From Lentisphaerota bacterium (GTDB lineage: Bacteria > Verrucomicrobiota > Kiritimatiellia > RFP12 > UBA1067): 64,000 nucleotides of DNA. The DNA lies in the NCBI GenBank assembly GCA_015061665.1, contig SUWC01000007.1:1-64000 (forward strand), given 5' to 3'. This document shows, piece after piece, positions 1-64,000 of this stretch. The notes beneath the pieces were generated by a model, which had not been told where the DNA came from, ran no database searches, and saw only the letters and a list, made by a program, of their open reading frames with translations. Made by a program: the position numbers and the translations under genes. Numbering within the stretch: the first letter of the stretch is position 1; each line of letters starts with the position of its first letter.

Positions 1-405
1 CCAGAAATCGAGCGCCCACTCCTTGTTGAACTTCCCTGGGTCGTTGCCGATCGTCATGATAAAGTAAAGCCCAAGTTCCTTCGTGAGCTTCACAGCTTTG
101 TCGATCACCTCCACGCGATAGCCGGGCGCGCGCGAGCCTTCTGCCGGATATTTGAGGTCGCAGCCTTCTGCATAGTCGTGAACGGCGTTCAATCCGACGA
201 GCTTAAGCTGCTCAAGGCTCTCGCACTTGTGGGACGCAACGCAACCGCGCAGCAATGCGCCGTTGTCGGCAACAAGGGTCGTTCGCTCCGTGTTGATGTG
301 CGGCCTTCCGCGCGGGATGGGAATCTCCGCCCCCTCCGCAAAGGAAACACACGATGCTACGATTATCGCCGCGGCGAAAGAGACTGCAGTATGATTGATT
401 TCCAT
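1..405 (-). CDS. Secreted glycoside hydrolase, GH5-like (partial, runs off the window)
   Basis: The frame is open from an ATG at 405 to the window edge (135 codons); the ORF track misses it because no stop is present. Residues 1-24 form a signal peptide (hydrophobic AVSFAAAIIVASCVSFA), so the product is exported. The mature start has NGALLRGC, then GLNAVHDYAEG and LGLYFIMTIG, which resembles the first strands and helices of a (beta/alpha)8 GH5-type cellulase or mannanase barrel, where NGxxLRG opens the fold. The catalytic residues lie outside the window, so substrate is unknown. A -10 hexamer (TATAAT) sits 7 nt before the ATG, implying a nearly leaderless mRNA, and a 14-bp palindrome lies upstream. 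The family call is inference from a short N-terminus. Confidence 0.55.
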   Translation of the reverse strand, partial: MEINHTAVSFAAAIIVASCVSFAEGAEIPIPRGRPHINTERTTLVADNGALLRGCVASHKCESLEQLKLVGLNAVHDYAEGCDLKYPAEGSRAPGYRVEVIDKAVKLTKELGLYFIMTIGNDPGKFNKEWALDFW

Positions 406-412
406 GCGCTCA

Positions 413-457
413 ATTATACTCAATCTCAACCCTGGAACTCAATAGCCCATTTGGGTA
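413..457 (-). promoter_or_regulatory. Leaderless promoter plus 14-bp palindrome (site S1)
   Basis: Read on the minus strand, TACCCAAATGGGCT (444-457) is followed after 25 nt by TATAAT (413-418) and after 7 more nt by the ATG at 405. The palindrome matches the consensus seen at nine other places in the window (TRCNC-N4-GNGYA) except at the last base. No TTGACA-like -35 is present at the usual spacing. Confidence 0.6.
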
Positions 458-537
458 GGACGATTTCGTCGGCATCAACCCGCCCTTATTACGCGGCAGG
501 ATGCCGCGTCGCCATTATTCGGACACCCTTTCGCGCA

Positions 538-1725
538 CTATTCATTGACGCGGACGTTGACGGCGTTTTCGATCCGGTCTGGCTTGAGCGCATTGGCGAG
601 GCGGACGTTCTCCATGACAACGCCGTCGATCGGAACGCGCTTGTCGCCGCGCAGGTCGACAAGGCGCTCCGCCTCCTCGACGGACACGTTCTTCATGACG
701 AGGTTCTTGATCGGCGTCACGCGCACCTCGTGCGTCGGGAAGTCCTTCCACTGGTAGACGACGTCAGTCGCCACGGACATTACGCCGAAACGGACCTTCT
801 TCGCCGTGACGTTCTCCATCCTGATGTTCTCTACGAATCCGCCCCGGCGCTCGTTCGTCTTCACGTAGAAGAGGCGGAACGCCTCGCTCTCAAGGATGCA
901 GTCGTGCATGTAGACGTTGCGAACGCCTCCGGACATCTCGCTGCCGACTCCAAGAAGGACGTGTCCGTTGACGATTGTGCAGTTCCTGACTTCGATGTTC
1001 TCGCTAGGCGTGTCGAGACGCCATGCGTCCTGGTTGCGCCCGGACTTGATGACGACCGCATCGTCGCCTTGGTCGAAGCGGCAGTTCTCTATAAGGACGT
1101 TCTTCGTCATCTCCACGTCGATGCCGTCGTTGTTGTGCCCATGGGCATAGACGTCGAGTCCGCGGACAACCGCGTCGCTGCAGAGGAAGAGGTGTATCGT
1201 CCAGAACGGCGACTCGCGTATCCTGAAGTCCTCGAGCCTTATGTTCTTGCAGCGGTTGAACTGCATCAAATGCGGCCTTACGTTGGACTCCGGAATCTTC
1301 GTCAGGTCGCGCTCCTCCATGGGCGCGTTGAAGCTGCACCAGTCGTAGAGTCTACGCGTCGCCTCCATGTGCCCCTTGCCGCGTCCGAACCAAGTGCGCC
1401 AGAACTGCATCTTCGGGGCGAACGTTCCTTTGCCCGTGATCGCGACGTTCGTGCATCCATAGGCATAGACGAGCGGAGAGTAGTTCAGGCACTCCACGCC
1501 CTCCCAGCTCGTCGGCACTGCGGGAAGGTAGTCCTGCGGATTGTCGGAGAACACTATCCGCGCGCCTTCTTCGAGATGCAGCTCGATGTTGCTCCTAAGG
1601 CGCAGCGGCCCAGCGCTGAAGTGCTCGCCTGCCGGAACCACGACCCTGCCGCCGCCCTTCTCGGCAACTGCGTCAATCTCGCCCTGCAGCGAAAGCGCCG
1701 CAGCCAGAATCAATGTCGTAACCAT
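538..1725 (-). CDS. GH28 polygalacturonase-like glycoside hydrolase
   Basis: Right-handed beta-helix enzyme of family GH28, which hydrolyses galacturonan or related pectic backbones. The conserved active-site blocks are visible in order: NNDGIDVE (the NTD block), GDDAVVIKSG (the DD block), NGHVLLGVGSEMSGG (the GHG block) and FYVKTNERRGG (RIK-like block). I place the start at 1725 (395 aa) rather than at the track start 1779, because AAAGGA precedes this ATG at good spacing and MVTTLILAAALSLQG then gives a short signal-like N-terminus. It lies 57 nt downstream of the GH35 gene on the same strand and is probably cotranscribed with it. The second position of the GHG block (LGVGSE) is divergent, so exact specificity is uncertain. 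Confidence 0.85.
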   Translation of the reverse strand: MVTTLILAAALSLQGEIDAVAEKGGGRVVVPAGEHFSAGPLRLRSNIELHLEEGARIVFSDNPQDYLPAVPTSWEGVECLNYSPLVYAYGCTNVAITGKGTFAPKMQFWRTWFGRGKGHMEATRRLYDWCSFNAPMEERDLTKIPESNVRPHLMQFNRCKNIRLEDFRIRESPFWTIHLFLCSDAVVRGLDVYAHGHNNDGIDVEMTKNVLIENCRFDQGDDAVVIKSGRNQDAWRLDTPSENIEVRNCTIVNGHVLLGVGSEMSGGVRNVYMHDCILESEAFRLFYVKTNERRGGFVENIRMENVTAKKVRFGVMSVATDVVYQWKDFPTHEVRVTPIKNLVMKNVSVEEAERLVDLRGDKRVPIDGVVMENVRLANALKPDRIENAVNVRVNE

Positions 1726-1782
1726 TCTTCGTTTCCTTTCTTTTAGATTCAATAAACCGATCTTGCGACGCTTGCGCATCCG

Positions 1783-4700
1783 TCAGCGCACCAGCAGTCT
1801 CCAGTCCTTCACGCGCCCCGCCGACTTGCCCTGGCGCGGCGTGTAGCGGATGCCGTAGATGTCGGTCTTCTTGTCCGCGGTGAACTCGATCCAGTGCGGT
1901 ACGGAGCGGTTGGGCGCGATCCAGCACGCCTCGACCTGTCCGTCGATCGCATTCTCGGCGACTCCGTCCTCGCGTATCTCCTCCTCGCTGTCAACGCCAG
2001 TCACCTGAAGGCCCATGGACGTGATCGGATTACCGTCCTTGCCAAGGAAATCGAATTCCGCGACGGACGCGGTGTTCTTCGAGTCGTAGACAGAATCGGC
2101 GACGAAGGTGAATACGCTGCCGCGCATCGGCTTTTCGAACATAGCCACCTGCGCGGCCTCGCCCTGCGGGAAGGTTCCGGACGCGGCAAGCTCTCCTCCG
2201 CCCATCTTTGCGGAAGGACGCTTCTTGGAATTGAAGTCAAGCTCCGGCCTGAGCACGTCGAGTACGGGCTTTGCCGTGAAGGCGACCTCTGCGCCCTTCT
2301 CACCGGGGCCGAAGAAATCAAGAACGACGACGCTGTTCTTCCCCTTGCGAAGCCAGCATCCGGGGACGTAGAGAGTCTGCTGCGGGCCGATGCACCAGAA
2401 GCGGCCGAGGTTGCGTCCGTTGACCCACGCGATTCCCTTGCGCCAAGACGACATGTCGAGGAACGTGTCCGCGGGAACTTCGTCCGCCACCTCCAGCTCG
2501 CCCGAATAAAGAGCCGGTGCATCCGCGTCGCCCGAGAACGCGCCGCCTGCCGCAGCCCTGGCGGAAACGTCCTCTCCGTCGGGATCAATCGGCATCATGC
2601 GCGCGACCCAGCCGGTCAAAGTGGTGCGGTCGAGGCGGATCGGACCGTTGAGCCCCTTGCGGTCCTCCATGCCACTTGACGAATTGATGCGTCCCATCGC
2701 CTCAACGACGATCTGCAGCTTCCGCGCCTTGCCGTCCCTACCGCGCGGCACATGGACCTTGAGTCCGCGATGGCGGCGGTCGAGAGTCCCGAGGCGCTTT
2801 CCGTCGAGGAACACGTAGCCGAAGTCGTGGATGTCTCCGAAGCGGATGTCGCCTCCGATTTCCGCAGGGACGAACGTCTCGTAGCTGACGAGACCGAAGC
2901 CCTGTCCAAGCCGCTCCATGAAGACTGGCGAGTCTATCTTGACTTCGCGCGTGCAGAGCGCGTCGACCGAAGCCGTGCGGCGCAGCGCGACGCTTCCGTA
3001 GTCCTTTACCGGAATCGGCTGCGGCATTTCGCGGATCGTCTCGCCGGGATTCAGATGTTTTGCCATGCGGTCGCGGAACTTCGCGAAGGACGGGTTGGGC
3101 GCGCCGTGTTCGTTGATCGGCGCCTCGTAGTCGTAGCTCGTCACATTGGGGACGAACGGATTGCGGCAGCCGACCCATCCGCCGAACGACGTCCCTCCGT
3201 GGGCCATGTAGAGCGAAAAGCTCGCGCCGTGCTCGAGCATCCAGTCGATCGGGCCGAAGAACTCGCGGTCGCTCTTTGCGTAATGATGGGCCTGCCCCCA
3301 CGTGTCGAACCAGGCGGGGTAGTATTCCGAGCACATGAGCGGTCCCTTCGGCTGGAACTGGCGGATTACGCCGAAGCGCTGCTCGGGGTCTCCGCCGAAG
3401 TTCGCTGCCTGGAAAAGCTCCGGGATAAAGCCGTTCTGCGTTACGCGCGGAGGGTTGCACGCATAGAGAGGGACCTCGAACCCGGCGTCGATCGTGGCCT
3501 GGCGGAGCGCGCGCATGTAGTTGACGTCGTTCCCGTGGAGTCCGTATTCGTTCTCGACCTGCACCATCAGGATCGGACCGCCGCGCGTGACCTGGAGCGG
3601 CGCGAGCACGCGTCCGACCTCGGTGATCCACCTCTTGGCAGGCTCCAGCCAGCGCGGATCGGAGGAGCGCATCGAAATAGGCTTCGCGCCGCCATCGGTG
3701 TCGTTCGCCATCAGCCACCACGGCGCGCCGCCGCCTTCCCATTCGGCGCATGCGTAGGGCCCTGGACGAAGTATCACCCACAGCCCCTCTTCCTGCGCCA
3801 TCCGGCAGAACGCAGCGGCGTCCGCCATTCCGTCCCACTTGAACTTCCCGGGCTCGCGTTCGTGGTAGTTCCAGAACATGTAGCAGCCGACTGCGTTGCA
3901 TCCCATTGCGCGGAGCATCTGAAGCCTGTGGCGCCAGTATTCGCGCGGGATGCGCGCGTAGTGGATCTCGCCGCAGTGTATCTTCAGGGGAGCGCCGTCG
4001 AGGAGGAAACCCGAATCGCCGATCTCGAAAGTGCGCCCGTGCGTGCAAGGCGGAAGATCGACGAAGACTTTTTCCCTTACGCCTTCGCCCCATGGCAGGA
4101 CCTTCAGAGTCAGGCTCTTGGTCCCCTTCGGCATACGGCGAAGCGCGTAGCGTATCGGAGTTCCCTTCCAGAAATCGTCCTGAACGAGGCGTCCATCCGC
4201 ATAAAGGCGCGCCATGTCGCCTTCATACGAAATCTCGACCATCCCGTCGCCTTCCGAAAACGGAACCTCGTACTCCGCCGCCGCATTCCACGCATCCTCG
4301 TCGGGCGTCTGCGCGACGCCGTTCTGTCCGATCGCGACAGGCGGAGGAGTTCCGGCGGACTTCAGGAGCTTTAGGTCGGCAACGGAAAGGCGGCGGCCTT
4401 CGGCATTCTGCGGACACCGGCCTGCGATGGTTCGTCCGTCAAGGAGGCGCTCCACCTTGCCGTCCTTCTCTACGCCGATCCAGCATTCACCGTCGGGCTT
4501 TATGCGGCGCACGTAGTCGTTGTGGAAGACGAAGCGCCCGCGCCTCGTCTCGTTCTTGCTGACGAACACGGGGTCTTCCGCGGCAAACTCCTCCCCGTAG
4601 TCGCGGCAGAACCGAGCAAGCGCGCGGATGAGCCAGTACGCCTTCTGCGGTTCGCCGAATTCAGAGATCGGCGCCTGGAACTCGTAGCTGACGCGCGGCA

Positions 4701-5805
4701 GGTCGTTGTAGTTGGTGAAGAGTCCGCGCTGGCTCTCGGCCATGTTGACGCCGGCGTCGGTCGGATTCGTCCCGCCGTGGTACATGTAGAAGCCCGGCAG
4801 ATTCGAGCCGGAGCCGAGCTTGACTACGGCGAGCGCAAAAGCGTCCATTGGCTCCATGTTGAGGCGACGGTGGTAGCTCGAAGCCATGCCGCCGCCGAGT
4901 TCGCACGTGAAGTAGGGATAACGGTCCGCGCCGTTTGCGTCCTCCGCCTTCTGGCTGCCAAGGGCGTCCGTAGCGATGACGGACGACGTACGCGCGGGGC
5001 GCATCTCGAACGCCTTTCTGTAGTCGCCGGGCATCGACTTGAGGGTGCGGTCCCAGAACCCCTCTGCATAGTCGCCGTAGAGCGGAACCATCTCGCCGAA
5101 AGTCGTCTCGCCGCCATTCAGCTTGGGCCACCCGGTGCGGGTGTATAGCGGGACGTCATAGCCGATCTTTACGGCAAGCGCCTTGAGCGCCTGGTAGTAT
5201 GGCCAGGGGCCGCGGCTTTCGTTCTCGAGCTGGATGCCGACTACGGCGCCGCCGTTCTTCCAGAAATGCGGGGAGACCTCCGTGAACACGCGGCGCCAGA
5301 ACCTCTCGGTCTGGGCAAGGAACTCGCCGTCGCGCGACCTGAGGCGCTTGCGCCATTTTCCGTCCCCTTTGTCGCTTCCCCTGAACTTCTCGATCAGCCA
5401 GTCGGGGAATCCGCCCTCGCGCACTTCGCCATGAACCCACGGCCCTATGCGCACGATCGCCATGAGCCCGGCCTTCTCGACTTCGCCGAGGAAAGCCGAG
5501 AGGTCGCGGTTCCCCGAGAAGTCGTACTCCCCCTCGCGCCACTCGTGGTGGTTCCATATCACGTATGTCGAGACGATGGAGACGCCGCCTTCCTTCATCA
5601 ACTGCAGCGAGCGCGACCATTCGTCGCGGGGGACGCGGGAGTAGTGCATTTCGCCCATGACGGGGACGATCGCCTTCCCGTTCAGGCGCAGGCACCTTGA
5701 ATCGACGTCTATCCTGTCGCCGTTCGGTGCGACCGAAGACGCAGAGAATTCGGCTGCGGCGCAGAGCGCAGCGCAAGCTGTGAAAAGTATTATAATGTGT
5801 TTCAT
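1783..5805 (-). CDS. Secreted tandem GH35 beta-galactosidase with C-terminal F5/8-like domain
   Basis: A 1340-residue exported enzyme. I use the ATG at 5805, followed by signal peptide MKHIIILFTACAALCAAA; the track start at 5895 would put 30 charged residues before it and lies upstream of the -10. Two GH35 catalytic modules follow each other. Module 1 (about 20-560) has QLENES and TCELGGG in place of the usual acid/base and nucleophile blocks. Module 2 (about 590-990) is canonical, with QVENEYG and CSEYYPAWFD plus MAHGGTSFGGW. The last 150 residues resemble a discoidin/F5-8C or CBM32-like sandwich. Family members remove terminal beta-galactose from oligosaccharides outside the cytoplasm. It leads a unit with the GH28 gene and has palindrome site S2 upstream. 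Confidence 0.9.
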   Translation of the reverse strand: MKHIIILFTACAALCAAAEFSASSVAPNGDRIDVDSRCLRLNGKAIVPVMGEMHYSRVPRDEWSRSLQLMKEGGVSIVSTYVIWNHHEWREGEYDFSGNRDLSAFLGEVEKAGLMAIVRIGPWVHGEVREGGFPDWLIEKFRGSDKGDGKWRKRLRSRDGEFLAQTERFWRRVFTEVSPHFWKNGGAVVGIQLENESRGPWPYYQALKALAVKIGYDVPLYTRTGWPKLNGGETTFGEMVPLYGDYAEGFWDRTLKSMPGDYRKAFEMRPARTSSVIATDALGSQKAEDANGADRYPYFTCELGGGMASSYHRRLNMEPMDAFALAVVKLGSGSNLPGFYMYHGGTNPTDAGVNMAESQRGLFTNYNDLPRVSYEFQAPISEFGEPQKAYWLIRALARFCRDYGEEFAAEDPVFVSKNETRRGRFVFHNDYVRRIKPDGECWIGVEKDGKVERLLDGRTIAGRCPQNAEGRRLSVADLKLLKSAGTPPPVAIGQNGVAQTPDEDAWNAAAEYEVPFSEGDGMVEISYEGDMARLYADGRLVQDDFWKGTPIRYALRRMPKGTKSLTLKVLPWGEGVREKVFVDLPPCTHGRTFEIGDSGFLLDGAPLKIHCGEIHYARIPREYWRHRLQMLRAMGCNAVGCYMFWNYHEREPGKFKWDGMADAAAFCRMAQEEGLWVILRPGPYACAEWEGGGAPWWLMANDTDGGAKPISMRSSDPRWLEPAKRWITEVGRVLAPLQVTRGGPILMVQVENEYGLHGNDVNYMRALRQATIDAGFEVPLYACNPPRVTQNGFIPELFQAANFGGDPEQRFGVIRQFQPKGPLMCSEYYPAWFDTWGQAHHYAKSDREFFGPIDWMLEHGASFSLYMAHGGTSFGGWVGCRNPFVPNVTSYDYEAPINEHGAPNPSFAKFRDRMAKHLNPGETIREMPQPIPVKDYGSVALRRTASVDALCTREVKIDSPVFMERLGQGFGLVSYETFVPAEIGGDIRFGDIHDFGYVFLDGKRLGTLDRRHRGLKVHVPRGRDGKARKLQIVVEAMGRINSSSGMEDRKGLNGPIRLDRTTLTGWVARMMPIDPDGEDVSARAAAGGAFSGDADAPALYSGELEVADEVPADTFLDMSSWRKGIAWVNGRNLGRFWCIGPQQTLYVPGCWLRKGKNSVVVLDFFGPGEKGAEVAFTAKPVLDVLRPELDFNSKKRPSAKMGGGELAASGTFPQGEAAQVAMFEKPMRGSVFTFVADSVYDSKNTASVAEFDFLGKDGNPITSMGLQVTGVDSEEEIREDGVAENAIDGQVEACWIAPNRSVPHWIEFTADKKTDIYGIRYTPRQGKSAGRVKDWRLLVR

Positions 5806-5811
5806 GATCCA

Positions 5812-5854
5812 ATTATACCAAAAGACGCCGCATTGAGCATTACCCAAAAGGGTA
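5812..5854 (-). promoter_or_regulatory. Leaderless promoter plus 14-bp palindrome (site S2)
   Basis: On the minus strand the near-perfect palindrome TACCCTTTTGGGTA (5841-5854) lies 23 nt upstream of TTTTGGTATAAT, an extended -10 (hexamer 5812-5817), which is 6 nt before the GH35 ATG at 5805. There is no Shine-Dalgarno, consistent with a leaderless transcript. Position relative to the -10 places the palindrome centre near -42. Confidence 0.7.
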
Positions 5855-5981
5855 CGGGCGAATGCGGCCTTGCCACATCGATCAGGTGCGCGCAAGCCCG
5901 AAAAAGCGGGCGAAAACGGGGCAAATTATTCTTTCAGAGGCGAAAAATAGCGATTTTATTGACTTTTTTGCGCTTCCCCCC

Positions 5982-6010
5982 TTGCAAAGCCCCGATTTTA
6001 GTGATATATT
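5982..6010 (+). promoter_or_regulatory. Sigma-70-type promoter of the HU gene
   Basis: TTGCAA (5982-5987), a 17-nt spacer and TATATT (6005-6010) form a standard promoter pointing at the HU gene, with a leader of about 45 nt and AAAGGA as ribosome binding site before the ATG at 6064. Confidence 0.65.
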
Positions 6011-6063
6011 ATAGGCATAATCACGAAGGGAATCCTCCCGAGTGAAACAAAAGGACAGAAACA

Positions 6064-6369
6064 ATGGCAAAGAAACTCCCGCCCGTTCCGACCACCAAGA
6101 GTGGCATCATGGCAGCAATCGCTGAGGCCGCCGGCATCACCAAGAAGCAGGCCGTCGCAGCTTATGATGCTGTTGTCGACATCGCAATCCGCGGTGCCAA
6201 GCAGGAAGAGAAGGGCATCACCCTTCCCGCTATCGGCAAGGTCAAGCTTGTCAAGCGTCCTGCGCGCATCGGCCGCAACCCCGCCACGGGCGAGCAGATC
6301 AAGATCAAGGCTAAGAAGGTCGTCAAGATCGCCGCGTGCAAGGCTTTCAAGGACGCCATCCTCGGCTAA
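6064..6369 (+). CDS. HU-family DNA-binding protein
   Basis: A 101-residue nucleoid protein of the HU/IHF family, which bends and compacts DNA as a dimer. The fold is evident: N-terminal helices (TKSGIMAAIAEAAGITKKQAVAAYDAVVDIAIRGA would span helices 1-2), then GKVKLVKRPARIGRNPATGEQIKIKAKKVVKI, in which the RIGRNPATGE arm motif is diagnostic. It is slightly longer than the usual 90 residues because of an N-terminal MAKKLPPVP extension. It is monocistronic, with its own promoter and a strong hairpin terminator shared with the convergent protease gene. Confidence 0.95.
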   Translation: MAKKLPPVPTTKSGIMAAIAEAAGITKKQAVAAYDAVVDIAIRGAKQEEKGITLPAIGKVKLVKRPARIGRNPATGEQIKIKAKKVVKIAACKAFKDAILG

Positions 6370-6389
6370 CCCTGATACTTGCAGAAACG

Positions 6390-6426
6390 AACAAAACGGG
6401 CGCGGTTTTTCCGCGCCCGTTTTGTT
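6390..6426. terminator. Bidirectional intrinsic terminator
   Basis: A perfect 16-bp inverted repeat (AACAAAACGGGCGCGG, loop of five T, then its complement) has A-rich and T-rich flanks, so it can terminate the HU transcript rightwards and the long leftward operon ending with the M50 protease gene at 6428. Confidence 0.9.
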
Positions 6427-6427
6427 T

Positions 6428-7222
6428 TCACCGATAGTCGCTGTAGCGCCAGGAGCTTTCCATCACGGCAAGCTGGTACTCGCGATATCCCTCGCGCCAT
6501 ATCATCCACGCTATGAGCAGCGAGACGAAGCCCCAGCTGCGTCCGTTGAACATTCGCCAGAATCCGCTCAGCCCGACGAGGATCGCAACGCCGCGACCGA
6601 CGACCATTGCGATGTACGTTGCCTTCACTCGCGTCAGGAACGGCGTCATCGCGCTGCGGAAGACGCGTCCGCCGTCGAGCGGGAAGCCAGGCACGAGGTT
6701 GAAGAACCCGAGTACGCCGTTCATGATGGCCAGGTAGCAAGCCATCGACATGACCCACTCCTTCGACGCCTCGTAGGCTATGCCGCCGGAAAAGCCGACG
6801 TTTATGCCGAAGGAACCCCACACCATGGCCCAGACGTAGCAGAAGGCGTCCCACAAGCCGCCCTCGACTGCAATGAGCGCAATCGCGACGATGCCGGCGA
6901 ACGACAGCGCGAAGGAGACGAGCGGGCCCGCAACCGCCGTCAGGAACTCCTGGCTCGGCTTGCGCGGCAGGGCGATAAGCGACGCGCATCCGCCGAGAAG
7001 CGAAAGCGTTATGTCGCGCGTGTCGTATCCGAACGCCCTCGCCGTGAGCGAGTGGCCGAATTCGTGCGCGGTAATCGAAATCAGCAGCAGAAGCGCCGAC
7101 GCAAGTCCGTCAGCAAACGAGCCGCCGCCCGTGACGAACATTACGAGAAGGACGACGAGCGATATGTCGAGGTAAATCGGAATTCCGAACATCTCGCAAA
7201 GACGAAATCTGCTTGGTATCAT
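6428..7222 (-). CDS. Site-2-protease-type (M50) intramembrane metalloprotease
   Basis: A 264-residue membrane protease of family M50. It has the zinc motif HEFGH within a transmembrane segment (residues about 53-57) and the second metal-binding block NLVPGFPLDGGRV (about 185-197). At least five hydrophobic segments are visible. Unlike many bacterial members it lacks CBS or PDZ domains and is short, so it belongs to the minimal group. Such proteases cleave membrane-anchored regulators or signal peptides; the substrate here is unknown. It is the last gene of the leftward block, 13 nt after the methyltransferase gene, and ends at the shared terminator. Confidence 0.9.
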   Translation of the reverse strand: MIPSRFRLCEMFGIPIYLDISLVVLLVMFVTGGGSFADGLASALLLLISITAHEFGHSLTARAFGYDTRDITLSLLGGCASLIALPRKPSQEFLTAVAGPLVSFALSFAGIVAIALIAVEGGLWDAFCYVWAMVWGSFGINVGFSGGIAYEASKEWVMSMACYLAIMNGVLGFFNLVPGFPLDGGRVFRSAMTPFLTRVKATYIAMVVGRGVAILVGLSGFWRMFNGRSWGFVSLLIAWMIWREGYREYQLAVMESSWRYSDYR

Positions 7223-7235
7223 GACAATCCTCCTG

Positions 7236-8207
7236 TTACATGGGTTTTACGGACTTCAGCACGGCGTAGCCGCGCCGCCTTATGATCTCAACGGACGGAA
7301 AGAAGCGCGCCTGGACCGGCTCCAGCCCGGCCGCGTTCTTGCACACGGAGTAGCACACCCCGCCAGGCTTCAGCGCGCGAGCCGCCGTCTCGAGGAACAC
7401 CTCCGCGATCCTGTAGTCGCTGTAGTAGGGCGGATTGCCGACGAACACGTCGAACGTTCCGTCCATCCTCGCAGGCATCCCGTTGTCCGCAAGGACAACC
7501 TCCGCCGGAATCCCAAGGTTCTTCGAGTTGAGCTCCGCCGCCTGGGTAGCGCGCGAACTGGAATCCACCATCACGAGCTCCACTTCGCCTACCGCGCCCG
7601 CAACGAGGAATCCGACGAGACCGCAGCCGCAGCCCATGTCGAGGAGTTTGATTGGTGAATGGGGATTGGGGGCGGAGAGCTCGCGGCTGGCGACCTCCGC
7701 AAGGGCGAGACCGCCTTCGTCAAGCCTGCGGTGGCAGAAGCACCCTGGGAACGACGTGAACTCCATCGGCCTGCCGCCGGGAACGGACGCCTTCCACTTC
7801 GCGCTGAAGTCGCGCACGCGCGACGGATCGTCCGCAATCTTCGCGAGCAGGTCGTTGCGGTCGCGCTCCTTTCCGATGAATTCGACCTCGACGCGGCACG
7901 GACGCCCTTCCGAGCCCGTCGTCTTCGCGGCTAGGATATGGCACTGCTGGAGCAGGTCGAGCGCAAGCTCGCCTGACATCAGCCTCGGTCCTGTTCTGAA
8001 CTTTACGAGATCCCAGTCGCCTTCCGGAATGTTCGGCGAGCACACCGCCTTGATGTGGTGCGCCTTCTCTATCGCATGCCGGTCGTATATGTCGATGCAG
8101 TGGCAGGTGACGCCTTCAGCCGCCGCCCATTCCGCCGTCACGCGCTTTCCGTGCTTCCGCGACTCGTAAAGGTCGCACGCCTTGTAGCCAACAAGCAGGG
8201 TCTTCAT
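7236..8207 (-). CDS. RsmC/RlmG-like class I SAM-dependent methyltransferase
   Basis: Start chosen at 8207 (323 aa), giving MKTLLVGYKACD; the track start at 8333 lies inside the upstream ABC-F gene. The C-terminal half carries LLDMGCGCGLVG (SAM motif I) and the catalytic NPPY in FVGNPPYYSD, which marks N-methyltransferases acting on bases; the layout of a degenerate N-terminal half plus active C-terminal half fits the RsmC/RlmG group of rRNA guanine-N2 methylases. The stretch SAPNPHSPIK just before motif I is encoded by one of the short G-rich repeats (GGGAATGGGGATTGGGGG) that recur in this genome. It follows the ABC-F gene by 23 nt in one operon. Confidence 0.75.
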   Translation of the reverse strand: MKTLLVGYKACDLYESRKHGKRVTAEWAAAEGVTCHCIDIYDRHAIEKAHHIKAVCSPNIPEGDWDLVKFRTGPRLMSGELALDLLQQCHILAAKTTGSEGRPCRVEVEFIGKERDRNDLLAKIADDPSRVRDFSAKWKASVPGGRPMEFTSFPGCFCHRRLDEGGLALAEVASRELSAPNPHSPIKLLDMGCGCGLVGFLVAGAVGEVELVMVDSSSRATQAAELNSKNLGIPAEVVLADNGMPARMDGTFDVFVGNPPYYSDYRIAEVFLETAARALKPGGVCYSVCKNAAGLEPVQARFFPSVEIIRRRGYAVLKSVKPM

Positions 8208-8230
8208 TGCAGCACTCCAGTCATGGTTTG

Positions 8231-10186
8231 TCAATCTTCGCCCTTGAGCTCCTCGAGCTCGATGGACGCGTTCTCCCAGTCCGCCGTGTATCTGTCGATC
8301 TCCGCCTGGATGACGCGGACCTTCCGGTTGCACTCGGCGAAGTTTGTCGTCGGAGTCGGGTTGAAGAGTTCGGCGGACGCCTCGTCCAGCGCCTTCTGGA
8401 GCTCGTCCAACTTCTTCTCGGCCGTCTCGACGCGCTTTCTGAGTTCGCGCAGCTTCGGCGCTATCGCCTCGCGCGCCTCGGCGCGCGCCTTGCGAAGCTC
8501 CTTGCGGGACATCTTCTGCTGGTCCTGTCCGGCAGCAGGTTCCGTCGCCTTCTGCCTGACCTCGGGACGGACCGTCTTCGCCGCCTCGAGCTTCTTCTCG
8601 CAGTAGTAGTCGTATCCGCCCGGATACTGGCGTATGCCATCGCGCGTTATCTCGAGGATGGAAGTCGCCGTCGCGCGCACGAAGTCGATGTCGTGCGAGA
8701 CGAGCAGGATCGTGCCCTTGTACTTCTGGAGCGCGTCCTGCAGCAGGCGCCTTCCGTCTAGGTCAAGGTGGGTAGTCGGTTCGTCGAGGAGGAGGAAGTT
8801 TGGCGCGGTTAGGAAGAGTCGCAGGAACGCGAGTCGTATCTTCTCTCCGCCCGAGAGGACGCCCGCGGGCTTCTCGACGTCGTTTTCGTCGAACCCGAAC
8901 GCGCCCAGCTGGTTGCGGAACACCTTCTCGGGCCCGCCGCCCTTTGCGTCCCACGCGTTCTTCGCGTTGCGGTAGACCGAAACGTCCGGCGGAATCGTCT
9001 CGGCGAACTCCTGGCTCAGGTAGCCCGTAACGACGTTGTGCCCGAGGATCGCCCTGCCCTCGGTCGGCTGGCGCGTCCCCGCGATGATGCGCATGAGGGT
9101 CGTCTTGCCAAGTCCGTTGTATCCGATGAGCGCAACCTTGTCGCCGCGAGTGACCTGGAAGGACAATCCCGAAAAGACCTTCTTCACGCCGTCGTAGCTG
9201 AAGCCTAGGTCCTCGCACCTGAACATCTCGATTCCGCTGGGCGGCGGCTCGGCGAGGCGGAGCCGTCCCGAGTTCGTGTAGCGCTTCGGAAGGACGATCC
9301 GCTCCTCGTCGATCTTGTCGATGAGCTTCTGCCTGCTCTGCGCCTGTGCGGCCTTGGTGGCCTGGGCGCGGAATCGGTCGACGAACCGCTGGAGCTGCTC
9401 GCGGTGGTGGTCCTGGTTCTCCTTGGCAGCCTTGAGATGCTCGTAGCGAACTTCGCGCTCCGTCATGTACCAGTCGAGGTTTCCCTCGTAGCGCGTCGCC
9501 GTTCCCGCGTCGACTTCGACGATTATGTCCGTCAGCGTCCTGAGCAGGTACCTGTCGTGCGAGATCAGCATCAGCGTTCCGTCGTACGCCTTGAGGAACT
9601 TCTGGAGCCAGTCTACGGCGGGGAGGTCGAGGTAGTTCGAAGGTTCGTCGAGGAGCAGGAGGTCCGGCTTGGACGCGAGCACGCGAGAGAGCTCGGCCCT
9701 CATGCGCCATCCGCCTGAAAACGACTTGAACGGCTTGTCGAATTCGTCCGTCGAGAAGCCGAGTCCTCCCAGGGCGATCTTCACGCGCGTCTCTATGTCG
9801 TATCCGCCGAGGTGCTCGAACTGCGTCTGCAGCTCGCCGTACCTGCGCATCTTGACGGGGTCGGAGAGGTCTGCCTCCAGTTCCTGCATCTCCGCCTCCA
9901 TCTCGGCAAGGCCGGGGATTCCGCGAAGCGAATACTCGAGGAGCGTCTCCCCCTCGCTGTCCGGCTCGGGATTCTGACGCGTCCACCCGATGCGGGGCGA
10001 GTTCTCGATTATGAGCTCGCCGGTGTCGGTGGACATCTCGCCGAGGACGATCTTGAACAGCGTCGACTTGCCCGATCCGTTCGGACCAACGACGCCTACA
10101 CGCTCGCCCTTGTTCACGCGGAAGGTGACGTCGGCAAGGACGTCCTGATGCCCGTAGTGGACGGATATGTTGCGAAAGTCAAGCAT
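8231..10186 (-). CDS. ABC-F family ATPase (Uup/EttA type)
   Basis: A 651-residue soluble protein with two ABC ATPase domains and no membrane segment. Domain 1 has GPNGSGKST, the FSGGWRMR signature and LLLDEPSNYLD; domain 2 has GYNGLGKTT, LSGGEKIR and LLLDEPTTHLD. A linker with many charged residues joins them, and the last 100 residues are a predicted coiled coil (KLRELRKRVETAEKKLDELQ). ABC-F proteins act on ribosomes stalled in translation or, for Uup, influence DNA integrity. It overlaps the preceding metallo-beta-lactamase gene by 8 nt and has GAAAGGA before the ATG, so the two are translationally coupled. Confidence 0.93.
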   Translation of the reverse strand: MLDFRNISVHYGHQDVLADVTFRVNKGERVGVVGPNGSGKSTLFKIVLGEMSTDTGELIIENSPRIGWTRQNPEPDSEGETLLEYSLRGIPGLAEMEAEMQELEADLSDPVKMRRYGELQTQFEHLGGYDIETRVKIALGGLGFSTDEFDKPFKSFSGGWRMRAELSRVLASKPDLLLLDEPSNYLDLPAVDWLQKFLKAYDGTLMLISHDRYLLRTLTDIIVEVDAGTATRYEGNLDWYMTEREVRYEHLKAAKENQDHHREQLQRFVDRFRAQATKAAQAQSRQKLIDKIDEERIVLPKRYTNSGRLRLAEPPPSGIEMFRCEDLGFSYDGVKKVFSGLSFQVTRGDKVALIGYNGLGKTTLMRIIAGTRQPTEGRAILGHNVVTGYLSQEFAETIPPDVSVYRNAKNAWDAKGGGPEKVFRNQLGAFGFDENDVEKPAGVLSGGEKIRLAFLRLFLTAPNFLLLDEPTTHLDLDGRRLLQDALQKYKGTILLVSHDIDFVRATATSILEITRDGIRQYPGGYDYYCEKKLEAAKTVRPEVRQKATEPAAGQDQQKMSRKELRKARAEAREAIAPKLRELRKRVETAEKKLDELQKALDEASAELFNPTPTTNFAECNRKVRVIQAEIDRYTADWENASIELEELKGED

Positions 10187-10961
10187 TGCGGAATCCTTTC
10201 GAGACGCCCTCGCGCGGAAGGACCTCTAGCTCGATGTCGGTCCTCGACATGGACCTGAGCATGTCCCGCATCGTGTTCTCGGCGAGGTGCGGCTCGTTGC
10301 ATTCGCCAGAAAGATGACCGAGCGCGAGGTACCTGAGGCGCGGCGATGCGAAGCGTCGCACAAGGTCCGCCGCGTCGTCGTTCGAGAGGTGCCCGCGCGG
10401 ACCGCGTATCCTCCGCTTCAGGCTTTCGGGGCGCTCGCTCGACGCGAGAAGGCCACAGTCGTAGTCGGACTCCAGGGTCGCCGCGTCGGCCTCGCGCAGC
10501 TTGGTCCCGATGAAGTCGAGAGGCGTGCCGACGTCGGTCGCGTGGAAGTACGTAAACCCATTTGCCCGCACGAGGAACGCAACGGGATCCGGCACGTCGT
10601 GCGGAATCGAAAACGGCTCGACGGCGAAGCGCCCGACATTGAAGGACTGTCCGTTCTCAAACGTGAAGAACTCCGAAATGTCGACTCCGACAGAGGCCGC
10701 GATCGCCTCGGCGGTCATGTAGTTCGCAAAGAGCGGAACGTCGGGAAAATGCTTGTGGAACACCTCTATCCCCATCGTGTGGTCGGAGTGGTCGTGAGTG
10801 AAGACTATCCCCACGAGATGCGCGAGGTCTACGCCCGCCTGGCTGGCCCTTCTGCAAAGCTCCTTGTAGCGCACCCCGCAGTCGATCATGAGCCACGAAT
10901 CGCCGTCGCCCACGCAGTACGAGTTGCCGCAGCTGCCGCTTCCTAGTGATACTATCGTCAT
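10179..10961 (-). CDS. Metallo-beta-lactamase-fold hydrolase (YycJ-like)
   Basis: A 260-residue cytosolic metal hydrolase. I start it at the ATG at 10961; the track start at 11324 runs through the LolA gene in another frame. It opens with SLGSGSCGNSY, then the metal-binding FTHDHSDH motif (about residues 54-61), IPHD and a C-terminal LGHLSGECN, as in the YycJ/WalJ group of putative DNases or phosphodiesterases. The ATG overlaps the LolA stop by 4 nt (ATGA). The location between LolA and ABC-F reflects tight operon packing rather than a known functional link. Confidence 0.85.
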   Translation of the reverse strand: MTIVSLGSGSCGNSYCVGDGDSWLMIDCGVRYKELCRRASQAGVDLAHLVGIVFTHDHSDHTMGIEVFHKHFPDVPLFANYMTAEAIAASVGVDISEFFTFENGQSFNVGRFAVEPFSIPHDVPDPVAFLVRANGFTYFHATDVGTPLDFIGTKLREADAATLESDYDCGLLASSERPESLKRRIRGPRGHLSNDDAADLVRRFASPRLRYLALGHLSGECNEPHLAENTMRDMLRSMSRTDIELEVLPREGVSKGFRNA

Positions 10962-11554
10962 TTGCTGTCTTTCCTGTCGTCTTTGAAATTCACTTCGAAC
11001 GCCGTGCCGTCCGGAAACCTCGCGCGAAGGGTCCACTCCTCCTCCACTCCGTCCGCCTCGAACCGGTCGAGGAACTTCGCCAGCTGCGGCACGCGCGGCT
11101 TGCCGAGGACATGGAAGCTCCCTCCGTCCTTCGCGTCGTCTTCCTTGTACAGGACGTCGAAAGCCGCGAAGAAGCCCGAGAAGTCGCCGTCCTCGGCAAC
11201 TGCGAAACGCGAGTAGCCCGGCAGGTCGCTCAGCGGCTTCGTCACGACCTCGTCCTCGTTGGAATACACGTACGACGTCTTGTCCGCGCGGAACAGCGAA
11301 TCGAACGGATCCACCACGCGCCATTCGAAATCCACGCCTGGCCTGATGCGGTAAGTTCCCTTCGACACGAACCTCTCGCCGGTCGGAAGCGACTTGGTCT
11401 GGACAAACGAGCCGGTCGTCTCGTTCGTGGACGCGAGCTTCGCGCGCACGCGCTCTGGCACTTCACGCGCGAAGCCGTCCGTCGCCTCCGCGCCGGACGC
11501 GCGCAGGGACGCGCATGCGACAAGCGTCAGAACTGCAGCAAGCCGGACGAGCAT
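10958..11554 (-). CDS. LolA-like outer-membrane lipoprotein carrier
   Basis: A 198-residue exported protein with signal peptide MLVRLAAVLTLVACASLRASGA and the LolA pattern: TTGSFVQTKSLPTGERFVSKGTYRIRPGVDFEW resembles the first strands of the half-barrel that binds lipoprotein acyl chains, and VTKPLSDLPG follows. LolA relatives in aryl-polyene and flexirubin clusters are specialised carriers; the flanking ligase/dehydratase and two ACP genes suggest this one belongs to that group rather than to general lipoprotein sorting. Its start overlaps the upstream gene by 28 nt. Confidence 0.8.
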   Translation of the reverse strand: MLVRLAAVLTLVACASLRASGAEATDGFAREVPERVRAKLASTNETTGSFVQTKSLPTGERFVSKGTYRIRPGVDFEWRVVDPFDSLFRADKTSYVYSNEDEVVTKPLSDLPGYSRFAVAEDGDFSGFFAAFDVLYKEDDAKDGGSFHVLGKPRVPQLAKFLDRFEADGVEEEWTLRARFPDGTAFEVNFKDDRKDSK

Positions 11555-13149
11555 GTCGCATCCCCTTCCCTGTATTCGTAGGCAAACTCGCCTTCGCCCC
11601 TGCGACGGACCGAAAACCCGATCTCAGCGCCCGGCGAAATGATCTTCGTGAACTTCATCCTCTTTACGCACTTCAATGCGCCAGACGAGCCCGCAAGGCG
11701 CGAATAGCGGACCGCGAAGCCGACCTGGGCAACGCCCGGGAGGATCGGCATGCCGGGGAAGTGCCCATCGAAATACGGCGCATTCGCATCGAAGACAAGC
11801 TTCGCCTCGTAGCAGCCTTCCGACTGCGATTCGGAGAGCACTTTGGGCTCGACAAGCGCCGAGTCCAGTATTTCCTTCACCGTCTGCATAACGACCTTTC
11901 CCTGCGCATTGCGCGGCAGCGACCTGACGTACCTGAACTTCTTGGGGACAGTGCCCTTCGGGAACACCGGAAGCATCATCCTGCGGAGCTCGAGCGCGTC
12001 GGGCCTTTCACCGTCCTTCCTGACGACGACACAGCCGATGCACGGTCCGCGCCGTCCCTCCACGACTGCGAGCGCACACTCGTCGAAGCCGAGCGCCCTG
12101 ACCTTCTCTTCCATCTCGGCGAGGTTGACGCGCTCCTCGTTGATCTTGACCATGCGGTCCATGCGCCCTAGCAGACGGAAGCTGCGCCCATCCGCCGCAA
12201 GCTCCACCCCGTCGCCCATCACGTAGCGAGGCGCAAACGAAAACGGCGAGCTCACCTCGAGCCTCGGCGCGGCGGAGACTCCGTCGCGAAACGCGGAGAC
12301 CCTGACCGGAGGGAACACCTCCCACGGCACGTCGCCCTTCGCAAGCGCGTCCGCAGACTGACGGCGCGACGCGACGCCGCCCGTCTCGGTAGAGCCGAAT
12401 ATCTCGCGCGGCGCGAGCCCGAAGACGCGCTCGGTCTTCGAGGCGACGTCGGACGTCAGCAGCGCCCCGCTCGTCGTTATCTCCACGCAGTTGCGCGGAA
12501 CGTCGTAGCCGGACGCATAAGACGTAAAGCGGGAGAGAAAGCTCGGTGTCGTTACGAGGAAGACGCTCCCGGCGTTCTTCATCTTCGCAAGCAGCGACTC
12601 GGGTGTCATTATGACCTCGGGGTCTACGCGGCAGCCGAGCGCCTTCGGGAGCATTGTCCGCCAAAGCGTGCCGTACATGTGCCCTGGCTCTATCGTGCAA
12701 AGGAACACGGTATCGTCCGCGGAAATCCTTCCCCTGTAGAAATCGCGGTGGAACGCGACCTCCTTCGCCAGAGACTCGAACGTCTTGACGATGGTCTTGG
12801 ACTTGCCCGTCGAGCCGCTTGTGTGGAACGTCACGTTGAACCTTTTGCGGCGGATGCGCCCCTCGACAAGGAACGTCATCGGCACGACGACCGCCGGGAG
12901 GGCAAGCGTAACGTACCAGAGATAATTTGGCCAGGCGAAAAACATCCTGGAAGCGGCAAAGGAAACGATGTTTACTGCCGACAGCGAAAGCAGTATCCAG
13001 AACCAGACCCAGGTCAGCCTTCTGCAGTATTCAACTGCGCCATCCGGCAATATCCCGCCCGATATGCGCTCGGCGAAGCGCAGACACGCGGGCTTCCGCC
13101 CCGGAAGAAGCGAAAGCCCGAACAGAAATGCGAATATCGCCGACAGCAT
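11527..13149 (-). CDS. Fused membrane domain / AMP-dependent acyl ligase / FabZ-like dehydratase (aryl-polyene type)
   Basis: A 540-residue three-part protein. Residues 1-100 have two hydrophobic segments (around 46-63 and 76-93) resembling a shortened COG4648 membrane protein. Residues 105-420 are an adenylating ligase with HTSGSTGKSK (A3), FGSTETGG (A5) and PRNAQGKV holding the A10 lysine. Residues 445-540 are a hotdog dehydratase with FDGHFPGMPILPGV, the FabZ/ApeI active-site block. In aryl-polyene and flexirubin clusters these activities are usually separate proteins (ApeG, ApeH, ApeI) that load a starter acid onto an ACP and dehydrate the growing chain. Two ACP genes precede it. No ketosynthase lies in the window, so the full pathway is not shown. 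Confidence 0.82.
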   Translation of the reverse strand: MLSAIFAFLFGLSLLPGRKPACLRFAERISGGILPDGAVEYCRRLTWVWFWILLSLSAVNIVSFAASRMFFAWPNYLWYVTLALPAVVVPMTFLVEGRIRRKRFNVTFHTSGSTGKSKTIVKTFESLAKEVAFHRDFYRGRISADDTVFLCTIEPGHMYGTLWRTMLPKALGCRVDPEVIMTPESLLAKMKNAGSVFLVTTPSFLSRFTSYASGYDVPRNCVEITTSGALLTSDVASKTERVFGLAPREIFGSTETGGVASRRQSADALAKGDVPWEVFPPVRVSAFRDGVSAAPRLEVSSPFSFAPRYVMGDGVELAADGRSFRLLGRMDRMVKINEERVNLAEMEEKVRALGFDECALAVVEGRRGPCIGCVVVRKDGERPDALELRRMMLPVFPKGTVPKKFRYVRSLPRNAQGKVVMQTVKEILDSALVEPKVLSESQSEGCYEAKLVFDANAPYFDGHFPGMPILPGVAQVGFAVRYSRLAGSSGALKCVKRMKFTKIISPGAEIGFSVRRRGEGEFAYEYREGDATCSSGLLQF

Positions 13150-13162
13150 TGGCGGAAACGGG

Positions 13163-13417
13163 TTACTCTTCGTTCACGAGCTTCGCCACGACGGACACGA
13201 CGTCCGACAGTGTTCGTATCTGGCGGAAGTCCTCCGGATTCACCTTCTTGCCGGTCTCCTGCTGGAGGCGGACGACAAGGTCTACGGCATCGATCGAATC
13301 TAGGTCAAGCTCCGTGAACAGGTTGACGTCCGGAGTCAGCCTTTCAGGCGCGACGTCGAACTCCTCGGAGAGTATCTTCCTTATCGTCGCCTCAATCTGT
13401 TCTTTGCTCATTGCCAT
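13163..13417 (-). CDS. Acyl carrier protein
   Basis: An 84-residue carrier with the phosphopantetheine site in LDLDSIDAVDL (Ser of DSID). I start at the ATG at 13417, which has AGGAG eight nt upstream; the track begins two codons earlier at a TTG. It ends 13 nt before the ligase/dehydratase gene and follows a second, distinct ACP. The pair resembles ApeE/ApeF of aryl-polyene clusters, so it probably carries chains for the fused enzyme rather than for general fatty-acid synthesis. Confidence 0.9.
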   Translation of the reverse strand: MAMSKEQIEATIRKILSEEFDVAPERLTPDVNLFTELDLDSIDAVDLVVRLQQETGKKVNPEDFRQIRTLSDVVSVVAKLVNEE

Positions 13418-13442
13418 TTTCAAATCTCCTTCTTCCTGCTCT

Positions 13443-13709
13443 TCAGCCGTTTTTCTGCGCTATGACGTAGTCAGCAAGCGACTTCACCGAATGGAACGTC
13501 TTCTTGTTGTCGGCTGGGTTCTTCGAAAACGCGACCCCGAACTCCTTCTTGATCGCCATTCCAAGCTCCAGCGCGTCGATGGAGTCAAGACCGAGCCCTT
13601 CTCCGAAGAGAGGGGCGTCGGTCTCGATTTCGCCGGGCGAAACATCCTCGAGGTCGAGGCTGGAAACTATGACTTCCTTGATTCTTGCAGCTGTTTCTTC
13701 AAATTGCAT
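13443..13709 (-). CDS. Acyl carrier protein (second copy, divergent)
   Basis: An 88-residue carrier with the attachment site GLDSIDALEL. It is only distantly similar to the neighbouring ACP and carries a longer tail (KKTFHSVKSLADYVIAQ). I use the ATG at 13709; a GTG at 13718 would overlap the stop of the upstream gene. Position next to ACP, ligase/dehydratase and LolA genes points to a role in the same lipid or pigment-like pathway. Confidence 0.9.
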   Translation of the reverse strand: MQFEETAARIKEVIVSSLDLEDVSPGEIETDAPLFGEGLGLDSIDALELGMAIKKEFGVAFSKNPADNKKTFHSVKSLADYVIAQKNG

Positions 13710-13714
13710 TTTTC

Positions 13715-14329
13715 TCACTTCTTCTTGCCGCCGTTCTTGGGCGGTGGTGGTGTAGAGGGCTTCTTGGGTGCGGGCGCGTGCGGCTTCGCAACAGGCTTCG
13801 GCGCAGGAGCAGGATGCTTCACCGCAGGCTTCGGCGCAGGCGGCTGGACCTTCTTGGCAAAGCGCAGGTCGTTGGCCATCGGCGTCTTGTCATGATGGTG
13901 CTTGTCGTGATGGTGCGATTCATGATGCCTGTCGTGGTGCCTGCCATAGTACGGCGGCGGCCTGTCGCGGTCGTGAATGAAGATGACGTCCGGCCCGTTG
14001 TCCTGCGGCAGCTTGTAGCCGTAGCCACGGCAGTTCGGACACTTCTCCGAATACCAGAAATGCTCCTTGACGCCTGTGCCGTCGCATTTCGGGCAGACCT
14101 TCGCGCCGACCGGCATGACCGTTCCATTCGGAAGCGTCAATCCCTGCTGAACGACGACCTGCGGCTGGACGACGGTCTGCTGTACTACGGGTACGTACGT
14201 GCCGTCGGGCTGCAGTATGACCTGCTGCATCGAGCCATCGGCCATCTTCATGTACATGGGCTGGACGACCGTCTGGGCGTAAGCAGCCGACAACGCGGAG
14301 CATGCCGCAATCAGCATAAGTTTCTTCAT
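13715..14329 (-). CDS. Secreted CxxCxGxG zinc-ribbon, His/Pro-rich protein
   Basis: A 204-residue exported protein of unknown function. I start at the ATG at 14329, preceded by AAAGGA and followed by signal peptide MKKLMLIAACSALSAAYA. Glutamine/valine repeats (VVQPQVVVQQG) come first, then a DnaJ-type zinc-ribbon pair, CPKCDGTG and CPNCRGYG (about residues 83-107), then a histidine-rich stretch (HHDRHHESHHHDKHHHDK) likely to bind metal, and a Pro/Ala/Lys tail. The C-terminal low-complexity tail is typical of cell-wall or outer-membrane-associated proteins. It sits between fmt and the ACP genes, 14 nt after fmt. No family is recognised. Confidence 0.75.
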   Translation of the reverse strand: MKKLMLIAACSALSAAYAQTVVQPMYMKMADGSMQQVILQPDGTYVPVVQQTVVQPQVVVQQGLTLPNGTVMPVGAKVCPKCDGTGVKEHFWYSEKCPNCRGYGYKLPQDNGPDVIFIHDRDRPPPYYGRHHDRHHESHHHDKHHHDKTPMANDLRFAKKVQPPAPKPAVKHPAPAPKPVAKPHAPAPKKPSTPPPPKNGGKKK

Positions 14330-14343
14330 GGCGTGTCCTTTCA

Positions 14344-15357
14344 TTAGGTGGTTTGTGGTGAAACGAATACGTCCTCGCCAGGCACAAGCGGACGTCCGCG
14401 CAGGAAGTCCCCGCCGCTCATGAGCGAGGAGCCCTCGGGCTTGAGCTCGGTGAGCTTGATGGCCGTGTCGAGACACTTTACAATCGGTCCGGCGGCACAG
14501 TCCTTGGTCTTCACCGTGACGCACTTGAGAACAGTCCCCGGCACTGCGTCGCGCCACCCGGGCTCGAGGTTGCTGACGATTTCCGCGCGCGTAACGATTA
14601 CACGCCCCGTGCTGCCCTTCTTGCGGAAGCGTTCGGGCAGGAAGGTGTAGCAGCCGGGCCACGGAGAGTATGCGCGTATCTTGCGCTCCGTGACGATTAC
14701 TGGGTCGGACCAGTTGATCAAGCCGTCCGTCTTCTTGAGCTTTCCGGCGAAAGTCGCGTCCGCGTCGTTCTGGGGCATCTCCGGCGGAAGCTGTCCTCTG
14801 CCGAGGAGCCGCAGCGTCTTTGCAAGCGTGACGCCGCCCGTCGTGGAAAGGTCGTTCATCAGCTCCCCGCCGGTGACGTCCGAATAGATCGGCTCGTAGC
14901 TCTGCATCATGATGGGGCCGGAATCCATCCCCTCGGTCATGCGCATGACGGTAACGCCGGTAAGCTTGTCGCCAGCGGCAACTGCCGCGACAACCGGCGA
15001 CGCGCCGCGGTACTTCGGCAGAAGCGAGAAATGACAGTTGACGCAGCCGTACTTCGGAAGGTTGAGAAGCGCGGGACGAAGGAACTGCCCGAACGCAACG
15101 ACCGCGATGACGTCAGGGTTCCACTCCCTGATCTTCGCCATCGCCTCGGGAGAATTGACGTTCTCAGGCGAAATTACGCACTTGAATCCGTGAACGACGG
15201 CAAACGCCTTGCAGGGGCAGGGCGTCAGCCACTTTCCCCGGCCGGCTGGACGATCGGGCTGCGTGACGATTCCGACAACCTCAAGCTCCTCCTCGCGCAT
15301 CAACGCGCGAAGGCAGACGGCTGAGGCCGCGCTGGATCCCATGAATACTACTCTCAT
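14344..15357 (-). CDS. fmt: Methionyl-tRNA formyltransferase
   Basis: A 337-residue enzyme that formylates initiator Met-tRNA with 10-formyl-THF. The catalytic Asn and His are in VNCHFSLLPKYRGASPV and the Asp in MTEGMDSGPI; the N-terminal VVFMGSS and QPDRPAGRG are standard. I start at 15357 (MRVVFMGSS); the longer track frame would read through the RNase P RNA. A TATAAT element lies 13 nt before this ATG and no Shine-Dalgarno is evident, so fmt may have a very short leader besides readthrough from rnpB. The C-terminal RNA-binding domain is complete. Confidence 0.93.
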   Translation of the reverse strand: MRVVFMGSSAASAVCLRALMREEELEVVGIVTQPDRPAGRGKWLTPCPCKAFAVVHGFKCVISPENVNSPEAMAKIREWNPDVIAVVAFGQFLRPALLNLPKYGCVNCHFSLLPKYRGASPVVAAVAAGDKLTGVTVMRMTEGMDSGPIMMQSYEPIYSDVTGGELMNDLSTTGGVTLAKTLRLLGRGQLPPEMPQNDADATFAGKLKKTDGLINWSDPVIVTERKIRAYSPWPGCYTFLPERFRKKGSTGRVIVTRAEIVSNLEPGWRDAVPGTVLKCVTVKTKDCAAGPIVKCLDTAIKLTELKPEGSSLMSGGDFLRGRPLVPGEDVFVSPQTT

Positions 15358-15370
15358 ACTTTTAGGGAAT

Positions 15371-15376
15371 ATTATA
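15371..15376 (-). promoter_or_regulatory. -10 element upstream of fmt
   Basis: TATAAT on the minus strand, 13 nt before the fmt ATG, in an AT-rich gap between the RNase P RNA 3' end and fmt. No convincing -35 was found, so promoter strength is unclear. Confidence 0.45.
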
Positions 15377-15390
15377 TCATATATAGCCCT

Positions 15391-15770
15391 TGGGAGTGCG
15401 CGGCGAATAAGCCAGATTCTGTTCACCCCTTTCGGGGCTCCGATCATTCATCTAAGCAATCAACCCGGAATCTCAAGGCACCCCTTGCGAGGCGCCGCCG
15501 GACGGGCAGCCCGTCGATTCCCTATTTGATCTTGCTCCGGGGAGGGTTTGCCCTGCGCGCGTCGTTTCAGCCGCGCCGGTGGTCTCTTACACCGCCATTT
15601 CACCTTTACGTCCTCGCTGTTCGCTCGAACGCAGTCTGTTCTCTGTGGCACTTTCCATCACGCGGGATTTCCCCGCGTCTTTCGTCCTTGACGAACGAAT
15701 CCCCTGCCCTGTGGAGTCCGGACTTTCCTCAGCCTCTCGGCCGCGATCGGTCACTCACGCACCGCCCAAG
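15391..15770 (-). ncRNA. rnpB: RNase P RNA (bacterial class A)
   Basis: The minus strand carries the conserved RNase P RNA blocks in order: GAGGAAAGTCCGGACTCCAC with ACAGGGCAG (CR-I/P4 5' strand), GTAAAGGTGAAA, AAACCCTCCCCGGAGCAAG and CAAATAGGG, and finally ACAGAATCTGGCTTAT (CR-V/P4 3' strand). The ends are set by eye where the terminal helix P1 should close, so they may be off by several bases. It lies between the zinc-ribbon protein gene and fmt; a DUF164 neighbour is common for this RNA. Confidence 0.95.
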
Positions 15771-15786
15771 GGCGAAATCGAAATCA

Positions 15787-16515
15787 TCAGTCGCGATAGA
15801 GCATGCGGCCGCACATCGTGCACGCCACAATGCGCTGCGGCTTGCCCGCCTCGCCGTTCTTGGCGTTGGCGTCCGTCAGCTGCGCGACGCTTGGAGGCTG
15901 AACCAGGTTGCAGCCGTCGCACACACCGCTCTGCGTCAGCGGGACGACAACGGGCCAGCGCTTCGTGCGAAGGCGCTCGTAGTAGAGCTTGGCCTTGGGA
16001 TCGGTCACGAGCTTTGCCTTCTCGACGCGCTCCTTCTGAGCCTCATCAAGCTCGGCCTTGACCGCCGCTATGCGCTCGTCTAGCTCGGAGCAGACCGCGT
16101 CGATGCCGCTCTTCGCCTCGTCGAACATCTCCTGCGCCTTCGCAACGCGCGCCTCGGCGCTAGGAATGTCGTCCATCGCGGAAATCTGGCTGGCCTCCGT
16201 CGCCTCTAGGTCGTGGGAAACGAGGTCGATCTGCATCGAGTACTGCTGGTACTCCTTGTTGCTGGAAAGCCCAGCCTGGGTCGTCTTGAGCTGCTGGATG
16301 CGCTCCTTGAGGGCCTGCGCGTCGGATTCGTAGGACTTGACTCGCTCCTGAGACTGCTGGAGCCCGGCCTTAGCTGCCGTAAGATCGGCGCTTACACCTG
16401 TCAAACGCGCCATCTCCAATGCCTTCCGGCGAGGAAGATCCTTCATCTCATGCTCGAGTTCGCGGATTCTTCCGTCAACCTCCTGAAGCTCAATGAGCGC
16501 TTGAATAACCGTCAC
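15787..16515 (-). CDS. Coiled-coil C4 zinc-ribbon protein (DUF164/CdsZ-like)
   Basis: A 242-residue protein starting at GTG 16515, which has AAAGGAG seven nt upstream; the track start at 16599 overlaps tRNA-His. Residues 1-170 are heptad-rich helices (VDGRIRELEHEMKDLPRRK and onwards) forming a long coiled coil, and the C-terminus has two zinc knuckles, CDGC and CTMC, in the typical GVCDGCN...IVACTMCGRML arrangement. Family members are thought to bind nucleic acid; some are linked to secretion or cell-envelope roles. It stands directly upstream of rnpB. Confidence 0.85.
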   Translation of the reverse strand: MTVIQALIELQEVDGRIRELEHEMKDLPRRKALEMARLTGVSADLTAAKAGLQQSQERVKSYESDAQALKERIQQLKTTQAGLSSNKEYQQYSMQIDLVSHDLEATEASQISAMDDIPSAEARVAKAQEMFDEAKSGIDAVCSELDERIAAVKAELDEAQKERVEKAKLVTDPKAKLYYERLRTKRWPVVVPLTQSGVCDGCNLVQPPSVAQLTDANAKNGEAGKPQRIVACTMCGRMLYRD

Positions 16516-16572
16516 GGGTTTTCTCCTTTGGTTCTGCCCTGCCCTCGGCACACGCCTTAGGCTTGAAGTTGG

Positions 16573-16647
16573 GGCAGGAGACGGGACTCGAACCCGCAAC
16601 CCTCAGAATCACAATCTGATGATCTAACCAATTGATCTACTCCCGCC
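16573..16647 (-). tRNA. tRNA-His (GTG)
   Basis: Cloverleaf on the minus strand: acceptor GCGGGAG paired with CTCCTGC, an encoded extra G(-1) opposite discriminator C, anticodon loop TTGTGAT (anticodon GTG) and T-arm GGTTCGAGTCC. The G(-1) is the identity element for histidine. No CCA is encoded. Confidence 0.96.
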
Positions 16648-16653
16648 ATCATG

Positions 16654-16727
16654 GAGCCAGGTAAGGGACTCGAACCCCCGACCTGCTCATTACGAATGAG
16701 CCGCACTACCAACTGTGCTAACCTGGC
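16654..16727 (-). tRNA. tRNA-Thr (CGT)
   Basis: Cloverleaf on the minus strand with acceptor GCCAGGT/ACCTGGC, anticodon loop TTCGTAA (anticodon CGT, reading ACG) and T-arm GGTTCGAGTCC. It is the first of two tandem tRNAs, 6 nt upstream of tRNA-His. Confidence 0.96.
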
Positions 16728-16744
16728 CTTTGTGATTGAGAGAT

Positions 16745-16774
16745 AGTATATCAAAATGCGGTCCTCGCAGTCAA
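16745..16774 (-). promoter_or_regulatory. Promoter of the tRNA-Thr/tRNA-His unit
   Basis: Minus-strand TTGACT (16769-16774), an 18-nt spacer and TATACT (16745-16750) lie just upstream of tRNA-Thr. It is the best sigma-70-type match in the window and may drive the whole leftward run through fmt and beyond. Confidence 0.75.
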
Positions 16775-16813
16775 TGGGGAAAATGACGAAAAATGAGTTT
16801 TGGGTCCCTTTCC

Positions 16814-19800
16814 CTATTTCTTGACCGTCAATTCGACGACTTTCCTCTTGGTGTCGGTCTTCAGGTCGACGCCGGAAATGTACCCGACAAGCGAAATCAG
16901 CTCGCCGCAGACGATCGGGCTATTCTCCCTCGCACGGTAGACCTCGCAGTTCGTCAGGTTCTTGTCCTTGCCGTTGTCGACGAAGAGCTCCGTAAAGCCG
17001 ACGCACGCGTCGATCTCATGTCCCCCGGCCTTCACAGTCACCATCGGGACGAACGGCGTGGGGCTGAGCTTCCTGAGCCACTTCTTCTTCGCCGGAATCC
17101 GCTTCGGCTCGTGGACGAACTCAAGTTCCGCGCCCGCGGCCTTGAGAGCCTCGAGAACCGGCACGTATGCGCAGGAGACCCCGGTGTTGTCGTCGAACTT
17201 GACGGGGCGCCCGAATCCGTGGGGGAACTTGACCTCCACGCCATTCACTAGGACCTTGTACTTCTCCCCTTCGCCCGTCGTCACCGCCGCGAGGTCCTGC
17301 ACCGCAGGCGCCGAGGTCCTGCGCGCGAACGTCCGAGTGTTCGCGGCAAACGACTGCATGGACGCGGACGCAAGGCCGCCCTTGACCTCGACGGGCTTCA
17401 GCTCAAGCGGAACCTCACCGCTCTGTCCGTCTTCACAGCGCCACTTGAGCGTCGCCTTCCCTGGCATGCGCCCGGCCTTCGCGAACACGCGCGCCAAGCC
17501 GCACTCGAGGTTGACGAAGTCCTTGCCGATCGGAGACGCCTCGCCGAAGACGCCGGAGTTCCATCCGCCCATGAACACTGGACAGTTAGGAGTTCTGAGT
17601 TGAGAGCTGGGAGTTGCGGCATGCTTGTCCGGTTCAAAGGACAGTTCAAATGAGATCTTCTCCGAGGCAAACGGATGGACCGTGCCGCTTGCGTCGACGA
17701 GGCGGAAGTCAACCATGACAATGTCCGAGCCGTCGGCGAGCCAGCCTTTGGGTCCCGTTCTGACGGCAGTCTCGATCTTGCCTTCGCCGGCGAACGACTT
17801 GACCGCGTGCCGCGCTATCTCCTTGCCCGCCTTGTCGCGCGCAATCACCTCGGCCGTGCCGGATTCGGTGATGTCCACGTTCGGGAACGCATAGACGAAC
17901 ACATGGTCGGGCTTCGCGTTGACGCCCTTGGACTTTCCGTTGACGACGAGCTCGACGGACGCGCAGTGCACGGACCCGATCGCGTAGACCGTCTTGTGCA
18001 GCGGGTCGCGCTGAGCCTTCTCCCCGGTCTCCTCCATGAAGTGCCCGTTGAACTTCTTGACGGGATACCAGTATGTGTCCTTCGTGAGCTTCGGATAGCT
18101 CCAGTGTCCGACGAGCATTACCGCCGGGTCTTCGGACTGCATCACGCGGAAGACGTCGAAGCTCTCCTTCGGCAGCCTCACCGCGTCGACGCGACCAGAC
18201 GAGCGGCAGTTCTCGCTGAACGACTGGCGCCCGTGCTGGTTCGAGTCTGTCCAGCAAAGCGCAGCGCACGCGGCGTATGTCTTCGCGCCCCTGCCGAAGC
18301 TGCGCGCGCCGTAGAACTCCGCGTACTCCTTCGCCGTCGAAAGCGCAAAGTCCTCCTGCGTCTGGTCGTAGACGTCGAAGCCCGTCTCCTTCTTGCCGCC
18401 GTTGAGGAAGCGTCCGCGGTAGTCGTAGTCGGGCGGCGTGAAGTCGTCCCACGACCGGCGCGGCGACTCCTGGCGCGCGTACTCGGTCTCCATCATCGGC
18501 ATGAACTTCCCGAGCGCCTCCATCGACCTGAACGCCGGCATCTCGTGGCGGTGCAGCATCGTGCCGACGTACTCCGCCTCCGCGACCTGCTCCTTCGTCT
18601 GCAGCGTGCGGCAGCCCATGAAGCGGTATCCGTCGGGATCGACGACCTTCTTGAGCTCGACCATCTCCTTCATGTGCGCAGGCGAAATCTGGTTGTTGCC
18701 CGCCTCCCAGAACATCACGGACGGCGAATTGCGGAAGTAGATCATCGCGTCGCGCATCGCCTCGGTGCGCTGCGCCCAGCTGCGGCCAGCGACATCTCCC
18801 TCCTTGTCGCCGGCAGGCACGACATTTACGACGCCGAACTTGTCGCACGCCCTGACAGGCGCGGGCTTGGGCGCGACGTGCATCCAGCGGACGAAGTTGG
18901 CGTTCGACTTGCGGATAAGCGCAGCGTCGTAGTCCTGCATCCAGTCGGGAGCGACGCCGATCGCGGCCCACTCGTGGGTGGAGCGCTGGGCATAGCCGGT
19001 GAGCCAGATGTTCTTCCCGTTGAGGAGAATCCCGCCCTTCGCCGCGTCGTACTTCACTTCGCGGAAGCCCGTCCGTATCGTCTCGCTGTCGATGACATTG
19101 CCGTCCTCCCCGACAAGCGTGACGACCACGTCGTAGAGGTGCGGGGTGTCGGGGGACCAGAAGACGAGCCCGCTCGCGCGGCACTCTGCCTCAAGCGCGG
19201 CAGTCTCCGGCGAAGCGACGCGCGTCGGCTGCGGCGCGCTTTCGTAGACGTCGCTTTCAAGCGCGGTGTGGAAGACTTGCCCAGCATCAGTGGCGGGAGC
19301 GACTACATGACTGGGGGAAGCGGCGTCCCGCCGCTTCATCACAACGACTGCATCTTCCTTTTCCCGAAGCGGCGGGACGCCGCTTCCCCCAGTTAGACAT
19401 TCCCTAATCTCTACCTTCACATTCGCCTTCACAGGCGATGCGCTTTCGTTCCTGACCTCCGCCCTGACGCAGATCGTCGCCTCGCCCTTCTCGAAGTCGA
19501 AGTCCTTCGCCGTCACGTAGGTTCCGACCGTCTTGAGGTTGTTGTAGTAGGGAAGGGTCAGATACGTCTTCGAATCCTTGAGCACGAGCGAGACGTTTCC
19601 GACGAGACCTCCCTGGACCTCGTTGAAGTCAGTTGAATTCCACTGGTACGCGGCACCGCTCATGTCGCCCGGCTCGTGTCCGGGAATCGTCTCGTGCATG
19701 AAGAGCTTCGCGCCGCGCGCCGCGCAGTTGTCCGTCGCGACGCAGAGGACGTTCTCGCCCGCCTTCAGGAGCGCCGTCACGTCGAACGCGCACGGCGCGA

Positions 19801-20260
19801 TGCCGGCCTCGTAGTATCCGGCGAACTTTCCGTTCGCCCAGAGGTACACCGACTGCCGCACCGTCTCAAACGTAATAAACGCCTTCCCCATTCCCCGTTC
19901 CCCATTCCCCGTTCCCTCCGGAAGCGAGAAGCGCTTCCTGTAGAACGCCATGCCGCGCCAGAAACTCGCCTCGCCCGCATCCACTGCGCGGTCGTCGAAG
20001 CTGTCGTGCGCGTTTATCGGGTGCGGAACCGAGACCGTCTCCCACGACGAGTCGTCGAACGCGGGATCCTCGACCTTTACGCCCGCAGTCTCGACGCTGG
20101 CCTTCGCCTGCGAGAGCGGAATCGTCTTCGGCGCCTTCGTGAACTTCCAGTCGGCGTTCAGGCTGAAAGTATTGCTGAAGTCAGATGTCCGGCTTGCGGC
20201 GGAATCGGCATAGACTCCAAATCCGACTGCGAGAGCGATGACTGCGATAATTTGTTTCAT
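16814..20260 (-). CDS. Large secreted GH2-family glycoside hydrolase with atypical acid/base site
   Basis: A 1148-residue exported protein; signal peptide MKQIIAVIALAVGFGVYA is nearly identical to that of the unrelated gene at 23712. Sugar-binding, sandwich and TIM-barrel domains of GH2 follow (WKFTKAPKTIPL, FYRKRFSLPEG, LTGYAQRSTHEWAAIG). The expected GNE acid/base block reads FWEAGNNQ, so the usual Glu is Asn; the nucleophile block reads METEYARQ. A DUF4982-like region (VELVVNGKSKGV) and an unassigned C-terminal domain follow. Three stretches are encoded by dispersed repeats: EGTGNGERGMGK, GGSGVPPLREKE...RRDAASPS and SSQLRTPN. Family members act on beta-galactosides or related sugars; activity here is uncertain. 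Site S3 lies upstream. Confidence 0.82.
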   Translation of the reverse strand: MKQIIAVIALAVGFGVYADSAASRTSDFSNTFSLNADWKFTKAPKTIPLSQAKASVETAGVKVEDPAFDDSSWETVSVPHPINAHDSFDDRAVDAGEASFWRGMAFYRKRFSLPEGTGNGERGMGKAFITFETVRQSVYLWANGKFAGYYEAGIAPCAFDVTALLKAGENVLCVATDNCAARGAKLFMHETIPGHEPGDMSGAAYQWNSTDFNEVQGGLVGNVSLVLKDSKTYLTLPYYNNLKTVGTYVTAKDFDFEKGEATICVRAEVRNESASPVKANVKVEIRECLTGGSGVPPLREKEDAVVVMKRRDAASPSHVVAPATDAGQVFHTALESDVYESAPQPTRVASPETAALEAECRASGLVFWSPDTPHLYDVVVTLVGEDGNVIDSETIRTGFREVKYDAAKGGILLNGKNIWLTGYAQRSTHEWAAIGVAPDWMQDYDAALIRKSNANFVRWMHVAPKPAPVRACDKFGVVNVVPAGDKEGDVAGRSWAQRTEAMRDAMIYFRNSPSVMFWEAGNNQISPAHMKEMVELKKVVDPDGYRFMGCRTLQTKEQVAEAEYVGTMLHRHEMPAFRSMEALGKFMPMMETEYARQESPRRSWDDFTPPDYDYRGRFLNGGKKETGFDVYDQTQEDFALSTAKEYAEFYGARSFGRGAKTYAACAALCWTDSNQHGRQSFSENCRSSGRVDAVRLPKESFDVFRVMQSEDPAVMLVGHWSYPKLTKDTYWYPVKKFNGHFMEETGEKAQRDPLHKTVYAIGSVHCASVELVVNGKSKGVNAKPDHVFVYAFPNVDITESGTAEVIARDKAGKEIARHAVKSFAGEGKIETAVRTGPKGWLADGSDIVMVDFRLVDASGTVHPFASEKISFELSFEPDKHAATPSSQLRTPNCPVFMGGWNSGVFGEASPIGKDFVNLECGLARVFAKAGRMPGKATLKWRCEDGQSGEVPLELKPVEVKGGLASASMQSFAANTRTFARRTSAPAVQDLAAVTTGEGEKYKVLVNGVEVKFPHGFGRPVKFDDNTGVSCAYVPVLEALKAAGAELEFVHEPKRIPAKKKWLRKLSPTPFVPMVTVKAGGHEIDACVGFTELFVDNGKDKNLTNCEVYRARENSPIVCGELISLVGYISGVDLKTDTKRKVVELTVKK
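19310..19393. repeat. Perfect inverted repeat pair (REPIN-like) inside the GH2 coding sequence
   Basis: Two 28-nt arms, ACTGGGGGAAGCGGCGTCCC... and its exact reverse complement, flank a 28-nt spacer. Each arm contains its own small palindrome (GCGGCGTCCCGCCGC). The element is in frame and adds GGSGVPPLREKE and RRDAASPS to the protein. Confidence 0.85.
19883..19918. repeat. G-rich short tandem repeat in coding sequence
   Basis: Minus strand reads GGGAACGGGGAATGGGGAAC and continues similarly; in frame it encodes EGTGNGERGMGK at a loop of the GH2 sugar-binding domain. The same unit recurs at 7660, 21750, 60881 and 63487. Confidence 0.75.
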
Positions 20261-20292
20261 GGTGTATACTCCTGTTCCGTTCTGTCACTGAC

Positions 20293-20335
20293 ATTATAGC
20301 ATTTCCGCCCTATCGATTCATTACTCCAAAGTGTA
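20293..20335 (-). promoter_or_regulatory. Promoter plus 14-bp palindrome (site S3)
   Basis: Minus-strand TACACTTTGGAGTA (20322-20335) lies 23 nt upstream of the extended -10 AAATGCTATAAT (hexamer 20293-20298). It overlaps the stop codon of the upstream deacetylase gene (20321-20323). A ribosome site AACAGGAG precedes the GH2 ATG at 20260. Confidence 0.7.
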
Positions 20336-21022
20336 AGCTGCGACTTCGCCGAAGGTCCCGACCCAGACGTCGGCCTGCATACTCACCCATTCAAGATGCT
20401 TCTTCAGCTCTTCGGGGGTCTCCCATGCGTCGTAGCCGCGCTTCATCCCGTGCGACATGAAGACGATCCATCCGCCCTTCTTCCGCGCCGTTTCTACGAG
20501 CGAGTTCATTTTCTCCGCCGTCATTGCACCGCCGGCCGCTTTCTGGGACATCCGCACGGCAGGAAGCCCCGCTTCCTTCGCCGTCTCCTCGACGGACGAT
20601 CCGTCAGCGCCGCGCTTCGCGTTGAATGGCGAAGCGAAGCTGACGCAGGGAAGTCCAATCTCGCGCTCGACCGACTCCTTGCCGCGCCGCATGTCCGCGA
20701 AAATCTCCTCGCGCGTCATCTTCGAATATTTGCCGTGGGACGCGCCGTGCGTGCCGATCTCCATCCCGGCATCGGACATCTCCTTGAGCTGCGCCCAGGT
20801 CATCAGCGGCGTTCCGCGCTCGGCCTTCGACTTGAGGCCCTTCGGGTCGCCCACCTTGTCCGTTATCGGAAAGAACGTCGCCTTCAGCCCCACTTCCCGG
20901 AACATCGGGAACGCGACTTCGTACTGATCTGCGAGCCCGTCGTCAAACGTGTATGTGACCGCACACCTCTTCCCGTCTGGGAAGGCCATCGCGGCGGCAA
21001 GCAAGATCGGAAGCATTGTCAT
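20321..21022 (-). CDS. Polysaccharide deacetylase (NodB/CE4-type)
   Basis: A 233-residue protein with a short signal-like N-terminus (MLPILLAAAMAFPDG) and NodB-fold motifs: TYTFDDG (catalytic Asp and metal Asp), GTHGASHGK (metal-binding His pair), ASPFN and a C-terminal FMSHG with the catalytic His. CE4 enzymes remove acetyl groups from N- or O-acetylated sugars in chitin-like, peptidoglycan or plant polysaccharides. It starts 10 nt after the GH2 gene at 21033 and is probably cotranscribed with it; the next promoter is embedded in its 3' end. Confidence 0.87.
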   Translation of the reverse strand: MTMLPILLAAAMAFPDGKRCAVTYTFDDGLADQYEVAFPMFREVGLKATFFPITDKVGDPKGLKSKAERGTPLMTWAQLKEMSDAGMEIGTHGASHGKYSKMTREEIFADMRRGKESVEREIGLPCVSFASPFNAKRGADGSSVEETAKEAGLPAVRMSQKAAGGAMTAEKMNSLVETARKKGGWIVFMSHGMKRGYDAWETPEELKKHLEWVSMQADVWVGTFGEVAAYTLE

Positions 21023-21032
21023 GGCACAGCCC

Positions 21033-23621
21033 TCAGAATCCGTAGGTGCTCTTGAAAGGACGATAGACCTTCACCTCGGGAAGCTTCAGGCCCTCGACTT
21101 CGGAAAGCCTTATCGAGCCTTTCAGGACGAGATTCGTGAACGAGAAGTCCACGCCGGGGCGGTTGGACTTGCCGCCAAGCGTCATGAGGACGTCGTGGTG
21201 CGTCAGAACGACTCGGCCGTCGACGTTCTCGACGCTGAAGGTCATGTCGGAGCCGTCGGCGTTCTCCATCTTGACGCCCTTCGCGCCGTCGGACACGACC
21301 GCCCAGCGCGACTCCATGCGCGCCCCGTCGAAGTACAGGTCGCGCTTGTCCTTCGCCCAGACGCCGAAGTCGTTGTGGAGCTTCTTGCCTGGATAGCTGC
21401 GGTAGGGCCCGAGGCCCGCCCAGTCGATGCGCGTCACGGCTTCGCCGAGATCAAGCGCTAAACCGCACTCGACGAGGACGCCCTTGCACTTCTCCGACGG
21501 AACGAGCTCGTAGTCGACGACACCGTCCTTGATGCGGATCGTTCCGTCGATGTGCTGCTTCTCCTTCGGGTTGTCGTACTTCGACCAGCGGACCTTGACG
21601 GACCCGTCCTTGTTGACCTTCTTGACCTCGGGCTTCAAGATGTACGGATCGTACCAGTAGAGGAAATCCTTCGACTTGCCGATCGTCTGCGCCTGCGGCA
21701 CGACCGTCATCTTGCGCCCGACACGCAGAAGAAGCTGCTCTGGGGTAATGGGGAACGGGGAATCCGCCTTCGCCGCGGCTACGGCGGACAAGCGGGGAAC
21801 CGGGAACGGAGTGGAGATTGTTTCCCAGTCCGCGGGCTTCTCGACCTTGGGCAGGCCGGGGAACGCCTTGTAGAAGCGAGCCATCAAAAGCGCGGACTCC
21901 TTGGGCGTGCCGTCGGCATAGCAGATGCCGTCCGTGCCGCGCTCGCCGTAGCTGTCCCAGAACGTCTTGTCGTCCACCCAGACGCCCTGCACGTCCTTAG
22001 TCGTCTTGCGCACCTTGTCCTTTGTTTTCTCCTTGGGCTGCGGGTTGCCGTTCTCGTCGTATCCCAGCGGGAACGCGCCGTCGGTCTCGACGGCCTGGTC
22101 CTGCCACATCCAGACGCTTCCGCCTGCGAAGTTCTCGCTCGCGAGAATGCGCGGCCAGCGATCCTCGAACTGCGAAAAGCCGTTGCCGCAGGCATGCGAG
22201 AACTCGGTCTGGAAGAACGGCTTCTTGAGCGTGCGGCAGTACTTGAAACGCTCCTCGTCGAAGTAATGCCCCGAGAAGACGTCCACCAGCTCGCTGTCGG
22301 GATTCTGCGTCCACTCCCGAAGAGAGTCCCATGTCTGCGGCAATGCGCGAAGGCGCGTCGGGTCCTTCGCCTTCGCGTACTTCAAGACGGCGATCGTGTT
22401 GGACCGCACCTTGTTCTCGTTGCCGAACGTCCACATGAACACGCACGGATGGTTCTTGTCGCGGCGGATCGTCCGCTCCGTCCGGTCGATGAGGAGCGGC
22501 TCGTAGCTGTCGTTTTTCAAAAGCCCAGATCCGCGCGAGCCGAACGGCACTTCGTCCACGACGTAGAAGCCGAGCTCGTCGGCGAGTTCGTAGAAGTCGA
22601 CGCCGAAGGGATAATGCGCCGTCCTGATGTAGTTGACTCCGAGGGCTTTCATCTTCAGCATCTGCTCGCGGCGGAGCTCGCGCGTGATGGCGCGGCCGAC
22701 CTTCGGCATGATCTCGTTCCAGCACACGCCCCGGAAGATTGCGCGCTCCCCGTTGATGAAGATCGACTTTTCGTCCGAGGAAACTTCGCGGATGCCGACC
22801 TTCTCGCGGACGGTCTCGCCGTTGTACGAGACCTCGAGCGTATAGAGGTTCGGCGTCTCGGCTGTCCAGAGCCTGGGGGCTCGAAGAGAAAGGGACGCAA
22901 GAGACTTAAGAGACGAGAGGGACGCGGCGACTGCACCGTCAGGCGCGATGAGTCGTACGGCGACCGGCTTCTCGGCACCGCCTGCGACATCGACCTTCAC
23001 CTCGGCACACCAGTCGTCGCCCTTCACGCGGCGTGAGACGAACGTGACGTCGGCGATCCATCCGTCGGAGGGCACGGAAAACATCTCGACGCTCCTGAAG
23101 ATTCCCGCAAGGCACCAGCAGTCGTTCGTATCCCACAGCCATCCCGGCACGCGCGTCTTGACGGCCACCTTGATTTCGTTCTCGCCCTTCTTCAGCGCCG
23201 AGGTCACGTCGAACTGGTGAAGGTTGTACGCGCTCGTCACGTCAGAGGCGATGCGCACGCCGTTGATCTCGAGGTCGTATCCGAAGAGAACGCCGTCAAG
23301 CCGCAGCATCACCTTGCGCCCTTCCCACATAGGATCGTAGGCGAACGTGCGCACGTACGTTCCGGTGAGGTTCTGCATCTGGTTGCCGTACTGCGGATGC
23401 TTGTAGCCCTGTGTCTCCCAGTTGCCGGGCACGCGGATCTTACCGGACTCTCGCGTCACTGCGTCCGGCTTCTCGTCGTCGTTGCGGACGAGAGTGAAAT
23501 CCCATTCGCCGTCGAGGGACGTGATTTCGTCCGCTTCGCGCAGGGGATACACCCATTCCTCGGCAATCGCGCAAAGTGCAAAGCCCGCCAAGCAGGCAAC
23601 TAATCCATTTTTCCAAATCAT
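21033..23621 (-). CDS. Secreted GH2 beta-galactosidase (LacZ-like)
   Basis: An 862-residue exported enzyme (signal MIWKNGLVACLAGFALCAIA). It keeps the LacZ layout: jelly-roll (VPGNWETQGYKHPQYGNQ), two immunoglobulin-like domains, a TIM barrel with the acid/base in FMWTFGNENK and the nucleophile in FFQTEFSHACGN, and a C-terminal beta-galactosidase small-chain-like domain (WAGLGPYRSYPG). Hydrolysis of terminal beta-galactose outside the cytoplasm is the likely role. Two loops hold repeat-derived inserts, SLSSLKSLASLSL and KADSPFPITPE. There is no promoter motif in the 90 nt before it, so it is probably transcribed from the surface-protein gene at 25553, with AAAGGAG as ribosome site. Confidence 0.9.
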   Translation of the reverse strand: MIWKNGLVACLAGFALCAIAEEWVYPLREADEITSLDGEWDFTLVRNDDEKPDAVTRESGKIRVPGNWETQGYKHPQYGNQMQNLTGTYVRTFAYDPMWEGRKVMLRLDGVLFGYDLEINGVRIASDVTSAYNLHQFDVTSALKKGENEIKVAVKTRVPGWLWDTNDCWCLAGIFRSVEMFSVPSDGWIADVTFVSRRVKGDDWCAEVKVDVAGGAEKPVAVRLIAPDGAVAASLSSLKSLASLSLRAPRLWTAETPNLYTLEVSYNGETVREKVGIREVSSDEKSIFINGERAIFRGVCWNEIMPKVGRAITRELRREQMLKMKALGVNYIRTAHYPFGVDFYELADELGFYVVDEVPFGSRGSGLLKNDSYEPLLIDRTERTIRRDKNHPCVFMWTFGNENKVRSNTIAVLKYAKAKDPTRLRALPQTWDSLREWTQNPDSELVDVFSGHYFDEERFKYCRTLKKPFFQTEFSHACGNGFSQFEDRWPRILASENFAGGSVWMWQDQAVETDGAFPLGYDENGNPQPKEKTKDKVRKTTKDVQGVWVDDKTFWDSYGERGTDGICYADGTPKESALLMARFYKAFPGLPKVEKPADWETISTPFPVPRLSAVAAAKADSPFPITPEQLLLRVGRKMTVVPQAQTIGKSKDFLYWYDPYILKPEVKKVNKDGSVKVRWSKYDNPKEKQHIDGTIRIKDGVVDYELVPSEKCKGVLVECGLALDLGEAVTRIDWAGLGPYRSYPGKKLHNDFGVWAKDKRDLYFDGARMESRWAVVSDGAKGVKMENADGSDMTFSVENVDGRVVLTHHDVLMTLGGKSNRPGVDFSFTNLVLKGSIRLSEVEGLKLPEVKVYRPFKSTYGF

Positions 23622-23711
23622 ATCTTCTCCTTTCGATTAGATGAGGGGGCTTGCGCCGTTACAGACGGTAGACTTATTTCATGGCGTCTCCAGGACTCTT
23701 CGCGCCCATCC

Positions 23712-25553
23712 CTACTTAACTAAAATGACAAGCCCTTTTCGACGGAGCACGATGCCGCCCTGCGACGCTTCGTACTTTAATTTGTAATTGACCGTACTGC
23801 CGTTTGCCTTGACGGTAAGGTTTTCAAGACCGTTGACCGAGCCGCATGCCAGCACCACAGCTCCGTCAGCAAGGGCGAGGTTTCCAACGTCGATCACCGC
23901 CCCCGGCATGAACGTCGCTTTGCCCGTGACCACGAGTGTTCCGTTCGTCACCGTTCCGCCGATTGTCGCGGAAGCGAATGTGTCCGTCTGTCCGCCAAGA
24001 TCGAGCGTCGTGCCGGATTCGACCGTCAGCGCGCCTGTGCCGCCATACGCCGCCGAGAGCGTCAGCTTGCCGCCGCCCGCAACCGTCAGCTCGCCCTCGC
24101 CGGTGATGGCATTCGCGATGACGATATCCAGACAGTTGACATCGATCGTGCCGCCGCCCGCGCTGACGACAAAGGCGATTCCCTCGGGCGCGAACGTATT
24201 GGCGCTTGGCAGAGCCTTCAGCGTGCCGCCGTTGAAAAACAGCTTGCTCGTATAGTCCGCATGCTCACGGGCAAAGCAGCCGGTCTCCAATGTGCCGCCG
24301 TTCACATTCAGCGTCGGCCCGTCGCCGGCATAGGGCGCGACACGGATGGTTGCCGCAGACATTGTACCGCCGTTTACATTGACTGTCGCCGCCGCACGCC
24401 GTTGGCTGGCGAGATTGAGCCTTTCGCCCACCGTAAACGTTCCGCCGTTTACATTCATCGTGCCGTGCGGATATACGACATTGCCCGCTACGCTGAAAGT
24501 CCCGCCGTTGATCGTGATGTAATCCTGGCTCCAATCGCCCTCGGTCGTGTAGGGCTGCTTGCCGACCAGCAGATTCCCTCCGACAGAATAGCATCCACTT
24601 TCCACGGAGAAATACACATCCGATCCCTTATTCGCAGTATCGCCGATCGTCATGTCCGAGGTTCCCGCAATCAAAAGACCATAGGATGCATTGTCATCCT
24701 GCGCCGCGAACACGACGGGCGCAATAGCATTCCCGCCAGAAACGGCAACCGCGTCACTTGTCTGCAGCGCAGCGCCGAAGACGATGGATCCTGTCACCGC
24801 GCCCGACGTCCATTCCGTAATGCCCGACGGCAACTGACCTTCGAATGCGAAATCGTCCAGGCCCGCCCACTGGCGTCTATCCGTTGAGTAGTGCGCTGTT
24901 TTGACGGTCAGATTCCCAAGCGTTACATAACTGTCGGACACTGTGACCGGCGATTCGAACAGATCGGAATTGTCGGCCATCTTCCTGACGGATAGCGTGA
25001 CTTTATCCGCGATTTTGTCGCCAGCTATCGTAATATGCAGCCAGTTGGCATTGTCATTGGATACACTGTATTTCGTCAAGCTGGATGTGTCGATTGAAGC
25101 GAGCACATCCGATGTGCCCGCTCCCTTGCACACGTCCATTCCTTCATTTTGCTTCTTGCCGTACAGGTTAAAAAGCTCATTACCGTTCGAACCGTATGCC
25201 ACAAGGCCGTAGACCGTCGCAGTGTTATCATTCACGCCATACGTCGGTGCGTAGTCGAACTCCATCGTATACCCGCCGTCCGCAAGTTTCACTTCGTAAG
25301 GGAAGTTAATCGTGGAAGTGATGCCGCCTGAAACGGTTCCCGATTCAGCGTCGGAAAGGACGAGGTAAGTTTCGCCGTTCTTCTGGGTGTTCGATCCAGT
25401 CACTTTTGTCGCAGTGGCCTTGGCATTGAGCGAAACATACTTCGCAACCTCCGCCGCATTGTCGTCGCCGAAGTTGCATGTCCAGTTGAATGTGGAATCG
25501 GCCAAGACTCCAAATCCGACAGCGAGAGCGATGACTGCGATAATTTGTTTCAT
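23712..25553 (-). CDS. Passenger-like beta-helix surface protein
   Basis: A 613-residue exported protein. The signal peptide MKQIIAVIALAVGFGVLA, its ribosome site and its promoter match those of the GH2 gene at 20260. Residues 20-250 look like a lectin-type sandwich (AGLDDFAFEG), and the rest is a beta-helix with repeats of the NVNGGTF/NVNGGTM type, as in autotransporter-associated strand repeats. The C-terminus ends RRKGLVILVK, comparable with RTRYGFSVVIR in the protein at 38357, possibly a sorting tail. No catalytic motif is visible; adhesion or glycan binding is a guess. It leads a unit with the GH2 and deacetylase genes. Confidence 0.7.
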   Translation of the reverse strand: MKQIIAVIALAVGFGVLADSTFNWTCNFGDDNAAEVAKYVSLNAKATATKVTGSNTQKNGETYLVLSDAESGTVSGGITSTINFPYEVKLADGGYTMEFDYAPTYGVNDNTATVYGLVAYGSNGNELFNLYGKKQNEGMDVCKGAGTSDVLASIDTSSLTKYSVSNDNANWLHITIAGDKIADKVTLSVRKMADNSDLFESPVTVSDSYVTLGNLTVKTAHYSTDRRQWAGLDDFAFEGQLPSGITEWTSGAVTGSIVFGAALQTSDAVAVSGGNAIAPVVFAAQDDNASYGLLIAGTSDMTIGDTANKGSDVYFSVESGCYSVGGNLLVGKQPYTTEGDWSQDYITINGGTFSVAGNVVYPHGTMNVNGGTFTVGERLNLASQRRAAATVNVNGGTMSAATIRVAPYAGDGPTLNVNGGTLETGCFAREHADYTSKLFFNGGTLKALPSANTFAPEGIAFVVSAGGGTIDVNCLDIVIANAITGEGELTVAGGGKLTLSAAYGGTGALTVESGTTLDLGGQTDTFASATIGGTVTNGTLVVTGKATFMPGAVIDVGNLALADGAVVLACGSVNGLENLTVKANGSTVNYKLKYEASQGGIVLRRKGLVILVK

Positions 25554-25586
25554 GGTGGTTCCTCCTATTTTGTTCTGACGATGGTA

Positions 25587-25629
25587 TTATAGCATTTTCG
25601 CCCTGTCGTTCCCTTACTCCAAAGTGTAG
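25587..25629 (-). promoter_or_regulatory. Promoter plus 14-bp palindrome (site S4)
   Basis: Minus-strand TACACTTTGGAGTA (25616-25629), identical to S3, lies 23 nt upstream of AAATGCTATAAT (hexamer 25587-25592). Flanking bases GGGCGRAAATGC are shared with S3, and AGGAGG precedes the ATG at 25553. Confidence 0.72.
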
Positions 25630-25640
25630 TAATTTAAAAA

Positions 25641-28541
25641 TCAATCGGCAACCGGCGTCGCGCTGACCTTTACGCGATAGAAAGCGACACTGCCGACGCT
25701 CTCAAGCACTGGCTTGGCGGGCGAGACGGTTGTGCCGGTCGCAAGGATGCGTTCTCCTTCGGCCGTGACGCTCTCTATCGACGTTCCTCCGACGATGGAG
25801 TAGTAGAGGCCAGGTTTTGCATTCGACAGGGTAAGCGTTGCCGCATCGGCATCTACAAGTTCAGCGCAATCGATCGTCGCCAAAGTCGCGTCCGGTGCGA
25901 CAGCCGTCTCATCCAGCGAAACGGTGACGACAAAAACACCATCGGCGCCTTCCTTTTCAATTGCAGTCCTTTTGAAATAGGCGGCATATCCTTCCTCCGT
26001 CACAACTGAAGTTACATCGGCGGGGCGAGCTGGGAAGCTCACCTTTGCAGCGGCCGACTCAGCATCTGCGTCCTTGATTGCCACTCCGTCATCTCCAGTC
26101 GCGCCAGTGATCTTCACCGTGCCCGATGTGCCAGGGTTGAGCGTTCCCGTGAAACCGCTCATGTCGCCGTTAAGCGTGATTACGCCTCCTCCGTTGCGGT
26201 TTGACAGGCTCACATTGCCACCGCCTGCCAAGGTGCCGTTCAGCGTGATCTTTCCGCTCGCACCCTGCGAATAAAACGTGACATTGGCGCCATTCTCAAT
26301 ATCAAGGCTGTTGTCGATGACAAGCGAACCGTATACCTTTGTCTGGATTTTGATCTTGTTGCCGAGAATCAACCTGCCCGCACCAGAGAAAGACGGCTGC
26401 GTGATTGCACGTTCTGTCTTGCCATCGCTGCTTGCGAAGGTTGTACTGGCATTGAGCACAATGTTGATTCCCTCGGCATCTAGATTGTCGGCAAAAGTGA
26501 CGTTGGCGCTGACATTGAAGAGTACCGTAGCGCCTGCGCCTGGCAGGTTCAGTGGCGCCTCGCCGTCCGCCCACGCCCAGTTCTGGATATTGTTCCACAG
26601 CGTGTCTCCGCCTTTTCCCGTCCATGTGAAACGCGATGTGTCGCCCGTATTGCGTGCGTAAAGCGTCGCTGACTGCGCGTGTTCATCGCCCTCGGAAATG
26701 GAGAAGAACGCCTTTCCCTCCGCGAGTGTGGCCATTCCGTCCGCACGTATGAACACGAGCTTGCCGCTCGCGTCCACGCCTTGCGCAAAGTTGAAGAAAT
26801 CGTCGCCCGTCGTCGGCTCGAGGATGCCTGTAGAAGGCTGGACGGCAAGGAGATTTTCGCCGCTGAACGCCGCACCCTCGCCGGATTCCAGCGTGTAGTT
26901 TCCCGCAGTGCCCTGCACGACGACCGCCTCGCCGATGTTGAACGCACCGACCTCGCTCATGGAAAGTAGCGTCGGATAGCCCTTCACTGTTCCAACCGCA
27001 TAAGCCTTGACCCCCGCAGGCAGGACGAAGTTTGACTCGTACAGGTTGCCGAACGTGCCCCAGCCGTCTTCGCCAATCTCCAGCGTTACTGCTGGCATTT
27101 CTTCCTTTGGCACGAAACGCGCGCCGACCAGCGTGCCTTTTCCAAGTTCGAGGCAATAGACTCCCGCGCCAGTGTTCTCCGCCTTGAGATGCGTCACGGC
27201 ACCCGCTTCCGCAGCCTGTTCGTCAACAAGCTGTCCGTTCAGGTAGAGACGCACGGTGGCGGCGTTTTTTGCGACGTAAAACACCTCGAACGCGCCAGAG
27301 CGCCCAACGTTTACCGCGACGGCATGCCCCACGCCGGATGCACCTGCCGTAGTTGTGCTGGAAAGTTTGTCGCTGTTGCAGTCGTAGACGGAATATGCGC
27401 CCTTTGAAACCGAGGTCGGCGAAGCGTCTCCGAGCGTCCATTCTATCCTAGCGGCGGCGTCAGCATACTTGACTTTGCGGCTGTTTGTGTTTTCTGCATG
27501 GAAGTAGATGCCGTCCATATCCACGATTGAAGTTGCGATATCGCCAGTGCCGTCGTTCCATGTCCACGTCGTTGTGCGGTTTACGACGTGTTCCGCGCCG
27601 AAAACCGGCTTCCGGACGCAGTATTCCACATCGACCTTCTCCCCTTCTATCACGCCCTCGTCGATCATGCGGTTGTAGAGGCGCTGGCCGAACAGGATGG
27701 AGCTGGCCGCGTCGAAATGGACGCTGTCGCGCATCGTCAAGTCGTAGAGATCGACGACGTGCATATTGTTGTCGTCGTCCGCTTCTATAGACTGCAAGGC
27801 GCGGTCGACAGCTACGGAGAACTGCTGGCTCTTGCGCGGAATGGAGCCGCAGAAGAACGGCAACGTCCCGCAGTCTATCCCCAGTTTCGCGTAAAGGTGG
27901 TCGCGCAAGTACGCGACCATAGCCGTCAGGTTCGCTTCGTAGTCCGTCGTCTTCCTGTCGCTTTCGCCCTGGTGCCAGATGATGGCCTTGACGACAGGTG
28001 TATCGCCGCCGGCCCTGATTGCATCAATCGCGGCGTCGATGTTCTCAATCCATGCCTTCATCATCGACTGGCCGTCGTAGGTGACGCCGCCCTGATCGAA
28101 CGTACGCCCCGCGCTGACGGTGGCGGAGAGGAACGCCGCGTCGACAGACCAGTGGTACCCGCTGCCGTAGGCGGGGAGCCAGGCGTTCGCGTGGCTGGAG
28201 GGAGAATTGTTGACGCTCGGACTGATCGACGTGCCGCCAAAGCTGGTCTTCGCGACATAGAACGTCTCGCCCAGAGCCTGCCCGATCAGATAGTAGACTT
28301 CAGCGTCGTACGCCCATCTGCCTGTCGGGGCGAACGCGGCGAACTTCCCAAGCTCCGTTTCCGAAAGCGGCGCATGGACCGATGCGAGCGCGAACTCGTT
28401 GCGTTCCAGGCATTCCGGCAGTTCGCTGACTGGCACGCGCCCTTCGGTGTTTGACTGCCCTCCGACGAGGAAGAGCGAAACTTCCTTTCCTTCGGCGCAG
28501 AAAAGCGCGGCGATGGCGAAAACAGCTACTGTGATTTTCAT
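25641..28541 (-). CDS. Sialate O-acetylesterase-like SGNH enzyme fused to passenger-like repeats
   Basis: A 966-residue exported protein. I start at 28541 (MKITVAVFAIAALFCAEG), which has GGAGG at eight nt; the track start at 28568 lies almost on the -10. Residues 25-290 carry LVGGQSNTEGR (the serine block) and IWHQGESDRKT (GES block), diagnostic for the SASA family that de-acetylates sialic acid or other sugars. Middle domains resemble carbohydrate-binding sandwiches, and residues 650-850 show passenger-like strand repeats (FSGAGRLILGNKI, LNGDMSGFTGTL). The fusion of esterase and surface repeat suggests a cell-attached enzyme. Site S5 lies upstream. Confidence 0.8.
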   Translation of the reverse strand: MKITVAVFAIAALFCAEGKEVSLFLVGGQSNTEGRVPVSELPECLERNEFALASVHAPLSETELGKFAAFAPTGRWAYDAEVYYLIGQALGETFYVAKTSFGGTSISPSVNNSPSSHANAWLPAYGSGYHWSVDAAFLSATVSAGRTFDQGGVTYDGQSMMKAWIENIDAAIDAIRAGGDTPVVKAIIWHQGESDRKTTDYEANLTAMVAYLRDHLYAKLGIDCGTLPFFCGSIPRKSQQFSVAVDRALQSIEADDDNNMHVVDLYDLTMRDSVHFDAASSILFGQRLYNRMIDEGVIEGEKVDVEYCVRKPVFGAEHVVNRTTTWTWNDGTGDIATSIVDMDGIYFHAENTNSRKVKYADAAARIEWTLGDASPTSVSKGAYSVYDCNSDKLSSTTTAGASGVGHAVAVNVGRSGAFEVFYVAKNAATVRLYLNGQLVDEQAAEAGAVTHLKAENTGAGVYCLELGKGTLVGARFVPKEEMPAVTLEIGEDGWGTFGNLYESNFVLPAGVKAYAVGTVKGYPTLLSMSEVGAFNIGEAVVVQGTAGNYTLESGEGAAFSGENLLAVQPSTGILEPTTGDDFFNFAQGVDASGKLVFIRADGMATLAEGKAFFSISEGDEHAQSATLYARNTGDTSRFTWTGKGGDTLWNNIQNWAWADGEAPLNLPGAGATVLFNVSANVTFADNLDAEGINIVLNASTTFASSDGKTERAITQPSFSGAGRLILGNKIKIQTKVYGSLVIDNSLDIENGANVTFYSQGASGKITLNGTLAGGGNVSLSNRNGGGVITLNGDMSGFTGTLNPGTSGTVKITGATGDDGVAIKDADAESAAAKVSFPARPADVTSVVTEEGYAAYFKRTAIEKEGADGVFVVTVSLDETAVAPDATLATIDCAELVDADAATLTLSNAKPGLYYSIVGGTSIESVTAEGERILATGTTVSPAKPVLESVGSVAFYRVKVSATPVAD

Positions 28542-28575
28542 GCGGACATCCTCCATGAGTTTATGCATATCGGCA

Positions 28576-28618
28576 TTTTAACATTTCGTGTCCGTCTCGC
28601 CATTACTCCAAAGAGCAA
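28576..28618 (-). promoter_or_regulatory. Promoter plus 14-bp palindrome (site S5)
   Basis: Minus-strand TGCTCTTTGGAGTA (28605-28618) lies 23 nt upstream of a TAAAAT -10 (28576-28581) for the esterase gene. It stands back-to-back with site S6 of the divergent kinase gene. Confidence 0.65.
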
Positions 28619-28637
28619 TCACTGGGAAAAAACCTAT

Positions 28638-28681
28638 TACTCTTCGGGGTAGTGCACTGCAATCGCGAAATATGGTAGAAT
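28638..28681 (+). promoter_or_regulatory. Leaderless promoter plus 14-bp palindrome (site S6)
   Basis: Plus-strand TACTCTTCGGGGTA (28638-28651) lies 24 nt upstream of the extended -10 ATATGGTAGAAT (hexamer 28676-28681), which is 6 nt before the kinase ATG at 28688. This places the regulatory genes under the same motif as the hydrolases, consistent with autoregulation. Confidence 0.62.
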
Positions 28682-28687
28682 ACTTGC

Positions 28688-30082
28688 ATGACAAGGACCT
28701 TTACCGGAATGCACGCTGTCCGCGCCCTGCGCATCGCAGCGTTTGCTGCGCTGTGCGCACTACACGCTGGGGCGTCCGGCAAGGACGTTGCCAGCGTCAG
28801 GGGCTACGTGACATTTTCGGACCGCGAAAGGATTGTCGTCGTAAGCGACGTAAAGCCGCATTCGAACGGCAGGCTCATACGCCTTGTTCATGAAGACGGC
28901 ACACGCGCTGTCGGTCCCACGCAGTTCCAGGAAGGCGAACGCATCATTGCGACCGGAATCTGGAAGGGCGAAGGCAAGAACCGCGAGCTAGTCGCGGGCT
29001 CCGTCACCAAAAAAGGCAGGGTGAAACTGGATGAGCCCAATTCGCCGAAGGCATCCGACCTGCGACGCGGATATCTGCACCTCAGACGAGTCAGGATAGC
29101 CGGCACGCTCGGCAGCATCGATTTCGAGACGGATGAAAACGGCGACGTCAGAACATATCTGGGAATCCATTTCCCCGCAAGAAAGCTGCATGCGGCATGC
29201 ATCCACGCGGACGCTTCAAAACTCGGCCTCAAGCCGAGATGCAAGGTCGAGATAACGGGAGTGGTCTTCAACGTGTTCGACGCCAACGGAGTCGCCATTG
29301 GCACGCAGGTCGAGGTTGCGGGCCTTGAAAACGTCCGCGTTCTCGAACCGGTGCCGCCCGACATGCTCAAGATCGCCGGCGCCGCCCTAATAATCCTCCT
29401 GTCCGTCTCGATTGCCGCCCTCGCGGCGGCATGGGCGCGAACGTGGCGAAAGCGCCGCGAACTAGAGGTCATCGTCGCGGAGCGAAAACGCATCGCCGGA
29501 GAGCTGCACGACAACCTGGAGCAGCACTTCGCAGGCGCGAAGATACTTATCGCCGGAGCGCTGCGGATAAAGGACATGCCCGCCGCCGCGCGGACACTGC
29601 TCACGCAGGCAGCCCAGGTCATAGCGAACGCCAAGGTCGAGGTGCGCGACGCGGTCCTTGACCTGCGCAGCGACGATATGCTGAAGCTCGCGCCGGTCGC
29701 CGCGATGAGATCCCTAGCATCACGCCTCGCGGCGACAGGCGCGGCACGAGTGCGGACCAGACTCGAATCCTTGCCGGAGAAGCTGGCCGGATGCGTCCAG
29801 CGAGATCTCCTGTCCATCGTTCGAGAAGCGGTGACGAACGCGATAAAGCACGGACACGCGAAAAACATAGCGATAGTCGCCGATCCGGCGGACCGAGGGT
29901 TCATCCTGCGAGTGATGAACGACGGGGAGCCCTTCAACATTGACGAGGCGCTGGGTCCTGAAACAGCGCACTTCGGACTGGCTGGGATGCGCGAGCGCGC
30001 AGTCAGGAGCGGGATGAAGATTTCCTTCGGAACGAAAGGACGCTGGACAGGCGTCCGCATTGAAATTGGAGGCGCAGAATGA
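28688..30082 (+). CDS. Membrane sensor histidine kinase (HisKA_3, NarX/DesK class) with OB-fold-like sensor
   Basis: A 464-residue kinase. N-terminal signal or anchor (VRALRIAAFAALCALHAG), then about 200 extracytoplasmic residues that read as two OB-fold-like units (VRGYVTFSDRERIVVVSDV; RRVRIAGTLGSIDFE), one transmembrane segment (MLKIAGAALIILLSVSIAALAAAWA, about 223-247), the HisKA_3 phospho-acceptor block GELHDNLEQHF and an ATPase domain with REAVTNAIKHG and HFGLAGMRERA. It should phosphorylate the response regulator whose gene overlaps its end by 4 nt. The sensor is not a known sugar-binding module; the OB-fold reading is by eye. It lies divergent from an esterase gene that shares its regulatory motif. 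Confidence 0.87.
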   Translation: MTRTFTGMHAVRALRIAAFAALCALHAGASGKDVASVRGYVTFSDRERIVVVSDVKPHSNGRLIRLVHEDGTRAVGPTQFQEGERIIATGIWKGEGKNRELVAGSVTKKGRVKLDEPNSPKASDLRRGYLHLRRVRIAGTLGSIDFETDENGDVRTYLGIHFPARKLHAACIHADASKLGLKPRCKVEITGVVFNVFDANGVAIGTQVEVAGLENVRVLEPVPPDMLKIAGAALIILLSVSIAALAAAWARTWRKRRELEVIVAERKRIAGELHDNLEQHFAGAKILIAGALRIKDMPAAARTLLTQAAQVIANAKVEVRDAVLDLRSDDMLKLAPVAAMRSLASRLAATGAARVRTRLESLPEKLAGCVQRDLLSIVREAVTNAIKHGHAKNIAIVADPADRGFILRVMNDGEPFNIDEALGPETAHFGLAGMRERAVRSGMKISFGTKGRWTGVRIEIGGAE

Positions 30083-30693
30083 CAAAGGTGTTTATCGTAG
30101 ACGACCATGCCGTGGTCCGCATGGGGCTCAAGGCAACCCTTCCCCTTGAAGGCGACGTCGAAATCGTCGGCGAGGCCGTTTCGGGCGACGGCGCGGCGCA
30201 GGCCGTCATTACGGCGAGACCCGATGTCACGCTTTTGGACATAAGACTGCCCGGAAAGGACGGTCTCGAGGTTCTCGCCGAGCTGATGAACGCGAATCCT
30301 GACGCCAAGGTGATCATGCTCACAACAAGCGAGGCAGACAACCACGTCTACGAGGCGCTGAAGCGCGGCGCTCGCGGCTATGTCGTAAAGGATCGCGACG
30401 CAGACGAGATACTGACTGCTGTGCGCATGGTCGCGAACGACGCGAAGTACATCCCGGACACCGTGCGCGCGCTTTACCGCGAGCGGCAGATGATGCCGGA
30501 CCTGACGGCACGCGAGCATGAAACACTCGAGATGATGGCAGCGGGAAGCCGCAACAGCGAGATTGCGGACAAGTTCGGTATTTCAGTCGACGGCGTGAAG
30601 ATGCACGTCAAGCACATCCTCGAGAAGTTCAACGTCACGGACCGAACCGCCGCCGTGGCCGAAGCGCTGCGCAGGGGCTTCATCAGACACTAA
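30079..30693 (+). CDS. NarL/FixJ-family response regulator
   Basis: A 204-residue two-domain regulator. The receiver domain has the DD pair (VDDHAVVRMG), phospho-acceptor Asp in TLLDIRLPGKDG, the switch Thr in MLTTSEAD and Lys in VVKDRD. The C-terminal LuxR-type helix-turn-helix (LTAREHETLEMMAAGSRNSEIADKFGISVDGVKMHVKHI) binds DNA as a dimer. ATGA overlap with the kinase couples translation. Family dimers bind inverted heptamers such as TACYYMT, so this protein is a prime candidate for the 14-bp palindrome in the window. It ends 16 nt from the convergent GH27 gene. Confidence 0.93.
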   Translation: MTKVFIVDDHAVVRMGLKATLPLEGDVEIVGEAVSGDGAAQAVITARPDVTLLDIRLPGKDGLEVLAELMNANPDAKVIMLTTSEADNHVYEALKRGARGYVVKDRDADEILTAVRMVANDAKYIPDTVRALYRERQMMPDLTAREHETLEMMAAGSRNSEIADKFGISVDGVKMHVKHILEKFNVTDRTAAVAEALRRGFIRH

Positions 30694-30709
30694 CGTAACG
30701 ACATCAGCG

Positions 30710-32587
30710 TCACGACCCCTCTGGCTTCGATGCAGGCGTCAACGTCATGCGGTCGATGTCGGGCATCCACGCGGAGGCGTTCGACAAGCGTATGGAGTGT
30801 ACGCCCCCCGAAAGAGCCAGACGGACGGCGACATCACCTGGCTTTCCGCCTGTCGAGGGCGCGGCAACGGTTGCGGCACGCCTTCCGTCGATCTCAACGT
30901 CAAACGAGCGCTCGTCGACGGACAGATAGCGGAACGCTAGGCTGTATTCGCCGCCTGCGTCGATCTTCACGTCGTTCCAGACGAGGTCGTTGGTGGCGCG
31001 CTTTCCAAGCCAGCCAACAACCATCCCTCCCGATGCATCCGCATTGGCGACGGGATGCGCGGTCCCAAGCTTGACTGGATCGTGTAGCCCCTGGTAGTCC
31101 GTAAGATACGCGCACTCCGCCTCGTAGACGGAACGCTGGAAGCGCCGCTGGGCGTCGAAGCGGTAGAACTTTGCAGAATGCGGAGCCACCTCGACGTGGA
31201 CCGTACCCTCGAAGCAGCCTACGTCGCACTTCGCGACGAGGTCGAGCGCATCCACAACCCCGCCGAGGTCAAGCGCGTCCGCGCAGACCTTGAACTCATA
31301 GTCTTTTCCCGATGCGTTGTATAGGGCAACGTAGCGCGACGTGCCGAACTTCTCCTTGGCGTCCTTGACGAGGATGCAGGCGTCTCCGTCGCGGAAGACG
31401 ACGTAGGCCTGAAGGCCAAGGTCGTTCTGGTTCATAGCGAGGAGGTACGGGTTGGTGATGAGTTCCTTGGTGGACGAGGGGATGGTGCGGACATCGCAGC
31501 CGACCAGGAGCGGAGAGGACATGATGCACCACATTCCGAAATGGGCGGTCTCCTCGTTAGTCGTAAGGCCCGTGTCGGAGTGCTTTCCGAACGCCGTCTT
31601 GATCTTGCCGACAAGCTGCCCCACCTCAAGCATGTCCATGTCGTTGTAATGCCCAGGCGATGCGTATGCGCCGAGGTAGAGGTTCTTTTCGATTATCCCG
31701 CGCACCGACTTCCAGCTCGCCCTGATGTCCCCCGTCGTGCGCCAGGACTCCGCGATTCCAGCCGCCCATGTTCCGGGGAACGCCCAGCGGCAGATGTTGA
31801 AGCGGACATCCGTCCTGCCCGTTGCCTTGATCGCGTCTGCAATTTCGGTGTAGCGCGCCTTCTCGTCGAGCTTCTGGCGCTGTCCGCCGCAGTAGTCGAC
31901 CTTGATGAAGTCGAAGCCCAGCTCTTTGAAGTAGAGATTGCAGTCTTCGGCGTCGTGTCCGAAAAGCCCAGCTCCGACGCCCCCGGTGTCCTTGCCGTTG
32001 GGCCCGCCTCCGTAGTAGCTTCCGCACGTGTTCGCGCCTGCGTCGGAATACGTTCCGGCCTTGAGCCCGAGCGCGTGGATGCCGTCCACGGTCGGCTTCA
32101 TGCCGTTGGGGAAGCGTTCGGGGTGGAACCTGAGCCGACCGTCCTCGCCGTGGCCCCAGAAGAATCCGTCGTCGATGTTGACGTACGTGTAGCCAGCATC
32201 CTTGAGTCCGTTTGTCGCCATCGCGCGCGCGGTCTCGAGGATGATGGACTCCGAAATGTCTACGCCGAATGTGTTCCAGCTGGACCAGCCCATGAGAGGG
32301 CGTATCTTCGGGTCCTTCGCTGGCGGGATGACCGCGTCGTCCAGCAAACGCGCCGCGCGCGCCGCCATTGCCTCGGCGTCCGCACCGTCCAGCTTGGCGA
32401 GGTTGACGTAGGCCTTGCCCTCGTCGAGCTCGATACGGATGCGACTGTTGCACTTCGGGCAATCGCGGAACTCGACGCGTGGGTCGCGGGCATAGGCCTC
32501 TCCTGCGGACACCGCCGCAGCGCATGTTCCGGCTGCGGCGACGGCCAGCGCTGAAGCGGGGAGGATTCTCCAGGGTTTGCTGTTCAT
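30710..32587 (-). CDS. Secreted GH27 alpha-galactosidase-like enzyme with C-terminal CBM35-like domain
   Basis: A 625-residue protein with signal peptide (RILPASALAVAAAGTCAAA). A short N-terminal extension holds a CPKC pair and is unusual. The GH27 barrel begins MGWSSWNTFG, has YVNIDDGFF, the nucleophile Asp in FIKVDYCGG and the acid/base Asp in ESWRTTGDI, and is followed by the typical beta-sandwich. The last 140 residues (SVYEAECAYLTDY...GKRATNDLVW) match the CBM6/CBM35 style of sugar-binding domain. It should remove terminal alpha-galactose. It lies 27 nt downstream of the CE12 gene and is read from the S7 promoter. Confidence 0.9.
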   Translation of the reverse strand: MNSKPWRILPASALAVAAAGTCAAAVSAGEAYARDPRVEFRDCPKCNSRIRIELDEGKAYVNLAKLDGADAEAMAARAARLLDDAVIPPAKDPKIRPLMGWSSWNTFGVDISESIILETARAMATNGLKDAGYTYVNIDDGFFWGHGEDGRLRFHPERFPNGMKPTVDGIHALGLKAGTYSDAGANTCGSYYGGGPNGKDTGGVGAGLFGHDAEDCNLYFKELGFDFIKVDYCGGQRQKLDEKARYTEIADAIKATGRTDVRFNICRWAFPGTWAAGIAESWRTTGDIRASWKSVRGIIEKNLYLGAYASPGHYNDMDMLEVGQLVGKIKTAFGKHSDTGLTTNEETAHFGMWCIMSSPLLVGCDVRTIPSSTKELITNPYLLAMNQNDLGLQAYVVFRDGDACILVKDAKEKFGTSRYVALYNASGKDYEFKVCADALDLGGVVDALDLVAKCDVGCFEGTVHVEVAPHSAKFYRFDAQRRFQRSVYEAECAYLTDYQGLHDPVKLGTAHPVANADASGGMVVGWLGKRATNDLVWNDVKIDAGGEYSLAFRYLSVDERSFDVEIDGRRAATVAAPSTGGKPGDVAVRLALSGGVHSIRLSNASAWMPDIDRMTLTPASKPEGS

Positions 32588-32614
32588 AGGCTGCTCCTGT
32601 CCTTCAAGGCGATT

Positions 32615-33805
32615 TCACGATCCTGCTGGCTTAGTGTAGTCGGTCTTGCCGCTCGGCGGGATATTCGGATTGGCGTCAGGCCTCTCCGGGTCGAACGAGC
32701 GGTATGCCTCGCGTATGGCGTCTTTCACAACCGGTATCTCGGCCAGACCTGCCGCGACGATGCGGGCCATCTCGTAGGCGCCGTACACATTGTGGTGCGT
32801 GTTGTCTATCTTGCCCTTGTTGTTGCACTGGATCGCGCAGGAGCCCTTCGCGCCCATCTTGCCCTGCATCCTGTAGCTTGCGTCGTTGAGGTCGATGAAC
32901 GGGACGCCCTTGGCGGCTGCGACGGACTTCACCGCCTCAGCATAGTCGGCGAGCGTCTTGGGCTGGTGCTCGCCAGTCGTCTCGTCGAAGCGACGGCGCT
33001 CGACGGGAGTGACGAGGACCACGAACGCGCCCTTTGCCCTGATGCGGTCGATCCAGTCGTTGAGCCTGCTTGTATATCCGTTCCCCGGCTCCTCGCCCGC
33101 GATCTTCTGGTCGTTGTGCCCGAACTGTATGACCACCCAGTCGTCCTTCTTCAGGTGCTCCAGTATCCGCGTAAGGCGTCCTTCTCCCTCAAACGTCTTG
33201 AGCGCGAGTCCGGAGCGGGCGAAGTTGGACACCGCCCAGCCCCTGGTCACGAAGGCGGGCAGAATCTGTCCCCAGCTGCCCCACGGCTCGTTCCGCTGGT
33301 CGGTTACCGTAGAGTCGCCGCAGAGGTAGATCGTGCGCGAGTCCGGCGCAGGCGCGACAATCGGCTTGAACGCAGGCATGTCCTCCTGCGGAGCGTCGCA
33401 GAACACCTCGAGCTGAAGGCGGCGGTTGCTCTTTTCGTCGCCGCGGCGCGTCGTGTACGGACCCGGCACGCGGGCGGTGAAAGACACGGACTTCGTCTCG
33501 CCGGCCTTCGTCTCCGTGCGGTCGACGGCGAGGCGGCGGCCCATGAACTTGACGTAGCTTGCGCACGGTCCCTTGCCGGTGCCGAGGGTCACCGTCACGT
33601 CGTAGTTGCCTATCTCCATCGGCTCGTCGTACCTTAAGGAGAAGAACTTGCCGCCCTTGGCCTCGACACGCCTTGTCTCGGCTGCTTTTTGGCGCTGTTC
33701 GCATCCATCCTGCGGATTCGCGCCCTGCGCTACGTTGGCAATCGTCGAATCGCCCACCATGAGAATTTCGGCGAGTATAATCGCGCCTGCTATAGTTGCC
33801 GTCAT
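32615..33805 (-). CDS. SGNH hydrolase, rhamnogalacturonan acetylesterase-like (CE12)
   Basis: A 396-residue esterase. The functional SGNH domain starts at about residue 153 with IYLCGDSTVTDQRNEPWGSWGQ (block I Ser), ARSGLALKTF (Gly block), VIQFGHNDQK (Asn block) and the His in DNTHHNVYG. Residues 20-150 form a sandwich domain. The first 20 residues contain ILMVGDSTIANVAQG, a second block-I-like sequence with no matching domain, as if an older SGNH start had been fused in front. CE12 enzymes remove acetyl groups from pectic rhamnogalacturonan, which would fit the GH28 elsewhere in the window. AAAGGA precedes the ATG; site S7 lies upstream. Confidence 0.82.
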   Translation of the reverse strand: MTATIAGAIILAEILMVGDSTIANVAQGANPQDGCEQRQKAAETRRVEAKGGKFFSLRYDEPMEIGNYDVTVTLGTGKGPCASYVKFMGRRLAVDRTETKAGETKSVSFTARVPGPYTTRRGDEKSNRRLQLEVFCDAPQEDMPAFKPIVAPAPDSRTIYLCGDSTVTDQRNEPWGSWGQILPAFVTRGWAVSNFARSGLALKTFEGEGRLTRILEHLKKDDWVVIQFGHNDQKIAGEEPGNGYTSRLNDWIDRIRAKGAFVVLVTPVERRRFDETTGEHQPKTLADYAEAVKSVAAAKGVPFIDLNDASYRMQGKMGAKGSCAIQCNNKGKIDNTHHNVYGAYEMARIVAAGLAEIPVVKDAIREAYRSFDPERPDANPNIPPSGKTDYTKPAGS

Positions 33806-33830
33806 TGTAGTTATCCTTTCTTACACTCAT

Positions 33831-33872
33831 ATTCTACCAAAAATACGCACCGCCGCATTACCCACTTGGGTA
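33831..33872 (-). promoter_or_regulatory. Promoter plus 14-bp palindrome (site S7)
   Basis: Minus-strand TACCCAAGTGGGTA (33859-33872), a perfect 6-2-6 palindrome, lies 22 nt upstream of the extended -10 TTTTTGGTAGAAT (hexamer 33831-33836). A leader of about 20 nt with a ribosome site leads to the CE12 ATG at 33805. Confidence 0.72.
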
Positions 33873-33920
33873 CTACACGCTTATCCCGACTCTTATGGCA
33901 AATGCTCAGTTGCAGTAGGG

Positions 33921-33944
33921 GGTTGCGTCGCTCCGCGACGCAAC
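33921..33944. repeat. GC hairpin repeat (copy 1)
   Basis: GGTTGCGTCGCTCCGCGACGCAAC is an almost perfect palindrome with a small loop. A second copy with one change lies at 34852-34875, and in both cases it follows a related GCTCAGT...GCAG sequence. Confidence 0.75.
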
Positions 33945-33946
33945 AA

Positions 33947-34012
33947 GAAAGGTCGTGTCGCAGTCGACTTCCAAGCAACTCCCATTCGCCTTCCCTCGAG
34001 CGCTCCCGATTA
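33947..34012 (+). repeat. Direct repeat, left copy
   Basis: A 66-nt segment beginning GAAAGGTCGTGTCGCAGTCG and ending CTCCCGATT recurs at 34705-34771 in the same orientation with few differences, bracketing the GC-rich block between them. Confidence 0.8.
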
Positions 34013-34071
34013 ATTGATTCAATGCGAGAGCTGCGAGTGAAGGTGCTGTCTCCGTGTGGTTAGGCTGCACC

Positions 34072-34146
34072 TTTGGAGACGCGGCTTCCAGCCGCGTATA
34101 ATACAGCCCACTTACAACCCCAACGCGGCAAGATGCCGCGTCTCCA
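34072..34146. repeat. REPIN-like inverted repeat pair
   Basis: TTTGGAGACGCGGCTTCCAG (arm 1, 34072-34096) and CGCGGCAAGATGCCGCGTCTCCAAA (arm 2, 34122-34146) are about 25-nt inverted copies with three or so mismatches, each a small palindrome itself, around a 25-nt AT-richer spacer. Confidence 0.75.
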
Positions 34147-34704
34147 AATTAACCCCCTCTTCCCTCTTCCCTCCTCCCCATTTCCCATTTCCATACTGCT
34201 TGCTTGTAAGGGCTTGGCTTCGTTCGTGGCAACGGTCCTCGCCTTTTGATACGGCCGATTTGCGCGTCCTCACGCGGCTCGGCAACCGCTAGGTTTGCCT
34301 TCGCCGCGAGTCCTGCTCAAATCGGCTCGTCTGAAAAGGTTCCGGTCCGCTCGGCCCCGATCGAAGCCAACCTTGCATTTTCGACAGCGTTCGCCGCGAC
34401 GCCTTCGCGCCGGACGCCCCGGCCCCGCAGCGCCGTCCGCCTCCTCCCGCGCCCATCATCGGCAATCCGCGTCGCCTGGCTTCGTCGCGCGACGACGTGG
34501 CTTGCGCCATGCCGCCGCGCGTCCTTGCCATGCTCGCGCCTTGCCGCGCTTGACGCGAGCCTGAGTCGTCCGACCTGCTCCGCCAGTTCGTCCGTCGCTA
34601 GTCGCCGCGTCTCGCTTGTGCCGCATTGCGCGCTGCCGTGCGTAGTCCTCCCCGGTCCAAAACCGGCTTCTCGCCACAGAGTCAAGCCGTTGCGGTCTCT
34701 AAGG

Positions 34705-34771
34705 GAAAGGTCGTGTTGCAGTCGACTTCCAAGTCACTCCCATTCGCCTTCCCTCGCGCGCTCCCGATTTA
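34705..34771 (+). repeat. Direct repeat, right copy
   Basis: The second copy of the 33947-34012 repeat, beginning GAAAGGTCGTGTTGCAGTCG and ending CTCCCGATTT. It is followed by a palindromic GTCCGTCGCGGAGCGACGGA hairpin at about 34797. Confidence 0.8.
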
Positions 34772-34851
34772 TCTGATTTTGCGCGAGCGCGTGAATGTCC
34801 GTCGCGGAGCGACGGACCCCCTTGATAGCAACAGCTCAGTCGCTTGCAGGG

Positions 34852-34875
34852 GGTTGCGTCGCTCCGCGACGGAAC
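34852..34875. repeat. GC hairpin repeat (copy 2)
   Basis: GGTTGCGTCGCTCCGCGACGGAAC matches the hairpin at 33921-33944 with one substitution. Confidence 0.75.
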
Positions 34876-35126
34876 ATGGGATGGTAGGAGAGTTGTTTAC
34901 GAAGAGCCCAAATTCGTGTATATTCGTGTCGGGCGTAGCCCGGTTCGTGCCACTCGGCAAGCCGCCGCGGTTCGTGGTCGTGCGTCAGCGCCCGAGAACA
35001 GATATTGCCCACAATTTGGCATGTGACTACGCAGCACAGGTAAAATTACGATGAGAACATCAGTTTGGCATCGATAAACATTGGTCTAAATTTATTTTCA
35101 GCTTTACTGAAGTGGCAAAGGCGGGT

Positions 35127-35171
35127 TCTGCCAAAAATACGCCCCGCCGCATTACCCACTTGGGTACTACT
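35127..35171 (-). promoter_or_regulatory. Duplicated, apparently decayed copy of the S7 promoter-palindrome (site S8)
   Basis: This 45-nt segment matches 33832-33876 with about two differences. The palindrome TACCCAAGTGGGTA (35153-35166) is intact, but the -10 has changed from TAGAAT to CAGAAC. Reading leftwards it would transcribe only the repeat region, so it is probably a non-functional duplicate. Confidence 0.65.
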
Positions 35172-35180
35172 AAACTGCAA

Positions 35181-37067
35181 TCACTGAAACAAGCCCGTCA
35201 GCCAGCTCCAGAAGCCAGACTTCTGCTCGCTGCGCACCGCCTTGCCCTCCGCAAAGGTGAACTCGTAAGTGCCGTCAAAGAGCGGCGCGGTGAACACAAC
35301 CCTGCTGAACCCGACGTTTGCAGTATCACACGACAGTTCTCCTCGTGGATTGCGTTCGACGGACCATGAACCAGGCCTGGACGAATATACAAGCATTCTC
35401 CGCCCGTTGGAATTCAACAGGACTCCGCCGTCTACGACAGATGCCTCGGTCCTCGTCTGAAACGCCCACCTGTAGGTGTGATCGCCGCAGACACCCCAGA
35501 AGGAGTCAGCGACCGTAAAAGCGCCGCCGGAGAGGCGAAAAGTGCGCTCGGCCGTTCCGACATAAGCCGGGTACAGCCCAGCCGTGTCTGCCGCGAAGGA
35601 CGCATCGTCGAGCTTCGCCAGCTTTACCGCCGCGTCGACCTTCGGCTGCTCGTCGTCGATGGTGAAGACGGAATGCGCGCGCTCACTGTACCTGAACACG
35701 CTCCACCTTGAGCTTGACTGCGCCATGTTCCATACGTCGATCCCGGCGGTCTCGAGCGTATTGTAATTCTCCGTCCCGCCGTCGCACACCCAGCGCACCG
35801 CCCATCCTGCGCCAAAGGTCTCGTAGACAAACGAGCCCGCATCCATGTGCCCGTGGCTGAAGGACGCCCTCCCTCCCTTGACTGCAACCCAGTGCGAGGA
35901 GTCGCCTATCAGACCGACAGGCTGTTCGTCGTGATGGAAATATCGCGCGCCGTCAAGCGGAGTGCGCCCTGACTCGCCTGGACGCCACCACATAGCGAAT
36001 GCGATCGGCCAGGAGATGCCGCACATCTTCGTCCGAGCACACTTCTCCAGCTTCTCGTTTTCGTATGCGTACCACTCGGGGTGACCGGACCTTGCGCCAA
36101 GCCAGAACATGCTCCACTCAACCCCGCGGTAAAAGCCGTCAGCGGTGGCGTTGCGGTCCGAAAAGTCAAAGTACTCACCGCTCGGTGCGGTTATCGCGTC
36201 TATGAAAGCGCCCGTTAGGGATACACCCGGCATGTCAAACAGTCCGAAATCCGTTCCGCACGTCTTGCCCAGCATGTCCATTAAAAGAACGTAGTAGTCC
36301 GTACCGTAGCTCCAGTAGGCCGGGCCTTCGGGGTAGACGCCGAAAGGAGCGTACGCCGTCGCGCCGGCTTTCGCCGCGCGGCAGCAGTCCGCTACAACTT
36401 GCGCGGACGACTCAAGCCGCCCTTCGTCTCGCGCGATTGCAAGCGCGGCCGCCGCAACGCCGCAACCGCATACCTGCGACCAGTTGATCTTGGAGTCCCA
36501 GAACCAGTGCCCGGCGGAAGCCGCTATGCACTTCTCCGCAAGGGCATCGGAGACCTTTTTCCTTTCGTCGACGGACATCACGTCCCAGCAGGCGTCATAT
36601 CCGAGCGCCACGCCAAGGCCGACCATGGCCGAATCCAGGAAATGCGAAGGATTCCAATCTACGTAGTCCGCCGCAGCCAGCATCTCGGCGATGCAGCGAC
36701 GCGCATACTTCCCGTCTTCTGTCGCAAGATAGGCCGCGGCGAGAAGGTGGCTCCGCGAACCGATGTCCGTCAGCATCCGCTTCCCGACAATGGTGCGCGG
36801 GAAAGGCGCCTTCGGCATGAGCTCGTCCGCCCTCGCGACAATGCTGGCGCGGAACGCGGACATCGCGGGCGAATCCTTACGGCCGAGGCGCCTGCGGAAT
36901 TCCCCGGCCCCGCCCTTTCCGTAGAGCAGGTATGGATGCCTTTCCGGAAGAGACGTCTCGAACGCTGCAAGCACGTCCGACTTGTCAGGGTGCCCTGCCG
37001 GCGGCCTTGCTCCGGCCGCCGCGAAGGACATGACAACGCCTGCCAACAGTAGAAGCGCCGCTCGCAT
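35181..37067 (-). CDS. Heparinase II/III-family polysaccharide lyase-like protein
   Basis: A 628-residue exported protein (signal MRAALLLLAGVVMSFAAAGA). Residues 30-330 form an alpha/alpha toroid (SRSHLLAAAYLATEDGKYA; YPEGPAYWSYGTDYY) and residues 380-600 the antiparallel beta domain with KGGRASFSHGHMDAGSFVYE, the HxHxDxGSF signature of the heparinase II/III superfamily. Such lyases cleave uronic-acid polysaccharides by beta-elimination, for example heparan sulfate, alginate or ulvan types; the substrate is not evident. It starts 4 nt after the GH88 gene, whose enzyme handles the unsaturated uronic-acid products, so the two form a functional pair. Confidence 0.87.
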   Translation of the reverse strand: MRAALLLLAGVVMSFAAAGARPPAGHPDKSDVLAAFETSLPERHPYLLYGKGGAGEFRRRLGRKDSPAMSAFRASIVARADELMPKAPFPRTIVGKRMLTDIGSRSHLLAAAYLATEDGKYARRCIAEMLAAADYVDWNPSHFLDSAMVGLGVALGYDACWDVMSVDERKKVSDALAEKCIAASAGHWFWDSKINWSQVCGCGVAAAALAIARDEGRLESSAQVVADCCRAAKAGATAYAPFGVYPEGPAYWSYGTDYYVLLMDMLGKTCGTDFGLFDMPGVSLTGAFIDAITAPSGEYFDFSDRNATADGFYRGVEWSMFWLGARSGHPEWYAYENEKLEKCARTKMCGISWPIAFAMWWRPGESGRTPLDGARYFHHDEQPVGLIGDSSHWVAVKGGRASFSHGHMDAGSFVYETFGAGWAVRWVCDGGTENYNTLETAGIDVWNMAQSSSRWSVFRYSERAHSVFTIDDEQPKVDAAVKLAKLDDASFAADTAGLYPAYVGTAERTFRLSGGAFTVADSFWGVCGDHTYRWAFQTRTEASVVDGGVLLNSNGRRMLVYSSRPGSWSVERNPRGELSCDTANVGFSRVVFTAPLFDGTYEFTFAEGKAVRSEQKSGFWSWLTGLFQ

Positions 37068-37071
37068 CAGC

Positions 37072-38316
37072 CTACTCCATGTTCTTAAGGCGCAGCAGGG
37101 CCTCTAGGAAATAATAGTCGGCGTAGTTGAGCGGAACGTCTACCTCCTCTCCTCCTGGCTTGTGCGCGACGGAATGCTTCAGCAGCCAGTGGCCGACCTC
37201 GTCGCCTTCGGAGAAGTACGCGGGGGAGGCGAGCGAGGCGAGCTGCTTAACCGCGAATGCGCGGTAGGACGCCCCCTTCTCGCCGCCGACATGGCCCGAA
37301 AGCTCAAGGAGTCCGCACGCCATCACAGCCGCGGCGGAACTGTCGCGCTCCTCGCCGGGCGCGCCGTAGTCCCAGAAGGGAACCCCATCCTCTGGCATGT
37401 TTGGGTTGTTGATCGCGAAGTCGGAGACCTTCTGCGCAAACTCAAGGTACGACCTGTCCCCGGTCTCGCGGTACATCATCGTGTAGCCGTAGATCGCCCA
37501 GGACTGCCCGCGCGACCAGGCCGTCTCGCATGAGAGTCCCTGCCCGCGGCGGATTTCCTGCACGACGCCGAGAAAGCCCGGGCGCTGGTCGTAGTTAAGC
37601 ACGTGATACGTTCCGCCGTCCTTGCGGAAGTGGTGCTTCATCGTGACGGATGCGTGCGATCGCGCGACCTTGTCGTAGAAGTCTGCCTTTCCGCAGGCGT
37701 CCTCGAACGACTTGCATGGATGCTTGGCCGCCCACTCCAGGAGTTCGAGGTTCATCATGTTGTCTGGGATGACGAGGAAGTTCGTCTTGTCGCCGATCTG
37801 GCCCCAGCTACGGATGAGCCCGAGGTCCTCGCTGAAGCGCTTCGCGAGGCTTCCTGCGGTCTCGAAAAGGATCGCGTCGTACCTGTCGGTCTTGAGGATT
37901 CGACGGGCGTTGCCGTAGGAACAGTACATCAGAAATCCTGTGTCGTGGTGGGTGCTGTTGGACCTGTGCGGCTCCAGCAGCTCGGTCCAGACGATTGCGC
38001 GTTCCTTGAAGAACTTGTCGCCGGTAGCCTCATAGAGATACCAGAGCGCGCCCGGGTAGTGCCCGGAGGTCCACCAGCTGACGTCGCGCATGTCAAGTTC
38101 GCCCTTGGAGCGGTTGTAGCTGTACGGCAAGAGCTTTGTCCCGACAGTGCCCCTGTCCATACGTGCGGTCGCGGCCGCGTCGAGGGCCTTGTAGTGCGCG
38201 GCGGACTTCGTGAAAATCTCCGGAATCGCGGCCCTGAGCGCGCCTTCGCCCGCGTCGGCCCAGAGGGACGCCGATGCAACCATGGCCAGCGACACGACAA
38301 CTGCGTATTTCTTCAT
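37072..38316 (-). CDS. GH88 unsaturated glucuronyl hydrolase
   Basis: A 414-residue exported protein (signal MKKYAVVVSLAMVASASLWA) with the six-hairpin toroid of GH88. Conserved parts include SWWTSGHYPGALW, the catalytic Asp in THHDTGF and the second Asp in VIPDNMMNLELL, and the C-terminal NYADYYFLEALLR. GH88 enzymes remove the 4,5-unsaturated uronic acid left at the non-reducing end by polysaccharide lyases. It stands immediately upstream of the heparinase-like lyase gene and downstream of the surface protein at 38357; all three probably share the S9 promoter. Confidence 0.92.
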   Translation of the reverse strand: MKKYAVVVSLAMVASASLWADAGEGALRAAIPEIFTKSAAHYKALDAAATARMDRGTVGTKLLPYSYNRSKGELDMRDVSWWTSGHYPGALWYLYEATGDKFFKERAIVWTELLEPHRSNSTHHDTGFLMYCSYGNARRILKTDRYDAILFETAGSLAKRFSEDLGLIRSWGQIGDKTNFLVIPDNMMNLELLEWAAKHPCKSFEDACGKADFYDKVARSHASVTMKHHFRKDGGTYHVLNYDQRPGFLGVVQEIRRGQGLSCETAWSRGQSWAIYGYTMMYRETGDRSYLEFAQKVSDFAINNPNMPEDGVPFWDYGAPGEERDSSAAAVMACGLLELSGHVGGEKGASYRAFAVKQLASLASPAYFSEGDEVGHWLLKHSVAHKPGGEEVDVPLNYADYYFLEALLRLKNME

Positions 38317-38356
38317 GACTGTTTTTCCTTTCCTTTGCGATTTTCTGCGGGGACGG

Positions 38357-40588
38357 TTATCTGATCACAACCGAAAAACCATACCTCGTCCTGCGGAAGT
38401 TCACGGAAATGTCGCCGTCGTCGTCGACGAAAACACGGGCCGCATAGTCTCCCATATTGCCGGACGTGCGGCACGTCACGCCTTCCAGCGCGTAGGGCGC
38501 ATACCGGCATCCCCTGACGATCTTGCAGGTTTCGCCCGCCTTCGGAACGTCCGTAGGCCTTCTGTCGGACGAAAGGACGATTTCGGCGCCAGGTTCGATG
38601 GTGAAGAACTCGGCGGAGAGAGACGGACGCTTGGCGTCGCCGAGCCTGAACTCAAGTGCCGCGCCCGACCTTACGTTGACGGGGCCTCCAACGACTCTGT
38701 CGGCGCTTATGACAGCCGATCCGGAATCGACATCGAGGCCAATGGTTGCCGGAAGGTCGGCCGCGATAGTCACCGAACCCAGTCCCGAGACACCGACAGC
38801 ACCGCAACCACGGATATCGGCTCTGAGGTCCATCTCCTGCGCCTCGGCAGGCGCTAGCGCCAGCTTGACGCTGTCCAGACGAATCGGCGAAGGCCCGGGG
38901 TTAAACTCTGATTCGACCGTGACGGTGTGGTGCTTCTTCGCCGGCATGTCGATCGTCAGGTGGTTGACCATAAGCGTGTCATGCGCGCCGTCTACACTCG
39001 CGCCGACTACGTTGGTCACCGCGACAAAAGAGAATCCGGTGCCGTCCGACGTTCCAGGATTGAAGCCCGGCACGTACTCCGGGTGAGTGCCGCCGTTGTA
39101 GTTGTAGTGGGCGCTGGCGATCTTCGCATAGACGTCGCCGAACTGCTCCTGCATCAGGAATCTTATGGAGTAGAGCGTGTTACCCCTGAGCCACTGGTAA
39201 TAGCTCTGCGTCGTGTAGGCCTGCGCCGTGCGGAGATAGTTGAACGCAACACTCCAGTTGGAAACCCCGTCCTTGTTGACCGCCATTGACGACGGACCGA
39301 GCGTGGCATCCGAAAGGCTGACGTCATCCCACAGTTTCACCCATCCGTCCTCGCGCAGGATGCACTCTCCGTAGTCGCCGACGATGTGCGAGGCGGGGCG
39401 GAAACGGACCTTGAGGTTTCGGATGGCGATCTTGCCGACAGTCTCTACGCCGTTCTCCCCGACAACATCCGTCACGTCGAGCGCCACGCCCGTCTGCACA
39501 TCCTGTCCAAAACCAGGGCCGAACGGCGAATCGATTGCCGCATAATTCGGGCTGTCGCCGGAGCCCTTGTACTGATGCCCAGCCCAGATCACGCGGCACT
39601 GCACGTCCGCATTCACCTGGTCGAACTGGACAACCGCTCCGGCACGGCGCTTCGAGTTGTTCTCGTCGACTTCGGCGAGCAGGTACATCTTCACCGTCGT
39701 GCCTCCGTTCGTCACGACGACCTGGTAGCTCTGGGCTTCCGCCCATGGCACCGTGACGACATGTCCACTCTGCTCAACCTTCAAGCTAACGTCGCCGCTC
39801 ATGCCGACTATGTCTTCAACGCGAAGGTTGCGCGCAACCGTCACGCCAGCAGACGAATCCGCGGGCTTTATGCAGGGGAGGTATCCGTAGGTCTCTTCGT
39901 CAAGCCCCGAGGTGTCCGTGCTGGTGAACACGATTTCCAACGGTGCAGCGGAAACATCGGCCCCTTCTCTCAAGACAAATCCGAGATCCGCAAGAGCGCG
40001 GACTTTGTAGGCGACAGAGTACAGCGTATTTGTGACCACATCAAGATCACCGCCTTCCGTCGTCATGTCCATCTGTCCGGCCGTATAGTTGGCCATGTAC
40101 CGTCCCTTCACGATTCTGGCCTTGACATCAAGACCTTCCTGTCGATACTGCATCACGAATCCGTATGTGGCGGATGACCCCTGGCCATTCATCTGAAGCT
40201 GGCACTGGACGGAGCCATCCACCTCGTTCGTCGTGACAAAGTAGCATCCGGCTTCCTGCCAGTAGCACTGGTCGCCGCTTCCGGCGCTGATCTTGCCTGT
40301 GAAGCTCGCGATGTCCGTCAGCTTGACGTTCTTCCAGACGACCTCGTCAACGCCGAGAGGACCGCCCTCTGGGTAGAACACTCCGGGGCGGACGGTGAGG
40401 GTCGCATTCGCAGGAACAACGTAACCTGCGCTCAGGCTCGTGTCCGCGTTGACTTCATGGCGGTCTGCCTCGGAAACGGCCGGCGCTGAGGCAAGAGCCG
40501 TTACTGATGCCATTGCCATGAATGCGGCGACGGCCAGCCTGATATCCTTTTTTACACTTGCGTCGAGTTTTGTTTTAAGGTCTTTCAT
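38357..40588 (-). CDS. Large exported surface protein with three lectin-like repeats (unknown)
   Basis: A 743-residue protein with a signal sequence (IRLAVAAFMAMASVTALA). No known family is recognised. Three roughly 170-residue units repeat loosely; each has an aromatic strand pattern such as CYWQEAGCYFVTT, SYQVVVTNGGTTVKMYLLAEV and NYLRTAQAYTTQSYYQWLRG followed by VDVKARI/VQCRVI/DVYAKI strands, as in concanavalin-like glycan-binding sandwiches. A short beta-helix-like section follows and the end reads RTRYGFSVVIR. It leads the lyase/GH88 unit and has site S9 upstream, so polysaccharide capture is a reasonable guess. Confidence 0.65.
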   Translation of the reverse strand: MKDLKTKLDASVKKDIRLAVAAFMAMASVTALASAPAVSEADRHEVNADTSLSAGYVVPANATLTVRPGVFYPEGGPLGVDEVVWKNVKLTDIASFTGKISAGSGDQCYWQEAGCYFVTTNEVDGSVQCQLQMNGQGSSATYGFVMQYRQEGLDVKARIVKGRYMANYTAGQMDMTTEGGDLDVVTNTLYSVAYKVRALADLGFVLREGADVSAAPLEIVFTSTDTSGLDEETYGYLPCIKPADSSAGVTVARNLRVEDIVGMSGDVSLKVEQSGHVVTVPWAEAQSYQVVVTNGGTTVKMYLLAEVDENNSKRRAGAVVQFDQVNADVQCRVIWAGHQYKGSGDSPNYAAIDSPFGPGFGQDVQTGVALDVTDVVGENGVETVGKIAIRNLKVRFRPASHIVGDYGECILREDGWVKLWDDVSLSDATLGPSSMAVNKDGVSNWSVAFNYLRTAQAYTTQSYYQWLRGNTLYSIRFLMQEQFGDVYAKIASAHYNYNGGTHPEYVPGFNPGTSDGTGFSFVAVTNVVGASVDGAHDTLMVNHLTIDMPAKKHHTVTVESEFNPGPSPIRLDSVKLALAPAEAQEMDLRADIRGCGAVGVSGLGSVTIAADLPATIGLDVDSGSAVISADRVVGGPVNVRSGAALEFRLGDAKRPSLSAEFFTIEPGAEIVLSSDRRPTDVPKAGETCKIVRGCRYAPYALEGVTCRTSGNMGDYAARVFVDDDGDISVNFRRTRYGFSVVIR

Positions 40589-40636
40589 TTTGGCTCTCCT
40601 GATGCGGAGGTTTCCTTTGCCCCGCTTTCTGCCGCT

Positions 40637-40681
40637 ATTTTAGCATTTCACCCCATTGATGTACAACTGCACTTTGGTGCA
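40637..40681 (-). promoter_or_regulatory. Promoter plus 14-bp palindrome (site S9)
   Basis: Minus-strand TGCACCAAAGTGCA (40668-40681), a perfect palindrome, lies 25 nt upstream of AAATGCTAAAAT (hexamer 40637-40642). Its half-site TGCAC differs from the TACNC of most other sites and is shared with S10, so a second regulator could be involved. Confidence 0.65.
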
Positions 40682-40824
40682 GGGCGGACGTAGGGTTTTA
40701 AGAATGCTCCGCATTCAAATCTCGCGTTGAGATCCGGAGCGTTCGGTAGGGCGCAATCACCGATCGCGCCGCACAAACAGCCTTGCAGGATAGTTGGGCG
40801 GTTGCACTGAACAGAAGTTTATGC

Positions 40825-40830
40825 GATAAT
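40825..40830 (+). promoter_or_regulatory. -10 element of a leaderless kinase transcript
   Basis: GATAAT lies 6 nt before the ATG at 40837 and there is no Shine-Dalgarno, as for the other two-component kinase at 28688. A TGCAC half-site lies about 20 nt upstream but no full palindrome is present. Confidence 0.5.
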
Positions 40831-40836
40831 AGAGGC

Positions 40837-42927
40837 ATGTCCGACAGTGCTAAAAAATATCTGCTCGCTTCTCTGGCCCTGCTGGCTGCAGGGGCGTACG
40901 CCGACGAGCCGCGCACCATTCCCGTTGCAGAGGCGCGAAAGATCGCCGCAACGGGAGCAAGGTACGAAGTCGAGGGCGAAGTAATATCCTCGACGCGGTA
41001 CTGGAGCGCGATACAGGACGACACTGGCGTCATGCAGGTGCGCAACTGGACGTCGCCGTGGGAACTTGGCGACATAGTCCGCATGACGATTGAAACAGTC
41101 GCCCCTTCCAACGACTCTCCTGGCTACGTCCGCCGAATAGTACGCCGCTCGCAGGTGACAGGTCACCGCGCGCCTAAGCCTCCGCAAGAAGTCAGGTCTT
41201 ACGACGTGAGCCGCGGACGGATCGAGCCGCTCTCGCCCGTCATACTGCGCGGGACCGTGACGAGCGCGATTCCAGACGACATCGACGGCGCATGGAGTTT
41301 CCTGATCGTCGAAAGCGAAGGCGACCAGGCGATCGTTTCGCTGAGATGGCCGGACGCCTCGGCGCGCCGCGACATGTCGCACCTCATCGACGCCGAAGTG
41401 TCCGTCAGCGGCATATTCCTCCGACAGGGAGACGGCGGAAGACAATTCATGGGGCGCAACATTCTGATAGAAAGCACCAACTCCATATCAGTCGTACAGG
41501 CAGCGCCCGTCGACCCCTTCGCCTCGGCAAGTCCGCTCAAGCTGGACTGGCCGACTGACATAACGGCGATAGCGGACGGACACCGCCGACTCGCCGTCGG
41601 CACGGTGACGGCAAGCTGGATGGGGCGCAACTTCGTCCTGAAGACGGACGACGGGCACCCGATAACCGTGAAACTGCCAGCTGGACACGCGCTTCCGAAG
41701 ACGGGCATGCGCGTCGAAGCGGCAGGGTTCGTGCGGCAGACCCCATTCGTCATGAAGCTGTCGAACGGGCTATGGCGCGAGGTTGACGGGCCCGCCCCCA
41801 TGCAACTGCCGCTCCATGTCGAAGCAAGGCAGCTGTTCTCGGACGTCCATGGAAATCCCGTTGTAAACGTCCGCTATCACGGGCACCTCGTTAGCCTCAC
41901 GGGCACGATTAGGGAGGTGTTCAACCTAGACTCCCCAACGCGCATTCTCGCGCTCAACTGCGACGGAAACCCGATAATGGCAATTGCGGAGAACATGCAG
42001 CTGCCGCCCCCGGGAAGCGTCGTGGAGGTAACTGGCATCTGCATCGCAAACGAGAACTCGGATTCCGACGACCTGATCCGCCTGTCTGGGCTGACGGTCG
42101 TGCTTCGCGACCAAAGCGACCTCAAGGTACTGCAGTACCCGCCATGGTGGACGGTCGACCGACTGCTCGTCGTCATCGGCATTCTGTTCGCGTCGATAGC
42201 GGTCGCGGCATTCTGGGTGGCGTGGCTCAACAAGCTCATCAGAAGGCGCAGCAGAGAGCTGCTCAAGGAACAGATCGCGCACACCGAGTCCGAGCTGCGC
42301 ATCGGCGAGAGGACGCGACTTGCGGTAGAACTGCACGACTCCCTCTCCCAGAGCCTGGCTGCGCTTTCGTTCCAGATTTCGTCCGCGCGTTCCGCAAAGG
42401 CAGCCGGCATGGACGAGGCGGAGCGCGCTCACCTGTCGAAGGCCGAGAAGATGCTGGATGCCAGCCGGACGGAACTGCGGCACTGCCTGTTTGACCTGCG
42501 CAGCAACACGCTGGAGGAGCGCAACATAGAGACCGCGATCCTCAAGACGCTGAAGGCCGACACCGCCGAGGCCGAGATAAACATCGACTTCCACGTAACG
42601 CGCTCGCGCTTGAACGACACAACCGCGCACGCGACGCTGATGATCATCCGCGAACTCGTCTCCAACGCAATCCGCCACGGCGAGGCAAAGCACATCATGA
42701 TATCAGGCGGGATCAAAGGCAGCATCTTCTCATTCTCGGTGACGGACGACGGAACAGGGTTCGACGTAGCGAGCCGCCCTGGCCAGAACGAGGGGCACTT
42801 CGGCCTGGCCGGAGTGCATCAGCGGGTCAGCAACCTCGGCGGCACGTTCGACCTTCGGTCTTCGCCCGGCAAAGGGACTACGGCAACTGTCACGATTCAA
42901 CTGACCAACCACACCAAACATAAATGA
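40837..42927 (+). CDS. Membrane sensor histidine kinase (HisKA_3) with four OB-fold-like sensor units
   Basis: A 696-residue kinase starting at 40837 (MSDSAKKYLLASLALLAAGAYA signal); the track start at 40783 lies before the -10. Some 410 extracytoplasmic residues contain four OB-like units, each with a G-x-V/I opening strand (YEVEGEVISSTRYWSAIQDD; VILRGTVTSAIPDD; LAVGTVTASWMGRNFVLKTDD; VSLTGTIREVFNLDSP). One transmembrane segment (LLVVIGILFASIAVAAFWVAWL) leads to VELHDSLSQSLAALSFQ, the phospho-acceptor region, and an ATPase domain with RELVSNAIRHGEA and GHFGLAGVHQR. It partners the overlapping regulator gene. The sensed signal is unknown. Confidence 0.88.
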   Translation: MSDSAKKYLLASLALLAAGAYADEPRTIPVAEARKIAATGARYEVEGEVISSTRYWSAIQDDTGVMQVRNWTSPWELGDIVRMTIETVAPSNDSPGYVRRIVRRSQVTGHRAPKPPQEVRSYDVSRGRIEPLSPVILRGTVTSAIPDDIDGAWSFLIVESEGDQAIVSLRWPDASARRDMSHLIDAEVSVSGIFLRQGDGGRQFMGRNILIESTNSISVVQAAPVDPFASASPLKLDWPTDITAIADGHRRLAVGTVTASWMGRNFVLKTDDGHPITVKLPAGHALPKTGMRVEAAGFVRQTPFVMKLSNGLWREVDGPAPMQLPLHVEARQLFSDVHGNPVVNVRYHGHLVSLTGTIREVFNLDSPTRILALNCDGNPIMAIAENMQLPPPGSVVEVTGICIANENSDSDDLIRLSGLTVVLRDQSDLKVLQYPPWWTVDRLLVVIGILFASIAVAAFWVAWLNKLIRRRSRELLKEQIAHTESELRIGERTRLAVELHDSLSQSLAALSFQISSARSAKAAGMDEAERAHLSKAEKMLDASRTELRHCLFDLRSNTLEERNIETAILKTLKADTAEAEINIDFHVTRSRLNDTTAHATLMIIRELVSNAIRHGEAKHIMISGGIKGSIFSFSVTDDGTGFDVASRPGQNEGHFGLAGVHQRVSNLGGTFDLRSSPGKGTTATVTIQLTNHTKHK

Positions 42928-43550
42928 CCATGGAAAAGACACGCATACTCATCGCAGACGACCATTCGCTCGTTAGGATGGGTCTGTCCTCCCTCATCGG
43001 ATACCAACAAGACATGGAGGTCGTCGGAGAGGCGGAGGACGGCGAGATGGCCGTGGAACGCACGCTCGCGCTCAAGCCCGACGTCGTGATCATGGATATC
43101 GTCATGCCGAAGCTGGATGGAGCGTCCGCGACGGAGCGCATACTCGCGGCCTCGCCTGCCACAAAGATATTCCTCCTAACGTCCTTCGGCAACTCGGCCG
43201 ACCTTCTGAAGGCAGTAGTGGCCGGCGCAAGGGGCGCGTTCCTCAAGGACTCGCCCAACGACCAGCTTCTCGACGCGGTCCGGCGCGTGGCAAAGGGCGA
43301 GACGGTCATACAGAAGGTAATCCAGCAGCAGATGGACGAGGCACCGTACCTGCTTTCGCTCTCACCACGCCAAATCGAGATACTGCACTCCGCGTCATGC
43401 GGGTTCAGCACGGAAGACATAGCTCGTCAGTTCGGCATCACGCCAGACGGCGTCAAGAAGCACTTCGCCTCCATCTGCGCGAAGCTGGGCGCTTCCACGC
43501 GGACAGAGGCGATAGCGATCGCACTGCGCAGGCAGCTGCTAAAGGTTTAG
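42924..43550 (+). CDS. NarL/FixJ-family response regulator (second)
   Basis: A 208-residue regulator overlapping the kinase gene by 4 nt. Receiver residues are LIADDHSLVRMG, the phospho-acceptor Asp in VVIMDIVMPKLDG, the Thr in LLTSFG and the Lys in FLKDSPN. The LuxR-type HTH follows (LSPRQIEILHSASCGFSTEDIARQFGITPDGVKKHFASI). Its recognition helix differs from that of the regulator at 30079 (TPDGVKKHFAS against SVDGVKMHVKH), so the two could prefer the TGCAC and TACNC versions of the palindrome respectively. It ends 7 nt from the convergent surface-protein gene. Confidence 0.93.
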   Translation: MTMEKTRILIADDHSLVRMGLSSLIGYQQDMEVVGEAEDGEMAVERTLALKPDVVIMDIVMPKLDGASATERILAASPATKIFLLTSFGNSADLLKAVVAGARGAFLKDSPNDQLLDAVRRVAKGETVIQKVIQQQMDEAPYLLSLSPRQIEILHSASCGFSTEDIARQFGITPDGVKKHFASICAKLGASTRTEAIAIALRRQLLKV

Positions 43551-43557
43551 CGGACCG

Positions 43558-46530
43558 CTACTTGCCCGCGATGTCGATTTCAAGGCGGAAGAACTCGACA
43601 GTCTGCTCGGCGGACGGCGCGACGGTGAACTCCGGGGCTGTGCCGGCATCTGTGCGCTCCGCATACGTTCCATTGACATCGGTGCTGGACATGAGCTTTA
43701 TGTCGAGCCTTACGTTGTCAGGAGGATTGACGCTGTTTCCAAGGCTGATCCTGAACTTGCCGTCCGAAGTGGGCACTATGTGCAGAAGAGGCTTGCTCAT
43801 TTCGACTGTCGGATTCAGTCCAAGCGAGTAGCACTCGAAGTAATTCAGTCCGTTATCGCACTTCGTAGCCGAATCAGGGGCAAGCAGCTCCTCCGCTTCG
43901 GCAACCGTCTTGCCGCTGAGATAATCGGACACGAAACCACTGCCCACAGCCACATTGTCCGAAGAAACGCGCACAATTATGTTTGTCGAGTAGAAGCTTC
44001 CGGTGAGCGACTTGAAGTTGCATGAGCCCTTGTATTCAACAGTCTGGATCGAGGAGCCGGAATTCGCGAACGGGAAGTTGCCGTTCCCGCCGTTCTTGAG
44101 CTGAACATTCCCCACCCAGACGGAATAATCCTGCGCGAGCAGGTCGAAAGTCGACACTACCGTATACATTTCTTCGGCGGACGGCGTCAGCCCTTCACCC
44201 TGCACGGTCAGCCACCCGGGGGTGTTGTTTATCCTTGTATAGACCTGGAATACGGTTTCGTTGTTCTCGTTTGCAAGTCTCACCCCGCCCTTGGCGCCGG
44301 CGGTAATCTCGACGGACGTGTCCGCAAAGTCGCAGAATTCGACGACATTGGTGAAAGTAACGATTCCGCCAGCCGCGCTGATCGCGGCAAACGAATTGTT
44401 CGAAAGCGGTGCGACATGAGTGGAGGAATCGTAGCTTGGCTGCGCAGTCCATGTGCCGGTGCCGCTGTGCTCATAGTCTTCGTTCACCCACCCCGAGTTT
44501 TCCTTTGCGACCCTTGAAGTCCCGACAAAATCTTCCTGCGATCCGCCGGACGCATGTATCGAATAGGCGCATGCCGCGCCTGGTACAAGCTCCGTCAATT
44601 CGAACGTCACGGTGCCGTTTTCATAGGTACCAACGAAATTCCTTCCGCCGAAAGTCAACGTCCATGTAGCGGTCGGGTCAGCGTGCGTCACGCCGACCGT
44701 AAGCTTAGCGCTTCTGAAATCGGCCTTATACACGATTGACGGCGTACCCCACGCAAACTGCTCGGACGCGGAATAGACAAGCCTGACGAAGCTGTCGTTG
44801 GAGTTCTCGCTGTCCACAATGGTGTGGCTTCCGCAGAAGTACGAGGTCCCGTTCGTGACAACCACTGGGCCGGCCCCTTCGTCGACTTTGATCTCAATTC
44901 CATCGAGAGCGCGGTCGGTGAACGTCAACGTTCCGGCACCGTTCTTCGTAATCGCCGGCTTTGCCACGCCAGCGGCCCTGCTCAACGGGACTGCAATCTT
45001 TGCGTTTTGGACTCCAGTGTCGAATGTCGCGCCGCCCGCCGCAATCTCATAAACCAGCTTGCCGGAAGCGTCCCTCTGCAGCCACGATGTTCCGTTCGGC
45101 GTACTATAAGGCTTAAGCGTTCCGCCGTTGAAAACCACCTTAGAGTCATTAGATACGGTTTCGTTGACGGCTCTGATTAAATTGGCCTTAAGGACCCCGT
45201 TCGGGAGTAGCGTTAAACGTTCAACTTTATTTGCAGTTGTTGCATTTGATGCAAATCGCACCTGATCACTGAGCTCCAGAGTTCCCGTGCCGGTCCCTCC
45301 GCCGATCACGGCATTGCAGGTTCCCTCCCCTTCTACGCCGAAAAAGAGCGAATTGGAATCCACAGTTCCGCCGGATACTTCAAGGGACCCGTTGGCATTT
45401 GCTTTGTTGCACAGATATATGCCGGAAGGAATGCTTACCGTTCCGTCCGACACAACAAAACGACCTTCACCGTTAACCCCGATAGTGGCCTTGTTTTTCA
45501 CAGACATAGCGCCTCCGGAAACAACCAAATCTCCATGGCTGTTTGCAGACTGTCCAGCAGATACTTCATACGCATAGACAGAACCCGAACTCAGCTCAAA
45601 TCTGGCAACAGAATTTGCGCCGTTGCCAATGCGTATGTAACCGTTTCTGTTGGTAACAGCCAGCGTTGCTCCGGACACAGAGACAAGTCCAGTGGAAGAG
45701 CTTCCGTTTCCAATAATGAAGGCGCCGCCGTTGATATCGACCTTACCGCCGGAGAGATTCATCTCACCGTAGGACGCGGTATTGACTCCGGCAAAGGCAT
45801 TACTGACGATTGCGAGACTTCCGCCTGTCATATCAACAATGCCCCTTGCGGAAGACTCGTAGCCGACTCTGAAATGCGAATTGGAAATCACGGCGCTTCC
45901 TCCGGTAATTTCTAAAAGGCCGGTCGCGCCACTCCTGTATCCGACGGAGAAATCGTTAGTGGCGGAGTGTTCTATGAGACCAGACGAAAGGACGACCTTG
46001 CCGAAATTGTCCGTTCCCGTTCCTGCGCCGATGCGGAACGGACCGCCTTTATTGTAGAGATAGCCACCCGCCACGGTGACGATGCCGGTTGCGCATGTAC
46101 TGGATGTGTCGTTCCTACCGCCTATGTCGAACGGCCCTGCTTCACCGCCCTGAAAGGTGGACCCGTCCGCATGCTCGAGCGTTCCGCCGTCCGTGATGTT
46201 GATCTCGCCCCTGCTGTGGTCCGCCGCTGCGACGTAGACGCCCTTTCTGAACTGAATGCCGTAGCCCTCACCGGAGACGTTCAGCTTTCCCGCGGCGTTC
46301 GACACGTTTTTGGGTATGAAGTCGCTGTTCGAGGCCGGACTGTAATACACGCGGTCATTGATGTTCGTCTCACCGTTGATAACATCATGGCCCGACCATT
46401 CCGTGCCCTTGTCCCATTTGATGTCGCTCGCCTCAACGCCGAAGGCATGAGATAGTAAAAGGGCCAAAAACGAGCAGCGCAGCAACTTTGCCACCGCGCT
46501 TCTTGACGATATTTTGGTAGATGTAGACAT
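43558..46530 (-). CDS. Autotransporter-like passenger protein with beta-helix repeats
   Basis: A 990-residue exported protein. I start at 46530, which follows AAGGAG and lies downstream of the -10; the track start at 46584 is upstream of the promoter. After the signal (LRCSFLALLLSHAFGVEA) come many 20-25-residue beta-helix turns with G-x-(L/V/I)-x-(I/V)-(S/T)-G-G-(S/T) ends, for example LLEITGGSAVISNSHFRVG and LVVSGGAMSVKNKATIGV, then strand-repeat units (KNGAGTLTFTDRAL) and a lectin-like C-terminal region. No transporter barrel is visible. The end reads FFRLEIDIAGK. Surface display or adhesion is inferred. Site S10 lies upstream. Confidence 0.75.
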   Translation of the reverse strand: MSTSTKISSRSAVAKLLRCSFLALLLSHAFGVEASDIKWDKGTEWSGHDVINGETNINDRVYYSPASNSDFIPKNVSNAAGKLNVSGEGYGIQFRKGVYVAAADHSRGEINITDGGTLEHADGSTFQGGEAGPFDIGGRNDTSSTCATGIVTVAGGYLYNKGGPFRIGAGTGTDNFGKVVLSSGLIEHSATNDFSVGYRSGATGLLEITGGSAVISNSHFRVGYESSARGIVDMTGGSLAIVSNAFAGVNTASYGEMNLSGGKVDINGGAFIIGNGSSSTGLVSVSGATLAVTNRNGYIRIGNGANSVARFELSSGSVYAYEVSAGQSANSHGDLVVSGGAMSVKNKATIGVNGEGRFVVSDGTVSIPSGIYLCNKANANGSLEVSGGTVDSNSLFFGVEGEGTCNAVIGGGTGTGTLELSDQVRFASNATTANKVERLTLLPNGVLKANLIRAVNETVSNDSKVVFNGGTLKPYSTPNGTSWLQRDASGKLVYEIAAGGATFDTGVQNAKIAVPLSRAAGVAKPAITKNGAGTLTFTDRALDGIEIKVDEGAGPVVVTNGTSYFCGSHTIVDSENSNDSFVRLVYSASEQFAWGTPSIVYKADFRSAKLTVGVTHADPTATWTLTFGGRNFVGTYENGTVTFELTELVPGAACAYSIHASGGSQEDFVGTSRVAKENSGWVNEDYEHSGTGTWTAQPSYDSSTHVAPLSNNSFAAISAAGGIVTFTNVVEFCDFADTSVEITAGAKGGVRLANENNETVFQVYTRINNTPGWLTVQGEGLTPSAEEMYTVVSTFDLLAQDYSVWVGNVQLKNGGNGNFPFANSGSSIQTVEYKGSCNFKSLTGSFYSTNIIVRVSSDNVAVGSGFVSDYLSGKTVAEAEELLAPDSATKCDNGLNYFECYSLGLNPTVEMSKPLLHIVPTSDGKFRISLGNSVNPPDNVRLDIKLMSSTDVNGTYAERTDAGTAPEFTVAPSAEQTVEFFRLEIDIAGK

Positions 46531-46560
46531 GGTCCTGACTCCTTGTGGGTTACACGAAAA

Positions 46561-46616
46561 AGTATAGCAAATATGAATCCTCACAGTCTAGATGTTCGGC
46601 GCTACACTTTGGTGCA
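46561..46616 (-). promoter_or_regulatory. Promoter plus distal 14-bp palindrome (site S10)
   Basis: Minus-strand TGCACCAAAGTGTA (46603-46616) lies 36 nt upstream of ATTTGCTATACT (hexamer 46561-46566), about one helical turn further than the other sites. The gene has a leader of about 25 nt with AAGGAG. Confidence 0.55.
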
Positions 46617-46665
46617 GTCAGTTTGCAACCTCCATGTCGGCCTGCCAAGCCATTCCAAGCGTAAT

Positions 46666-46694
46666 TTGTCGCCTTCCTTGAAATTTGCTATACT
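46666..46694 (+). promoter_or_regulatory. Promoter of the truncated lipoprotein gene
   Basis: TTGTCG (46666-46671), a 17-nt spacer and TATACT with an upstream TTTGC (46689-46694) face right towards the ATG at 46733. GGAGA lies eight nt before that ATG. Confidence 0.5.
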
Positions 46695-46732
46695 GTCTTT
46701 CGAGGTCCTAAAAGCATACGGAGAGCAATCAA

Positions 46733-47236
46733 ATGAGACCACTACACATTTCCCTAGCCCGTTCGATTCTCGCGGCATCTTTCATGGCGTTGTCAGTCGC
46801 AGGATGCACTACGGTTGAGCAGACCGACTGCTATGACGACTCCTTCTGCGTGGAACCGACGGATGGCATGATCCTGCCCACCACCGTCACCAGCACGGAT
46901 TGCGCCGTCAGATTCGACTTCGGGGAGGTCATAACGGCCCGTCCGGTAATAACGGTGACCGGTCCGGCAAAAGCCGAAATAAGATACCGCACCTACAGCA
47001 ATGCTGCAGATGCGGTGGAATCGTCCTTCAAACTTCCAGACCTAGACTATCACGAGAAAGCCTCGGACATCATGTACAGACTTGTCATGATTACGGCTAC
47101 CCATGAATCGAAAGAGGTACGAAAGTTCAGGTTCCTTGACATTGAGCTGTCGAAAGGAGTCGACATACTCAGAACAGGGGGCATGCCGCCTTCTTCGCAG
47201 GCATCTTCTCCACGTCGGACAGCTCGACCTTGGTGA
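46733..47236 (+). pseudogene. 3'-truncated lipoprotein, perhaps N-terminal piece of an alpha-L-rhamnosidase-like enzyme
   Basis: The ORF starts well (GGAGA site, signal peptide with lipobox ALSVAGC) and about 145 residues look like real protein: FDFGEVITARPVITVTGPAKAEIRY resembles the DFG-containing sandwich that precedes the barrel in GH78 alpha-L-rhamnosidases, and FRFLDIELSKGVDI resembles the following strand. The last 22 residues (GGMPPSSQASSPRRTARPW) are out-of-context sequence antisense to the convergent lipoprotein gene, whose 3' end it overlaps by 68 nt. A deletion that removed the catalytic part is the simplest reading. The family call is weak. Confidence 0.5.
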
Positions 47237-47666
47237 TCTTGGCAGGGAGACCCTTGATCTCGGCCGTGGCCTTACCGTAGACGAAATAGCTCTTGTTCTC
47301 AATGCGATAGCGCGTGGCGACGACGGAATCCGCGCCCGAGGCCGAGAGGGCCTTGGCGTATGCACCGCCCTTCGCGACATCCTCGATAGAAGGACCGACG
47401 AACGGAAGCTTCACACCGGTCGGAGCAAAGTCGGCGACATGATCTGCGGTTCCGCCCCACGTGATGGTGATCGGAATGATTCCAAGGTTGATCCAATGGA
47501 TCGTCTCGGTCGCAGAGACAGGATTCTGGTCAAGTGAATAGGATAGCTGCACTGCATCCCTCGTGAAGACATCAGGATGCACGATTTCATTGCCGCCGTC
47601 GTTCTTGTGAACACTCACGCATCCGGTAAGTGCAGCCGCAACCGCGACGAACATTAGCTTCTTCAT
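47169..47666 (-). CDS. Small lipoprotein of unknown function
   Basis: A 165-residue lipoprotein: signal MKKLMFVAVAAALTGCVSV with lipobox LTGC, and AAAGGA before the ATG. The mature part has NLGIIPITITWGGTADHVADF and a GGAYAKALSASGADSVVATRYRIENKSYFVYGKA stretch, typical of small TRL-like or DUF-type periplasmic lipoproteins, but I cannot assign a family. Its 3' end overlaps the truncated gene on the other strand, marking the deletion junction. Confidence 0.75.
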   Translation of the reverse strand: MKKLMFVAVAAALTGCVSVHKNDGGNEIVHPDVFTRDAVQLSYSLDQNPVSATETIHWINLGIIPITITWGGTADHVADFAPTGVKLPFVGPSIEDVAKGGAYAKALSASGADSVVATRYRIENKSYFVYGKATAEIKGLPAKITKVELSDVEKMPAKKAACPLF

Positions 47667-47696
47667 TGTCCTTTTTCCTTTTCATGAGCCCTGAAT

Positions 47697-47740
47697 GTGT
47701 TACACGTCCCAGGAACCGGGCCAGTCCCTGTAACGTGTCG
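47697..47740. repeat. Dispersed intergenic repeat
   Basis: GTGTTACACGTCCCAGGAACCGGGCCAGTCCCTGTAACGTGT has terminal inverted GTTACA and reads like a dispersed element; it lies in the 240-nt gap that otherwise holds only a GC-rich patch and a T-rich end. I have no second copy in the window, so assignment rests on its palindromic style. Confidence 0.4.
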
Positions 47741-47908
47741 CCGCAGCGCGGCAATGGCGAAATGCGAGAAACATGTCGAGCATGACCAACGCGTCCCCCG
47801 CCTTTTTTCCTTTATTTTATCAAAAGCGAACGCACAATGCAATCGCAGGCAGAACATCGTAAGTCTCACCTTTGCCGTCCGCCGGACACGAAAGGCCGCT
47901 CCTTCTGT

Positions 47909-48439
47909 TCATTCTTCTTTCCACCGTATGTCTACTGGCTCGCCAATCATCTGCCTTATGACGGTCTCTGCCTGGTCTTTCGCAATTTTCATGTTGTCTT
48001 CGCTTCTTGCCGCCCGCGCGACAAGTTTATTTGCCTCCCCGGAGACCTCGGCCCACATCCTGTTTATGGCCTTGTCGGTGTAGCCCAGTGCGACCGACGT
48101 CTTGTATGGACGGCTCTTCTTCATGTTGGCGACGGCATATACCTCGGGAAGCGGAACTTCGACTGCATTCCTCTCCCCGTCTGACAGGAACCTGATCTTC
48201 GAAAGGTCGATCTGATAGAAGCCGCCGCCGTAGACGAGCCACATCATCTGCGATTTGCGGGACTTCGACGACAGCGTCATCGCTTCTGCCACGCCCACGT
48301 AAAGCACATTCACCTTGCCAATCCGCTGTATTCCCGTTATGGTCGGCTCATGCCGCTGCCAATTGTCGCAACTGCGAATCCCGAAGGTCAGAAGCACGGC
48401 AAGGACGACAACGAGAACTGCAAATACCTTACCTTTCAT
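47909..48439 (-). CDS. DUF4230-like membrane-anchored protein
   Basis: A 176-residue protein beginning at 48439 (GGGGGA upstream). An N-terminal anchor (VFAVLVVVLAVLLTFGI) precedes a domain that starts TITGIQRIGKVNVLYVGVAEAMTL and continues with GGGFYQIDLSKIRF, similar in order to DUF4230 proteins; the C-terminal half is helical (EANKLVARAARSEDNMKIAKDQAETVIRQMI). Function is unknown. It is the third gene of a three-gene unit with 4-nt overlaps. Confidence 0.6.
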   Translation of the reverse strand: MKGKVFAVLVVVLAVLLTFGIRSCDNWQRHEPTITGIQRIGKVNVLYVGVAEAMTLSSKSRKSQMMWLVYGGGFYQIDLSKIRFLSDGERNAVEVPLPEVYAVANMKKSRPYKTSVALGYTDKAINRMWAEVSGEANKLVARAARSEDNMKIAKDQAETVIRQMIGEPVDIRWKEE

Positions 48440-48993
48440 TTCGCGTCCCCCGTGCCTGACGTCCATTCTATGCCTTCCAAAATCCGGCCCTGGACTGCGT
48501 AGAAGCCGTCAAGTATCTGTCTTGTCGCCACCTGGGCCTCGTGCAATATCTCAGGATCCTCGGCGGTCTTTCGGATGGAGTCGTGTACGCCCGCAAACAG
48601 ACGCTGATGGACCTTCGCGGCAGCATTTACAGTAGTGAAGCAGCTTCTGTCCGCGTCGAGCTGCTCCACGCTGTCGAATCGAATCGAACGTTCCTCTACG
48701 GACGGTATTGGCACTTTCTTCAACACGACTCCGTTTTCCGCCTTGCCCGGTTCCTGCACAATCGATCCGACAGGGACCTTGAGGAAGGCGCTGCCGCTGA
48801 CCCTGTACAATGCGGTAACGCCATCCTCGTCTATGGCCGCGATGTCCGCTACGACGACCTTGATTGGGACGAAGTCAGAAAGACGCTGATGCCCCGCGGA
48901 CCCCTCGTCTTCCCCGCATCCGCACAGTGCACCTGCCACAAGCAGGAAAGCAAAAGCCCTCGCAGACATCCGAAAAGACAATAGCACCTTCAT
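48436..48993 (-). CDS. Lipoprotein paralogous to the DUF4230-like neighbour
   Basis: A 185-residue lipoprotein (lipobox ALCGCGEDEG) starting at 48993 with GGAGG upstream. After the signal, LSDFVPIKVVVADIAAIDEDGVTALYRVSGSAFLKVPVGSIVQ and the helical tail (AAKVHQRLFAGVHDSIRKTAEDPEILHEAQVATRQIL) follow the same plan as the product of 47909-48439, so the two are probably diverged copies. Start and stop both overlap neighbours by 4 nt (ATGA), indicating tight translational coupling. Confidence 0.6.
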   Translation of the reverse strand: MKVLLSFRMSARAFAFLLVAGALCGCGEDEGSAGHQRLSDFVPIKVVVADIAAIDEDGVTALYRVSGSAFLKVPVGSIVQEPGKAENGVVLKKVPIPSVEERSIRFDSVEQLDADRSCFTTVNAAAKVHQRLFAGVHDSIRKTAEDPEILHEAQVATRQILDGFYAVQGRILEGIEWTSGTGDAK

Positions 48994-49334
48994 TCGGCAT
49001 CCTCCATCCCGCTGCCGCACGAGGAGTCTGCATTTGCCGAGCCATCGTCCTTCAACGAGCTCGTCACCACGATTTCCATGTCGTCGTCAACCAATCCCTT
49101 GTTTAGAAAGTAAAACGAAAGGAACACAATGATCAACGCGGCAAATACACCAAGGACGTTCCAAAACGTAATGTTTGCGCCCTTGACATAGCTGACAATA
49201 CAATGGATTGATCCGAGCACGGATGCTCTCCCCGTTTTACATTGCGAACCATCCGCTGCCATTTCCACGGCATTGCCGTGTCCAATGACAATATCTGATT
49301 GCGCACTTTGCGCCTGCATTTGATCGTCTATCAT
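48990..49334 (-). CDS. Single-pass membrane protein of unknown function
   Basis: A 114-residue protein with one central transmembrane helix (ITFWNVLGVFAALIIVFLSFYFL, about 55-77), a polar N-terminus with several Gln and Asp, and an acidic Ser-rich C-terminus. It has no recognisable domain. It opens the unit with the two DUF4230-like genes; a TATAAT lies 21 nt before the ATG. Confidence 0.6.
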   Translation of the reverse strand: MIDDQMQAQSAQSDIVIGHGNAVEMAADGSQCKTGRASVLGSIHCIVSYVKGANITFWNVLGVFAALIIVFLSFYFLNKGLVDDDMEIVVTSSLKDDGSANADSSCGSGMEDAE

Positions 49335-49355
49335 ACCCGCCCTTTCGACCTGAAT

Positions 49356-49361
49356 ATTATA
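49356..49361 (-). promoter_or_regulatory. -10 element of the DUF4230-like operon
   Basis: Minus-strand TATAAT 21 nt upstream of the ATG at 49334, in an AT-rich stretch. No clear -35 was found. Confidence 0.45.
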
Positions 49362-49431
49362 TCAAATTGAAGCATGATTGTGGCAACCCTCATCTGCAAA
49401 GCCAGCCGCTTTAGCGTTCAGAGCGGATGCG

Positions 49432-50361
49432 TCACCTGTGCTTCGGGAGCGTCACGGAAAAAACGGTGCCGCGTCCAGGCGTTGACGAGAAGCCTACTTC
49501 GCCGCCGTAGAACGTGACGACGGCGTGAACGAGAGAAAGGCCCAGCCCGGAGCCGGGCGTGCTGCGTCCGCGCTCCGACCTGAAGAACCTGTCGAATATC
49601 TTCGGCTGGTCGCCTTTCGCGATTCCAATGCCAGTGTCCGAAACCGTTAACGAAACTTCCTTTGCCGTCTCGGACAACGCCGCCGCCACCCTTCCGCCGC
49701 GTGGCGTGAACTTAACCGCATTGTCGAGAAGGTTGCCCGCTATCTGCTGCAGCTTGTGCCGGTGGGCCATGAGGACGACGGGGTGCGACGGAAGGTCGAC
49801 ATCGAGGGCAACGCCATTCATTTCGGCAACGGACCCGAACAGCTCGGCGGCTTCGGACACGACCTGGCGGAAATCGACTTCGTGTGGCGGAGGCTCCCCC
49901 GCGCCGACGTAGTTGTTCGTTATCTCCGCATTTGCGTCGACAATTGCAAGGAGCTGCGCACATGACTCCGATACGGACGCGGCGTCAAGAGCGTCCGCCG
50001 CACCGCCAAGGACCAGTTGCGCGCTGCTGCTGATACGCGAAAGCGGAGTGCGGATGTCGTGGAGAACGCTTCTGACGAGATCTCGCGACTCGTCGTTCAG
50101 CAACTTAATGCGGCGCGAGAGCCGCCAGAAGATGAAAATGCCAACGGCAAGCGCGATTCCCTCCGACAAAGCCGTGCAAAGCGCGATCACTGCATAGACG
50201 CGCAGCGCCTCCCCCTCATGCCCAGCGCCGAGCGCGCGCTTGAGAAAGAACCATCCGGGGATACCGGCGATGGCCGTCGTGACGATCATCGAGCATGCGA
50301 GAAGCGGCACGCCCGCCGTCTGGACGAGGCGGTCAACAGCTGAGATCCTACCGAAGCGCAT
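49432..50361 (-). CDS. Sensor histidine kinase (HisKA class)
   Basis: A 309-residue kinase with two transmembrane helices (about 17-39 and 53-79) and only about 15 residues between them, so it probably senses within the membrane or through a partner. The H box is SVLHDIRTPLSRISS, the N box LQQIAGNLLDNAVKF, and G boxes DTGIGI and GSGLGLSL. Its start overlaps the regulator gene by 14 nt. The phosphotransfer class (HDIRTPL) differs from the two HisKA_3 kinases in the window. Confidence 0.9.
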   Translation of the reverse strand: MRFGRISAVDRLVQTAGVPLLACSMIVTTAIAGIPGWFFLKRALGAGHEGEALRVYAVIALCTALSEGIALAVGIFIFWRLSRRIKLLNDESRDLVRSVLHDIRTPLSRISSSAQLVLGGAADALDAASVSESCAQLLAIVDANAEITNNYVGAGEPPPHEVDFRQVVSEAAELFGSVAEMNGVALDVDLPSHPVVLMAHRHKLQQIAGNLLDNAVKFTPRGGRVAAALSETAKEVSLTVSDTGIGIAKGDQPKIFDRFFRSERGRSTPGSGLGLSLVHAVVTFYGGEVGFSSTPGRGTVFSVTLPKHR

Positions 50362-51010
50362 ATCCGAGCCCCCGCTTGGTCTCTATCAGCTCCGGCTCGC
50401 CCCGCGCATTCAGCTCCCTTCGGATGGCATATATCTTCGCCTCGACGACGTTCGTCTTGGCGGCCTCGAAATTCCACACTTCCTTGAGCAGAAACCCAGA
50501 TGACATCCACTTCCTGGGATTGCGTATGAACACTTCCAGCAGGCGGCGTTCCAGCCCGGAGAGATTCAGTTCGCGGCCGTTCCTGTAGAACAGGTCTCGC
50601 GACGAATCGAACACTAGGTCCCTGTATGCGACTTCCGAGCCGCATTCGTGCGCAGACCTGCGCAGGACCGCCTTTATGCGGGCGACAAGCTCGTCGGGCG
50701 AGAACGGCTTGACCATGTAGTCGTCGGCGCCGGACGAAAGCCCGGCGATGCGGTCCGCCGTCGAGGCAAGCGCGCTCAGCACTATCACCGGCGTTCTGTC
50801 CCCGTCCGTGCGCATCTTCGCCAGCAGCTCCTTGCCGTCCCCGTCGGGGAGCATGAGGTCAAGCACGACGATGTCGTACTGGTTCCTGGACATCAAGTCC
50901 ACGCCCTTGGCCACTGTATCCGCGACATCTGACGCAATGCCGGCGGCTGACAGTCCGAGCCTGATGAGCTTGACCTGATCGAAGTCGTCTTCTATCGCAA
51001 GAACTTTCAT
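50348..51010 (-). CDS. OmpR/PhoB-family response regulator
   Basis: A 220-residue regulator with receiver residues IEDDFDQVKL, phospho-acceptor Asp in IVVLDLMLPDGDG, the switch Ser in VLSALAS and Lys in MVKPFSPDELVAR, then a winged-helix domain ending KIYAIRRELNARGEPELIETKRGLGYALR. It forms a unit with the kinase gene. The transcript looks leaderless: TATAAT ends 7 nt before the ATG and no Shine-Dalgarno is present. Confidence 0.93.
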   Translation of the reverse strand: MKVLAIEDDFDQVKLIRLGLSAAGIASDVADTVAKGVDLMSRNQYDIVVLDLMLPDGDGKELLAKMRTDGDRTPVIVLSALASTADRIAGLSSGADDYMVKPFSPDELVARIKAVLRRSAHECGSEVAYRDLVFDSSRDLFYRNGRELNLSGLERRLLEVFIRNPRKWMSSGFLLKEVWNFEAAKTNVVEAKIYAIRRELNARGEPELIETKRGLGYALR

Positions 51011-51017
51011 GGCTTAT

Positions 51018-51023
51018 ATTATA
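51018..51023 (-). promoter_or_regulatory. -10 element of the OmpR-type regulator (leaderless)
   Basis: Minus-strand TATAAT lies 7 nt before the ATG at 51010, so the transcript should start at or within a few bases of the start codon. Confidence 0.55.
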
Positions 51024-51055
51024 CACTATTCCGCTAGAATGAGGGAATCTACACA

Positions 51056-52651
51056 TCACTTCTGCCACAGATCCGCGAGGCGGCCAGTGTACAGCGGATT
51101 GCGGTATTCAACGTCGATCTCGTCCTTCTCCCGTATGCGCATGGTCTCGTCCTCGCCCCATATCCACGACTCGCCGCCGGACAATACGGCAAAGAGCCAC
51201 TCCCTCGCTATGGCCAGCGCATCGTCGCCAAGCTCATGACCTCCAGCAAATGGCTTAAGGAGCACAAGACCGCCCGACTCGCGATAGCGCTGCGCGAACG
51301 AACGGCTTATGCGCATTCTGTCTTCATCGCGAAGTCCGCAAGTCACAAGCGAAGGCGCCTTGGTGCGCAACTCGCCCGCAGGATACACGCCGCATCCGTG
51401 AGCGCCCCATGCGGCAACCGACAGCTCCTTCGACTGCGTGAAAAGCGCCGCGCACTGTCCGCCCGCCGAATATCCGTAGAGAACTATCGGGCTCGCCTTC
51501 AGCCCGTAGCGCTTCCGAATCTCGGCGACGGCCTTGGCAAGCTTCTTGCCCGTGCCCGTCTCGGGATTCCAGTACTCGCCTTTCGAGAATGACGGCGAGA
51601 CAAGGAACGCCATTTCGCGATCCGCCAGAGCACCGAAGCCAAATTCCTTCAGCGTCTTTGCACCCGTCCAGCCGCGACCTCCGAAGAGCACGACAACGCG
51701 AGAGTCGGCGTCGTATTTCCGTGGAACTCGGCAGACGAACTCCACGCCAGCGACGGCAATGCGCACGATCTCGTCGGGGACTGGCGGCTCGACATCCTTG
51801 AATGCGGGCTTACCCCACGCCTCGGCAATAGCGCGGCTCGGCAGGCTCACGCGGTCAACGGGATTCACGAACTCGGCCTCCGCGCTTTCGACAGGATAGA
51901 ACACGTCGTCCTGGTCGTCACCTATGAACACCTCCTCGCCTTTCTTGCCCGAAATGCAATGCGAAAGAAACGCCCGCGCAAGGCGAAGTGAGTCGGGCGG
52001 CACGTCGTGCGGATGGTTCGGGAATGACTTCCAGATAACGTCGACGCCCTTCCGACGCGCCTTCTCGACGAACGCGCGGCTGATGACGTAGCGGGCAGAA
52101 TCGGCGTCGCCGCACGTGACGAGCCCCGGTACGCCGCGCATCGTCGCCTTCGGTTCGTGGAAGACTCCGCATGCGTGGCTTATCCATGCGCGGCACCGTC
52201 CTGGACGCCACGCCGGAAAGAGGTTCGCCGCCTGGCTTCCGGCGGAATATCCGTAGTAGCAGATCTTCGAGTCGTCGATCCTGTACTTGCGCTTCAACGC
52301 GGCAAGTGCGTCGAAAAGCGCCTGGCCCGACCACGCCTCCGGCGACCAGTAGTTGTCGTCCTGGAAACCGGGGCATACGAGGAACGCGCCGTTCGCGTCC
52401 GCCCAGTCCGACCAGCCGAGCTTCCCCGACGCTTCGTCTTTTCCCTTGCAGTTGCGGCCGCCGAAATACACAAGAACTGGATACGGCTTCTTCCGCTTCG
52501 CGTCGTAGCTTGCGGGCACATGGTACCAGAACGTCGCTTCGGCGTTGTGCGGCGCCTTCGTCGGGACCGTCACGGACTCGACGCTCGCCGCGCCATCAGC
52601 GAAAGCGGCCGCGATAGCAAACATAGTTGCAACAACAAGACTCTTTTTCAT
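51056..52651 (-). CDS. Secreted tandem alpha/beta-hydrolase (esterase-like)
   Basis: A 531-residue exported protein (signal MKKSLVVATMFAIAAAFADG) made of two alpha/beta-hydrolase domains. Each has a GYSAG nucleophile elbow: YYGYSAGSQAANLF near residue 135 and LYGYSAGGQCAALF near residue 400. Each has a Gly-rich strand before it (LVYFGGRNC; VVLFGGRGW) and a later His (NHPHDVPPD; GGHELGDD). The layout matches polyhydroxybutyrate-depolymerase or feruloyl-esterase-like enzymes. The duplication within one chain is unusual. Only weak Shine-Dalgarno sequence is seen upstream, and the adjoining 3' gap is a dispersed repeat. Confidence 0.8.
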   Translation of the reverse strand: MKKSLVVATMFAIAAAFADGAASVESVTVPTKAPHNAEATFWYHVPASYDAKRKKPYPVLVYFGGRNCKGKDEASGKLGWSDWADANGAFLVCPGFQDDNYWSPEAWSGQALFDALAALKRKYRIDDSKICYYGYSAGSQAANLFPAWRPGRCRAWISHACGVFHEPKATMRGVPGLVTCGDADSARYVISRAFVEKARRKGVDVIWKSFPNHPHDVPPDSLRLARAFLSHCISGKKGEEVFIGDDQDDVFYPVESAEAEFVNPVDRVSLPSRAIAEAWGKPAFKDVEPPVPDEIVRIAVAGVEFVCRVPRKYDADSRVVVLFGGRGWTGAKTLKEFGFGALADREMAFLVSPSFSKGEYWNPETGTGKKLAKAVAEIRKRYGLKASPIVLYGYSAGGQCAALFTQSKELSVAAWGAHGCGVYPAGELRTKAPSLVTCGLRDEDRMRISRSFAQRYRESGGLVLLKPFAGGHELGDDALAIAREWLFAVLSGGESWIWGEDETMRIREKDEIDVEYRNPLYTGRLADLWQK

Positions 52652-52671
52652 ATTCGTGTTACCGTTTTTGT

Positions 52672-52760
52672 TTTAGACAGGATTTACAGGATTGACAGGA
52701 TTTTCGGACAATTCCCTCTGCTATTCTTAATCTTGTTAATCATGTTAATCCTGTCTAAAA
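52672..52760. repeat. Inverted pair of dispersed ACAGGATT-type repeats
   Basis: TTTTAGACAGGATTTACAGG (52669 onward) and AATCATGTTAATCCTGTCTAAAA (ending 52760) are inverted copies around a short spacer. The right arm carries the stop codon and last residues (FRQD) of the O-antigen-ligase-like gene. The ACAGGATTWACAGGATT motif is widespread as an intergenic repeat in several bacterial phyla. Confidence 0.75.
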
Positions 52761-53983
52761 GAACATTCGGCAACGACAACGGCGTTTGTCGGCGGGTCGA
52801 AGAATTCGGTCGGAGAGACGAGCGTCAGCCTCGCCGAGGGGAACCGCCATGCAGACTCAGCCGCGTCGCCGAAAAGCCACACCTCGCCATCGTCTTCCGC
52901 GTCCGCGGGAACTCCAGGCCTTATGCAGAACCGCGCGCCATTCGGAAAACGTTTCGCCACCGACTTGAGACTCCATCCCTCGTCACGGTAGACGCACAAC
53001 CTGGTAGGGACGGCGTTCCATCGCCGTCCGCCAACCACATACTCCCCCTCCACCCTCGGCGTCACATCCGACCACACCCCAACCACCGCCGCACAAAGAG
53101 CAACCGCCACACCTGCAACCGTCAACACACGCCTCCGAACTCCACCAAGTCCAAAACTCTCTGCGCCCTCTGCCTCTCCGCATCTCTGCGTGAAACATCT
53201 TCTGCCCCACGCCGCCATCATCGCCAATCCCATCCCAACAAACGTGGCAAACAGCACCCACGCCAAAACAAAGTTAACCGCTCCATATCCGCCCATCTCC
53301 TTAAAGTCAAACAGTACATGCCAATCAAATACGGACGCCGAGAACGCCGAGACCGCGAGTCCCGCAAATGCAACCCACGTACGCCGCATTCTCCAGCCGA
53401 CACAAAGCGCCAGCGCGATGAACGCAAGCCACGCGCCCCCGACAAACGCGCCCATTTCGGCAAGCAGCGTCAGATGCGAGTTGACGAGCGTCCGCACCGT
53501 AATTCCGTCCGGCAGCATGAACGCAGACGCGATTTCGCCGGAGTTTCCAAATCCAACCCCAAGCGGGTTCGCCGCAAACAGCTTCAGACCCGCAAGCCAT
53601 ATCCTCGGCCTGTTCATCACCGCCCCGTCCAGCGCCAGCCTCGGCCACATCCACCATGCGGCAACCGCAAGCACAGCCAACGCGACCGACAGGGTAGGGA
53701 CGGCGTTCCATCGCCGTCCGCGCACGCTGGTGGGGTGCGCTGACCCCAGCGCGCCGCGCCACCACAACACCGCCGCCTCAATTACCAACACTACAAATCC
53801 TGTTCGCGAATACGTCATCGCGAGCATCACGCAAAGCGCGATGCCGATAAGCCGCCCTGCCCACCGCCACTTGCCGCACCATCCCCAGCAGAATGGAAAC
53901 AACGCGCAGATTGCAGCGGCGGCATGGTTGGGGTTCGCAAAGCCGAACGACCACCGCACCATCTCGTCGGACATGTATTCCAT
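52745..53983 (-). CDS. O-antigen-ligase/Wzy-like membrane protein
   Basis: A 412-residue protein with about eight transmembrane segments and the O-antigen-ligase family pattern (FGFANPNHAAAAICALFPF, TYSRTGFVVL, then a periplasmic loop with NPLGVGFGNSGE and NSHLTLLAEMG). Such enzymes attach or polymerise glycans at the outer face of the inner membrane. The usual leading helices seem absent, as the protein starts only 12 residues before the GFANPNH block. Three in-frame repeat insertions are visible: GRRWNAVPT twice and CFTQRCGEAEGAES, and the stop codon lies in another repeat. An extended -10 (TGGTAGAAT) lies 21 nt upstream. Confidence 0.72.
   Translation of the reverse strand: MEYMSDEMVRWSFGFANPNHAAAAICALFPFCWGWCGKWRWAGRLIGIALCVMLAMTYSRTGFVVLVIEAAVLWWRGALGSAHPTSVRGRRWNAVPTLSVALAVLAVAAWWMWPRLALDGAVMNRPRIWLAGLKLFAANPLGVGFGNSGEIASAFMLPDGITVRTLVNSHLTLLAEMGAFVGGAWLAFIALALCVGWRMRRTWVAFAGLAVSAFSASVFDWHVLFDFKEMGGYGAVNFVLAWVLFATFVGMGLAMMAAWGRRCFTQRCGEAEGAESFGLGGVRRRVLTVAGVAVALCAAVVGVWSDVTPRVEGEYVVGGRRWNAVPTRLCVYRDEGWSLKSVAKRFPNGARFCIRPGVPADAEDDGEVWLFGDAAESAWRFPSARLTLVSPTEFFDPPTNAVVVAECSFRQD
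53003..53032. repeat. Short palindromic repeat in coding sequence (copy 1)
   Basis: GGTAGGGACGGCGTTCCATCGCCGTCCGCC, with GGACGGCG/CGCCGTCC as stem; in frame it encodes GGRRWNAVPT near the C-terminus of the O-antigen-ligase-like protein. Confidence 0.8.
53693..53721. repeat. Short palindromic repeat in coding sequence (copy 2)
   Basis: The same GGTAGGGACGGCGTTCCATCGCCGTCCG element in the same gene and reading frame, 690 nt away, encoding GRRWNAVPT in a loop between two membrane segments. Confidence 0.8.
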
Positions 53984-54004
53984 GGCAACAATCTTTCGTC
54001 TGCT

Positions 54005-54012
54005 ATTCTACC
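54005..54012 (-). promoter_or_regulatory. Extended -10 of the O-antigen-ligase-like gene
   Basis: Minus-strand TGGTAGAAT, 21 nt before the ATG at 53983. The 180-nt gap up to the upstream gene holds no other obvious feature. Confidence 0.45.
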
Positions 54013-54165
54013 AGTACATCTGGCACTTGGGCAAAGCATATATCTCATGGCAGTGCCTGTAAGCCACACCAGGTATCTGCCGCAAAAACTGGACTTTGTT
54101 AACGATGAAGAAAAGCAAGAATCACTCCATTTTTGAGCTGGTGGTGACACATCGATTGCAACAAT

Positions 54166-55044
54166 TCACAACCCTCCCAACAAGTCACGATTCCAAGCAT
54201 CGCCCTTGATCGGAATGAAACATTGCTTCAAAGCATCTTTGAATTTAATTGACACCCTTAGGCCAAAGCCCAAAGATGAACTGTCATATGGTTCAGATGC
54301 ACAAGACTCCACAATTGTACTATCAGTTGTTGCCCACTCAAAATGCTCTACCTTCTTAGAGGCAAATCCCATCTTCCCCGAGATAGAGCATGAACACTTA
54401 AGGACGCCTGCCATGGTATACCTTGAACACAACAAAGCATATCTACCAGAATCGTCTGCATATAACGCAGCAATATAAACATCTCTTTCTTTCCCGCTAC
54501 CCACATAGGATATGCTCTTTATGACTTGAGGCAACCGTTTATAGATCGTCGGGCAAACAACGGGACGAAAACAGCCAACGCGCATTCCAACACCGTCAAT
54601 AAGGTCATTATTAATCGGTATTTTCACCAATAACCCTTGCTTTTCGGAAGCATTACAGACCAATGTGCGCCCCAAGTTAGGGACCTCGGACACTTCTAGA
54701 TTGAATCCGTTGTTAGCATAGCGCAACGAGGGAAATTGGACGGAATGCCATATCCCCGTCATGCAATTGTTATTTAAGTAGTAGCTGGTTCCCTCTCTTT
54801 CCAAAACATACATGTAATTTGTCAGACCATCATCCTTATCGGCTTGCCATGGATGAACAACGATTTTTAATGCATCACCACAGTAAACCTTCCCCGTTTG
54901 GATGGATGCCGACTTACATTTTAGTATTTCCCCGCACGGATCTATAATTGCATCAACAGCCAATCTACAGCCAGTGTCTGAAGAACGTGTAGCTACGCAA
55001 CCTGTGACTAGCAACAATGATGCCCAAACGAATCTCAGTTTCAT
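54166..55044 (-). CDS. Lipoprotein, putative immunity protein for RHS gene D
   Basis: A 292-residue lipoprotein (signal MKLRFVWASLLLVTGCVAT with lipobox VTGC) of unknown family. It has many cysteines (GCRLAVDAIIDPCGEILKCKS, SCSISGKMG) and lower GC than the RHS core. It begins 9 nt after the stop of the RHS gene and reads in the same direction. In polymorphic-toxin loci the gene after the toxin tip is normally its immunity gene, and a periplasm-facing lipoprotein fits a toxin acting in or through the envelope. The assignment is from position only. Confidence 0.6.
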   Translation of the reverse strand: MKLRFVWASLLLVTGCVATRSSDTGCRLAVDAIIDPCGEILKCKSASIQTGKVYCGDALKIVVHPWQADKDDGLTNYMYVLEREGTSYYLNNNCMTGIWHSVQFPSLRYANNGFNLEVSEVPNLGRTLVCNASEKQGLLVKIPINNDLIDGVGMRVGCFRPVVCPTIYKRLPQVIKSISYVGSGKERDVYIAALYADDSGRYALLCSRYTMAGVLKCSCSISGKMGFASKKVEHFEWATTDSTIVESCASEPYDSSSLGFGLRVSIKFKDALKQCFIPIKGDAWNRDLLGGL

Positions 55045-55053
55045 CTAACACCT

Positions 55054-57588
55054 CTATTCTAGATATACCGTTTTGTTTTTTACAGTTGTCGATGTGTCTG
55101 CCAACAACAGAATCCTGTCCTGAACCCTCCAACTTTTTCTTGTGCAGCCCTCCAACAATGTAATCGCGTCCGCGATTGTGGCGGCTGCCCCTAGTTCAGG
55201 AATAGCCGTTACCAATGCCGACACGGCAACAATTGTAGAACCATTTTTCTGGTGCTTGAGCAAAGTCGACATGGCCGTATCTTTGGTAATGGTCAACTCA
55301 AAACTAATCTCGTGCCATTCTTCTCTAATAGTCGTTTCCGTATCTATACGGTAAGGGTGACCAGAGCCTATTGGGATGTAAATCGTATTTCCCGTTTCTG
55401 TTGTTGTATCTGACCTGATAAATCTTGAGACTACTTCCTTGTCGTCATCATTGAGAACGATAGTTCCATCAAGAAGCAAGTCCAAAACAATGTCCTTATA
55501 CGGAGGAACTATCTCATGATAACCCTTCTCGGCCACTCCAATTCCAACAGATGGTATAGGACCGTTGTCAGACATAATAGCAGTTGGATTACCTACCTTT
55601 GCGCCCCACAGATCCACTGCGCTCGTCACGCCGTTGTTGCAATATACCAGCTGGTTCCACCCATCCGGATAGCCCATGGGATCGGCGGACTGCCACTTCG
55701 CGAGGCCGGCGCGGTAGTTGCGCATTAGGAAGGAATGGCCGAGGCCTTCGACGAACGGTTTACCCGTGAAAAAGTTGGAGTTTTGAGTTGGAGAGTGGAC
55801 GGTTAAGTCTTCGCCGAAGGCGGTGAGCGCGGCGGCGGAGTACTTGCCGCCCTGCTTGGAGCCGACCGTGGTTCCAAGCGCATCGTTGAAGTACGAGGTG
55901 CCCTTCGAGGACGCGACCGGGTTGCCGCCTCCAATATGAGGCTCGTTCACGAACTGTTCGTCGCCGCGCTGGATGAGCGCGAGGCCGTCCCACTGGAAAG
56001 TTTCGGTGTCGGACGCGACAAGCGCGTCCCTCCCCGGACGAGACGAGCTCGTCCCTACCGTCGCGGAGGCAAGCTGGCCGTCGGCGTGGTAGGTGAAGGT
56101 GCGGGTCGTGTCGCCGTCGGTGACAGACATCACCTTGTCGAGGTAACCGTAGCGGTAGGTCTTGCTGCCCTCGCGGACGAGACGGCCTGCGGCGTCGTAT
56201 GCGTAGCGCGTCGTCACGCCGTCGGTCGTGGAGCTGACGAGCTGGTTCGCAGAGTCGAACGCGAAGGTGGTCGTGATGTAATCATCGGATTGCGGCGTGC
56301 GCGGGGCGCCCGCCCTACCGCTGCGGAGGATTTGCTTCTTGAGCATGTTGCCCGCCTTGTCGTAGACGTAGCGCTCAACCGCGTTGCCGTCGGAATCCTT
56401 GACCGCGAGAAGCTGCCCCTTCCTGTCGTACTCGTACGTCTGGCGGACGCCATTGGCAGTGCGCGCGACGACGCGGCCGGACTTCGAGTACTCGTATTCG
56501 ACCGAGGACTCGGGGTTGACCCTGCCGCCCAGGTACTTGCCCGCGAGCAGTCCACGCTTCGTGTAGGAGAAGTCTATGGGCGTTCCGTTCACCGTCTGCC
56601 TCGACACGCGCCCCGCCTTGTCGTAGCGGTACGAGACCGTCATGCCGTCCGCCTTCGTCTCCGAAAGACGCCCGAACTTGTCGTAGGCGCGGCTCTCGGA
56701 CGAGACGACCGTCCCCTTCCTGTCGCGTGTCGTGCGCGCGGTGCGGTTGCCCCATGCATCGTAGGAGTAGCGCGTGGAAAGGCCGTACTCCTTCCTCTCG
56801 GTGAGGCGTCCGAAGTGGTCGTAGGAGCACGTCTCCTTCGTCCTGCCGCGCGTGTGGACCGAAAGGCGACCCCACTTGTCGTAGGCGAACGTCTCGTCCT
56901 CGCCGCCGTCGTACTCGACGCGGACCGGACGGCGGAATTCGTCGTACTCCGTGCGGATGTGCCTGTCCTCGCTATCATTCCATTTGGACACGACCTCCTT
57001 GATGAGTCCGAGGTCATCGCGGACATAGTCCGTGAGCTGTCCTGCGGCGGTCGTGCGTGACTCAAGCCCGAAGCGTCCCCAGCCGAATCTAATCTCGTGT
57101 CCGTTCTCGTCGATCACGGACGTTCTGCGGCCAAGCGCATCATACGAATAAGCGCATTCCGAACCGTCGGGGAACTTCTCCGTCAAAACCTTGCCGAAGG
57201 CGTCGCGCTCGAACGACTTCGTGAGCCCGTCCTGGTCGGTGTATGCAACGGGACGTCCCATTCCATCGTATGAAACGTCAAGAGACGAGACGACATCGCC
57301 TTCGAAAAGGCGTTCCATGCGGGTCACGAGCCCCGCGTCGTTATAGTCGTACTTCGTCGTCATGCCGTCTGCGTCCGTCACGCTGACGGGCGTATGGAAA
57401 TCAATATAGCAAATCTTGGTGGCGTTGCCTATGGGGTCTTTGACCAAAACCGGGAATCCTGAGCGATTGTACGCGATCTCCGTAGCGCCGCGCCCGTCGT
57501 CCACGGACGTGACATCGCCGTGCCTGTCGCGGATTATGCGCGTCGCAAGCGCCGTTGTGCCGTCGGCGTTGAGGAGCGAAACAGCCAC
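55054..57588 (-). CDS. RHS-repeat polymorphic toxin (RHS-D)
   Basis: An 844-residue protein of YD/RHS repeats (RYSYDAWGNRTARTT, YRYDKAGRVSRQ, YEYDRKGQLLAV) ending in the core GYPDGWNQLVYCNNGVTSAVDLWGA, where the shell closes and the variable tip begins. The tip (about 180 residues) has no recognised domain but contains a hydrophobic stretch TIVAVSALVTAIPELGAA. Repeat-derived inserts occur at fixed core points: SGRAGAPRT, SSRPGRDALVAS and SPTQNSN. A signal peptide lies upstream in another frame, so the 5' end may be damaged or start further back in-frame (TVEPVASFGYAKGREP). A lipoprotein gene follows. Confidence 0.85.
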   Translation of the reverse strand: MAVSLLNADGTTALATRIIRDRHGDVTSVDDGRGATEIAYNRSGFPVLVKDPIGNATKICYIDFHTPVSVTDADGMTTKYDYNDAGLVTRMERLFEGDVVSSLDVSYDGMGRPVAYTDQDGLTKSFERDAFGKVLTEKFPDGSECAYSYDALGRRTSVIDENGHEIRFGWGRFGLESRTTAAGQLTDYVRDDLGLIKEVVSKWNDSEDRHIRTEYDEFRRPVRVEYDGGEDETFAYDKWGRLSVHTRGRTKETCSYDHFGRLTERKEYGLSTRYSYDAWGNRTARTTRDRKGTVVSSESRAYDKFGRLSETKADGMTVSYRYDKAGRVSRQTVNGTPIDFSYTKRGLLAGKYLGGRVNPESSVEYEYSKSGRVVARTANGVRQTYEYDRKGQLLAVKDSDGNAVERYVYDKAGNMLKKQILRSGRAGAPRTPQSDDYITTTFAFDSANQLVSSTTDGVTTRYAYDAAGRLVREGSKTYRYGYLDKVMSVTDGDTTRTFTYHADGQLASATVGTSSSRPGRDALVASDTETFQWDGLALIQRGDEQFVNEPHIGGGNPVASSKGTSYFNDALGTTVGSKQGGKYSAAALTAFGEDLTVHSPTQNSNFFTGKPFVEGLGHSFLMRNYRAGLAKWQSADPMGYPDGWNQLVYCNNGVTSAVDLWGAKVGNPTAIMSDNGPIPSVGIGVAEKGYHEIVPPYKDIVLDLLLDGTIVLNDDDKEVVSRFIRSDTTTETGNTIYIPIGSGHPYRIDTETTIREEWHEISFELTITKDTAMSTLLKHQKNGSTIVAVSALVTAIPELGAAATIADAITLLEGCTRKSWRVQDRILLLADTSTTVKNKTVYLE

Positions 57589-57755
57589 GGGCTCGCGTCC
57601 CTTAGCGTAGCCGAACGAGGCGACTGGCTCGACTGTCCGCTCGCCGCACGCCCTGCGCGAAGCCTTCGCGAAGTGAAGTCGACGCGCTCGGCGGCGACGG
57701 AAGCAAAACCCGCTAATGCGGCGAGTAGGAATGCTGCGATTGTCTTCGTTTTCAT
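57589..57755 (-). pseudogene. Signal-peptide start out of frame with RHS-D
   Basis: An ATG at 57755 encodes a good signal peptide, MKTKTIAAFLLAALAGFASVAAERVDF, but its frame differs from that of RHS-D and reads into it as an Arg/Ser-rich shadow. The RHS frame itself stays open upstream of 57588 with plausible protein (CGERTVEPVASFGYAKGRE). An internal deletion or a frameshift near the palindromic TTCGCGAAGGCTTCGCG would explain the mismatch. A sequencing error is the alternative. Confidence 0.55.
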
Positions 57756-57794
57756 TACGATAGTTAACTTTATAAACGGTTAGGTTCGTATGGT

Positions 57795-58820
57795 TCAGAC
57801 CGTCCAGTTTGTTTCGTTTGACTCAAAGTTTTCAAGCTGCAGTGCATAGAAGGTCTTGGACGCACGCTTCTTAATCGACTCGTGAATTCTATCAAATGGC
57901 CAATAGTACCGAACTTGATAGGGCGCCTCGCCAAACGGATGATGGCGAGACTTCTCAATTGCCGCAAAATCGACATCGTCCGCCGAGACGATATCTTTAA
58001 ACTTCAGCCCGCGGCCAGAGGCCTTATTCATCATCCAAGCAAGCGAAATACGGCTCATGCCCTTGTCGTCGGCATAGCCACCGCCGACCTCAGAATGCAC
58101 TCCCGAGAACCACACCTGTTCTATACCATCTTCCGGCAAATAGTGCATTACCGGAAAGAAACGGCGTCGCTCGTCTGCGGCCATTGCGTGGTAGATGCGT
58201 TCTACCAAAGGCGACTTTAAGCCATTGAAAAAACCTCGATACCTGTCATTCTGCGAAGAAACGACATCCCATAGCCCCATCATAGCAATACTCGGAGAAT
58301 CATCAACACGATCTACCTGGAGACCATCAAGCCGATCAGCATCTTTTCGCATGAAAGCATCGACAATGCCATCTGAATCCGAAAGCAATTTCGCGACGCC
58401 CGCCCGATAGAGCAGCCAACTGAAAACATGGCAGATGTACGCCCCTCTGCTAAAGCCGAACAAGTAGATCTTGATCTTCACTCCCGCACGCCGACAAATA
58501 TTGTAGGCCTTCACCAGCTCGCGATATCCTTCCTTGACTGGCTGGTCTAGATCTGCCGCGAAGAGTCCGCCTTTCAACATATTGCCCTTAGCGGTTCCAG
58601 GACCCTCGACGTAAACCTCGTAAGTCAGTTCCGTATCGCCACTATCGTCTTTAAACGGCTCATCGGCACACAATGCGTCATGGAGTTTGAGGACATTAGT
58701 ACCCTCCTCGTTATCCTCGGTGTCTGGATTCTCCGTATTCCACGTTCCGTCGAAGCAAATCACGAGATTGCAGACGGAGACTCCATTTAGCATGCCCTTT
58801 AATCTTTTGACATTACCCAT
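57795..58820 (-). CDS. DUF2235 alpha/beta-hydrolase, Tle1-like phospholipase effector candidate
   Basis: A 341-residue protein without signal peptide. The DUF2235 motifs are LVICFDGTWN at the start, the nucleophile elbow LFGFSRGAYICH, the Asp region MGLWDVVSS and the His block WFSGVHSEVGGGY. Members such as Tle1 are antibacterial phospholipases delivered into other cells; others are fused to or neighbour RHS proteins. A lipoprotein gene of matching type precedes it in the same unit, 12 nt apart, as expected for an effector and its periplasmic immunity protein. Function in interbacterial killing is inferred from family and neighbourhood. Confidence 0.85.
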   Translation of the reverse strand: MGNVKRLKGMLNGVSVCNLVICFDGTWNTENPDTEDNEEGTNVLKLHDALCADEPFKDDSGDTELTYEVYVEGPGTAKGNMLKGGLFAADLDQPVKEGYRELVKAYNICRRAGVKIKIYLFGFSRGAYICHVFSWLLYRAGVAKLLSDSDGIVDAFMRKDADRLDGLQVDRVDDSPSIAMMGLWDVVSSQNDRYRGFFNGLKSPLVERIYHAMAADERRRFFPVMHYLPEDGIEQVWFSGVHSEVGGGYADDKGMSRISLAWMMNKASGRGLKFKDIVSADDVDFAAIEKSRHHPFGEAPYQVRYYWPFDRIHESIKKRASKTFYALQLENFESNETNWTV

Positions 58821-58832
58821 CGTTACACCTCC

Positions 58833-59159
58833 CTACTTTTCAAGCCACCAGGTGACATACACTGGGGTTCGAAAACCCAAACACGAGATTCCCATTAGGA
58901 CCTGACTCCACGTCTGAGTGCATGTCACACGCCAAAGCCCGCGCTCCTCAATTTCGGAATTTGCGTCGGACTGTAATTGTTCGTCAAGGACTTGTTGCGG
59001 ACTTTTATTCCACCAGTTTCCTGTGTACGTGTTCTGGAAATACTCATCCGATTTCTTTGAATGCACCAACTTGGTTGCCGAACTCTGCAAGTCAACCGAT
59101 ACGCACCCAGCGAAAAGCATGAATACGGCAACTACAGACACTTTGGTTATCTTATGCAT
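58833..59159 (-). CDS. Small lipoprotein, putative immunity partner of the DUF2235 protein
   Basis: A 108-residue lipoprotein starting at 59159 (AGGAG five nt upstream); the track start at 59201 adds a poor N-terminus. The signal is MHKITKVSVVAVFMLFAGC with lipobox FAGC. The mature part is hydrophilic with W-rich spots (TYTGNWWNKSPQQVLDEQL) and ends VYVTWWLEK. No family recognised. Immunity proteins for Tle phospholipases are often periplasmic lipoproteins, which motivates the suggestion. Confidence 0.6.
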   Translation of the reverse strand: MHKITKVSVVAVFMLFAGCVSVDLQSSATKLVHSKKSDEYFQNTYTGNWWNKSPQQVLDEQLQSDANSEIEERGLWRVTCTQTWSQVLMGISCLGFRTPVYVTWWLEK

Positions 59160-59213
59160 TGTAACTCCTTGTTTATCATAGCTTATGCAGACCATCTGCA
59201 AAGATGTATTTAT

Positions 59214-59245
59214 ATGATATCAAATCCCTGGTGTTCTGTGTCAAA
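59214..59245 (-). promoter_or_regulatory. Probable promoter of the DUF2235 unit
   Basis: Minus-strand TTGACA (59240-59245) with AT-rich -10-like sequence around 59214-59222 (TGATATCATA). The exact -10 is ambiguous because spacers of 17 to 20 nt are possible. Confidence 0.45.
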
Positions 59246-59332
59246 CTATTTGTTTACAATTTCGTAAAGTTGGCAGAGTGAAAAATTAAGAAGAAATTAT
59301 TTTCAAATCATCTTGAAATCATTTTCGTTTGA

Positions 59333-59338
59333 TACAAT
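59333..59338 (+). promoter_or_regulatory. -10 element of a leaderless winged-helix gene
   Basis: TACAAT ends 7 nt before the ATG at 59346 in a strongly AT-rich leader and there is no Shine-Dalgarno sequence. Confidence 0.5.
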
Positions 59339-59345
59339 ACTAAGC

Positions 59346-59672
59346 ATGAAAACTTCTAAACGGCAAGAGCATAAATTGAAATGCATCGTCATCGGCGATC
59401 TTGAGTACGACCCTCAGCATCAGTGTCTGCTGCATGACGGGCTATTGGCTAATTTGACGCTCTGCGAATCGAAGATTGTCGCCTATCTGTTCAGCAACGA
59501 TCGCCGTAACGTTTCCGCACACGAGCTGCTGAGCTTTGCACTCGGATGCAAACCACAACAAAAGACTACAGCCGCCGAAAGACACATCTGCTCCGTCAGA
59601 AAGAAGATCGCAGCAATCGGTGCGACAACGACAATCAGGACTATCCGCAATCAAGGATATGTAATCAAATAA
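59346..59672 (+). CDS. Stand-alone winged-helix (OmpR C-terminal type) regulator
   Basis: A 108-residue protein starting at 59346; the only rightward gene in the toxin locus. Its whole length matches the trans_reg_C winged helix: DLEYDPQHQCLLHDGLLANLTLCESKIVAYLFSN, then a recognition helix in AAERHICSVRKKIAAIG and the wing TIRTIRNQGYVIK. There is no receiver domain, so it may act as an unmodulated DNA binder or with a partner. Low GC and its place divergent from the DUF2235 unit suggest it controls the toxin genes. Confidence 0.78.
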   Translation: MKTSKRQEHKLKCIVIGDLEYDPQHQCLLHDGLLANLTLCESKIVAYLFSNDRRNVSAHELLSFALGCKPQQKTTAAERHICSVRKKIAAIGATTTIRTIRNQGYVIK

Positions 59673-59987
59673 ACATTTGAGCCGCCTCTCCATCTCGCGC
59701 TGAACGGGAGATGGGCGCGGATCGCGGCAGCAGCATGGTCAGTTCTCTAAAATCGAAGCCTTGCAGAACAAGATCGACATAAAGAAACCTCTATATGCCA
59801 ACTTTCTGCCGCACTTAATGACCTCCCAAATCGACTCTGCGATCAAAAAGCCTTCGCCCTGCTCCTACAGTTCCTCTCGAACCCTCTCATTTTCGACACG
59901 TACTCCTTTTCCTCGCGATTTAACTCCATAGGCCATAAGTCAAGTTGCCACTGTCGTTCCCACGCCACCATGCATCTCACTCCAGAA
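59673..59987. other. Intergenic region, no gene seen
   Basis: About 315 nt without a credible ORF on either strand. A weak inverted repeat (CATCTCGCGCTGAACGGGAGATG, about 59691) could end the rightward transcript. The rest looks like decayed sequence. Confidence 0.45.
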
Positions 59988-60530
59988 TCATTTAACTAGA
60001 TCATCGCGCTTAAGTACTGCCGTCATTCTTTCCACATCACAGATGCTTTCCGCAACACCTTTTGCACGTAGATAGGTTTGCATCTTGAGAACGTCGGCTT
60101 TGTTCGTTCCTGAAGCCACAGCAACTGCCAGATTGGCGTATGTGACATAAAACCAAGATTCGCCTTCAGGCACACTCATCTCGACCTTCTTGACCCACGA
60201 TTTCATCGCAAAATCTTTGCTGCCATACATTCGCTCAACAGTCCAATTATGGTCATCGATTTCATTACCAATACATCCGCATATCAGGTAGCATAAACTA
60301 CCGCGCCCAGGTGTAGAATCCACAAGATCATAATGGTGAACCAACTTTCGTGCGTCTTCGATCGAACCCCGATAGACCATTGCTTCAAAAGCCTCCGCGT
60401 ATTCTTTCCCTCTCAAGATGCACTCCACGGCACAACTATATGGTCGATTCGCATTAGCCACTTTACGCCAAACAAACAACGATAACACCGCAACCGCTGC
60501 GACGACAAGGCTTATAGTCATTAATCTCAT
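59988..60530 (-). CDS. Single-pass membrane protein, putative immunity protein for orphan RHS tip C
   Basis: A 180-residue protein with an N-terminal transmembrane helix (MTISLVVAAVAVLSLFVW) and a helical domain (ILRGKEYAEAFEAMVYRGSIEDARKLVHHY; VSGTNKADVLKMQTYLRAKGV). No family recognised. It starts 5 nt after the stop of the orphan RHS tip, in the same direction, and has lower GC than the RHS core. Role as immunity protein is inferred from that position. Confidence 0.6.
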   Translation of the reverse strand: MRLMTISLVVAAVAVLSLFVWRKVANANRPYSCAVECILRGKEYAEAFEAMVYRGSIEDARKLVHHYDLVDSTPGRGSLCYLICGCIGNEIDDHNWTVERMYGSKDFAMKSWVKKVEMSVPEGESWFYVTYANLAVAVASGTNKADVLKMQTYLRAKGVAESICDVERMTAVLKRDDLVK

Positions 60531-60535
60531 AATTA

Positions 60536-61216
60536 TTACTCCGGCATGAATTCAATAAAATTTCCAGGACGAGATTTATCCGGCTCCATCCTACCGTTAT
60601 TCAGCACATGAAACCACCAACTCCACGTCCTTTCCACGACAAAATACCAAACAATGGAATCTGCAGCATACACAGACACTCCAAGGATGTTTGCTAAACC
60701 TTGGCAAAAGACTGCTGAATCACTTCCTGTATAACACGACAACAGTTTGATGGGGCCGGTGCCATTCCATCCGTCTGGATACCCCATTGGATCGGCGGTC
60801 TGCCACTTGGCAAGGCCCGCGCGATAGTTGCGCATCCAGAAGGCATGGCCGAGGCCCTCGACGTAGGGCTTGCCAGTGAAGAATGGGGAATGGGGAACGG
60901 GGAATGGGGAACGGGAAGATTCGCCTGACGAGTTGACGGATAAATCTTCTCCAAACGCAGTGAGTGCTGCGGCGGAGTATTTGCCGTTGGACTTGGAGCC
61001 GACGGTCGTGCCGAGCATGTCGTTGAAGTAAGAGGTGCCCTTAGATGAGGCGACTGGGTTACCTCCTCCAACATGAGGCTCGTTCATGAACTGCTCGTCG
61101 CCGCGCTGGATGAGCGCAAGACCGTCCCATGCAAATGATTCGCGGACAAACTGTCCGTTGCAACTGGACGTTATAGCCCTCAGCATTCCGTCTGTGTAGC
61201 AGATAGACAAAATCAC
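60536..61216 (-). CDS. Orphan RHS C-terminal module (tip C)
   Basis: A 226-residue ORF beginning at a GTG that overlaps the preceding gene by 4 nt. It holds only the last 120 residues of an RHS core, beginning AWDGLALIQRGDEQFMNEP and ending ADPMGYPDGWNG, followed by its own tip: IKLLSCYTGSDSAVFCQGLANILGVSVYA, a Cys-containing pattern that resembles LxSCxTG...AQxLAxxLGVxVxA tips of other RHS and WXG toxins, whose domain name I cannot confirm. A G-rich repeat insert (SRSPFPVPHSPF) sits before FFTGKP. Without an N-terminal shell it cannot be delivered alone and probably serves as a donor for recombination with a full RHS gene. Confidence 0.7.
   Translation of the reverse strand: MILSICYTDGMLRAITSSCNGQFVRESFAWDGLALIQRGDEQFMNEPHVGGGNPVASSKGTSYFNDMLGTTVGSKSNGKYSAAALTAFGEDLSVNSSGESSRSPFPVPHSPFFTGKPYVEGLGHAFWMRNYRAGLAKWQTADPMGYPDGWNGTGPIKLLSCYTGSDSAVFCQGLANILGVSVYAADSIVWYFVVERTWSWWFHVLNNGRMEPDKSRPGNFIEFMPE
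60881..60918. repeat. G-rich short tandem repeat in orphan RHS tip C
   Basis: GAATGGGGAATGGGGAACGG and continuing units encode SPFPVPHSPF on the minus strand, at the same core position where other RHS copies carry different inserts. Confidence 0.75.
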
Positions 61217-61554
61217 CTTACCCTGTCCTGCATATACTTCTCAAGTGCTTCTATGTCCGTTGCCCATTCTGTCCAAAAGTATGAGAAATCCTCACTGTCG
61301 GCACCCCTGCTGATACTGTGCCGCTTCTCATAGGCATCAGACAGAAAACGCCTCATTAGATCGTCATCTCCCGTGTCGTAGGCCTTCTTTGATAATTCGA
61401 TAAAAAATACCAGGGCTCTCGACCGGCCTTCAAGGATCGAATTGTTTAGCCATTTATCATTAAGAGCCTTTTCACTACAAGCACCTAGAATAAACATCAG
61501 TACCGCTAGAGCTGGCACTATCCAACCATACCACAATTGTTTTCTTACTATCAT
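61213..61554 (-). CDS. Small lipoprotein, putative immunity protein for RHS fragment B
   Basis: A 113-residue lipoprotein starting at 61554 (GAGGAG eight nt upstream), signal WIVPALAVLMFILGAC with lipobox LGAC. The mature domain is helical and acidic (SRALVFFIELSKKAYDTGDDDLMRRFLSDAYEKRHS). It lies 16 nt after the end of an RHS fragment, with which it is co-oriented, and its stop overlaps the next RHS module. Immunity role inferred from position. Confidence 0.55.
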   Translation of the reverse strand: MIVRKQLWYGWIVPALAVLMFILGACSEKALNDKWLNNSILEGRSRALVFFIELSKKAYDTGDDDLMRRFLSDAYEKRHSISRGADSEDFSYFWTEWATDIEALEKYMQDRVR

Positions 61555-61570
61555 CGCATTCACTCCTCTA

Positions 61571-61806
61571 TTACGTGGTCCACCCATTGTCCTCTAGATT
61601 TTTCATCCAAATATCCGATATCGAGCTGCCGCCGTGCCATCCAAAGACCAATCCTATAACCGACAGCCCAGTGAAGAAGTTGGAGTTTTGAGTTGGAGTT
61701 GGAGAGTGGACGGTTAAGTCTTCTCCAAACGCAGTGAGCGCGGCGGCGGAGTATTTGCCATCCTTCTTCGCGCCGACGGTCGTGCCCAGCGCGTCGTTGA
61801 AGACAA
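61571..61806 (-). pseudogene. Truncated RHS fragment (tip B)
   Basis: Only the core piece FNDALGTTVGAKKDGKYSAAALTAFGEDLTVHSP is left, followed by a repeat insert (TPTQNSN), FFTG and then a 31-residue tip starting LSVIGLVFGWHGGSS. The whole KPFVEGLGH...MGYPDGWNQ segment is deleted. Upstream, the ORF 61571-61945 runs into repeat-like sequence (MNNLKYNRRTT), so no real start exists. Confidence 0.7.
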
Positions 61807-62045
61807 GGTTCTCGTCGGTAGTTGTTGAAAACAACCGAAACAACTTCGAGGACAACCTGAGAGAGGACGGCTCGCAACCGCGGGCCGATATCCGCCGCGC
61901 AGGTTGGCGCGGCGTCGTTCTTCTGTTGTATTTCAAGTTGTTCATGTTGTTTTCAGTGCACTGAAATTATTGGAGACTATTATATCAAATATAGTCGGTG
62001 CATGACTCGGTCGAATTCGAAATTCGAACAAGCCGCACGCTGCGA

Positions 62046-62166
62046 GCGCGCCGCCCCATCCCCAGCAGAACGGGGACAGCGCGCAGATAGCGGCGGCGGT
62101 GTGGTTGGGGTTCGCAAAACCGAATGCATGGCAAACCCAGCCGCCAGAAGTAAACTCTAACATCAA
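62046..62166 (-). pseudogene. Fragment of the O-antigen-ligase-like gene
   Basis: The minus strand encodes GFANPNHTAAAICALSPFCWGWG, nearly identical to GFANPNHAAAAICALFPFCWGWC of the complete gene at 52745-53983, and then diverges. Only about 25 codons are preserved. The fragment lies after an RHS gene and its immunity genes, as the complete copy does, which suggests block duplication. Confidence 0.7.
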
Positions 62167-62202
62167 ATTATCTGTACGGTTGAGGCTTCAGGGGTCAGAC
62201 AT

Positions 62203-62541
62203 CTATTCACGTTCTGCTATCTTTAACCTTAGTACCTTCGATGACATTGCATTTGCATCAACCAGGAACCGTATCTCACCATCCGTCCCTAGCCAATAAG
62301 GTTCGATTTTAAATATAAAACACCCTTGACGATCGGTACTCTCCACTTTCTTAAATCCATGCAAAAATGAGTTTTTGCCATACTGGGCATCTATGGCACT
62401 TTCGCACCTTGCAAACGCTCTGCAAAAACAGGACTCCTCGTTGGAAGAGGCAAAATATGCTAGTTGCACCAATTGTGCGCTTGCAAAGCCTCCTATCAAA
62501 GCAGCTACGCCCACACATATTATCCTAAACTGGATTTTCAT
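62203..62541 (-). CDS. Exported small protein, second putative immunity gene for RHS-A
   Basis: A 112-residue protein starting at 62541 with GAGGTG upstream; the N-terminus IICVGVAALIGGFASAQ is a signal or anchor. The core AIDAQYGKNSFLHGFKKVESTDRQGCF aligns by eye with the neighbouring gene (AFDASYGTGAFQKGLWRILKDGESAFY), so the two are tandem paralogues. Function unknown; immunity is inferred from the adjoining RHS gene. Confidence 0.58.
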   Translation of the reverse strand: MKIQFRIICVGVAALIGGFASAQLVQLAYFASSNEESCFCRAFARCESAIDAQYGKNSFLHGFKKVESTDRQGCFIFKIEPYWLGTDGEIRFLVDANAMSSKVLRLKIAERE

Positions 62542-62558
62542 AAAACAGCACCTCATTT

Positions 62559-62903
62559 TTACTGGCTTATAATTTTCACCTTGGCGTCCGAATCCGTCAT
62601 ATCGATGTTTACCAGCACCTCTTTAACGGAATCGCCTTCATGAACTGCAACTTGACATGCGTAAAATGCCGATTCGCCATCCTTTAGAATCCGCCAGAGC
62701 CCTTTTTGAAAAGCTCCAGTTCCATAGCTTGCGTCAAAAGCTTTCATCGCATGACAAACTGCCTCCGACAATTCAGTTTCATCCTGAATTTTCCATCGTG
62801 GCAGTCCCAACATGGCACATCCAGCGGCAACACCAAGAAAATAACAGCACACGAAAGACGACAAGAGTATTACACCTGCATTTTGCATAGCAAGCTTGTT
62901 CAT
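62559..62903 (-). CDS. Membrane-anchored small protein, putative immunity gene for RHS-A
   Basis: A 114-residue protein with an N-terminal hydrophobic segment (GVILLSSFVCCYFLGVAAGC) and a small alpha/beta domain (HAMKAFDASYGTGAFQKGLWRI; VKEVLVNIDMTDSDAKVKII). Its ATG overlaps the RHS-A stop by 4 nt, the coupling expected for toxin and immunity protein. The tip of RHS-A is rich in Gly/Ala hydrophobic helices, so an inner-membrane-located immunity protein would suit a pore-forming toxin. Confidence 0.62.
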   Translation of the reverse strand: MNKLAMQNAGVILLSSFVCCYFLGVAAGCAMLGLPRWKIQDETELSEAVCHAMKAFDASYGTGAFQKGLWRILKDGESAFYACQVAVHEGDSVKEVLVNIDMTDSDAKVKIISQ

Positions 62904-64000
62904 TCTGCGACCCTCCGAACCTTGTAGGATTTCCTTTGGACTGCGGGGTCAATGTACGCCCTCATATAACAGTCAGCACCTGCAACCAAATTATTATTTT
63001 GGCTAAGGTTTGACCCGACATCTATCCCAAGCCCCGCAAAAGCGCCAGCAACACTCGCCCAAGTCAACACGGCGGACGCTCCTCCTGTGACCACAATGGA
63101 AGCTACTGCAATCGCAGCACCGATTACAGCTGCTGCCACCCCTGCTGCCTTCAATGCTTTCTCCAAAGCAGATGACTCAAGAACATAAACATCATATACG
63201 TCGTTCCATGTTTTCAACATCCACAAATAGTCAAAGCCATCTTCACCGGAAAACCAATTGCCGCATTTTGTCTCAGTGACATTTGCCTCACCAGTTTTTA
63301 CCTTAATTGTCAGTGCACCGCACAAATCCACCGCACCCATTACCCCATTCCCGCAATACGCAAGCTGGTTCCAGCCGTCGGGATAGCCCATGGGATCGGC
63401 GGACTGCCACTTGGCGAGGCCAGCGCGGTAATTGCGCATGAGGAAGGCGTGGCCGAGGCCTTCGACGAACGGTTTACCCGTGAAAAACGGGGAATGGGGA
63501 ACGAGGAATGGGGAATGGGAAGAGTCTTCGGAAATGTCTTCCCCAAAGGCCGTGAGTGCCGCGGCGGAATACTTGCCGCCATGCTTGGAGCCGACGGTCG
63601 TGCCGAGCGCGTCGTTGAAATAAGACGTGCCCTTCGATGACGCGACCGGGTTGCCGCCTCCGACGTGCGGCTCGTTGATGAACTGCTCGTCGCCGCGCTG
63701 GATGAGGGCGAGGCCGTCCCAGAGGAAGGTTTCGGTTTGCGGCGCGGTGCGGGGCGCCCGGTGGTCGCCCCCTACCGTCGCTGACGCGAGCTGGCCGTCG
63801 GCGTGGTAGGTGAAGGTGCGCGTCGTGTCGCCGTCTGTTACGGAGAGAACCTTGTCGAGGTAACCGTAGCGGTATGTCTTGGAACCCTCCTTGACGAGAC
63901 GGCCCGCCGCGTCGTAGGCATAGCGCGTCATCACGCCGTCGGTCGTGGACGAGACGAGCTGGTTCGCGTCGTCGAAGGTGAAGGTCGTCGTGAGGTAATT
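62900..64000 (-). CDS. RHS polymorphic toxin, C-terminal part (RHS-A, runs off the window)
   Basis: The frame is open from the stop at 62900 to the window edge (about 367 codons visible), beginning with LTTTFTFDDANQLVSSTTDGVMT. The RHS core follows the same sequence as RHS-D (TRYAYDAAGRLVKEGSKTYRYGYLDKVLS; GYPDGWNQLAYCGNGVMGAVDLCGA) and then diverges into a tip of about 130 residues with long Gly/Ala-rich hydrophobic segments (AAAVIGAAIAVASIVVTGG; WASVAGAFAGLGI), suggesting a membrane-active toxin. Repeat inserts are GDHRAPRTAP and SSHSPFLVPHSPF. The track lists only 344 residues from an internal ATG. Confidence 0.85.
   Translation of the reverse strand, partial: NYLTTTFTFDDANQLVSSTTDGVMTRYAYDAAGRLVKEGSKTYRYGYLDKVLSVTDGDTTRTFTYHADGQLASATVGGDHRAPRTAPQTETFLWDGLALIQRGDEQFINEPHVGGGNPVASSKGTSYFNDALGTTVGSKHGGKYSAAALTAFGEDISEDSSHSPFLVPHSPFFTGKPFVEGLGHAFLMRNYRAGLAKWQSADPMGYPDGWNQLAYCGNGVMGAVDLCGALTIKVKTGEANVTETKCGNWFSGEDGFDYLWMLKTWNDVYDVYVLESSALEKALKAAGVAAAVIGAAIAVASIVVTGGASAVLTWASVAGAFAGLGIDVGSNLSQNNNLVAGADCYMRAYIDPAVQRKSYKVRRVAE
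63487..63524. repeat. G-rich short tandem repeat in RHS-A
   Basis: ACGGGGAATGGGGAACGAGG and continuing units encode SHSPFLVPHSPF on the minus strand, at the same place as the repeat inserts in the other RHS copies. Confidence 0.75.

Follow-up and report, generated by a model that had tools for sequence, protein, structure and literature searches.

A locus in which one long Rhs gene is followed by shorter Rhs fragments, each with its own tip and a small neighbouring gene, raises the question of whether the fragments are a reserve of toxin tips or the remains of toxins that have been replaced. The window, which is the whole stretch of 64,000 nucleotides that was analysed, is part of contig 174 of a metagenome-assembled genome (G000; 3.44 Mb, 177 contigs, 92% complete), whose nearest named relatives are rumen and gut assemblies of Kiritimatiellae or "Lentisphaerae". 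The contig extends 5.7 kb beyond the window, and the full RHS-A gene is readable there. The comparison set contained a single assembled genome per species and zero isolates, with genes called by simple ORF rules, and exchange is therefore seen between species only.

The leftward array of RHS genes, tips and putative immunity genes described in the original prediction is real, and all of its genes lie where they had been placed. The order, read leftward, is RHS-A with tip A, two immunity-type genes (A1 and A2), a copy of the 5' end of a ligase-like gene, a palindrome, orphan B with a lipoprotein gene, orphan C with a membrane-protein gene, a regulator gene on the plus strand, a lipoprotein/Tle1 pair, RHS-D with a lipoprotein gene, and the genes of the ligase-like protein, an esterase, a response regulator and a histidine kinase. 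Immunity-type genes are so called from their position alone. The presence of one complete Rhs gene beside worn older ones with intact-looking protective genes indicates that tips were swapped over time while the antidotes were kept. We are fairly confident that this is an Rhs polymorphic-toxin locus of Kiritimatiellota, seen at one point in a series of cassette replacements, with the old toxins eroding and the immunity genes remaining open.

The complete Rhs gene and its worn neighbours

66601–62900, minus strand (3' third, 62900–64000, in the window): RHS-A, 1233 residues, complete, with RHS_repeat and Rhs_assc_core matches
62903–63310, minus strand: tip A, 136 residues, with a strongly hydrophobic Ala/Gly/Val segment and the C-terminus VAE
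62559–62903, minus strand: immunity-type gene A1, with a signal or membrane segment and a 4-nt overlap with the RHS-A stop
62203–62556, minus strand: immunity-type gene A2, of the A1 family
61825–61954, minus strand: palindromic repeat, 130 bp, predicted fold −55.7 kcal/mol, gives the orphan B frame its start codon
61571–61945, minus strand: orphan B, a short core fragment and tip stub, frameshifted
61213–61554, minus strand: immunity-type gene B, lipoprotein, open, 113 residues
60536–61216, minus strand: orphan C, a core fragment (homology about 60765–61144) and the second half of a tip domain
59988–60530, minus strand: immunity-type gene C, membrane-anchored, open, 180 residues
55054–57755, minus strand: RHS-D, signal-peptide start retained, 1126 nt lost after about nucleotide 86, frameshifted
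57265–57570 in D and 64985–65290 in A, minus strand: A/D conversion tract, 97–100% identical
55057–55593, minus strand: tip D, 179 residues, C-terminus YLE, apparently complete
54166–55044, minus strand: immunity-type gene D, lipoprotein, 292 residues

RHS-A had been predicted to run beyond the window, and the gene indeed reaches contig position 66601. Its product begins with a Sec-type signal peptide (MKTKTIAAFLLAALASFASVAAERV), the hydrophobic stretch of which ends SVAAERV, and continues through RHS repeats and an Rhs-associated core into the tip. The protein start, including the AAERVDF junction, is conserved in G057, G016, G003 and other relatives. The RHS homology is far above chance (Pfam RHS_repeat, E = 7.8e-51; Rhs_assc_core, E = 4.1e-08 and 6.3e-08), and the core matches the solved Rhs protein 7q97 (E = 2.9e-26) as well as the Rhs cage 8cp6. 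The evidence for a cage shell is homology to solved Rhs cages only; an AlphaFold model of a full-length Rhs relative, calculated from a six-sequence alignment, had a mean pLDDT of 42.5 and was set aside. The long hydrophobic segment of tip A could insert in membranes. A1 is related to a gene in G094 and to an A1/A2-like pair in G065 that has no preceding tip. Upstream of RHS-A, past the window on contig 174 (L011, 16757–19500), there is a divergent operon of three genes without a Pfam match. Relatives of these genes were found near an Rhs gene in several other species, and the operon could encode a partner of the Rhs protein.

RHS-D, with an open frame from 57588, is not an intact gene. Its real start, at 57755, encodes the same signal peptide as that of RHS-A, and the deletion joint fuses gene nucleotide 86 to the equivalent of RHS-A nucleotide 1212, at a short GC-rich stretch found at both points. 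Because the 1126 lost nucleotides are not divisible by three, the frame is broken, and what remains is a GTG frame (57588–55054) without an export signal. Nor is the core "nearly constant", as had been proposed. A and D are 81.7% identical in DNA overall, in a mosaic of 63–100%, with a fall to 57–70% mid-core and a rise to 97–100% over about 300 nt, and D is about as distant from A as the copies of other species are. Within the conversion tract, A is only 71–78% identical to other species, and outside it A and G016 are 91–92% identical. We read the tract as probable gene conversion between A and D, and the mosaic as a likely product of recombination between these copies and with other lineages. 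The dN to other species is 0.15–0.18 for RHS-D versus 0.11–0.14 for RHS-A at similar dS, and omega is 0.19–0.28 in pairs that include D, compared with 0.10–0.18, indicative of purifying selection, among the other RHS cores. The raised dN of RHS-D, taken from pairwise values and not from a formal test, is consistent with relaxed constraint.

The RHS fragment predicted as orphan B is present, but its frame is not intact. The annotated frame (61571–61945) terminates wrongly in GWTT, whereas a second frame ends in DHVIEE, as family tips do, so that the core fragment (about 85–150 nt, 81–85% identity) lies in a different frame from the tip stub. Orphan C does contain tip sequence, but not a whole tip. 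It shows similarity (phmmer E = 2.9e-05) to the tip carried by a full-length Rhs in G040. Compared with that relative, its sequence passes directly from the motif DGW of the core into mid-domain, so that about 85 residues of core tail and tip are missing, including an HG motif. A caspase-like identity was considered for tip C and set aside as only a lead, as the AlphaFold model of the tip-C family had a pLDDT of 49.6 and a Foldseek search against the PDB gave zero matches at E ≤ 0.001. The genes 3' of both orphans are open, and their products look exported. The pattern recurs in G052, where a 52-residue tip stub precedes an open gene whose 304-residue product has related immunity genes in G081 and G095, and in G065 with its tipless A1/A2-like pair.

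The palindrome (termini GAAAACAAC..GTTGTTTTC) marks the 5' edge of orphan Rhs fragments. It was found in the window, at L068 168–317, and in G019 contig 282, G052 contig 133 and G042 contig 116, the last copy being isolated, without RHS. It may be a small repeat of mobile or REP-like type. For the leader of orphan B, coding for protein was rejected given pN close to pS, the long-palindrome fold and the lone copy in G042. At the end of another contig of the same genome (L068, contig 165, 3–317), the palindrome accompanies an additional orphan Rhs fragment, the core of which resembles that of orphan C.

The orphans had been interpreted as stored tips, which would recombine into RHS-A to give a new full-length toxin. 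Recombination of an orphan into the main rhs gene was shown for Salmonella Typhimurium LT2 (Koskiniemi et al. 2014, PMC3967940), which provides a precedent, and the conversion tract demonstrates that copies recombine here as well. Tip D looks complete, and orphans with apparently complete tips are present in G016, G012 and G065, where they may be stored tips. In the window, storage holds at best for D; B is frameshifted and a mere tip stub, C is short of about half its tip domain, and neither encodes a complete tip. The brief core of B is also a poor substrate for homologous recombination. We regard a reserve of working tips as doubtful. With the tips of B and C incomplete and their immunity-type genes intact, kept immunity fits better than storage, and the orphan immunity genes may defend against relatives in which those tips persist.

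A fixed site with cassette replacement between species

52745–53983, minus strand: O-antigen-ligase-like gene marking the fixed insertion site; weak Wzy_C match (E = 7e-05), under the curated cut-off
62050–62160, minus strand: ligase 5' copy (scar), first 37 codons, separating the RHS-A cassette from the older fragments

Nearly all relatives whose available sequence is long enough have the Rhs locus directly upstream of the ligase-like gene and the esterase gene. The same locus carries different tips in the related genomes G016, G042 and G052, which are collinear at 86–93% as far as the core end, lose all similarity for 1.6–3.1 kb, and are collinear again at 91–92% from the start of the ligase or its fragment. 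The proposed exchange of tip/immunity cassettes between Rhs genes is supported by a cross-species break in homology that runs exactly from the core end to the ligase start. It is further upheld by the co-variation of tip and immunity families and by the occurrence of an orphan tip family on a full-length Rhs gene elsewhere.

Orphans B and C lie downstream of the ligase 5' copy, a feature that the original prediction had missed. In G016, G042 and G052, the ligase fragment is joined directly to the 3' end of a histidine kinase gene (YGGKVSLSS..), and the scar is therefore the remnant of a whole ligase–esterase–regulator–kinase block. The block is intact between two full Rhs genes in G040. The states found across genomes suggest the order of duplication, deletion to a scar, and cassette replacement. 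In L053, L054, L056 and L051, the scar and the intact ligase gene are separated by a gene for a 122-residue protein, which is conserved at 100% identity (45% for G040).

It could be argued that one ancestral Rhs gene was simply duplicated in tandem on the spot and that the copies then diverged, without transfer between lineages, since the tandem copies share one site and the ligase–kinase scars imply that a larger unit was duplicated. However, the cores of A and D differ by 18% in DNA, while the esterase, regulator and kinase genes of G000 and G057 are 95.8% identical, and the segment-wise core comparison with its conversion tract already speaks against A and D as constant sisters. The tips are unrelated rather than diverged. 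The scar in G000 resembles the ligase of G057 and G019 (90–91%) more than its own (87%), over a short stretch of 75–84 nt, which points to arrival from outside. Purely local duplication is accordingly unlikely, and cassette replacement at a fixed site remains the preferred reading.

The segment between orphan C and RHS-D contains the lipoprotein/Tle1 pair, the regulator gene and elements of the ancestral RHS promoter:

57795–58820, minus strand: Tle1-type (DUF2235) alpha/beta hydrolase, PF09994 (E = 1.1e-41), GFSRG motif
58833–59201, minus strand: lipoprotein gene of the lipoprotein/Tle1 pair, inserted with the hydrolase
59294–59325, minus strand: three AAAT-ATTT-type repeats at 11-bp spacing, before the ancestral RHS promoter
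59313–59672, plus strand: divergent winged-helix regulator, Trans_reg_C (E = 3.5e-10)

The DUF2235 gene had been counted as a component of the array. The pair to which it belongs separates the RHS-D start and −10 element from the −35 element of the ancestral RHS-D promoter, the region of which (59236–59339) is 97% identical to the promoter region of G057. Related pairs unlinked to this Rhs family are present in G000 contig 151, G019, G052 and G011; the one on contig 151 (L091) is the second such pair in the genome of the window. With related pairs away from Rhs and the promoter split, the pair is treated as an insertion. That it is instead a genuine part of the Rhs system, such as a phospholipase that is delivered together with an immunity protein for the producer, is very unlikely. 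In its favour, the pair shares an operon with RHS-D, and the toxin domains that have been catalogued as RHS-linked include DUF2235 (Tox-AB hydrolase1, PMC3482391). Against it, the pair occurs away from this Rhs family, it divides the promoter, its lipoprotein gene precedes Tle1 in the order opposite to every tip/immunity pair of the locus, and a T6SS sheath gene was not found in the genome.

The winged-helix regulator gene is 97% identical in DNA to the G057 copy, which adjoins the G057 RHS gene. The AAAT-ATTT-type repeats are also found upstream of RHS-A (L011, 16723–16743), and the copies in G040, G021, G042, G016 and G052 have another promoter with GTATAC repeats instead. The layout, a lone gene of an OmpR-type DNA-binding domain beside repeats spaced by 11 bp, suggests that the regulator may control the Rhs promoter.

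Tips, immunity-type proteins and export

For the variable ends, the comparison covered 31 tips and 32 proteins encoded downstream of them. The four tips of the window have no detectable similarity to one another, as predicted. Across the family, 29 complete tips form about 22 groups (E < 1e-3) after one conserved core tail, ADPMGYPDGWN..VDL.G, and the classical DPxGL motif of the core end is replaced by VDLxG in this Kiritimatiellota family. Related tips have related neighbours in four pairs (G081b/G095, G040a/G052, G021/G094 and the G016 orphan/G057), whereas tip C and G040b are related and their neighbours are not. The tips had zero matches to curated families in Pfam or NCBIfam or to PDB sequences, and PADLOC also gave zero matches. 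Inspection by eye gave hints of peptidase-like motifs, HExxH in G081 and G090 and SHGC in G016.

Two rules hold across the family. All 29 complete tips, defined as longer than 60 residues and with a stop codon, end in Glu (in the window, codons 62903–62905 and 55057–55059), and the only tip that does not is a 15-residue frameshifted remnant in G034. The background is 15 of 140 genes (11%), and one of seven in other RHS families of G000 and neighbouring genomes. Both tips of G081 end in Glu, as predicted beforehand, and both are homologues of tips already in the set. The residue last but two is mostly hydrophobic. The rule also identifies the genuine frame of a tip remnant, as it did for orphan B. 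A Shine–Dalgarno origin of the Glu codon was rejected on inspection by eye, as both GAA and GAG are used and the next gene is up to 208 bp away. Periplasmic tail-specific proteases prefer non-polar C-termini, and candidate roles of the terminal Glu are a shield from these proteases, a packing contact in the cage, or a contact with a hypothetical exporter.

The second rule concerns the neighbours. In line with the prediction, the product of the gene next to each of the four tips in the window has a lipobox, a signal peptide or a membrane segment; the immunity role of these genes is assigned by position. An N-terminal hydrophobic segment (threshold, mean hydropathy 1.3 over 19 residues) is present in 31 of the 32 proteins, compared with 44% of control genes of similar length; the single protein under the threshold (MKKVLIGLMVFMEAF..) is borderline. 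The binomial value for this rule is about 1e-10 and serves only as a guide, because the sequences are non-independent. In G065 (L103, 6968–9965), the lipoprotein encoded 3' of the Rhs gene is a paralogue of the tip of that Rhs (phmmer E = 2.2e-52), which would be unusual for an immunity protein. Both rules appear to be new family-wide features; a literature search, which is not proof of absence, found no paper on Kiritimatiellota Rhs or on a C-terminal Glu in Rhs.

It is improbable that these Rhs proteins serve at the cell surface or in adhesion and that their variable ends are not toxins, as the zero matches to curated toxin families and the tip-like lipoprotein of G065 might suggest, since the core is homologous to solved Rhs toxin cages, tip and neighbour are replaced together, and some tips show motifs that hint at a peptidase-like nature.

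The original prediction left open how the toxins leave the cell. RHS-A, the one complete Rhs gene of the locus, encodes a Sec-type signal peptide. A search of the genome (92% complete) did not find VipB/TssC, with a positive E. coli control, or any phage-type or contractile sheath. For T9SS, the Por secretion tail and SprA were not found, in searches in which SprA had no positive control and the tail control was sub-threshold. The envelope character of 31 of 32 immunity-position proteins together with the Glu rule suggests envelope-acting, Sec-exported toxins.

Based on these observations, we propose how the locus may work. The Rhs protein would leave the cytoplasm via Sec, its tip would act in the envelope of neighbouring rivals, and the exported immunity proteins would protect the producer and its kin; the signal peptides, the absence of a detected T6SS or phage-type sheath and the immunity rule make this the most likely mechanism. 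RHS-A would carry the current tip with its two immunity genes. Older tip/immunity modules would be pushed downstream by duplication and recombination, probably favoured by sequence shared within the Rhs core and within the ligase-like gene at the end of each cassette, after which the toxin halves would erode while the immunity genes remain open. The fixed site, the scars, the replacement of cassettes between species, the A/D conversion tract and the truncation of B, C and D can be read directly from the DNA. The tips are probably toxins acting in the rival envelope, and their neighbours probably protect against them. We speculate, as a tentative possibility, that the family is a separate delivery class for outer-membrane bacteria, Sec-exported and acting only in the rival envelope, with the obligatory Glu as a signal for recognition, packing or protease protection.

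Comparison with known systems

Rhs tip exchange is known mostly from enterobacteria with T6SS, and the same process is now seen in the mostly uncultured Kiritimatiellota of rumen and gut. The ligase and kinase scars and the conversion tract are a physical record of the arrival and decay of cassettes. The Glu and envelope-immunity rules, if functional, would offer a handle on how one carrier serves unrelated toxins, an open question for polymorphic toxins, and both are cheap to test.

The locus has the RHS/YD repeats, the Rhs-associated core and the variable tip after a conserved core end of Rhs/YD-repeat toxins. As in the C-terminal displacement of enterobacterial rhs (Jackson et al. 2009, PMC2935791), a constant core carries exchangeable, unrelated tips, dissociated core–tip fragments form an array 3' of one complete gene, and the core fragments vary in length, with exchange limited to one core clade. 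The attached and dissociated cores at one enterobacterial locus were reported to be identical (PMC2935791), whereas neighbouring cores here are only 82% identical. The present locus also differs in its phylum, in the Sec-type signal peptide, in the Glu that ends every tip, in cassettes that all close on the start of the ligase-like gene, and in scars showing that the duplicated unit included four downstream genes.

The orphan modules of CDI and Rhs systems (Poole et al. 2011, PMC3150448; PMC3967940) likewise consist of tips without a start or export signal, each with an immunity-type gene, and have tips that occur on full-length genes elsewhere; duplication followed by recombination was proposed for them. 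In contrast, two of the three orphan tips here are damaged with their immunity genes open, and the immunity-position proteins, known from sequence alone, are nearly all exported or membrane-bound.

WapA-type Rhs toxins of Gram-positive bacteria are Sec-exported, and their immunity proteins are usually described as cytoplasmic. The Sec signal peptide is shared with the present family, whereas the host here has an outer membrane and the immunity proteins are predicted to reside in the envelope.

Tse5 (PMC10684867) is a pore-forming Rhs toxin delivered by T6SS. The cage homology (8cp6) is common to both, and the hydrophobic segment of tip A could likewise insert in membranes, but no similarity of tip sequence was found and no T6SS sheath was detected here. 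In contrast to T6SS-delivered Rhs effectors, RHS-A has a signal peptide, and VipB/TssC was not found in the genome (92% complete). The DUF2235 hydrolase has a catalytic domain like that of Tle1 T6SS phospholipases.

The general behaviour of the locus is covered by displacement (PMC2935791), orphan modules (PMC3150448) and orphan recombination (PMC3967940). What differs from these systems is the host group, the export signal, the ligase scar that closes the cassettes, the two damaged orphans and the two family-wide rules.
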